IMG/VR virus record: IMGVR_UViG_3300045257_000057
Location: 1 to 28,926 of that record
DNA length: 28,926 nt
Reading direction: 5' to 3' (one strand)
Source: a virus
Below, one piece after another: positions 1 to 28,926 of the stretch; position 1 is the stretch's first letter; each line of letters starts with the position of its first letter. Both the position numbers and the translations under genes were made by a program. The notes under the pieces are model-generated. The model made no database searches, had not been told where the DNA came from, and saw only the letters and a list, made by a program, of their open reading frames with translations.

Positions 1-2
1 AC

Positions 3-326
3 AGCCGCTTGCCGCTGGAGAGTTTTGCCGAGCTGGCGTTCGAGGCGCGGCTGATGGCGCGCGACAAGGCGTCCGCTGCCGAGAGCTGCGAGTTGCTGAT
101 CGCAACCTTCGAGGCGAAGGGCGAGATCGACCGGGGCGACGGCACGCCGGCACGCCCGCCGCGCCCGCTCGAACTGTTGGGCATGCGCGACGCCGCCGCG
201 GAGTTGCGCCACCGCGCGCGGATGGCTGGTCGCGTTGCCGAGGCAATGGATGCGCTCGCTGCTCGCGAAGCGGAAGTGCGCGCGCTGGTCGCGTCGGATC
301 AAACTGAAAGGGCGGTCGCATCATGA
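3..326 (+). CDS. Hypothetical phage protein, 5' end cut by window edge
   Basis: The reading frame is open to the window edge. A TTG at 9 is the first possible start seen, but the true start probably lies upstream, so this is called partial. The product is charged, Ala/Arg/Glu-rich and predicted mostly helical, with no membrane segment or signal peptide. It ends in an ATGA overlap with the next gene, so the two are probably translationally coupled. Lying just before a Mor-like activator, it belongs to the end of the early/middle region of a Mu-type genome. I do not recognise the family. Confidence 0.6.
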   Translation, partial: SRLPLESFAELAFEARLMARDKASAAESCELLIATFEAKGEIDRGDGTPARPPRPLELLGMRDAAAELRHRARMAGRVAEAMDALAAREAEVRALVASDQTERAVAS

Positions 327-556
327 AACGCAAGCGCACGCCTAAACGCCACGCGCCGGACTTCGATCGTCTCGTCGCTTCCGAGCCGAGCATCACGCCG
401 ATCGACGATCTGTGGCGCGCGCGCGGCTACCAGCGAACGGGCGCGCGCGCATGGCGCCGGAGGGACGGCACCTTCACCGTGCGCCTCGTGTGGCGCAAGC
501 GCGACGAACTCGTCTCGGCCGTCACCTGCACGATCGAGGGGATTGCGCTCGCATGA
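323..556 (+). CDS. Small basic hypothetical protein
   Basis: A 77-residue, very basic protein. The first ten residues carry six Lys/Arg, and a WRRRDGTFTVRLVWRKRDE segment looks like a beta hairpin. The start is set by an ATGA overlap with the previous gene, and its stop overlaps the start of the Mor-like gene in the same way. Composition would allow nucleic-acid binding, but no known domain is visible. In Mu-like phages this slot holds short, poorly conserved genes between gemA and mor. Confidence 0.6.
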   Translation: MKRKRTPKRHAPDFDRLVASEPSITPIDDLWRARGYQRTGARAWRRRDGTFTVRLVWRKRDELVSAVTCTIEGIALA

Positions 557-948
557 AGCCCGCGCTGCCCGGCGTGCTTGCCGAGATCGCATCCGTTGCC
601 GGAGAGGCAGCGGCGCTCGCGATCTCGGCGCGCGTCGGCGGCACCCGTGTCTACATTCCGGCGCACCCCGGCGACGATCACTGGCTCGTCGAAACTGTCG
701 GGCGTGAGGCGGCCGACAAGATCACCGCGCGCCTGCACGGCGACCGCTACGACATCCCGACGCTCGGCGTCGGCGCCTATCGAGGTTTCCGGCTTGCGGT
801 TGCGAAGCGCGTTCACGACCTCGACAAGGCCGGCAAGTCCGCACCTCAGATCGCTCGCGAAGCGGGGCTAACGTCGCGCGCCGTGCACCGTCACCGCGCG
901 GCGCATCGCGGTGGTCGCAGGGACGATCCGCAAGGCTCGCTGTTCTGA
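553..948 (+). CDS. mor: Mor/C-family late transcription activator
   Basis: 131 residues matching the Mu Mor/C family (Mor transcription activator). The N-terminal helical dimerisation part runs to about residue 28, followed by the hallmark GGTRVYIP (29-36) beta segment, a second half with HGDRYDIP (62-69), and a C-terminal helix-turn-helix around 94-113 (KSAPQIAREAGLTSRAVHRH). The family binds dyads as a dimer and recruits host RNA polymerase to promoters with poor -35 elements. I chose the ATG at 553 because it gives an ATGA overlap and the family length; longer upstream extensions are out-of-family. It is the only Mor/C-type gene in the window, so it probably drives the late operon beginning at 1215, and perhaps the unit starting at 8804. 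Confidence 0.88.
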   Translation: MKPALPGVLAEIASVAGEAAALAISARVGGTRVYIPAHPGDDHWLVETVGREAADKITARLHGDRYDIPTLGVGAYRGFRLAVAKRVHDLDKAGKSAPQIAREAGLTSRAVHRHRAAHRGGRRDDPQGSLF

Positions 949-1088
949 TGTGGACCGCCCGCGCGCTCCCGGTGATCAGTATGATCCTCGCCATCTGTTC
1001 GTCGGTCGCCTACGCTTTCGAGGGCGACTGGCGTCGCGCGCTCTATTGGGCAGCCGCGGCCACACTCACGGCGACCATCACCTTCTGA
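948..1088 (+). CDS. 46-residue two-helix membrane peptide
   Basis: A short ORF joined to mor by a TGATG overlap. The product begins MWTARALPVISMILAICSSV and has two hydrophobic stretches (about residues 5-23 and 31-46) separated by the charged turn EGDWRR. Small membrane proteins sit between mor and the lysis genes in other Mu-like phages. A holin-like role is possible because lysis genes follow, but the gene lies upstream of the presumed late promoter, which argues against tight late control. The coupled start and hydrophobic pattern make it likely real; the function is unknown. Confidence 0.6.
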   Translation: MWTARALPVISMILAICSSVAYAFEGDWRRALYWAAAATLTATITF

Positions 1089-1214
1089 GTCCTGTCGCTG
1101 TGTCAGGGTGCCCTTCCGGCGCTCAATCCCGTTTATTCCCGAAATGCCATTTCAACTCTGACGGTCGTCAGGGATTTCGCGAAACCGCAATGCGGCTCGC
1201 GGCTGGGGAGCCGA
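1089..1214 (+). promoter_or_regulatory. Candidate Mor-activated late promoter region (Pm/Plys position)
   Basis: A 126-base non-coding gap between the middle region and the lysis genes, in an otherwise gapless gene string. It holds an imperfect dyad CTGTCGC-T-GTGTCAG (1092-1106), GAAAT-gcc-ATTTC (1141-1153), CTGACG-gt-CGTCAG (1158-1171) and the palindrome TTTCGCGAAA (1175-1184). The most AT-rich hexamer is TTTATT (1132-1137), about 35 bases from the centre of the first dyad, close to the Mor-site to -10 distance I recall for Mu Pm. The lysozyme SD GGGGAG is at 1205-1210. The promoter call is inference from position and dyads. Confidence 0.5.
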
Positions 1215-2441
1215 ATGCTGATCGCGCAGGAAGCCTTCGACCTGATCGTCACCGAAGAGGTTTCGAGCGAGGCGACCTACAGACGAAAATATCGCCGGCC
1301 GGTGTGGCCGGGCGGCGCGTCGGGCATCACGATCGGCGTCGGCTACGATCTCGGCTACATGACGCGCGAGCAGCTGTGGGCCGACTGGCGCGGTCATCTC
1401 TCCACCACGATGATCACGGCGCTGGAGAAGCGCGCGCTCGGCATCAGGGGCGCGGCGGCGAAGGCGCGCCTGAAAGAACTGCAGGCGCTGATCGACGTGC
1501 CGTGGGAGGCCGCGCTTGCGGTCTACCGCGACTGCGTGCTGCCGCGCTACGTGGCGAAGCTGCGCGCCGCGCTGCCGAATACCGATCGGCTCGGGCCGGA
1601 GTGTCTCGGTGCGCTCGCGTCGCTGTGCATCAACCGCGGCTTCTCGTTCACGCGGCCCGAGGCGCGCTACGCCGAGATGCGCGCGATCCGCGCGCACATG
1701 GAGGCGTGCGACTTCGAGAAAATTCCCGACGAACTGCGCGCCATGAAGCGCCTCTGGCCGGCGAAGTCCGGCCTGCGCCCGCGCCGCGAGCACGAGGCGG
1801 TGCTGTTTGAACGCGGCTTGAAGAAGCTCTCCGGCGCGACCGTGCAACCGGCCGCGTTCGCGGTGCTGCCGGATCGACCCGGTGCGGCGGACGAACCGGA
1901 CGCCGTCGATCCGACGCCGGACCCCGAGCTGAAGTCGGTTCAAGAGAAGCTCATCGAGCAGGGCTACTACGAGGTCGGCGCGGCGAGCGGCATCGGCGGC
2001 GCGCGCACCGACGATGCGATCCGCGCGTTCCGCAAGAACTGCGAGCTGCCCGACTCGACCGACATCGACGAAGACTTGAAGTCCGCGTTGATGGACCCGA
2101 CCAATCACCGGCCGATCGCGCCCGAGCGCGCGACGATGACGGCGGATGATCTGCGCGAGAGTGGGTCGAGCACCATCACGCTCACCGACCGCATGAAGAC
2201 GTGGGCAGGCGGATTATTCGGCGCGGGCCTCGTCGGCAGCGCGGGCGAAGGCGGCGGTGTCGTCGACAAGGTGACGGACGGCGCGACCAGGCTCTCCGGC
2301 TTCAAGGAGGCGATGAACGGTCTCGGCATCGGCCTCGGCGCGGTCGCGCTGCTTGCCGTCGCCGGCTTCGTCGTCTGGCTGATCGCGCACAAGATCGAAC
2401 AGAACCGCGTGCACGAAGCGCGCATCGGCAAGAACCTGTGA
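1215..2441 (+). CDS. lys: Endolysin: lysozyme + peptidoglycan-binding + C-terminal TM
   Basis: 408 residues. The N-terminal part is lysozyme-like (GH24/pesticin type): an acidic cluster near 14-19 supplies a candidate catalytic Glu, then ITIGVGYDLG (38-47), a SLCINRGFSF segment (136-145) and a typical RRREHEAVLFERG ending (189-201). Residues 237-295 resemble a PG_binding_1 domain (QEKLIEQGYY, GARTDDAIRAFRKNCEL). A membrane segment lies at about 370-391, followed by a basic tail. It would cleave peptidoglycan at lysis. The C-terminal anchor is unlike classic soluble T4/P22 lysozymes. The ATG has SD GGGGAG four bases upstream. It heads the late operon and overlaps the next gene by GTGA. Confidence 0.85.
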   Translation: MLIAQEAFDLIVTEEVSSEATYRRKYRRPVWPGGASGITIGVGYDLGYMTREQLWADWRGHLSTTMITALEKRALGIRGAAAKARLKELQALIDVPWEAALAVYRDCVLPRYVAKLRAALPNTDRLGPECLGALASLCINRGFSFTRPEARYAEMRAIRAHMEACDFEKIPDELRAMKRLWPAKSGLRPRREHEAVLFERGLKKLSGATVQPAAFAVLPDRPGAADEPDAVDPTPDPELKSVQEKLIEQGYYEVGAASGIGGARTDDAIRAFRKNCELPDSTDIDEDLKSALMDPTNHRPIAPERATMTADDLRESGSSTITLTDRMKTWAGGLFGAGLVGSAGEGGGVVDKVTDGATRLSGFKEAMNGLGIGLGAVALLAVAGFVVWLIAHKIEQNRVHEARIGKNL

Positions 2442-2857
2442 GCGTCATCGTCCCGCTCATCGTTCGGCTGCTCGCGCTGTTCGGCGTGAGCGTGTCGCCG
2501 TTCGTGGCGGGCCTCGCGCTGTCGGCGGTCGCGGTGCTTGGCAGCGGCTTCATGCTGCTCGCCGCCTCGCATCACGGCTACGCCAAGGCGGAGGGCGTGT
2601 GTCAGGACAAGGCGCTCAAGGCGCAGCTGCAGATCATCACCATCGAGCGCGACTCTCTCAACGATCGCGCGACGCGCGCCGAAGATCGAGTGAGCGAAGT
2701 GGCGGGCGTCGTGGTCGCGCAGGAGCGTGATCTGGAAAAGCTGCGCAAGGACGTGAAGCAACTGCAATCGACGAAGGAAGGGGCGAAGCGTGATCCGAAG
2801 GCTCTCATCGACGATCACTGTAACGTCACTGGCGCTGGCGCTCGTCGCCTGCGCTAG
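2438..2857 (+). CDS. Rz-like inner-membrane spanin
   Basis: The GTG start overlaps the endolysin stop (GTGA), giving 139 residues. The N-terminus is hydrophobic, with segments at about 4-17 and 21-45. It is followed by a long heptad-rich region (IITIERDSLNDRATRAEDRV, then ERDLEKLRKDVKQLQ) predicted as a periplasmic coiled coil. Topology, length and the overlapping lipoprotein gene fit an i-spanin, which joins an outer-membrane partner to fuse the two membranes at lysis. The first hydrophobic stretch is extra compared with lambda Rz, so a holin-like contribution cannot be excluded. Spanins diverge greatly, so the call rests on topology and context. Confidence 0.7.
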   Translation: MSVIVPLIVRLLALFGVSVSPFVAGLALSAVAVLGSGFMLLAASHHGYAKAEGVCQDKALKAQLQIITIERDSLNDRATRAEDRVSEVAGVVVAQERDLEKLRKDVKQLQSTKEGAKRDPKALIDDHCNVTGAGARRLR

Positions 2858-3167
2858 CGGCATGCCGACGATCGCGCCCACGGCTCGCGACATCGGGCCG
2901 CCTCCGGCCGACTTGCAGGAAGTTCAGATCGCGGAGCCGGTCGAGGGCGAGAACGCGTTCGTGATCGCGAAGCGCGCGCTCAACGCTCTCGACCTTGCGA
3001 ACTATCGCATCTGCAAGCTGCGCGGCGAATGGGTGCGCGTGCGCATCGACCATCTCGCCGGCAGCCAGAAGATCGACCCGCCCGCGGAGTGCCAGCCGCC
3101 GGAGGACGCGGCACCGAAGCCCGCGCCCGCGAAGAAGGCGAAGTGGAAATTGAGAGGGCGGGCGTGA
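2790..3167 (+). CDS. Rz1-like outer-membrane spanin lipoprotein
   Basis: 125 residues from a GTG at 2790 with purine-rich SD sequence around 2773-2780. The signal peptide ends in a lipobox LVAC with Cys21 as the expected lipidated residue. The mature part is Pro-rich near both ends (GPPPADLQ, PAECQPPEDAAPKPAPAKK). The start lies inside the Rz-like gene in another frame, with 68 bases of overlap, the hallmark of Rz/Rz1 pairs. It is longer than lambda Rz1, which is common in Mu-like phages. Role: outer-membrane half of the spanin complex. Confidence 0.75.
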   Translation: MIRRLSSTITVTSLALALVACASGMPTIAPTARDIGPPPADLQEVQIAEPVEGENAFVIAKRALNALDLANYRICKLRGEWVRVRIDHLAGSQKIDPPAECQPPEDAAPKPAPAKKAKWKLRGRA

Positions 3168-3196
3168 ACAAGAAGGTGGAGAAGAAGGCCGCATGA
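3164..3196 (+). CDS. Ten-codon coupling ORF (uncertain)
   Basis: A GTG at 3164 overlaps the Rz1 stop (GTGA) and opens ten codons (MNKKVEKKAA) whose stop overlaps the ATG of the next gene (ATGA). The purine-rich sequence inside also supplies the SD (GGAGAAGAAGG) of that gene. It may be a translational bridge rather than a gene for a functional peptide, or it may be chance. Confidence 0.2.
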   Translation: MNKKVEKKAA

Positions 3197-3570
3197 ACGA
3201 TCTACTCCCGTGGGTGCCGCACGTCATCGCGGCCGCCGCGCTCGCCTACGCGGTGTTCAACAACCGCGGCAGGAAGCACGAAAAGAAAATGTCTGACATC
3301 GAGCAGAGCGTCGCGGCCGTGAACAACGGCATCGTGACTATGCAGCGGACCATCGAGGGTCGCGTCGACAAGATCGAGGACCGGGTGACTAAGGTCGAGG
3401 GCGAGGTGACGCATCTCCCCGACAAGGAGGTCACGCATCGACTGGAACTGGCAATGGCCCGCTTCGAAGGCGAACTGGGCAGAATGAGCGAACGCATGAA
3501 GCCGCTCGGCGCGATGGCCGATCGTATTCAGGACGCGGTGCTCGCGCGCGTGGAGGCGCAGGTTAGATGA
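3193..3570 (+). CDS. DUF2730 family protein (Mu gp25-like)
   Basis: 125 residues: a short N-terminal membrane segment (about 5-22, LPWVPHVIAAAALAYAVF), a basic stop-transfer stretch (NNRGRKHEKK), then a long coiled coil with repeated hydrophobic/charged heptads to the end. This is the architecture of DUF2730, the Mu gp25 family, found between the lysis and terminase genes of Mu-like phages. Its function is not established. A strong purine-rich SD precedes the ATG, and the stop overlaps the following ATG. Confidence 0.75.
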   Translation: MNDLLPWVPHVIAAAALAYAVFNNRGRKHEKKMSDIEQSVAAVNNGIVTMQRTIEGRVDKIEDRVTKVEGEVTHLPDKEVTHRLELAMARFEGELGRMSERMKPLGAMADRIQDAVLARVEAQVR

Positions 3571-3857
3571 GCAGGATTATTTCCGAAGAGGCGCGCCTCA
3601 TCATTCTGCGCGAGCTGCACGACCAGCCGGGCTACTCGCTCAACGACGCCATGCTGCAGGCGGTGCTGGAGACGTTCGGCATCAATCGTTCGCGCGACTG
3701 GCTGCGCGACGAGCTGCGCGCGATGGCTGAACTCGGCGCCATCACGCTGCGCGAGGCCGGGAGCGTGCGCATCGCCGTGATGACGGACAAGGGCCGCGAC
3801 CACGTCGAGCATCGCTTCTCGATCGAGGGCATCAAGCGGCCCGGCCCGCGGGGATAA
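3567..3857 (+). CDS. Winged-helix phage protein (Mu gp26-like)
   Basis: 96 residues beginning MSRIISEEARLIILRELHDQ. The pattern of a first helix, then SLNDAMLQAVLETFGINRSRDWLRDELRAMAELGAI, then a beta wing (ITLREAGSVRIAVMTDKG), matches the winged-helix family annotated as VpaChn25_0724-type, which sits between gp25-like and gp27-like genes in Mu relatives. DNA binding is plausible and the gene lies next to the small terminase, but a packaging role is only inferred. It overlaps the previous gene by ATGA. Confidence 0.75.
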   Translation: MSRIISEEARLIILRELHDQPGYSLNDAMLQAVLETFGINRSRDWLRDELRAMAELGAITLREAGSVRIAVMTDKGRDHVEHRFSIEGIKRPGPRG

Positions 3858-3862
3858 TCCGC

Positions 3863-4450
3863 ATGGCGCAGGACAAGTGGGGCCGGCTGTCGTCGTTCGA
3901 CCTCTTGCCCGAAGAAGCCACGCCCGACATCGTCTGGGCGAACGACGCCATCAAGGCGCGGCGCATGCCGCAAATAAAAATTCTCGACGAGCTGAACAGG
4001 CGGCTCGCCGATCGCGGCATCGGGCCGATCTCGAAGTCGGCGTTCAACCGCAAGGTCCTCTCCGCGATGGCGAACGGCGCAGCGCTCTTGCGCGTGCGAG
4101 AGATGGCATCGGTGCTCGGCGAGAAGATGGACGAGTTTCCCGATGGCGATGTCGGCCTGCTGCTCAACGAAATGGGCAAGGCGATCCTTTACGACGTGAT
4201 GTCGCACGCACAGCTCACCGATAAAATCTCGATGGGCCTCGTCGTTAATTCAGCGATCGCGCTGGAGAAGTTCGCCAACGCCCGCAAGCACGACACTGCG
4301 ACGCGCGACAAGAACTTCAAATCATTCACCGCGCGCGCGAACGCAGCCGTCGACAGGGCCGGCGCCGAAAGGGGGCTGTCGACCGCGACGATCGAAGACA
4401 TCAAGGCGCAAATCCTCGGCGTCGCCAAGGAGGCGCGCGCTCATGCTTGA
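3863..4450 (+). CDS. DUF3486 family, Mu gp27-like small terminase candidate
   Basis: 195 residues, almost all helical. The N-terminus (SSFDLLPEEATPDIVWANDAIKARR and KILDELNRRLADRGIGPISK) looks like a helix-turn-helix of the type seen in Mu gp27/DUF3486. The rest is a long helical region ending with KNFKSFTARANAAVDRAGAERGLS. Mu gp27 is regarded as the small terminase partner of gp28, choosing the pac site and stimulating the large subunit. SD-like GGGGAT lies upstream of the ATG. Placement directly before the large terminase supports the call. Confidence 0.75.
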   Translation: MAQDKWGRLSSFDLLPEEATPDIVWANDAIKARRMPQIKILDELNRRLADRGIGPISKSAFNRKVLSAMANGAALLRVREMASVLGEKMDEFPDGDVGLLLNEMGKAILYDVMSHAQLTDKISMGLVVNSAIALEKFANARKHDTATRDKNFKSFTARANAAVDRAGAERGLSTATIEDIKAQILGVAKEARAHA

Positions 4451-4523
4451 GCTGGCGACGATCGCCGCGACGTCCCTCCTGGCCGGCCTCGGCGCGTGGG
4501 TCGCCGATCGGGTGCTGCCGTGA
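4443..4523 (+). CDS. 26-residue hydrophobic micro-ORF between terminase genes
   Basis: The ATG at 4443 lies inside the last codons of the small terminase gene in another frame, and the stop overlaps the GTG chosen for the large terminase (GTGA). The product (MLELATIAATSLLAGLGAWV...) is a single hydrophobic helix. It bridges what would otherwise be a 69-base gap between two genes that abut in most relatives. It could be a membrane micropeptide or a coupling device. Length alone gives little statistical support. Confidence 0.35.
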   Translation: MLELATIAATSLLAGLGAWVADRVLP

Positions 4524-6166
4524 ACGCGGCCGGCCCCGTCACCGCGGCCGACTGGGCGGCGCACCGGCACGCCGCGCTCGCGGAGATGCCGGCCGGCCTT
4601 CGGGGAACGTCGCTGCCCGACGTGCTGCTGCCCTACCAGAAGAAGTTGCTCGCCTCGACATCGCGCAATGCGCTGACCGTCGCGGAGAAGACGCGGCGCG
4701 CCGGTGCGACGTGGGGCGTCGGCGCAGACGCGGTGCTCACCTCCGGCGCGAAGAAGTCCGCGGGCGGCATGGACACGCTTTACATTGGCTACAATCTCGA
4801 CATGGCGCGCGAGTTCATCGACGTGTGCGCGATGTGGGCCAAGGCGTTCATGCCTGCCTGCTCGGCAGTCGAGGAGTTCCTTTTCGCCGATCAGGGCGAG
4901 CACGGCGCCGATCGCGCCATCAAGGCGTTCCGCATCACGTTCGCGTCGGGCTTCGAGATCATGGCCCTGTCGTCGCGCCCGCGCTCGCTGCGCGGCCGAC
5001 AGGGCTTCGTGATCCTCGACGAGTTCGCCTTCCACGACAACGCCGGCGAGCTGCTCAAGGCCGCTATGGCGCTCCTGATCTGGGGCGGCAGGGTGCTGGT
5101 GATCTCGACGCACAACGGCGAGGACAACCCTTACAACGAACTGATCACCGAAATTCGCGCCGGCAAGCGCAAGGGCCATGTGGTGCGCTTCACGTTCGAC
5201 GATGCGCTTGAGCAGGGGCTCTATCAGCGCATCTGCCTTGTCACCGGCAAGACGTGGTCGGCCGAAGCCGAGGCGGAATGGCGCGCCGGCATCCGCGACT
5301 ATTACGGCAGCGATGCGGCCGAAGAACTGGACTGCATCCCGTCGCAAGGCTCGGGCGTCTATCTCACCGGCGCGCTGATCGAGGCGTGCATGTCGCCGCA
5401 CACGAAAGTGTTCCGCCTGCGTTGCCCCGAGGGCTTCGAGCTGGAGAGCGACGAGCACCGCAAGTCGTACGTCGACGACTGGCTTGAAGAGCATTTGAAG
5501 CCGGTGATGGACGCGCTCGACAAACGGCTGCGCCATTCCTACGGCTTCGACTTCGGCCGGTCGGGCGACCTCTCGGTGTTCTTGCCGCTCGCCGAGGAGT
5601 CGAGCCTGCTGCTGCGCGCGCCGTTCGTGCTGGAGCTGCGCAACGTTCCGTTTCGCCAACAGGAGCAAGTCCTGTTCTGGCTCGTCGATCGACTGCCGCG
5701 CTTCGCCAACGGCAAGCACGACGCGCGCGGCAATGGCCAGTTCCTCGCCGAGTACGCCGTGCAGAAATACGGCGCGCTGCGCATCGAGGCCGTGATGCTC
5801 TCGCAGCCGTGGTATCTCGCGAACATGCCGGTGATGAAGGCCGCGTTCGAAGATCGCACCATCGAGCTGCCGCGCGACACCGACACCAAGGCCGACTTCC
5901 GCACGATCAGGATGGTGCGTGGCATTCCGCTCATCCCTGACAACGCGCACACCAAGGGCAGCGATGGCGGCCAGCGGCACGGCGACACCGCGGTCGCGGG
6001 CTGCCTCGCGGTCGCTGCCGCGAAGGCGGACGTGATGGAGATCGCCTACCGCTCGGCGTCGACAGACGCGGCCGCCGCGCGCGGCACCGCCGACGAGGCC
6101 GATCGCGACGAAGACCGGCAGTGGTGGAAGTCGCCGCTCGGCGCTGGAATACGAGGAAGTCTCTGA
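4520..6166 (+). CDS. Terminase large subunit (Mu gp28-like)
   Basis: 548 residues from the GTG at 4520, which overlaps the preceding micro-ORF by GTGA. An in-frame GTG at 4496 would add eight residues. It is the DNA-packaging motor: an N-terminal ATPase with a Walker-A-like KTRRAGATWG (57-66), Walker B GFVILDEFAF (about 162-171) and coupling motif VLVISTHNG (about 192-200), then an RNase-H-like nuclease domain beginning GFDFGRSGDLSVF (about 342). The Arg-rich, non-canonical Walker A is usual for this family. Length fits Mu gp28. The stop joins the portal gene by TGATG. Confidence 0.9.
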   Translation: MNAAGPVTAADWAAHRHAALAEMPAGLRGTSLPDVLLPYQKKLLASTSRNALTVAEKTRRAGATWGVGADAVLTSGAKKSAGGMDTLYIGYNLDMAREFIDVCAMWAKAFMPACSAVEEFLFADQGEHGADRAIKAFRITFASGFEIMALSSRPRSLRGRQGFVILDEFAFHDNAGELLKAAMALLIWGGRVLVISTHNGEDNPYNELITEIRAGKRKGHVVRFTFDDALEQGLYQRICLVTGKTWSAEAEAEWRAGIRDYYGSDAAEELDCIPSQGSGVYLTGALIEACMSPHTKVFRLRCPEGFELESDEHRKSYVDDWLEEHLKPVMDALDKRLRHSYGFDFGRSGDLSVFLPLAEESSLLLRAPFVLELRNVPFRQQEQVLFWLVDRLPRFANGKHDARGNGQFLAEYAVQKYGALRIEAVMLSQPWYLANMPVMKAAFEDRTIELPRDTDTKADFRTIRMVRGIPLIPDNAHTKGSDGGQRHGDTAVAGCLAVAAAKADVMEIAYRSASTDAAAARGTADEADRDEDRQWWKSPLGAGIRGSL

Positions 6167-7698
6167 TGGTCGACAAGCCCACCACTCTTTACGGCCCGGA
6201 CGGGCTACCGATCACGCGCGAGGTGCTGACGGCGGAGATCGCCGGCCCGACGATCAGCGGCGTGCGCTCGCCGATCGGCGGCTATCCGGGCGACGGGCTC
6301 AATCCGCGCCGGCTCGCATCGTTGCTGCGCGAAGCCGATGTCGGCGACCCGATGCGTTATCTCGAATTGGCCGAGCAGATCGAAGAGCGCGACCCGCACT
6401 ATGCCGGCGTGCTCGGCACGCGCAAGCGCTCGGTCGCGCAGCTCGAAATACAGGTCGACGCCGCGTCCGACGATGCCGTGGACGTGGCGCGCGCCGACAT
6501 GGTGCGCGCGTGGCTCGATCGCGACGAGCTGCAGGACGAAATCTTCAACATGCTCGACGCCATCGGCAAGGGCGTGAGCTGGACTGAGATCATCTGGGAC
6601 ACGAGCGAAGGCCAGTGGGTGCCGGCGCGGCTCGAATGGAGAAACCCGCGCTGGTTCCGCTTCAAGATCGAAGACGGCACGACGCCGCTATTGCGCACCG
6701 ACATAGGCTATGCGCCGCTGCCGCCGTTCAAGTTCATCAGCGCGGTGATCCGCGCGAAGTCCGGCCTGCCAATCCGCTCCGGGCTCGCGCGCCTCGCGAC
6801 GTGGATGTGGATGTTCAAGGCGTTCACGCAGCGCGACTGGGCGATCTTCACGCAGACGTTCGGCCAGCCGGTGCGCGTCGGCAAATACCAGAGCGGCGCG
6901 ACCGAGGCCGACAAGGACACGCTGTTCCGCGCGGTTGCAAATATCGCGGGCGACTGCGCTGCGATCATCCCGAACTCGATGCTGATCGAGTTTATCGAGT
7001 CGAAGGATGTCGGCGCCGGCAGCGACCTGTTTCTCAAGCGCGCCGACTGGCTCGACCAGCAGATGTCGAAGGCGGTGCTCGGCCAGACCGCGACCACCGA
7101 CGCGATCGCGGGCGGCCACGCGGTCGGCAAGCAGCACCGTCAGGTGCAAAAGGACATCGAGCGCGCCGACGCGAAGGCGCTTTCCGCCATCCTCAATCGG
7201 GACCTGGTGCGGCCGTGGATCGACCTCAACGAGGGTCCGCAGAAAGGCTATCCGCGGCTGCGCATCGGCCACGGCGACGATCGCGATGTGAAGGCGATCG
7301 TCGACAGCGTCGTCGAGCTGGTGCCGATGGGAATGCGCGTGCAGGCATCGGACATGCGCGACCTGCTCGGCTTGTCCGATCCCGATGCTGGCGCCGAGCT
7401 GCTCGTCACACCGGCCGCGCCCGTCACGATCGCGCCGTCGCTGCAATCGACGCGCTCGCGGCGCGACGCGATCGGCGCGCTCGCCGATGATGCCGAGAAG
7501 CTGCTCGATCCGGCGAACGATGAGCTGATCAATGGCGTGCGCGCGATCATCGATCGGTGCACGTCGCTCCAGCAGGTGCAGCGCGAGCTGACGAAATGGA
7601 AGCCGGCGCTTGCGCAAAAAAATCTCGCCGGGATGCTGCGCATGGCGCTGGTGATGGCGCAGCTCGCGGGCCGCGAAGACATCGCGGAGAGCAAATGA
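6166..7698 (+). CDS. Portal protein, DUF935 (Mu gp29-like)
   Basis: 510 residues. I chose the ATG at 6166 because it forms TGATG with the terminase stop and has SD GAGGAAG about ten bases upstream; the frame is open further back but that part overlaps the terminase. Family features include the YLELAEQIEERDPHYAGVLGTRK segment, a WTEIIWDTSEGQWVPARLEWRNPRWFRF stretch, and AIFTQTFGQPVRVGKY followed by an NSMLIEFIESKD segment. Twelve copies should form the head vertex channel through which DNA is packaged and to which the tail joins. The stop overlaps the next gene (ATGA). Confidence 0.9.
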   Translation: MVDKPTTLYGPDGLPITREVLTAEIAGPTISGVRSPIGGYPGDGLNPRRLASLLREADVGDPMRYLELAEQIEERDPHYAGVLGTRKRSVAQLEIQVDAASDDAVDVARADMVRAWLDRDELQDEIFNMLDAIGKGVSWTEIIWDTSEGQWVPARLEWRNPRWFRFKIEDGTTPLLRTDIGYAPLPPFKFISAVIRAKSGLPIRSGLARLATWMWMFKAFTQRDWAIFTQTFGQPVRVGKYQSGATEADKDTLFRAVANIAGDCAAIIPNSMLIEFIESKDVGAGSDLFLKRADWLDQQMSKAVLGQTATTDAIAGGHAVGKQHRQVQKDIERADAKALSAILNRDLVRPWIDLNEGPQKGYPRLRIGHGDDRDVKAIVDSVVELVPMGMRVQASDMRDLLGLSDPDAGAELLVTPAAPVTIAPSLQSTRSRRDAIGALADDAEKLLDPANDELINGVRAIIDRCTSLQQVQRELTKWKPALAQKNLAGMLRMALVMAQLAGREDIAESK

Positions 7699-8465
7699 TC
7701 CGTCGCGTCGCGAGTGCGTGCCCGCATTGCGGCGGCGCGCAGCGCGCGCTGCAGGCCGACGGCGCGAAATCGTTTTCGGTCAACCCGGTCGAAGCGATCG
7801 ACTTCCTGAAGAAGAAACTCAACGTTCCGACCGCGCATTGGACAGATCTGTGGCAAGAGCAGCATTCGGACGCGTTCACCGTCGCGGGCGCGACCACCGA
7901 TGCGCTCGTGTCCGACTTCCACGACGCGGTGAACAAGGCGATTGCTGACGGCTCGACCTTGGAAGATTTCCGCAAGGACTTCGACACGATCGTCGAGGAT
8001 CACGGCTGGAGCTACAACGGTTCGCGCGGCTGGCGCTCGCGCGTGATCTTCGAGACCAACATGCGCACCGCCTATGCGGCGGGCCGCTGGGAGCAAATCC
8101 AGCAGGTCAAGGATGACCGGCCGTATCTGCGCTACGTCGCCGTGATGGACGATCACACGCGGCCCGAGCACGCGCTGTGGAACGATACGGTGCTGCCGGC
8201 AGACGATGAATGGTGGCTGACGCACTTCCCGCCGAACGGCTGGAATTGTCGTTGCTCGGTGCAGAGCCTCAACGATCGCGACCTCGAACGCTATGGGCTG
8301 ACGGTGAACGCGAAAGCGCCGCCGAGTGAGATGGTCGAGCGCACCATCAATACGCCTGACGGCGCGCGCACCGTGCTCGTACCGGAGGGCATCGACCCCG
8401 GCTTTGGCTATCGGCCGGGCGCGCCGCCCGCCGAGGCGATCGACGCCGCGCTAAAGGGCCGGTAG
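7695..8465 (+). CDS. Minor head morphogenesis protein, Mu F/gp30-like
   Basis: 256 residues from the ATG at 7695, overlapping the portal stop. The N-terminus has a CPHCGG knuckle (residues 9-14). The core carries the SPP1 gp7/Mu F signature: TNMRTAYAAGRWEQIQQ, YLRYVAVMDDHTRPEHALWN and HFPPNGWNCRCSVQSL. Members associate with portal and procapsid and may help DNA ejection. The open frame extends upstream to 7557, but that part lies within the portal gene and lacks the family start. This is the last gene before the 338-base gap, so it may end the first late unit. Confidence 0.87.
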   Translation: MIRRVASACPHCGGAQRALQADGAKSFSVNPVEAIDFLKKKLNVPTAHWTDLWQEQHSDAFTVAGATTDALVSDFHDAVNKAIADGSTLEDFRKDFDTIVEDHGWSYNGSRGWRSRVIFETNMRTAYAAGRWEQIQQVKDDRPYLRYVAVMDDHTRPEHALWNDTVLPADDEWWLTHFPPNGWNCRCSVQSLNDRDLERYGLTVNAKAPPSEMVERTINTPDGARTVLVPEGIDPGFGYRPGAPPAEAIDAALKGR

Positions 8466-8803
8466 CTAACCCCCGGTTCCGCGGGCCTGACGGTCAAACC
8501 GGATTCGGCCGTGGGGCGCTTTGACGCCCCCGGACCCGACGACACCCCGTCCTAACCCCTTCAGGCGGCCGTAAGGCGTTGAAAACCGGTTGAACGCCGG
8601 GCCTGTCGGCTGGCGAGACCGGCCGAAACCGGCCGGCCGGGGTCGAGGGCGAATTTCAGCATCAGGGCCAGCTGGTCACCGCTCGCCGGATCGTGTCCGG
8701 TAGCGCCCCGATTCGGGGCCGGGCTGCCTATGGGCAGCCACACGTGCGGGGCTGACACCGTGTCAGGGTTACGAGTCGAGGCTGATGCGACGATTGTCGC
8801 CCC
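8466..8803 (+). promoter_or_regulatory. 338-base gap rich in inverted repeats; candidate PI-type late promoter
   Basis: No convincing gene on either strand. At least eight dyads follow each other: GGGGCG/CGCCCC (8513-8530), GGCGTT/AACGCC around AACCGGTT (8575-8598), CCGGCC/GGCCGG (8619-8636), CCGGA/TCCGG (8686-8700), GCCCCGA/TCGGGGC (8705-8719), GGCTGCC/GGCAGCC (8722-8739), CTGACAC/GTGTCAG (8752-8766) and GCGAC/GTCGC (8787-8800). The position before gene I is where Mu has its late promoter PI. The CTGACAC/GTGTCAG dyad resembles those in the lys upstream gap. No T-rich tract follows the early stems, so a classical terminator is not obvious. It could hold promoter, terminator and a structured leader together. 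Confidence 0.5.
8752..8766 (+). promoter_or_regulatory. 15-base perfect dyad, candidate activator operator
   Basis: CTGACAC-C-GTGTCAG has perfect 7-base arms around one centre base and ends 37 bases before the gene I ATG. The right arm with flank (GTGTCAGGGT) is identical to 1100-1109 in the lys upstream gap. Assignment to the Mor-like activator is inference. Confidence 0.45.
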
Positions 8804-9970
8804 ATGCCGGGCCACGACGCAACAGCGAATATCTTTCTCGCGCTTAACGCCACGTCGGGTGTTCCCGACTGGATCATGCTGCTGCCGGCCGGCGACAAGA
8901 TCGACACGAACGATGGTCGCGGCCCGTATCGCGTGGAGAACCGCGCGAAGCTGATGGCGGACAGCCTGCAGTCCGCGGGCGGCAAGCTGCCGATCGACGA
9001 AAATCACGCGACCGATCTCGCCGCGCCGCAGGGCGGGTCGTCGCCGGCGCGCGGCTGGGTCGTCGAGCTGCAAGAGCGCGAAGGCGCGATCTGGGGTCGC
9101 GTCGAATGGACCGACGCTGGCCGCACGCTGGTGAGCGACAAGGCTTATCGCGGCATCTCCCCCGTCATCATGGTGCGCAAGGCGGACGGCAAGACGATCG
9201 ATTTCATCGCGCGCGCCTCACTCGTCAACACACCGAACCTGCGTGGCATGGCCACGCTTCACTCCGAAGGAGCCAACATGGACCTCTTGAAGCAGCTTTG
9301 CGAAATGCTCGGCATGCCGGCCAACAGTGACGCCGCAGCGGTGATCGCCAAGGTGAAGGGCCTCAACACGAGCGCATCGGCGAATGCCGCGCAGCTCGCG
9401 CCGATCGCCAAACTGGCCGGCTTGAAAGAGGACGCCGATGCGGCGGCCGTGCTGCAGGCGGTCACGACGCTCGCAACTGCTACGAAGACGACGCTCGCGC
9501 CGATCGCGAAGGCCGCGGGCCTCAAGGACGATGCGGACGCCACCGCCGTGCTCAATGCCGTGACCGCGCTCGCGACCGCCGCGAAGGGCGCCGAAGGCGT
9601 CGTCGCGCTGCAAGGCGAACTGGCGACGCTCACCACTTCGCACAACGCGCTGCTGAAGAGCATCGCGACCGACAAGGCCACCGCGTTTGTGGATGGCGCG
9701 ATCAAGGCCGGACGCGTCGGCGTGAAGCCGGTGCGCGATCACTACATCGCGCGCCACGCAATCGACGCAGCATCCGCGGCGGCAGTTGAGAAGGAAATCA
9801 ACGCGATGCCGATCCTCGGCCCGTCCGGCGCGCTGGTGACGCCGCCCGCGCGGCTGGAGAACGGCGAAGTCCAGCTCAACGCCGAACAGCTCGGCACCGC
9901 GAAGCTGCTGGGCCTCGATCCGAAGGCCTACGCCAAGACGCTCGCCACCGAACAGCAGCAGGCGGCCTGA
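8804..9970 (+). CDS. Mu I-like head maturation protease with in-frame scaffold
   Basis: 388 residues. The N-terminal half (1-158) matches the Mu gpI/peptidase U35 type: a DWIMLLPAGDKIDT start, PIDENHATDLAAPQGGSSPARGWV with a His in the expected catalytic region, and the AYRGISPVIMVRKADGKTIDFIARASLVNTPNL block carrying the nucleophile-type Ser region. It should cleave scaffold and itself during capsid maturation. The C-terminal half (159-388) is the scaffold, also made separately from 9278. The first in-frame start after the upstream TGA at 8783-8785 is this ATG. It has no SD; a GCGAC/GTCGC stem (8787-8800) sits where the SD should be. Confidence 0.88.
   Translation: MPGHDATANIFLALNATSGVPDWIMLLPAGDKIDTNDGRGPYRVENRAKLMADSLQSAGGKLPIDENHATDLAAPQGGSSPARGWVVELQEREGAIWGRVEWTDAGRTLVSDKAYRGISPVIMVRKADGKTIDFIARASLVNTPNLRGMATLHSEGANMDLLKQLCEMLGMPANSDAAAVIAKVKGLNTSASANAAQLAPIAKLAGLKEDADAAAVLQAVTTLATATKTTLAPIAKAAGLKDDADATAVLNAVTALATAAKGAEGVVALQGELATLTTSHNALLKSIATDKATAFVDGAIKAGRVGVKPVRDHYIARHAIDAASAAAVEKEINAMPILGPSGALVTPPARLENGEVQLNAEQLGTAKLLGLDPKAYAKTLATEQQQAA
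9278..9970 (+). CDS. Nested capsid scaffold protein (Mu Z-like), internal start of gene I
   Basis: An in-frame ATG at 9278 is preceded by a strong SD, GAAGGAG (9266-9272), five bases upstream; it would give a 230-residue scaffold identical to the C-terminal part of the protease gene. Mu does the same with I and Z. The protein is Ala-rich and helical, with two 33-residue tandem repeats (residues 40-72 and 73-105, each starting LAPIAK.AGLK.DADA) and a diverged third before them. The C-terminal part (KPVRDHYIARHAIDAASAAA) is typical of these scaffolds. The contrast between the strong internal SD and the SD-less outer start suggests scaffold is made in excess of protease. Confidence 0.75.
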   Translation: MDLLKQLCEMLGMPANSDAAAVIAKVKGLNTSASANAAQLAPIAKLAGLKEDADAAAVLQAVTTLATATKTTLAPIAKAAGLKDDADATAVLNAVTALATAAKGAEGVVALQGELATLTTSHNALLKSIATDKATAFVDGAIKAGRVGVKPVRDHYIARHAIDAASAAAVEKEINAMPILGPSGALVTPPARLENGEVQLNAEQLGTAKLLGLDPKAYAKTLATEQQQAA

Positions 9971-10026
9971 GGCCGTCGCGAGGAACAAACACCCCGCGGC
10001 CGTGACGCCGCAAACCGGAGAAGCCG

Positions 10027-10800
10027 ATGTCTGCTCTGACCGCCGATCGCAACACGCCTCAGTTCTCGGGCGAGACGGAATCTCTCAAGATGGCCGCGCA
10101 GCTGATCTACGCGGGCGCGCTCGTCATGCGCAACGCGGCCGGGTATGCCGTGAAGGGCGCGACCGGGCTCGGGCTGCGCGGTGTTGGGCGCGCCGAAGAG
10201 CGCGTCGACAATTCCCTCGGCTCGTCCGGCGACAAGTCGATCAACGTGCGTGAAGGCACGTTCCGCTTCGCCAACTCCTCCGCGGGCGACGCGATCACCA
10301 TCGCCGATATCGGCAAGCTCTGTTACGCGGTCGACGATCAGACGGTTGCCAAGACCAACGGCAACAACACGCGCTCGCCGGCCGGCGTCGTCGAAGTCGT
10401 CGATGATGTCGGCGTGTGGGTCTCGCTCGACGAGGACGATCTTGCCGCGTATCTCGCGATGCGGCGCTTCTTCGTGCCGGTGCGTGTCGCGACGCTCGTC
10501 GGCGCCAATGTCTACCGCTCGATCTCGCCGTTCGCCGGCCGCGTCGTGAAAATCTGGTCGGTCACCGAAGGCGTGCTCACCACCGCCGATGCGACGCTCA
10601 CCGCCAAGATCGGCGGCGTTGCCATCACCACCGGCGTCATCACCATCACGCAAGCTGGCTCCGCCGCGGGCGACAAGGACTCGTGCGTCCCGACCGCCGC
10701 GAATGTCGTCGCCGTGGGCGATGAACTCTCTCTCACGGTCGGCGGCGGCAACGAAACCGCCACCGAAGCGAACGTGATGTTCGAGATCGAGCGCGACTGA
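10027..10800 (+). CDS. Capsid decoration-like protein
   Basis: 257 residues between scaffold and major head protein, with SD GGAGAA upstream. The N-terminal part (1-140: KMAAQLIYAGALVMRNAAGYAVKG ... AGVVEVVDDVGVWVSL) resembles short beta-rich capsid-associated proteins that sit at this locus in Mu-like phages. The C-terminal part (about 150-257) is a Gly/Thr/Val-rich beta domain (VYRSISPFAGRVVKIWSVTEG ... NVMFEIERD) that reads like a capsid spike or decoration sandwich. I infer surface decoration or head stabilisation. No motif fixes the assignment. Confidence 0.6.
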   Translation: MSALTADRNTPQFSGETESLKMAAQLIYAGALVMRNAAGYAVKGATGLGLRGVGRAEERVDNSLGSSGDKSINVREGTFRFANSSAGDAITIADIGKLCYAVDDQTVAKTNGNNTRSPAGVVEVVDDVGVWVSLDEDDLAAYLAMRRFFVPVRVATLVGANVYRSISPFAGRVVKIWSVTEGVLTTADATLTAKIGGVAITTGVITITQAGSAAGDKDSCVPTAANVVAVGDELSLTVGGGNETATEANVMFEIERD

Positions 10801-10844
10801 TCGCGCATAGCGCCCACACACACTCAACCGAGGAGCTTTCTTCC

Positions 10845-11735
10845 ATGCTCGTTAACGCCTCCAATCTCGACAGCCTGCGCGTCGGCTTCAAGACCTCGTT
10901 CATGAACGGCCTCGGCACCGCGCCGTCGCAATACCTGCGCGTCGCCACCGTCGTGCCGGCTTCGACCAAGGAGCAGAAATACGGCTGGCTCGGAAAAATT
11001 CCTCGGGTGCGCGAGTGGATCGGGCAGCGCGCCGTGCAGAACCTTGAGCAGCACGACTACGCCATCAAGGAAAAACCGTGGGAGCTGACCATCGCGGTCA
11101 ACCGCGACGACATCGAGACCGACAATCTGGGCATCTACTCGCCGCTGTTCCAGATGATGGGCGAGTCGACCGGCTCGCAGTGGGAGCAGCTCGTGTGGGA
11201 CCTGGCGAAGAACGGCTGGGCCACGCTCTGCTACGACGGCCAGGACTTCTTCGACACCGATCATCCGGTGCTCGACGCGAACGGCGTGGCGCAGCCGGTT
11301 GCCAACACCGACAATGGCGCGGGCTCGCCGTGGTTCCTGCTCTGCACCAAGCAGGCGCTCAAGCCGTTCATCCTGCAGAAGCGCAAGGATTTCACGTTCG
11401 TCGCCAAGGACAAGCTCGACGACGACAACGTGTTCGACAACAACGAATTCCGCTACGGCGCGGATGCGCGCGGCAATGTCGGCTACGGCTTCTGGCAGAT
11501 GGCGTGGGGTTCGAAGCAGACGCTCGATCCCGCGCACTACGAGACGGCGCGCGCTGCGATCACCGGGCAGAAGGGCGACTACGGCATCCCGCTCGGCTTG
11601 ACGCCCGATCTGCTCGTGGTCGGCTCCAGCAGCGAAGGCGCGGGCCGCCGCATCCTGCAGTCGCAGCTGGTCAACGGCGGTGAGAGCAACCCGTGGGCCG
11701 GCACCGCGGAGCTGCTCGTCGTTCCGTGGCTGTGA
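10845..11735 (+). CDS. Major head subunit, Mu gpT-like
   Basis: 296 residues with SD AGGAG (10831-10835). It begins MLVNASNLDSLRVGFKTSFM, typical of Mu gpT, followed by the conserved KYGWLGKIPRVREWIGQRAVQNLEQHDYAIKEKPWELTIAVNRDDIETDNLGIYSPLFQMMGE block and the GQDFFDTDHPV motif. It has the HK97 fold by family and builds the capsid shell. Length agrees with Mu gpT (about 305). The C-terminus (LLVVGSSSEGAGRRILQSQLVNGGESNPWAGTAELLVVPWL) is also family-typical. Expected to be the most strongly expressed gene here. Confidence 0.93.
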   Translation: MLVNASNLDSLRVGFKTSFMNGLGTAPSQYLRVATVVPASTKEQKYGWLGKIPRVREWIGQRAVQNLEQHDYAIKEKPWELTIAVNRDDIETDNLGIYSPLFQMMGESTGSQWEQLVWDLAKNGWATLCYDGQDFFDTDHPVLDANGVAQPVANTDNGAGSPWFLLCTKQALKPFILQKRKDFTFVAKDKLDDDNVFDNNEFRYGADARGNVGYGFWQMAWGSKQTLDPAHYETARAAITGQKGDYGIPLGLTPDLLVVGSSSEGAGRRILQSQLVNGGESNPWAGTAELLVVPWL

Positions 11736-11742
11736 GGGCGCA

Positions 11743-11991
11743 ATGGCAAAGGCGCTCAGAGCCACCGAGACGATCGACCTCGCTTTCGATCCGTCGCTGC
11801 CGCGCGAGATGGCAAAGGTCGCCAGCCTCGTCGTGACGGCGAAGAAGCAGCGCTGGCGCGCCGGCCGCGCGTTCGGCCCGGTCGAGACCGTGATCCCGCT
11901 CGCCGATCTTTCCGCCGAGCAGATCGTCGCCATCACGGGCGACCGGCTGCTCACCGTGCTGGTGCGTGCGCCGAAGCCGCCCGCAGACTGA
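11743..11991 (+). CDS. Small Mu gp35-like (FluMu N-terminal domain) protein
   Basis: 82 residues from the ATG at 11743, with SD-like GAGGG seven bases upstream. The core LVVTAKKQRWRAGRAFGPVETVIPLADLSAEQIVAITGDRLLTVLV matches the FluMu N-terminal domain pattern (beta strand, basic RRAGR-type turn, a strand, then AEQ..L..D..L.V). This small domain is found directly after the major head gene in Mu-like prophages; its role is not established, though a head-completion function is likely from position. The frame is open upstream into the head gene, but those codons overlap gpT. Confidence 0.65.
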   Translation: MAKALRATETIDLAFDPSLPREMAKVASLVVTAKKQRWRAGRAFGPVETVIPLADLSAEQIVAITGDRLLTVLVRAPKPPAD

Positions 11992-12105
11992 GTTCGATTG
12001 CCGGTTCGCGCTCGCCCGGACTCGAACCGCGCATCCCCGCCGCGCTGATGGCTGGCACGCTGCCGGCGCGGCGGGACCATCTCATTCCGGGAGGTCCGGG
12101 GAACC

Positions 12106-12282
12106 ATGAAGATCAAGGCAGTCGTACAGGGCGTCGAGCGCAATCAATACGGTCGTCTGACCGTCCGGCTCGCAATGGGCGCAACCGCGCACACCCTCAC
12201 GATCGACAACACGCAGGCGACCGCGCGCGCCTACACGGTTGGCCGCGTGGTCGAGATCATCGTCAAGCCGAAGGGAGCGTAG
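12106..12282 (+). CDS. 58-residue beta-rich hypothetical protein
   Basis: ATG at 12106 with GGGAGG (12089-12094) and GGGGAA upstream. The product, MKIKAVVQGVERNQYGRLTV..., is short, basic and strand-rich, ending EIIVKPKGA. It sits between the gp35-like and gp36-like genes, where Mu relatives carry small connector-region genes. I do not recognise the family. SD, codon bias and fit into the operon support reality. Confidence 0.6.
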   Translation: MKIKAVVQGVERNQYGRLTVRLAMGATAHTLTIDNTQATARAYTVGRVVEIIVKPKGA

Positions 12283-12284
12283 CG

Positions 12285-12713
12285 ATGACCTACTGCACGC
12301 TCGCGCAGCTGACCGAACGCTACGGCGAGCCGATGCTCGTCGAGCTGACCGATCGCGCCGATCCGCCGGCCGATGAAATCGACACCGCGGCTGTCGATCG
12401 CGCGCTCGCCGACACCGACGCGGCGATCGACGGATATCTCAAGGGTCGCTATCTGCTGCCGCTGTCAGCGACGCCTCCCTTGCTCTCCGATCTCGCACTC
12501 GCGATCGCGGTCTACAAACTGCACCGCTCGACCGCCGCCGCCAAGATCAAGGACGATTACCAGCAGGCGCTCAAGACGCTCGCCCAGATCGCCACCGGCG
12601 TGGTGCGCCTCGACGTTGCCGGCGTCGAGCCGGTGTCGAGTGGTGCAACCGGCGTGCGCACATCCGATCGCGAGCGCGATCTCACCCCAGACAATCTCAG
12701 GGGTTTCGTCTGA
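12285..12713 (+). CDS. DUF1320 family, Mu gp36-like head completion protein
   Basis: 142 residues. MTYCTLAQLTERYGEPMLVELTDR, then VDRALADTDAAIDGYLKGRYLLPLSATPPLLSDLALAIAVYKLHR is the DUF1320 signature and resembles SPP1 gp15/HK97 gp6-type connector adaptors. The C-terminus (SSGATGVRTSDRERDLTPDNLRGFV) is also family-like. It probably sits below the portal as part of the head-tail connector. The ATG follows the previous stop by two bases, and the stop joins the next gene by TGATG. Confidence 0.82.
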   Translation: MTYCTLAQLTERYGEPMLVELTDRADPPADEIDTAAVDRALADTDAAIDGYLKGRYLLPLSATPPLLSDLALAIAVYKLHRSTAAAKIKDDYQQALKTLAQIATGVVRLDVAGVEPVSSGATGVRTSDRERDLTPDNLRGFV

Positions 12714-13261
12714 TGGCCGGCGCCGGCATCATAGTCGAAGCGGCGGCCGCGCTCGCGACGCTCGCGGACTATATCGCGCGCACCTCCAATCCGCGCGGCA
12801 TGTTCGAGCGCATCGGCGCGTCGCTGGTGACTTCGACGCAGCGCCGCTTCGAGCAGGGCCGCGCACCGGATGGCTCGCCCTGGCCGCCCTCGCTACGCGC
12901 GCTCGCCGCGGGCGGCAAGACGCTGATCCTGTCCGCGCGGCTGATGCAGTCGCAAACCTTCATTGCGGCCGACAGCGGCGTCGAGGTGGGCACCAACGTC
13001 ATCTACGCCGCGATCCATAACTTCGGCGGCATCATCAAGCAGGCGGCCCGCGAAGCGGTGCTGCACTTCAAGCACAACGCGCGCACCGGCCGCACGCGTT
13101 TCGCGAGGGCGAACAGCAAGGCGAACTACGCGAAGAAGGCGCAGATCGGCGCGCGCACCATCGTGATGCCGAAGCGCACCTTCCTCGGCCTCGACGACGA
13201 CGATAACCGCGAGGTCATCGCCATCGCGCAAGACTGGATCGTCAAGGAGCCGGCGCGATGA
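12713..13261 (+). CDS. Phage virion morphogenesis protein (Mu gpG-type)
   Basis: 182 residues. FERIGASLVTSTQRRFEQGRAPDGSPWPPSLRALAAGGKTLILSARLMQSQTF, then AIHNFGG and the C-terminal TIVMPKRTFLGLDDDDNREV, match the virion morphogenesis family (PF05069: Mu G, P2 S). Members work in head-tail joining or tail completion. An unusually long basic insert (about 112-150, LHFKHNARTGRTRFARANSKANYAKKAQ) lies between the AIHNFGG and MPKRTFLG blocks. It overlaps neighbours at both ends. Confidence 0.85.
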   Translation: MAGAGIIVEAAAALATLADYIARTSNPRGMFERIGASLVTSTQRRFEQGRAPDGSPWPPSLRALAAGGKTLILSARLMQSQTFIAADSGVEVGTNVIYAAIHNFGGIIKQAAREAVLHFKHNARTGRTRFARANSKANYAKKAQIGARTIVMPKRTFLGLDDDDNREVIAIAQDWIVKEPAR

Positions 13262-13701
13262 CGCTGGTGACCGACATCAAGACGCGCATCGAGAGCAACG
13301 TACCGACGCTCGCCGGACGCCTCGAAGAGGTTGCGGACCTTGCGGCGCTCATCGCAGCCGGCGCGCTGCCGCAGCGTTCGCCCGCGGGCTATGTGATCCC
13401 GCTCGGCTTCAACGGCCGTCCGCCCGCGGACGCTGCCGGCCTGTTCATTCAGTCGCTCGATAAATCGGTCGGCCTCGTGCTCGTCGTGCAGGCGCCGGGC
13501 GATCCGAAGGCGCGCCGCGCACTCGCCACGATCGACGATCTCGAAGCCGACGTGCTCAACGCGGTGTGCGGCTTCGTGCCGGCCGGCGCGATCGGCGAGC
13601 TGCACGCGACGCGCGGCCGGCTCGTGTCGGTCGACGCCGGCACCGTCTTTTACCAGATCGACTTCGCCATCCAGTCACAGCTGAGGATCACAGCATCATG
13701 A
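13258..13701 (+). CDS. Tail terminator-like protein
   Basis: 147 residues starting MTLVTDIKTRIESNVPTLAGRLEEVADLAALIAAGALPQRSPAGYVIPLGFNG, with an alpha/beta pattern and a central strand KSVGLVLVVQAPGDPKARRAL. Position (after the gpG-type protein, before the tube) and fold pattern match tail terminator proteins that cap the tube and contact the connector (lambda U-like; Mu gp37 slot). The ATG overlaps the previous stop (GATGA). The assignment is mostly by position. Confidence 0.6.
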   Translation: MTLVTDIKTRIESNVPTLAGRLEEVADLAALIAAGALPQRSPAGYVIPLGFNGRPPADAAGLFIQSLDKSVGLVLVVQAPGDPKARRALATIDDLEADVLNAVCGFVPAGAIGELHATRGRLVSVDAGTVFYQIDFAIQSQLRITAS

Positions 13702-13871
13702 CCAATCCGAGCGCCGGTGGAAGCTACGCCCGTCAACCGGACGGCTCTCTCAAGCTCGTCGAGGAAACCGCGCAGCTCGGCACCGAGCAGCACGAAGGCG
13801 CAGCGCAGCCCGCGCCCGAGGTCGCGCCGGTCGACGACAACACGAAGCCGCGCTCGCGGCAGAAGGAGTAA
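13698..13871 (+). CDS. 57-residue disordered hypothetical protein
   Basis: ATG at 13698 in an ATGA overlap. The product is low complexity: Gly/Ser start, then Glu/Gln/Ala/Pro-rich, and a basic end (KPRSRQKE). It is probably unstructured, with no domain recognised. It lies between the tail terminator and the tube protein. Genes of this size and type are frequent just before the tube gene, and the tight overlap supports it. Confidence 0.5.
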   Translation: MTNPSAGGSYARQPDGSLKLVEETAQLGTEQHEGAAQPAPEVAPVDDNTKPRSRQKE

Positions 13872-13877
13872 GCCGCA

Positions 13878-14834
13878 ATGACCGAAGCACTGCGCTGGAA
13901 ATCGAAACTGATCCGCGCGAAGCGCGAGACAAGCTACGGCGTCGACCCGACGCCGACGCAAGCGATCCTCGCGAAGAACGTCGTGTGCAAACCGATGGAA
14001 GGCGAGGACGTGTCGCGCGACCTCGAACGACCGTTCCGCGGCGCGCAGCAGATGTACCCGGTGGGCTTGCGTGTCCTGCTGGAGTTCGATGTCGAGCTGG
14101 TCGGCGGCGGCGCGACCGGTGTCGCGCCGCCGATCTCGCCGCTGTTGCGTTCGCTCGGCCTCGCCGAGGTGCTCACCGCCGACGTGGTCGGACCGCCCGC
14201 GGTGCCAGGCAAGGTCGAGTACACGCCGATCTCGACGGCTTACGAGTCCGCGGGCATCTATTTCTGGATCGGCGGCAACCGGCAGAAAATTCTCGGCATT
14301 CGCGGCACCGCGACCTTCAACATCACGGCGCAACAAATCCCGGTCATTCACTTCGTGCTGACCGGGTTATATGACGAGCCGGCCTTGACCGCGCTCGGCG
14401 CGATCGACATGTCGGCGTTCCAGGTGCCGCTCGTTGCCGGCAACGTCAACACGCCCACGCTCACGATCGACGGCGTGTCATTCGTCACGCGCTCGGTTGC
14501 GTTCAATCTCGCCAACGACGTGCAGCACCGTCTGCTCATCGGCCGCAGCGAGATCACGATCGTGGACTCGGCCGAAGAGATCGACGTGGTGGTCGAAGCC
14601 TTGCCGCTCGCGACCTTCAATCCGTTCGCGAAGGCATCATCGCTCGCGAGCGCGGCGTTCGTCGTCCAGCAGGATACGCGTGCCGGCTACAAGGTGAAGG
14701 TCGAAGCCGCGACCTGCTCGGTGCGCCGGCTGGCGGACTATCAGGACGACCAGGGCGTTTTGATGTGGCCGCTCAAGATCGCGCCGCTGCCGACCGACGC
14801 CGGCAACGATCAGTTCAAAATCACCATCTTCTGA
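13878..14834 (+). CDS. Major tail tube protein
   Basis: 318 residues with SD AAGGAG (13862-13867). The N-terminus (LRWKSKLIRAKRETSYGVDPTPTQ..AILAKNV) and the ERPFRGAQQMYPVGLRVLLEFDVELVGG block are typical of the long siphovirus tube protein family. The remainder is beta-rich with a second domain-like section after about residue 180, including TPTLTIDGVSFVTRSVAFNLANDV. It polymerises on the tape measure to form the non-contractile tube. The next gene carries the first assembly chaperone. No sheath gene is present, so the tail should not contract. Confidence 0.82.
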   Translation: MTEALRWKSKLIRAKRETSYGVDPTPTQAILAKNVVCKPMEGEDVSRDLERPFRGAQQMYPVGLRVLLEFDVELVGGGATGVAPPISPLLRSLGLAEVLTADVVGPPAVPGKVEYTPISTAYESAGIYFWIGGNRQKILGIRGTATFNITAQQIPVIHFVLTGLYDEPALTALGAIDMSAFQVPLVAGNVNTPTLTIDGVSFVTRSVAFNLANDVQHRLLIGRSEITIVDSAEEIDVVVEALPLATFNPFAKASSLASAAFVVQQDTRAGYKVKVEAATCSVRRLADYQDDQGVLMWPLKIAPLPTDAGNDQFKITIF

Positions 14835-14862
14835 AGCCTCATTGAAGGGGAGTTAAACGGGC

Positions 14863-15195
14863 ATGTCTTTCGTCGTCACCAAGGAGCCGCGTTTCACGCA
14901 TCCGGTCACCGTGCAGGTGCCGGTCGACGGCGGTCATCGCGAGGAGAAGTTCAAGGCAACGTTCCGCGTGATCAGCACCGACAAGCTCGCCGAGTTCGAT
15001 CTCGACACCGAGAAGGGCTCACGCGACATGCTGGTCGAGGTGATCATCAAGCTCGACGAGCTTGTCGACGAGCAACAGCAGCCGGTGCCCTATTCGGATG
15101 AGCTGCGCGACGCGCTGATCGCCGTCCCGTATGTGCGCAACGCGCTCGGCAAGACTTACTTCGCGGCGCTCGGCAAGGCCGCAAGGGGAAACTGA
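14863..15195 (+). CDS. Tail assembly chaperone, gpG-like (0 frame)
   Basis: 110 residues: MSFVVTKEPRFTHPVTVQVPVDGGHREEKFKATFRV, then an acidic helical part (KLAEFDLDTEKGSRDMLVEVIIKLDELVDE). This fits the first tail assembly chaperone, which coats the tape measure during assembly. Its last codons before the stop form a canonical slippery heptamer, G GGA AAC TGA (15186-15195), so some ribosomes should slip -1 and continue into the next frame. SD GGGGAG lies upstream. The leader (CATTGAAGGG, then ATGTCTTTC) is nearly repeated before the gene at 24210. Confidence 0.82.
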   Translation: MSFVVTKEPRFTHPVTVQVPVDGGHREEKFKATFRVISTDKLAEFDLDTEKGSRDMLVEVIIKLDELVDEQQQPVPYSDELRDALIAVPYVRNALGKTYFAALGKAARGN

Positions 15196-15236
15196 GATGG
15201 GCCGCGCGACACTGGGCGCGCGCGGACGGGCGGCCC
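15186..15236 (+). promoter_or_regulatory. -1 programmed frameshift signal
   Basis: Slippery heptamer GGGAAAC (15186-15192) in the correct phase (G GGA AAC), the zero-frame stop TGA directly after it, a six-base spacer, then a stem GGGCCGC (15199-15205)/GCGGCCC (15230-15236) with a GC-rich 24-base apical part. Lambda G-T uses GGGAAAG. Confidence 0.8.
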
Positions 15237-15578
15237 GAGGAGGACGAACCGGAAGCGGTGCGCGATGCGCGGCGCGAGGGTGCGTCGGAGGAGCAGCTCG
15301 CCGCAATCCGTCAATGGCTCAGCGCCTCGCAGGCGCCGTTCGAGGTGTGGCCGGAGAACGCCGAAGCGGTCGCGGCCTTCCTGTCGGCCTGCTCGCAATG
15401 GCGCGTCGCCACGATGAGCAGCATGGCTGGTTCGCGCATCGTCTATCTCGGGCTCGACTATACCGGCGCGCGCGCCGGCATCGAGGCGGCCGGCATCGCG
15501 ATCACGCCGCAGCTGTGGGCGGATGTTTGCGTCATGGAAGCCGCGGCGCGCGCCGCGCTCAACGGGGACGCTGAATGA
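15192..15578 (+). CDS. Tail assembly chaperone, T part made by -1 frameshift
   Basis: The -1 frame continues from base 15192 as LRWAARHWARADGRPEEDEPEAVRDARREGASEEQ and on to NGDAE, giving a G-T fusion of about 238 residues. The segment EVWPENAEAVAAFLSACSQWR and the C-terminal AITPQLWADVCVMEAAARAALN resemble the second chaperone domain of siphoviruses (DUF1799-like). No good independent start is seen; a GTG at 15258 lacks an SD. The T part should link the chaperone-coated tape measure to tube subunits. The stop overlaps the tape-measure ATG. Confidence 0.75.
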   Translation: MRWAARHWARADGRPEEDEPEAVRDARREGASEEQLAAIRQWLSASQAPFEVWPENAEAVAAFLSACSQWRVATMSSMAGSRIVYLGLDYTGARAGIEAAGIAITPQLWADVCVMEAAARAALNGDAE

Positions 15579-18034
15579 CGCTGCGCGTCTCCCTCATCAT
15601 CGACGGCCTGTGGGACGGCGCCAAGAAGGCGCTCGCCGGCACGTCGGCCGGCATCAAGCAGGTTGAGGCAGACGCGAAGAAGCTGCCCGCGGTCAATCCG
15701 TTCCAGTCGTTTGATGAGGGCGCGCAAAAGGCGACGACGACGCTCGGCTCGCAGCGCATGATGTTCAAGGCGCTGGCGCGCGAGGCCGCGCTCGTCGGCG
15801 GCCCGCTGGCCGGCATGATCGGTGAAGTCGGCACGCTCACGATCGGCACCGGCCGGCTCGGTTTGGCGATGACGGCGGGGGCGATCACGGTCGCGGCAAT
15901 CGTCGCCACAGTCTACAAGGCGGTCACCGCGTTCAGCGAGCTGGAGCAGCACCAGGTCAAGGTCGCGACCTCACTCGCGGCGACCCGCAATGCGTCAGGG
16001 CAGACGGTCGCGAGCCTCGACGACTTGACGCGCGAGCTGTCGAAGAGCGGGACGCAAAGCGTCGCCGACGTCCGCGAGGTCGAGCTTGCGGTGCTGCGCT
16101 TCAAGTCGGTCAGCATGGACGCCTTCCCGGCTGTGCTGAAGGTCGCGCGCGACATCGCGGCGACCGGGTTTGTCAGTATGAAGGATGCCGCGACCGGACT
16201 CGCGAAGGCGATCGCCGATCCTGCGAACGCGTTGCAGCACTTCAAGGACATCGGCGCGTCGCTATCGGTCGACCAGCAGCGGCTCGCGAAGGATTTTGCC
16301 GCGACCGGACAGAGCGCGAAGGCCGCGCAAGTGCTGATCGCCGCCGCGTCTGCGCAATTCGCCGGCGCGGACGCGAAGGCTGCCGACACGTTGGGAGGCG
16401 CGTGGGGGCGGCTCACAAGGTCCGGCGGCAGCTTCTCGGAGTCGCTCGGCAAGGACATCGTCCAGGCGACGAACCTCAAGGGGGTGATGGACGGCCTCGC
16501 CATCGCGACCGAACGGTTCAACGCGGCGCGCGCCAAGGCGCCCGCGATGGGCAACCCGCTCACGCTGCCGTTCCGCATCGGCGCCTCGATCGCAAGGCAG
16601 ATCGCGGACGCGGCCGACATAACGCCGCCGTCCATGAAGAAGGCGGACCGCCCCTCGCGTGGCGGGCGCGTCTTCGCGGACGGCATCGGCACCGAGTTCG
16701 AGGCGATGCAGAAAGACATCGCTGCGTCGCAGGCCGACACGGCGGAGAGGAAGCGAAGAACCGACGCGATAAAGGGCGTCGTCGATGCGCTTGAGGAGGA
16801 GGCGCGCACTGCCGGCCTGAACGCGAACCAGAAAAAAATCTACGAGGAGCAGCAGAAGGCGCTCGTGCTTTCGGAGGACGAACTCAAGAACGGCCTGCTC
16901 GGCACGAGCGACGCGGCGAGGAAGGTGGCGTCGGCGGTCAATGAGGTTGCCGCCAAGGGCTTCATGCGGCAGGTGACCGACCAGTTCATCCAGCAGAACT
17001 CCGCGCTGCGCGCTCAGGCGGCTTCCGTCGACATGGCGCTCGGTCCGGCCGAGGCCTACCGCAAGGAGCAAGAGCTGCTCGCGCGTGCGGAGTCGGAAGG
17101 CATCACACTCGATGCCGCGCGGATCGCGAAGCTGAGAGAGAAGTCGGCAACGTACGGCACACTCGCCGAAGCCGCGGCACGCGCGAAACTCGCGAGCGAC
17201 ATTTCGTTCGAGCGAAAGACGCTCTTCCTCAGCGACGAGGACGTGGCGATCGCGACGCGGCTGCGCGATCTCTACAAAAACGACATTCCCGGCGCGCTCG
17301 CCAGCACCGAGGCGGCGCAGCTGCGGGTCAACTACGCCTTCAAGAGCCTGAAGGACTCGTCGACAGAGCTTACCAGCTCCTTCGCCAAGGATTTCCGCAA
17401 CGAGATGCAGAACGGCGCGACTGCCGCCGATGCGTTGCGCAAGGCCGGCAGCAACGCGCTCAACACGATCTCCGACAAGCTGATCGACATGGCGTCGAAG
17501 AAGCTTTGGGAGAGCGCCTTCGGCGGGTCGAGCGCAGGCGGCGGTCTGTTCGGATTGCTCGGGAAGATGATGGGCGGCACCGCGACTGTATCCGACCCGA
17601 CCTTCGGCGGCTTCTCGCTTCCCGGCACGAACGCGGCGGCCGCGAAATTCGATGAAGGCGGCTACACCGGAAATCTCTCGCGCTATGCGGTCGCGGGCGT
17701 CGTGCATGGCGGCGAGTTCGTCATGGACGCGGATACGACCGCGCGGCATCTGCCGCTGCTCAAGGCGCTGCACGAAGGCCGCCTGCCGGGATACGCGGAA
17801 GGCGGCTATGTCGGCGTGATGCCGCCGCTGCGCGTGGGCACCTCTGGCGGAGGTGGCGCGCCGGTCGTGCACATCCATCCGGCAGCGCCCGGCGAGACGT
17901 TCGACGTGAAGCAGAACAGCGACGGCTCGATCGCGCTGGTCGGGCGCATGATCGACGAACGGCTCGACGCGTTTTCGAGCCGCTCCTTGCCGACGCTCGT
18001 GCATCAGGCCCTTGCCGACCCGAGGGGGCGCTGA
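15575..18034 (+). CDS. Tail tape measure protein
   Basis: 819 residues, the second longest product. The first 60 residues resemble TMP_2-type tape measures (VSLIIDGLWDGAKKALAGTSAGIKQVEADA). A hydrophobic segment lies at about 96-117 (LAMTAGAITVAAIVATVYKAV). A long helical central part follows, with a motif typical of these proteins around LAVLRFKSVSMDAFPAVLKVARDIAATGF. The C-terminal third contains GGYTGNLSRYAVAGVVHGGEFVMDA. It sets tail length and is ejected with the DNA. By the usual 1.5 angstrom per residue rule the tail would be roughly 120 nm, an estimate only. Confidence 0.9.
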   Translation: MTLRVSLIIDGLWDGAKKALAGTSAGIKQVEADAKKLPAVNPFQSFDEGAQKATTTLGSQRMMFKALAREAALVGGPLAGMIGEVGTLTIGTGRLGLAMTAGAITVAAIVATVYKAVTAFSELEQHQVKVATSLAATRNASGQTVASLDDLTRELSKSGTQSVADVREVELAVLRFKSVSMDAFPAVLKVARDIAATGFVSMKDAATGLAKAIADPANALQHFKDIGASLSVDQQRLAKDFAATGQSAKAAQVLIAAASAQFAGADAKAADTLGGAWGRLTRSGGSFSESLGKDIVQATNLKGVMDGLAIATERFNAARAKAPAMGNPLTLPFRIGASIARQIADAADITPPSMKKADRPSRGGRVFADGIGTEFEAMQKDIAASQADTAERKRRTDAIKGVVDALEEEARTAGLNANQKKIYEEQQKALVLSEDELKNGLLGTSDAARKVASAVNEVAAKGFMRQVTDQFIQQNSALRAQAASVDMALGPAEAYRKEQELLARAESEGITLDAARIAKLREKSATYGTLAEAAARAKLASDISFERKTLFLSDEDVAIATRLRDLYKNDIPGALASTEAAQLRVNYAFKSLKDSSTELTSSFAKDFRNEMQNGATAADALRKAGSNALNTISDKLIDMASKKLWESAFGGSSAGGGLFGLLGKMMGGTATVSDPTFGGFSLPGTNAAAAKFDEGGYTGNLSRYAVAGVVHGGEFVMDADTTARHLPLLKALHEGRLPGYAEGGYVGVMPPLRVGTSGGGGAPVVHIHPAAPGETFDVKQNSDGSIALVGRMIDERLDAFSSRSLPTLVHQALADPRGR

Positions 18035-18669
18035 TGCCGACGACCGACATCATGGACGTGCTGCCGATCAGCGACGTGAGCTTCATGCTGAACTGGCAGC
18101 AGGAAATGAGCCAGCAATCGGGCGGCTCGCCGCGCACCGCGGATGTCGGTGAAGAGCTGTGGCTTGCGAAGATCGGCTGCAACGCGCTCACCAAGCAGGA
18201 AGCGCGCATCGCCGAGGCGATGCTCGACGGGCTGCGTGGCGCGATCGACACGTTCTATGTCTGGAACGCGCGCGCGCCTTACCCGTTCGCAGACCTGACC
18301 GGCGCTGTGCTCGGTGCGAGCGCGGTGACGATCTACGCGCTCGGTGGCGACAACAAGTCGCTGCGTCTCGCCGGGCTGCCGGTCGGCTACGTGCTGTCGA
18401 TCGGCGACTATCTTTCATTCGACACCGGCAACGCGCCGAACGTGCGTCGCTGCCTGCACCGGCTGACCTCCGGTGGTACCGCCGATGGCGCGGGCCGCAC
18501 GGGCTTCATGTCGGTGACGCCGCACATCCGCGCGGGTGCGGCGAACGGCCTTGCGGTGTCGCTGAAGAAGCCCGCGGCCGAGATGTTCGTGCTGCCCGGC
18601 ACGCTGGCGGCGCAGTCACTTAAAGGCTCGCTCGGCACGCTGAGCTTTCAAGCTCTGCAGGTGCCCTGA
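18034..18669 (+). CDS. Minor tail protein (distal tail position)
   Basis: 211 residues directly after the tape measure, with GATGC/TGATG overlap. Beta-rich, with LNWQQEMSQQSGGSPRTADVGEELWLAKIGCNAL near the start and a later LSFDTGNAPNVRRCLHRLTSGG ... ARA-type section. Proteins of this size after the tape measure form the distal tail ring or adaptor between tube and hub. No diagnostic motif is visible, so the role rests on order: tape measure, this gene, second minor tail protein, NlpC/P60-like, hub. The same order holds in many siphoviruses and in gene transfer agents. Confidence 0.65.
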   Translation: MPTTDIMDVLPISDVSFMLNWQQEMSQQSGGSPRTADVGEELWLAKIGCNALTKQEARIAEAMLDGLRGAIDTFYVWNARAPYPFADLTGAVLGASAVTIYALGGDNKSLRLAGLPVGYVLSIGDYLSFDTGNAPNVRRCLHRLTSGGTADGAGRTGFMSVTPHIRAGAANGLAVSLKKPAAEMFVLPGTLAAQSLKGSLGTLSFQALQVP

Positions 18670-19328
18670 TGCGTTTCCTCGACGCCGCTGAACTTGCCGC
18701 CATCCAGTCACGCGCCGTCGTGGCGCGCGATCTCGTCTGGATCACCGCGCGCATCATCGGCGGCGGCCAGCAGTCCTATGGTTTCTCAACGCTGGTGCGC
18801 AACGTCGAAATGCCGGTGCTTGACGGTCGCACCGGCGGCGTCGTGAACCGGGTTTTTAACGGCGTTGGAGGTGCTTTCAAGATCGGCCCGATCCCGCTCA
18901 CCGCCGACATCATGGTGCGAACGGTCGAGATCGAGCTGCCGGCGATCGACGCGCTTGTCGCCGAGATGGTGCGCGGCCATGACATCCGCAGCGCGCCCCT
19001 TCAGATCTATCGGGCCTACTTCGATCCCGACACGCGCGCGCAGCTCGCGCCGGCAAAACCGCGCTTCGTCGGCTTCGTCGACGGCGCGCCGATCGAGACA
19101 CCCGCGGCGGGCGGAACGGGGCGCGTGCGGATCAAGTGCGTATCGACGACGCGCGAGCTGACGCGCCCAAACCCCGACGTGCGCTCGCATGAGAGCCAGC
19201 ACGCCCGCACCGGCGGCGCTGATGACTTCTATATCGACGTGGCGGTCGTCGGTGAGTGGGAACTGTTCTGGGGCCAGGCGCGCGCGGGTGGCGGCATCCC
19301 CAACAGCAACAACGGAGGGCGGGCATGA
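18669..19328 (+). CDS. Minor tail protein, hub-type
   Basis: 219 residues: an N-terminal helix (MRFLDAAELAAIQSRAVVARDLVWITARI), then beta-rich sequence with FKIGPIPLTADIMVRTVEIELPAIDALVAEMVRGHDIRSAPLQIYRAYFD and GRVRIKCVSTTRELTRPNP. The C-terminus includes EWELFWGQ and a Gly/Asn-rich tail. Two central segments read like a tail-tip hub N-terminal domain (DUF2163-like position, as in gene transfer agents), but I cannot confirm the family. It overlaps neighbours by TGATG and ATGA. Confidence 0.6.
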   Translation: MRFLDAAELAAIQSRAVVARDLVWITARIIGGGQQSYGFSTLVRNVEMPVLDGRTGGVVNRVFNGVGGAFKIGPIPLTADIMVRTVEIELPAIDALVAEMVRGHDIRSAPLQIYRAYFDPDTRAQLAPAKPRFVGFVDGAPIETPAAGGTGRVRIKCVSTTRELTRPNPDVRSHESQHARTGGADDFYIDVAVVGEWELFWGQARAGGGIPNSNNGGRA

Positions 19329-19729
19329 CGATCGCACGCCGTCCCGATTGGCGCACGCGGCTCTCCGCGGTGATCGAGGCGCAGCGACGCTCGCCGATCG
19401 AGAACTGCGGCTGGTTCATCGACGACTGCGTACACGCGATGACGGGTACCGCCATCTTTCAGGCGTATCGTGGCTGCGCGAACGTGCCGGAAGGGCTTGC
19501 GCTGCTCGCATCAGATGGCTTCCCGGACGTGTGCGCATTCCTCGGCTCGCTGTTTGCGGAAATCCATCCATCGCGCGCGCGCGCCGGCGACATCATCGCG
19601 TTTCCGAATGAAGCCTCGGGCTGGTCGCTCGGCATCATGAACGGCGAGCGCGTGACCGTGCCGTACCTGCAGTTCGGTCTCGGCACGGTGCCGCGCGACA
19701 CGGCGACGCGCGCGTTCGGTGTGCCATGA
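19325..19729 (+). CDS. DUF6950/NlpC-P60-like tail protein
   Basis: 134 residues from the ATG at 19325. The block IENCGWFIDDCVHAMTGTAIFQAYRG aligns with the DUF6950 pattern (DC..F..D.V.A.TG), with Cys28 in the nucleophile-like place and a later AGDIIAF strand as in NlpC/P60 folds. Such genes lie between hub proteins in Mu-like siphophages and gene transfer agents, where a peptidoglycan-cleaving role at the tail tip is proposed. A clear catalytic His is not obvious (expected after the DIIAF strand, where GWSLGIMNG is found instead), so activity is doubtful. Confidence 0.65.
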   Translation: MTIARRPDWRTRLSAVIEAQRRSPIENCGWFIDDCVHAMTGTAIFQAYRGCANVPEGLALLASDGFPDVCAFLGSLFAEIHPSRARAGDIIAFPNEASGWSLGIMNGERVTVPYLQFGLGTVPRDTATRAFGVP

Positions 19730-22700
19730 CGCGCGCGCTCACCGGCATCATCGTCGCGCTCTGGCTGTTCTTCGCAAGCCAAGTGCCGGCGCGCGCCGAG
19801 CCGGTCTCGATCGCGCTGTTGAGCGCGCTCGCCATCGAGGCGACCGCCACCGCCGTTGCGATCACCACCGTCGTGCTGACGACCGCTGCGACCATCGGCG
19901 TGTCCTACCTGCAGGCGGCGATCAACAAGAGCAAGGGCACCGAGCCGGCCGCGCCGATCGGCACGTCGAGCGGCAAGCTCAGCGCGGGCGGCGTAGAGCC
20001 TCGGCGCTTCGGCGTCGGCTACTACATGACGGCCGGCAAGCTCGCCTATGCCAACACCTTCGGCCAGGACGGCAAGACGCCGAACGCGTTTCTGGTGCAG
20101 GTCATCGACCTCGCGGACCTGCCGTCGACCGGCCTCGTTGAAATCTGGGTCAATGGCGCGAAGGTGACATGGGACCCGAACGCGACGCCCAATATTGAAG
20201 GCATCGCAATTCCCGAGTTCACCTTCATCGGGATCGAGCACCTCTGGGTGCGGTTTTATGATGGCCGGCAAACCTCCGCCGACGCGCGGCTCGTCGAGTT
20301 GTTCGGCGCCGATGGCGACCGGCCTTATAGCAATCGCCGCGTCGGCTTCGGCATCCCCTACGTGGTGATCACCGCGCGCTGCCGGCAGGAAGTCTTCGCA
20401 TCGTTTCCGCAGTTCAAGTTCGTGCTCGCCGGCATCCCGCTCTATGATCGCCGCCACGACAGCACGGCGGGCGGCAGCGGTGCGCAGCGTCTCAGCGATC
20501 CCGACACGTGGACATTCACGCAAAACGTTGCCGTGATCCGCGAGAACATCGTGCGCGGCATCAAGTACGATGGCGTCTGGCAGTGGGGCGGGCAAACCGT
20601 CACCGAGTCGCAGTTGCCGGCTTCATCGTGGATGGCCGCGGCGAACGAATGCGACGCGCCAATCGCGCTCGCGGGCGGCGGCACCGAGCCGCAATTCCGC
20701 GCCGGAGGTGAGATCAGTTATGGCCTGCTGCCGGCCGATGTCATCGACGCGCTGAACAAGGCCGACAATGGCAGGCTCGCCGAAATCGGCGGCGTCTATA
20801 AGACGCGCTCGGGCGCGGCCGGCGCGGCAGTGCTCTCCTTCACCGATGCCTCGATCCTCTCCGACCAGGCACAAACCTTCGAGCCGTTTGCCGGCATGGC
20901 CGCGCAGGTCAACTACGTCACCGCGCACTACACGAGCGCGGCCGAGGGCTGGAACATCAAGGACGCACCGGCGCTCGCCGATGCGTCTCTCGAAGCACTC
21001 GACGGCCGGCGGCTCTCGACCGATGTCGACTACGGCTTCGTGACTTCGGGCACGCAGGTGCAACGGCTGATGCGCTCGGAGCGCGACACGGTGCGCGCAT
21101 GGCGCCGGCATGCGCTGCCGATGCCGGCCGATGCCTTCGTGCTGGAGCCGCTCGATGTCGTGTCATGGACTTCGACGCGCAACGGCTACGAGAGCAAGGC
21201 GTTCGAGATCACCACGGCGGACGACTTGCCCAATTTCAACATGGGCCTTGCCGTCAAGGAGCTGGACCCGAACGCCTACAGCTGGACGCCGGGCGTGCAT
21301 GAGCGGCCGGTCATCGACGGCACGATCACGATCCTGCGCCCGGCGCCGCAGCCGATCGTGGCGTGGTTCGCCGATCCCTACACGCTGGCGATCGGCGGTC
21401 GCGCCCGGCCCGCGATCCTGCTCGGCTGGGATGCGGACACCGACGACGTTGACGGCATCCGGTTTGAAGTGCGCTTCAAGGCTACGCACGAACTGCAGCT
21501 CGCGGGCGAAGAAGGCGAGCGCGTGTTCGAGGCAGGGTCGCTGATCGTAAGCCAGAACCTGCTCGCCGCGACCGACTATCAGGCGCGCGGGCAATATCGC
21601 CCGGCCTCGGCGCGCTCCGCGCTGTGGTCGGACTGGCTCGATGTCACGACGCCGGACACGCGCATCGAGCAGAGCGAGCTTTCACGCGAACTCGACGCGG
21701 CCGTGCGGCAGGTGCAGGAACGGCTGCAGCCGATGCTCGACCTGGTGCGCGCCGAAGTGGACGATCTGTCGGCGGCGCTCAATGGTCAGACGACCGCCGT
21801 TCTGGAGCGCGCCGGCCGCATCCTGATCGCGGCCGGCACGCGCTATCTGCAAAACAAGGCGAGCGTCCAGCAGGCGCTCATCACGATGGCGGACGCTGAC
21901 AGTGCGACCGCGGCTCTGGTCACGGCGCTCGCCGCGCACGTCGACAGCGCGGACGGCGCACTCGATGCGGCGATCGACGACGAGGCGATCACGCGCGCCG
22001 GAAATGATGGGGCGCTGTCGGCGCGCATCAGCTCCTTCCTCGCGACCAGCGGCTTCGGCACCGCGGAGTCGAAAATCCGTTTGATCGCTTCGTCCGCGCC
22101 GCCCGGTGCGGTCGCGAGCATCGCGCTCGAAGTCGACGTGTCGACGACGGGAACGCCGAACTGGCAAGCCGGTTTGTGGATCGACGCGATGGTGGGCTTC
22201 ACCCGCATCCGGCTCGGTGCGAGCTTGATCGAAATGTTCGACCCGAGCCTGAACGGCGGCGTGCCGTTCCCGCTGTTTTCGGTGTCGGGCGGCGAGGCAC
22301 TGTTCAACGTGCTGCTGCGCGCGCAGAAAATCTCTGCCGGCGCGATCGACGCGGGCTCGATCACGACCGCGAAGCTCGCCGCGGACTCCGCCGTCTACAA
22401 TCGAAACTACGGCGGCTCGGGCGGCGGCTCTTTCCACAACAGCCAGACCGTGCCCATCGCGGTGATCGACCAGACGTTCCCCGTCGAGCGCGGCAACATC
22501 ATGATCATGGCCGGCGTGGCGGGCAGCTCGGAAGGCTACGTCGGCGACACGATCCTGTGTGACATCTATCTCGACGGCGCCTTCAACACGAGGATCAGCT
22601 CGAACGGTGCGCCCGGAGCCGGCCCAGCCTTCGGCTTCGGGAACAACACGTTCATCTGCATCCCCGGCGTGTCGCTGGGCAATCATTCAGTTCAGGTCCG

Positions 22701-22794
22701 CGTCACTGCGCAAGGTGTCGCCGGCGTCGTCGGCAATCCGCCGCGCAATTTCACCATGTCGGCCGTGCTGGCGTTCTTCGAGCCGAGGACGTGA
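19726..22794 (+). CDS. Tail tip hub/host-specificity protein (J-like)
   Basis: 1022 residues, the largest product. It begins with a signal-peptide-like segment (MTRALTGIIVALWLFFASQV, then PARA/E) and a second hydrophobic stretch to about residue 62. A hub-like section with DRRHDSTAGGSGAQRLSDPDTW and NVAVIRENIVRGI follows, then a fibronectin-III-like region (about 540-645), a coiled coil (about 646-700), and a beta-rich end with AQKISAGAIDAGSITTAKLA (about 866-885) and a Gly-rich receptor-facing domain. It forms the tail tip and central fibre. It overlaps both neighbours (ATGA, GTGA). The N-terminal export-like sequence is odd for a virion protein. Confidence 0.85.
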   Translation: MTRALTGIIVALWLFFASQVPARAEPVSIALLSALAIEATATAVAITTVVLTTAATIGVSYLQAAINKSKGTEPAAPIGTSSGKLSAGGVEPRRFGVGYYMTAGKLAYANTFGQDGKTPNAFLVQVIDLADLPSTGLVEIWVNGAKVTWDPNATPNIEGIAIPEFTFIGIEHLWVRFYDGRQTSADARLVELFGADGDRPYSNRRVGFGIPYVVITARCRQEVFASFPQFKFVLAGIPLYDRRHDSTAGGSGAQRLSDPDTWTFTQNVAVIRENIVRGIKYDGVWQWGGQTVTESQLPASSWMAAANECDAPIALAGGGTEPQFRAGGEISYGLLPADVIDALNKADNGRLAEIGGVYKTRSGAAGAAVLSFTDASILSDQAQTFEPFAGMAAQVNYVTAHYTSAAEGWNIKDAPALADASLEALDGRRLSTDVDYGFVTSGTQVQRLMRSERDTVRAWRRHALPMPADAFVLEPLDVVSWTSTRNGYESKAFEITTADDLPNFNMGLAVKELDPNAYSWTPGVHERPVIDGTITILRPAPQPIVAWFADPYTLAIGGRARPAILLGWDADTDDVDGIRFEVRFKATHELQLAGEEGERVFEAGSLIVSQNLLAATDYQARGQYRPASARSALWSDWLDVTTPDTRIEQSELSRELDAAVRQVQERLQPMLDLVRAEVDDLSAALNGQTTAVLERAGRILIAAGTRYLQNKASVQQALITMADADSATAALVTALAAHVDSADGALDAAIDDEAITRAGNDGALSARISSFLATSGFGTAESKIRLIASSAPPGAVASIALEVDVSTTGTPNWQAGLWIDAMVGFTRIRLGASLIEMFDPSLNGGVPFPLFSVSGGEALFNVLLRAQKISAGAIDAGSITTAKLAADSAVYNRNYGGSGGGSFHNSQTVPIAVIDQTFPVERGNIMIMAGVAGSSEGYVGDTILCDIYLDGAFNTRISSNGAPGAGPAFGFGNNTFICIPGVSLGNHSVQVRVTAQGVAGVVGNPPRNFTMSAVLAFFEPRT

Positions 22795-22796
22795 CG

Positions 22797-23021
22797 ATGG
22801 CCGACACAACCAAGCCCGATTTCAGTTCGTCGCACAGCTTCGGCAAGGCCGGGACGCTGTCCATCGAGTGCTTCAACGCGCGCAAGTCAGAAGAGGTCTA
22901 CGTCGTTGCCTTTGGCGGCCAGAGCGTCGCGCTCACGCGCGTGGACTTCGACAACTATATCGCCGACCTGACCCGCATCCGCGAGCAGGCGAGCGCCCCC
23001 GTTTCGCAAGGGGGCGCGTGA
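22797..23021 (+). CDS. Small hypothetical tail-region protein
   Basis: 74 residues from the ATG at 22797, preferred over a GTG at 22791 because SD GAGGA (22785-22789) is then seven bases away. The core LSIECFNARKSEEVYVVAFGGQSVALTRVDFDNYIADLTRIREQ is alpha/beta with no recognised family. Its 3' end forms a perfect 8-base stem (22993-23017) ending four bases before its stop codon, and the stop overlaps the fibre ATG. Confidence 0.55.
   Translation: MADTTKPDFSSSHSFGKAGTLSIECFNARKSEEVYVVAFGGQSVALTRVDFDNYIADLTRIREQASAPVSQGGA
22993..23017 (+). other. Strong hairpin at a gene junction
   Basis: GCGCCCCC (22993-23000) pairs perfectly with GGGGGCGC (23010-23017) around a nine-base loop. The 3' arm contains the only SD-like purine run before the fibre ATG at 23021. 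No T tract follows, so a translation-coupling switch is more likely than a terminator. Confidence 0.6.
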
Positions 23022-23797
23022 TGGTCGAGCGGTTCGTCCTCAGCAACGGCACGGTCTCGATCGCGAATGGTTCGAGCACCATCACCGGCACCAGCACGAC
23101 CTTCAACGGCCGGGACCTTGGGGCGGCGGAAGTGTGGGCGTGTCCGCGCGCGGGCGTCGGCACGGTCGGCGGCGTTGCGGCGACCAACGCGCTGGCGTTT
23201 CGCATCGGCTTGGTCGCCGAGGTCGACCCGCTTCGCATATACGACAATCTCTCGCTGCCGCTGGTCGATCCTTATTACGGTCCGGCGCTCGTCGGGGTGA
23301 ACTACGAGCTGCGCTATGGCCCGGCGATCGCGAACGGCGCAACGCAGGCGGCGGTGTTCGAGCGCTTCCTGTCGTTCCTCCAGCAGAGCGCCGGCCTGAT
23401 CTTCAACTCGGCCGATGACGTTGTCACCGGCCTGATCCCGGAGAACTCGATCTACATCGACGACGTGACGCGCGCGATCTACCAGTGGCGCGGCGGCGTG
23501 CTGGAGGTCGTGAGCACGATCGGCGCGCAGTGGACGCCGAAGGGCGCCTATAGCGGAGCGACCACCTACGCGCTCAACGACCTCGTGCAGAGCGGCAACT
23601 TCATCTTCATCTCGAACGCGGCGGGCAACCTCAATCACGCGCCGAACACGGCGCCGGCCTCGACCGCCTACTGGACGTTCGTGCCGCTGCCGACCGTGCA
23701 GCAGGTGCTCGACACACTCGGCATTCACCAAATCACCGTCAGCACGGATTTCCCGTCAGGCGGCGTCAACGGCGACCTGTGGTTCCGGGTCGCATAG
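23021..23797 (+). CDS. Tail fibre protein with carbohydrate-binding-like module
   Basis: 258 residues from the ATG at 23021 (TGATG). The N-terminal part (FVLSNGTVSIANGSSTITGTSTTFNGRDLGAAEVWACP) is beta-rich and probably docks on the tail. Residues about 169-220, WTPKGAYSGATTYALNDLVQSGNFIFIS, then AYWTF, follow the CBM5/12-like plan (W.....Y..G..Y..ND.V..G..F.......W). The end (STDFPSGGVNGDLWFRVA) is the DFPSGG.NGDLWF ending frequent in phage fibres. It probably binds surface glycans. Its start may be gated by the hairpin at 22993-23017. Confidence 0.72.
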   Translation: MVERFVLSNGTVSIANGSSTITGTSTTFNGRDLGAAEVWACPRAGVGTVGGVAATNALAFRIGLVAEVDPLRIYDNLSLPLVDPYYGPALVGVNYELRYGPAIANGATQAAVFERFLSFLQQSAGLIFNSADDVVTGLIPENSIYIDDVTRAIYQWRGGVLEVVSTIGAQWTPKGAYSGATTYALNDLVQSGNFIFISNAAGNLNHAPNTAPASTAYWTFVPLPTVQQVLDTLGIHQITVSTDFPSGGVNGDLWFRVA

Positions 23798-23811
23798 AGG
23801 AGCAGACGAAC

Positions 23812-24186
23812 ATGAAGATCGAGAAGCTGGGCGACAACATCACCGAGATCGACGGCAAGGTGCGCGTCGAGCTGGGCCACGTTCGCCGCAAGGAGATCGC
23901 CACCGAAGAGCTGCTGTCGAATGACGTGACGGCCGCGCACTACGGGGTCGGCCTCAAGGACTCGCTCGGGAACGTCATCGCGCTCGGCAAGCCGATGGAC
24001 TTCATCGACTGGCTTTCGCCCGATCGCCACTTCTACGTCTACCAGCTGCAGGAAGTCACCGACATGGTGGACGAAAAGCCGGTGAAGAACATGCGCTGGC
24101 TGCCGGTCGGCGAGCCGGCCGTCTTCGACGACGAAGCCGCCGCGCTCTCGCGCGCGACGACGATCGCGGCCGAGCTGGCCGCCTGA
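23812..24186 (+). CDS. Hypothetical tail-region protein
   Basis: 124 residues from the ATG at 23812 with SD GAGGAG (23797-23802). MKIEKLGDNITEIDGKVRVELGHVRRKEIATEELLSND begins a mixed alpha/beta protein with an aromatic middle (FIDWLSPDRHFYVYQLQEV) and a helical, Ala-rich end. It has no signal or membrane segment. Because it lies among fibre genes it may be a fibre accessory or chaperone, but nothing in the sequence proves it. Confidence 0.6.
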   Translation: MKIEKLGDNITEIDGKVRVELGHVRRKEIATEELLSNDVTAAHYGVGLKDSLGNVIALGKPMDFIDWLSPDRHFYVYQLQEVTDMVDEKPVKNMRWLPVGEPAVFDDEAAALSRATTIAAELAA

Positions 24187-24209
24187 ACCATCATTGAAGG
24201 GACGTTGAA

Positions 24210-24590
24210 ATGTCTTTCCTGAACACCCGCATCATGGACCTCGGGCTGCAGAAGATCACCGATGAGGCCAGTCGCATCGATATCTGCAGCCAAGAGCCTG
24301 CGACCTATACCGAAGCGACGAGCACCTACAGCAAGGGCTTCAAGAGCTTCGGCGCCGGCTCGACCTTCGGCGCGCCGGCCACGCGCTCGCCGACCGGCCG
24401 CAAGGTCTCGTCGGTTGCGGTGACCGATGGCGCCGTGACCGCAACCGCGACCGCGACGCACTGGGCGGTGTCGGATGCGCCGAACACGCGCCTCGTCGCG
24501 GCCTACACGCTCGCGGCGAGCCAGGTCGTGACCAACGGCAACGCGTGGTCGCTGGCTTCGTTCGACATCGGCATCCCGGCGCCGGCATGA
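24210..24590 (+). CDS. Hypothetical structural protein
   Basis: 126 residues beginning MSFLNTRIMDLGLQKITDEASRIDICSQEPATYTEA. The second half is strand- and Thr/Ala-rich (KVSSVAVTDGAVTATATATHWAVSDAPNTRLVAAYTLAASQVVTNGNAWSLASFDIGI), typical of phage capsid- or tail-surface beta domains. The translation start region (CATTGAAGGG..GTTGAA then ATGTCTTTC) is almost a copy of the one before the chaperone gene at 14863. Function unknown; likely a virion component. Confidence 0.6.
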   Translation: MSFLNTRIMDLGLQKITDEASRIDICSQEPATYTEATSTYSKGFKSFGAGSTFGAPATRSPTGRKVSSVAVTDGAVTATATATHWAVSDAPNTRLVAAYTLAASQVVTNGNAWSLASFDIGIPAPA

Positions 24591-24607
24591 CGCAAGGAGC
24601 CGATTAG

Positions 24608-25720
24608 ATGGCGGGCTTCCGGCCGACTGGCGCGCTCCCTGTTGGAGCGATGCCGTCGAACATCGTCGTGTTTCTGGCGACGGCACTCGCTGCCGGCGCG
24701 CCGGTGCTCGACACGCCTGCGCTACATCAGGTCGACATCATTGCGGCGACCGCGCTGGATGGCGCCGCGCCGGTGCTCGATGCGCCGGCACTTTTCCAGT
24801 CGCACGTTCTGACGGCCAGCGGGCTTGTCGAAAGCGCGCCCGTGCTCGCGTCTCCGGCGCTCGCGCAGGTGCACGGCCTCGCGGCGACGGCGTTGGCCGA
24901 GGGCACGCCCGCGCTCGATGCACCTGCGCTGCATCAGTCGCACGTGCTCGCGGCGATTTCGCTCGATGAAAGCGCGCCAGTACTCGACGCGCCGCTGCTG
25001 CATCAGACGCATGTCGTGAGCGCAACGGTGCTGGTCGAGGGCACGCCGTCGCTCGACAGCCCGACGATCTTTCAGGTGCACGTGCTCACCGGCTCGGTTC
25101 TGGTCGAGGGCACACCCGCTCTCGATGCGCCTGCACTGCATCAGGTGCATGTGCTCGGCGCATCCACACTCAACGGAGCGTCACCGGACCTCGCCGCGCC
25201 CGCGTTGCATCAGACGCATGGGCTGGCGGCCTCCGCGCTCGATGGCAGCGCGCACGTACTCGGCACGCCGATCATGATCCCGGTCGACGTGCTCACCGCC
25301 GCGGGCCTCGCGGCGAACGCGCACGTGCTCGACCAGCCGACGATCTTTCAGGTGCACGTGCTGCGTTCGGGCGCGTACTGCATCACGCTCGGCTGGCGGC
25401 CGACCGGCGCGCTGCCGACCGGCGCGCAACCGCCGGCCGGCCAAGTCATCTACCGGCCGAACCTCGACATGGGCGCGCCCGCGCTCGATGCGCCGCCGCT
25501 GCATCAGGTGCACCACCTATTCGCGACCACGCTGAACAGCGGCGCGCCGATCCTCGGCGGCACGATCCTGATCACGCCCTCGGGCATCTTCGTGAAGTAT
25601 CTCGGCGATTGGCGCGCGCCGATCGCCTACGGCAAGCACGCCGGCACATGGAAAGACGTGATCTCGGCCTATCGGCGCAACGATGCCGATTGGGAGCTGA
25701 TCTACCGGAGGATGGCCTAG
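24608..25720 (+). CDS. Tandem-repeat phage protein (ten 23-residue repeats)
   Basis: 370 residues, SD AAGGAG (24594-24599). Residues 24-253 are ten head-to-tail 23-residue repeats with consensus A.AL..GAP.LDAPALHQ.HVLA; one example is ATALDGAAPVLDAPALFQSH followed by VLT. A flanking segment GFRPTGALPVGA (3-14) recurs as GWRPTGALPTGA (262-273), followed by a broken further repeat. The C-terminus (GDWRAPIAYGKHAGTWKDVISAYRRNDADWELIYRRM) is a tail-protein-type WK..I..Y.R..G.W module. The regular Leu/Pro/His spacing suggests a solenoid or beta-helix fibre. Expected on the virion surface; exact role unknown. Confidence 0.75.
   Translation: MAGFRPTGALPVGAMPSNIVVFLATALAAGAPVLDTPALHQVDIIAATALDGAAPVLDAPALFQSHVLTASGLVESAPVLASPALAQVHGLAATALAEGTPALDAPALHQSHVLAAISLDESAPVLDAPLLHQTHVVSATVLVEGTPSLDSPTIFQVHVLTGSVLVEGTPALDAPALHQVHVLGASTLNGASPDLAAPALHQTHGLAASALDGSAHVLGTPIMIPVDVLTAAGLAANAHVLDQPTIFQVHVLRSGAYCITLGWRPTGALPTGAQPPAGQVIYRPNLDMGAPALDAPPLHQVHHLFATTLNSGAPILGGTILITPSGIFVKYLGDWRAPIAYGKHAGTWKDVISAYRRNDADWELIYRRMA
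24677..25366 (+). repeat. Ten in-frame tandem 69-base repeats
   Basis: DNA encoding the ten 23-residue units above. Units share LDAPAL.Q.H coding blocks such as CTCGATGC and CTGCATCAG at 69-base spacing but have diverged at other positions, so the array is old rather than freshly amplified. Confidence 0.75.
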
Positions 25721-26752
25721 ATGCCGTACATCGTGAACACCGTCTGGTACGTCGCCGGCTCCAGCGGGCTTGCGGATTTCAGCGACGGTGCAGCGCTCAC
25801 CGGCTATCGCAGCATCACGGACGCAGTCGCGGCGGGCGCGCTCACCAATGGTGCGGTCTACAGCTATCGCGCCGAGCATCCGACAGACAAGTCGATCTGG
25901 GAAAACGGCAGCGGCGCGGTCAACACCGGAACGAAGGTGCTGGCGCGCACCACGATCGCGGAGTCCTCGACCGGAGCGAAGATCAACTTTGCCGTTGCGC
26001 CGGTCGTGATCCTCACCGAAATGAAGCGCGACTGGGATTTGCTCGCGCCGCTGGCGTCGCCGTCATTCACCGGGAACGGTTCAATCTCCGGCACGTTCGG
26101 CGTCGGCGGCGTGCTCTCCGTCACGGACGTGACCGAGGCGTCGGGCAGCAGCGCCGGCTCGATCAATACGGCAGGCGGCATCAATGCCGCGAAGGCGATC
26201 AAGAGCGGGTCGACCACGACATCCACGTCGACCACGACCGGCTCGGGCATCTTCGCAGGCGGCCTCGGCGTCGCGGGCAAAGGCTATTTCGGCGGTGCGT
26301 TGAACGTCACCGACACGACGGCGTCGAGCAGCCCGACCACCGGCTCCGGCATCTTCGGCGGCGGCCTCGGCGTCGCCGGCAAGGCCTATTTCGGTGGCGG
26401 AATTAACATTGGGTCGACCACATCGCCCTCCACCGACGTTGCTCTCGAATGCGCCAACATGACGATCACTCACACCTCGGGCGCGCACAACGCGATCTGC
26501 GCCGCGGGTAATTTCTACGGCATCCTATTTATAGGTGATCCGAGTCTGACCGGCGGTAGTGCCCTGTGGATTTGCAGCAACGGCACAGCGGTCTTGGTGT
26601 CTCAGGCGAGTGGCGGGCCTTCGTGGGTGGCGTCAACGACGACCCCTGCGGCGGACAAATATTCGATCGCGCATGACGGGACGAACTGGCGGTTCTATTC
26701 GAATTCGTCATCCACGATCACCGTGCGCGTGATGGCGCTGAAAGTCGTCTAA
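25721..26752 (+). CDS. Tail fibre/receptor-binding-type protein
   Basis: 343 residues starting directly after the previous stop. The N-terminus is beta-rich (NTVWYVAGSSGLADFSDGAALTGYRSITDAVAAGALTNGAVYSYRAEH). A Ser/Thr/Gly-rich shaft follows, with a near-duplicate unit GSGIFAGGLGVAGKGYFGGALN and GSGIFGGGLGVAGKAYFGGGIN. The C-terminal domain (SIAHDGTNWRFYSNSSSTITVRVMALKVV) looks like a compact fibre tip. Shaft Gly/Ser/Thr repeats and the location in the fibre cluster support a receptor-binding fibre. No chaperone or endosialidase-type peptidase motif is seen. Confidence 0.65.
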   Translation: MPYIVNTVWYVAGSSGLADFSDGAALTGYRSITDAVAAGALTNGAVYSYRAEHPTDKSIWENGSGAVNTGTKVLARTTIAESSTGAKINFAVAPVVILTEMKRDWDLLAPLASPSFTGNGSISGTFGVGGVLSVTDVTEASGSSAGSINTAGGINAAKAIKSGSTTTSTSTTTGSGIFAGGLGVAGKGYFGGALNVTDTTASSSPTTGSGIFGGGLGVAGKAYFGGGINIGSTTSPSTDVALECANMTITHTSGAHNAICAAGNFYGILFIGDPSLTGGSALWICSNGTAVLVSQASGGPSWVASTTTPAADKYSIAHDGTNWRFYSNSSSTITVRVMALKVV

Positions 26753-26781
26753 AGGCGAAAAGGCAACAGGAGAACTCTCAC

Positions 26782-27111
26782 ATGCCCGTCGAACTCGATG
26801 AGATTTCCGCCACGCGCAAGCAGTCGATCGCGCGCGTCGAGCTGTTCACCGATGCGCATCTGCCGCCAGACGATTGGCGGCTCACGATCCATTTCGAGGA
26901 CGCACTCTATGACGCGCAGGGCGCGATCGTGCCGGGAACGCAGGTGTTCGGCACGCGCGAGGTGACGCGGCGCTTCGGCGACATCAAGACGCAGAGTGTT
27001 ACGGCTGCCGGCGTCACGGCGACCGTCGCGCAGCTCGCGGCGTTGATTTCCGGTGCGGCCTACACGCTCCGGCAAGAGGACATCGACGCCGCAGCGGCGG
27101 CCGAAGGTTAG
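26782..27111 (+). CDS. Hypothetical phage protein
   Basis: 109 residues with SD AGGAG in ACAGGAGAACTC upstream. MPVELDEISATRKQSIARVELFTDAHLPPDDWRLTIHFEDALYDAQG is followed by VPGTQVFGTREVTRRFGDIKTQSVTAAGVTATVAQLAALISG. It is alpha/beta with no membrane segment. It may be a fibre-associated or assembly factor, but no family is recognised. The next gene follows after nine bases. Confidence 0.6.
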   Translation: MPVELDEISATRKQSIARVELFTDAHLPPDDWRLTIHFEDALYDAQGAIVPGTQVFGTREVTRRFGDIKTQSVTAAGVTATVAQLAALISGAAYTLRQEDIDAAAAAEG

Positions 27112-27120
27112 GAGGTGGCA

Positions 27121-27303
27121 ATGAACGCGTTCGACACCGAGCTGCGCCTGCGCGTCGGGCACCTATTCATCGAGTGCTGCGCAGCCGAAACGCAGCGTGA
27201 TGCCGCTCTCGCGTCCGTCAAGGCGCAGGCCGGCGAGATCGAGCAGCTGAAGGCGGAAGTGAAGAAACTGACGCCGCCCGATGCCGTGCAGCCAGAGGGT
27301 TGA
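27121..27303 (+). CDS. Short coiled-coil hypothetical protein
   Basis: 60 residues. I chose the ATG at 27121 over the GTG at 27115 because the perfect SD AGGAGG (27110-27115) then lies five bases upstream. The sequence after residue 20 is a heptad-like helix (ETQRDAALASVKAQAGEIEQLKAEVKKL) with a Pro-rich end. It has two adjacent Cys (about 19-20). Function unknown. Confidence 0.6.
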   Translation: MNAFDTELRLRVGHLFIECCAAETQRDAALASVKAQAGEIEQLKAEVKKLTPPDAVQPEG

Positions 27304-27307
27304 GCGG

Positions 27308-27430
27308 ATGGCGCGGGCAACGGTGCCGATCGCGGTGTTCATGCTGAAGGTCGCTAAGGTGGCGGCGGTCTTTCCCGCAGTGCTGAGCTTGTTCTTTAGG
27401 AGGGCACCACCTCAACCTCGCAGGAAGTAG
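27308..27430 (+). CDS. 40-residue membrane micro-protein
   Basis: ATG at 27308, four bases after the previous stop; weak SD GAGCGG. The product MARATVPIAVFMLKVAKVAA has a hydrophobic segment (about 6-30) broken by two Lys and a very basic, Pro-containing tail (RRAPPQPRRK). It may be a small phage membrane protein, possibly lysis related, or chance. Confidence 0.4.
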   Translation: MARATVPIAVFMLKVAKVAAVFPAVLSLFFRRAPPQPRRK

Positions 27431-27571
27431 CGGGGGCCGGAGCGCGTCAACGCTCCGAACGGCGGGCCATTCTTGGAGGAGCGACCCGCCCAGTGAAGAG
27501 ACCGTCATCACCACCCCGCCGCTGCCGCGCGCAGCGGGCCAAGGGTGCGGAATTGTGGACGGCGGGGATAG
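27431..27571 (+). promoter_or_regulatory. Hairpin-bearing gap upstream of the methyltransferase
   Basis: No credible gene. Stems: CGGAGCG/CGCTCCG (27438-27457, six-base loop), GGCGGG (27461-27466)/CCCGCC (27485-27490) and CCGCTGC/GCAGCGG (27519-27537, five-base loop). The first could end transcription but has no T tract. This is where Mu carries the regulated Pmom promoter; such a role here is inference. Confidence 0.4.
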
Positions 27572-28381
27572 ATGGAGTCGGGAGTTACCTACAGGCCCGT
27601 GGAGCCCGTGCGGCCCGCGGCAGGATACATCGGAGGCAAGAAACAGCTTGCGCGGACAATCATCGAGCGCATCGAGAAAATTCCGCACGAGACCTATGCG
27701 GAGCCCTTCGTCGGCATGGGCGGTGTCTTCTTTCGGCGGCGCTTCGCACCGAAGGGCGAGGTGGTCAACGATCGCTCCGGCGACGTGGCGAACTTCTTCC
27801 GCGTGCTGCAGCGGCACTACGTGCCTTTCATGGAGATGCTGCGATGGCAGCTGACAGGACGGCGCGAGTTCGAGCGGCTGAGGGCGAGCGACCCGGCGAC
27901 GCTCACCGATCTGGAGCGCGCGGCGCGCTTCCTCTATCTCCAGCGCACGGCGTTCGGCGGCAAGGTCGCTGGGCGCACGTTCGGCGTCGATCCGCTTTCG
28001 GCGCGGTTCAACGTCACCAAGATCGGGCCGATGCTGGAGGAGCTGCACGAGCGGCTTGCCGGCGTCACGATCGAGTGCCTGCCGTGGGCCGACTTCGTGC
28101 GGCGCTACGATCGACCGACCACGCTGTTCTTCTTCGACCCGCCCTATTGGGGCGGCGAGGAGGACTACGGCGCGGGCCTGTTTTCGAGGGACGAATACCC
28201 GCGGCTCGCGGAGGCTTTAAGCGGCCTTCAAGGGCGGTTCATTCTCACCCTCAACGACGTGCCCGAGGTGCGGCGGCTGTTCGCTCGGTTCAAGCTGGAG
28301 CGGGCTGCCGTGACCTACACGGTGAGCAAGGGGCCGGCACAGCGCGCGGGCGAGCTGATCATCACAGGGAGGCGACGATGA
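27572..28381 (+). CDS. D12-class (Dam-like) DNA adenine N6-methyltransferase
   Basis: 269 residues, ATG after GGCGGGG. GYIGGKKQLARTI (18-30) carries the N-terminal GGK motif; YAEPFVGMGGVFF (42-54) is the AdoMet-binding FxGxG motif; FFFDPPYWGGEEDYG (186-200) holds the catalytic DPPY. A target-recognition-like insert with LYLQRTAFGGKVAGRTFGVD lies between. This order is that of the D12/alpha group that includes Dam. It would methylate adenine in phage DNA. It has no restriction partner here, so anti-restriction protection or regulation is likely, at the place where Mu has mom. The target site cannot be told from sequence. It overlaps the next gene (ATGA). Confidence 0.9.
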   Translation: MESGVTYRPVEPVRPAAGYIGGKKQLARTIIERIEKIPHETYAEPFVGMGGVFFRRRFAPKGEVVNDRSGDVANFFRVLQRHYVPFMEMLRWQLTGRREFERLRASDPATLTDLERAARFLYLQRTAFGGKVAGRTFGVDPLSARFNVTKIGPMLEELHERLAGVTIECLPWADFVRRYDRPTTLFFFDPPYWGGEEDYGAGLFSRDEYPRLAEALSGLQGRFILTLNDVPEVRRLFARFKLERAAVTYTVSKGPAQRAGELIITGRRR

Positions 28382-28791
28382 AATTACCGCAGCTCCTCAA
28401 CTCGCTGAGCGACGCCGGCCCGCCCCGTGCGCCGCAGGCCATGCTCTGGATACCGCCCAGCGGCCTGCCGGTGCAGTGTCCGAGCGTTGACGCGGCACAG
28501 AAAGCCGCGACGGCATTCTCGGCGCAGAAGCCCGGCACCACCGTCGCCGTGTATCAGCTTGTGGGATATGCCTTTCGGCCAATCGAGCAACCGGAGTTCG
28601 TGCTGACGGACTCAGCGCGGGCGCGAGCCGAACTACATGACTGCGCGCCGGACACACTCCAATCGGACCTCCCGGCCGAGGGCGAGGATCACCGGCCGTA
28701 CCGCACCGATCTCACGCCGCTCCAGCAGGCCGTGGTGGACCAGCTCGGCGAGGCCTCCAGAGGGGCGGAACCGCCGCCCAATGGTGGGTGA
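28378..28791 (+). CDS. Hypothetical protein coupled to the methyltransferase
   Basis: 137 residues from the ATG at 28378 (ATGA). MKLPQLLNSLSDAGPPRAPQAMLWIPPSGLPVQCPSVDAAQKAATAFSAQKPGTTVAVYQLVGYAFRP reads like a small alpha/beta domain; the second half is acidic and Pro-rich, probably disordered. There is no zinc-finger Cys/His set, so it is not an obvious Mu Com equivalent. It is the last gene before the repeats at 28792 and begins life as the tail of a longer open frame that overlaps the methyltransferase, which I regard as a shadow. Confidence 0.6.
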   Translation: MKLPQLLNSLSDAGPPRAPQAMLWIPPSGLPVQCPSVDAAQKAATAFSAQKPGTTVAVYQLVGYAFRPIEQPEFVLTDSARARAELHDCAPDTLQSDLPAEGEDHRPYRTDLTPLQQAVVDQLGEASRGAEPPPNGG

Positions 28792-28835
28792 CATTCGTTG
28801 TTGCGCGCGGTGCCATTCGATTTTGCGCGCTACAC
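28792..28835 (+). repeat. Two tandem 22-base direct repeats, candidate transposase sites at right end
   Basis: Unit 1 (28792-28813) and unit 2 (28814-28835) both start CATTCG and share TTGCGCGC at the same offset; 16 of 22 bases agree. Two adjacent 22-base sites are the arrangement of MuA sites R1-R2 at the Mu right end. Read on the minus strand the units contain CGCGCAA..CGAATG, loosely like the CGAAA core of Mu sites. They begin right after the last stop codon. Confidence 0.55.
28834..28834. other. Candidate right terminus of the phage genome
   Basis: The plus strand reads GCGCGCTACA up to 28834, so the minus strand would begin 5'-TGTAGCGCGC. Mu-type ends begin with 5'-TG, a few bases outside the first transposase site. 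If correct, 28835-28926 is host DNA. Confidence 0.4.
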
Positions 28836-28926
28836 CACCGCCCCCGATCCGCACTTCAGACGCCTCTAGAAGCGCCCCTCGTGGATCGAGGCGCGTGCAT
28901 TATCGGTGAGGATTTTCGGGCGGGGA
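28836..28926 (+). other. Presumed flanking DNA, no gene seen
   Basis: This stretch holds only an imperfect stem, with CCTCG-tggat-CGAGG as its core (inside GCGCCCCTCGTGGATCGAGG), and no convincing ORF. It is either host flank beyond the phage end or the last phage bases. Confidence 0.35.

Follow-up and report, generated by a model that had tools for sequence, protein, structure and literature searches.

The question raised by this locus is what a 338-bp interval crowded with inverted repeats is doing between two head genes of a Mu-like phage. The interval (8466-8803) lies in the window, that is, the whole 28,926-nt stretch of an IMG/VR virus record analysed here, in which features are on the + strand unless stated otherwise and the interval itself is given no strand. 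Upstream it adjoins MuF, the minor head gene (7695-8465; PF04233); on its 3′ side it is bounded by the gpI-type gene (8804-9970), which had been read as a capsid protease gene and indeed matches PF10123. With the order portal-MuF-gap-gpI, it is the equivalent of the Mu G-I interval, where the gyrase cut site, a predicted terminator and the promoter PI are located.

Perfect dyads with arms of at least 6 bp and a loop of at most 8 occur at 8513-8530, 8619-8636, 8619-8640, 8629-8640, 8705-8719, 8722-8739 and 8752-8766, namely 7 in the gap vs 1.36 in dinucleotide shuffles (0/300 reach 7), and for arms of 7 bp or longer the count is 5 vs 0.44 (0/300 reach 5). The excess seen in the original prediction is thus confirmed, and no other 338-bp stretch of the window is richer in dyads. 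The count of "at least eight", however, depends on the threshold, as three of the seven overlap one another and 8686-8700 has arms of only 5 bp, while the plan of 7-base arms around a single base was rightly described for 8705-8719 and 8752-8766. The reading of the gap as lacking a credible gene also stood on both strands, wherein its ORFs gave zero Pfam matches and nothing convincing against PHROGs (best E 0.019, a weak match to an out-of-frame ORF). A BLASTN comparison of the gap with phage records gave zero matches; Rfam, even at a permissive threshold, returned only chance matches; a tRNA search of the gap found none, and neither did a search for T-tailed terminators, so that no GC stem followed by a T-run, the mark of an intrinsic terminator, occurs there. 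The RNA folding excess is modest and the same on both strands (z -2.1). The dyads of the gap do not form one structure.

Relatives were collected by protease and MuF similarity, with gpI start codons picked by likeness to the query protein and not by the -10, and the geometry counts are based on 129 non-redundant gpI upstream sequences, which share ancestry, so that the percentages below do not represent independent trials. When the gap was compared with all relative loci by BLASTN, essentially 8745-8801 (57 bp) aligned, plus two short blocks. A small conserved block after MuF, AAACCGGATTCGGCCG (8496-8511), is identical in relative L038 and similar in relative L002. The conserved stretch reads CTGACACCGTGTCAGGGTTACGA, about 20 bp, GATTGT, six bases and then ATG, and the arrangement of operator, -10 and gpI start is present in every operator class of the relatives: the dyad of the window clade is CCTGACAC-n-TGTCAGGGTTACGAATCC, and at the equivalent place the Rhodobacter-type phages carry CCGCAAACCGTTGTGGGTGTTTT and the Rhizobium-type phages GCCCGCCTTGGCGGGCATGAT. 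The pattern CCGCA-N4..6-TGCGG was also searched in Rhodobacter-type phages and host genomes, where the host matches were too numerous to use. In two relatives (L047, 1865-2031; L004, 2337-2515), several extra half-sites CCCTGACAGG are scattered in the gap upstream of PI. Conserved stems, the check that had been asked for, were thus found for the operator dyad and for none of the remaining stems, whose lack of conservation leaves a structured RNA, riboswitch or small RNA unindicated. Neither the small RNA, for which Rfam matches are also zero, nor the pac-type site proposed for the gap is supported, since the other stems are not conserved. The PI-type promoter, originally set aside as too little to account for the gap, is what the conserved part amounts to, being an operator dyad, a -10 and the gpI start.

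The geometry of this part is that of a promoter. The operator dyad, CTGACAC-C-GTGTCAG (8752-8766), is centred at -45 from the gpI ATG, and the predicted -10 hexamer GATTGT (8792-8797) shows conservation of A at -11 and T at -7. Of the 129 upstreams, 63% have a dyad centre at -44.5 or -45.5 vs 0.9% in the background, and perfect arms of at least 5 near -45 are found in 50% vs 2.6% in shuffled sequences; a clear dyad at -45 is missing in about a third. The A at -11 is present in 62%, the T at -7 in 56% and both in 48%. The distance from the dyad centre to the -10 A is 33.5 bp in 46/68 pairings, and when the dyad lies at -45.5 the A is mostly at -12, at -44.5 it is at -11, and at -47.5 at -14. 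Therefore, the dyad and the -10 shift together relative to the ATG, which indicates a DNA promoter geometry rather than an RNA element tied to translation. A search for a sigma-70 -35/-10 pair at the gpI promoter found none, there being no -35 match. Over the -10 lies a short, weakly conserved dyad, GCGAC-GATT-GTCGC (8787-8800), and 12% of the 129 upstreams have at least 6/7 pairs in a dyad centred at -9. Many relatives show a comparable symmetric flank at PI; at the lysis promoter, the flank is seemingly weaker.

Most positions of the operator arms show three to four Watson-Crick types per pair, and G-T cells are few apart from one position. The proposed test for compensating changes therefore succeeded strongly for the operator dyad, but not as evidence of an RNA stem, because the dyad keeps its distance to the -10 rather than to the start codon, and the compensating changes hence mark a symmetric DNA site. 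Such symmetric changes are as expected for a protein-binding site with drifting specificity. Based on these features, 8752-8804 is likely to be a PI-type late promoter, with an activator-bound dyad, the -10 GATTGT and a leaderless gpI mRNA, and this one dyad of the gap very probably serves as the binding site for the late-gene activator that the phage encodes.

The predicted binder of the dyad is encoded within the window. The gene at 553-948 is assigned to the Mor/C family of late transcription activators, its PF08765 score of 24.3 bits lying just below the cut-off of 24.9, and in a profile family that includes the window sequence it groups with RcapMu27 and with the candidate activators of the relatives (E 5e-62); a profile built from its product and RcapMu27 gives one strong match per complete relative. 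The window has several features of a C-activated promoter of the Mu type, namely a Mor/C-family gene, a dyad centre at -45 and a -10 without a good -35. In Mu, the late promoters Plys, PI, PP and Pmom carry related dyads as C-binding sites (PMC4287176; PMC4461284), and they resemble the predicted window promoter in combining an upstream dyad for a Mor/C-family activator with a -10 lacking a good -35, PI likewise sitting in the interval before gpI. The Mor dyad of the Mu middle promoter Pm is centred at -43.5 (PMC4287176), and Pm resembles the gpI promoter in having a -10 hexamer, no -35 and nearly identical spacing, although Pm drives the Mu activator region, whereas the promoter described here precedes late structural genes. 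The dyad sequences differ from those of Mu and vary by phage group, and two operator sites were found per phage here, compared with four in Mu.

The second of these sites follows the activator gene. As with the Mu late promoters, relatives share the site with the lysis promoter region: in most complete relatives, a single further copy of the PI dyad lies beyond the 3′ end of the activator gene, on the strand of that gene and often within about 30 bp of its end, and in G004, G011, G015 and G016, where the activator gene is inverted, the second dyad is inverted along with it. A second-best match to the PI dyad with at most 3/20 mismatches is found in 10/17 complete phages vs 28/680 random 20-mers, and at most second sites an A occupies the offset that the -10 A has in the PI of that phage; in G006 and G010, the search found no second site. 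For G005, G010, G020, G026, G035 and RcapMu, in which automatic centring misplaced the dyad in this comparison, the register was read by eye. In the cultured phage RcapMu, an identical 20-mer stands directly after the Mor/C-like gene and before gpI, the same one-dyad-at-each-place arrangement as in the relatives. The window itself offers a weak candidate only, CTGTCGCTGTGTCAG (1092-1106), a putative Plys site located after the activator gene and before the lysozyme gene (1215-2441); it has the 15-nt plan of 8752-8766 and a position matching the second sites of the relatives, but its 5/20 mismatches are by themselves at chance level. A candidate Plys -10, TTTATT (1132-1137), has the PI spacing to the right arm, with T replacing A at the key position. 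A search of the window for a second exact copy of its 23-mer found none.

The placement of the promoter has a consequence for gpI. A -10 at -12 to -7 is expected to place the RNA start on the A of the ATG of gpI at 8804, and the dyads would consequently fall outside the gpI mRNA; the structured leader suggested for the gap is therefore contradicted by the -10 geometry. Before 8804 there is no Shine-Dalgarno-like motif, nor any in-frame ATG, GTG or TTG between the stop at 8783-8785 and 8804. Among the 129 relatives, a Shine-Dalgarno-like motif is found at the gpI start in 3%, whereas at the same loci the major capsid gene has one in 91% and the gene between gpI and capsid in 98%. Judged from these sequences, gpI looks leaderless, unlike that of Mu, wherein a ribosome-binding site lies about 10 nt before the ATG, and in roughly half to two-thirds of the about 130 related phages the dyad is predicted to be so placed that the RNA begins on the protease start codon. 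Leaderlessness is not universal, as a leader is present at gpI of both Mu and RcapMu, the latter with the Shine-Dalgarno AAGGA. In a few phages the annotated gpI start appears to be incorrect: in DMS3 (L313, before 2052) and D3112 (L317, before 2919), an in-frame upstream ATG after a -10-like ACCAT suits the gpI N-terminus better, and in POA1180 (L319, 1986) the annotated TTG has an ATG 9 nt downstream.

Inside gpI, the nested scaffold (Z) has a start at 9278 with the Shine-Dalgarno GAAGGAG (9266-9272), and an internal start with Shine-Dalgarno in codons 130-230 is found in 119/129 relatives (92%) vs 46/258 control segments; protease/scaffold pairs that use an internal start are known from Mu and from Pseudomonas Mu-like phages. 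Leaderless mRNAs are common in alphaproteobacteria, with 375 in Caulobacter and 171 in Sinorhizobium (PMC4117421), and resemble the gpI prediction in having the start codon at the RNA 5′ end without a Shine-Dalgarno, although those are experimentally mapped host genes and here the case is a predicted one, in a phage late structural gene. Caulobacter leaderless mRNAs are translated equally well as others, and a reduced protease output through leaderlessness is therefore one possibility among others.

The remainder of the gap differs from the promoter end in character. In relatives, the MuF-gpI interval is mostly longer, with about 470-1300 bp among the closer relatives, and its contents vary among gpG, minus-strand ORFs and non-coding DNA, which makes 8466-8745 a variable cargo slot. 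The inserted-element remnant of the original prediction holds loosely for this part, as a variable slot with differing minus-strand ORFs in several relatives. Minus-strand cargo ORFs are seen in L038 (2816-3217), L005 (2441-2884) and L004 (2563-2862), and those of L038 and L005 look mutually related (CPGC...DLR..DRHP...SCR.C motifs) and have zero PHROG matches. In the window, the gpG-type virion morphogenesis gene (PF05069; 12713-13261) follows the major capsid gene, whereas in Mu it is found between MuF and gpI. The dyads other than the operator, comprising the non-conserved 6-bp-arm dyad (8513-8530), the non-conserved overlapping GC-rich dyads (8619-8640) and the three back-to-back dyads 8686-8700, 8705-8719 and 8722-8739 in a non-conserved part without a T-run, sit in this non-conserved slot and are probably no component of the promoter device, and the tandem dyads of 8619-8640 and 8686-8739 may be local terminators or remnants.

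Whether the slot also carries a central strong gyrase site around the element E2, TTNAA-N6-TTNAA (TTGAAAACCGGTTGAA, 8579-8594), is a separate matter, as such a site would add to the promoter and not replace it. The gap is equivalent to the interval holding the strong gyrase site (SGS) of Mu, and TTNAA-N6/7-TTNAA occurs in both: the Mu element, TTTAAACCGGTATTTAA (L315, about 1416-1432), lies near the gyrase cut site, on the side of its right arm, for which DNA-bending repeat motifs are described (PMC10052514). E2, which precedes gpI in many alphaproteobacterial Mu-like phages, is enriched in the MuF-gpI interval, being present within 900 bp upstream of gpI in 26/124 loci vs 4/123 control stretches, and in -240..-80 in 8.5% vs 0.3% of shuffled sequences. 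These counts come from simple patterns, an unguided weight matrix having been dropped after it drifted onto coding sequence, apparently gpG. Yet E2 is confined to a minority of relatives and the resemblance to Mu is a single case, so that a gyrase site here is somewhat unlikely, and E2, as its possible part, is a lead rather than a result. In L032, L033 and L086, TTTAAACG-type repeats are present in the interval before gpI.

Other functions of the operator dyad itself fare less well than activator binding. A repressor of lysogeny or a host regulator could use a symmetric site close to a promoter to silence gpI, and a minus-strand cargo ORF begins near the dyad in L038 and L005; however, a centre at -45 leaves the -10 and the start unoccupied, the position matches that of the Mor dyad in Mu Pm, and the second copy sits after the Mor/C gene, all of which make a repressor operator improbable. 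That the dyad is the intrinsic terminator of the upstream operon is also quite improbable: its frequent location within about 30 bp after the activator gene, the several T following it in Rhodobacter-type phages and RcapMu, and the predicted terminator immediately before PI in Mu would suit such a role, but the window class has no T-run, and a terminator needs neither a stem sequence common to two sites per phage nor a fixed 33.5 bp to the -10. Termination may still be a second function of the dyad in some phages. The control of gpI translation by RNA hairpins, as structured leader or small RNA, is very improbable, because, despite the compensatory variation of the dyad pairs and a fold energy z of about -2 on both strands, the dyad spacing is fixed to the -10 and not to the ATG, G-U pairs are rare at most dyad positions, the dyad recurs before the lysis block with an equal -10 offset, Rfam matches are zero and the remaining stems are not conserved.

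For the activator-dependent promoter, we propose the following mode of action. First, a dimer of the Mor/C-family activator would bind the dyad at 8752-8766, 45 bp upstream of gpI, and recruit RNA polymerase to the -10 GATTGT at 8792-8797. Transcription would then start on the A of the gpI ATG to give a leaderless mRNA, on which the protease would be initiated in the absence of a Shine-Dalgarno, whereas the nested scaffold would use its internal Shine-Dalgarno start on the same RNA, and the protease-to-scaffold ratio may be affected thereby. We suggest, tentatively and as somewhat less probable than the contrary, that many alphaproteobacterial Mu-like phages couple an activator-dependent late promoter to the protease start codon, with a leaderless protease and a Shine-Dalgarno scaffold on one RNA as a conserved setting of this ratio. 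A literature search, with most subscription journals outside its scope, found no report of this arrangement, and a Pseudomonas phage transcriptome paper offered no mapped start of late-gene transcription that could serve as a test.

In conclusion, the rule of a dyad, 33.5 bp, the -10 A and the ATG locates the operator of the Mu-like late activator purely from sequence in all operator classes seen here, and, as it pairs operators with activators, Mor/C specificity becomes testable by comparison. It further predicts that a late structural gene would be widely translated from leaderless mRNA beside a nested scaffold whose ribosome site is normal, and this combination of leaderless protease and nested scaffold would bear on the balance between protease and scaffold in phages.
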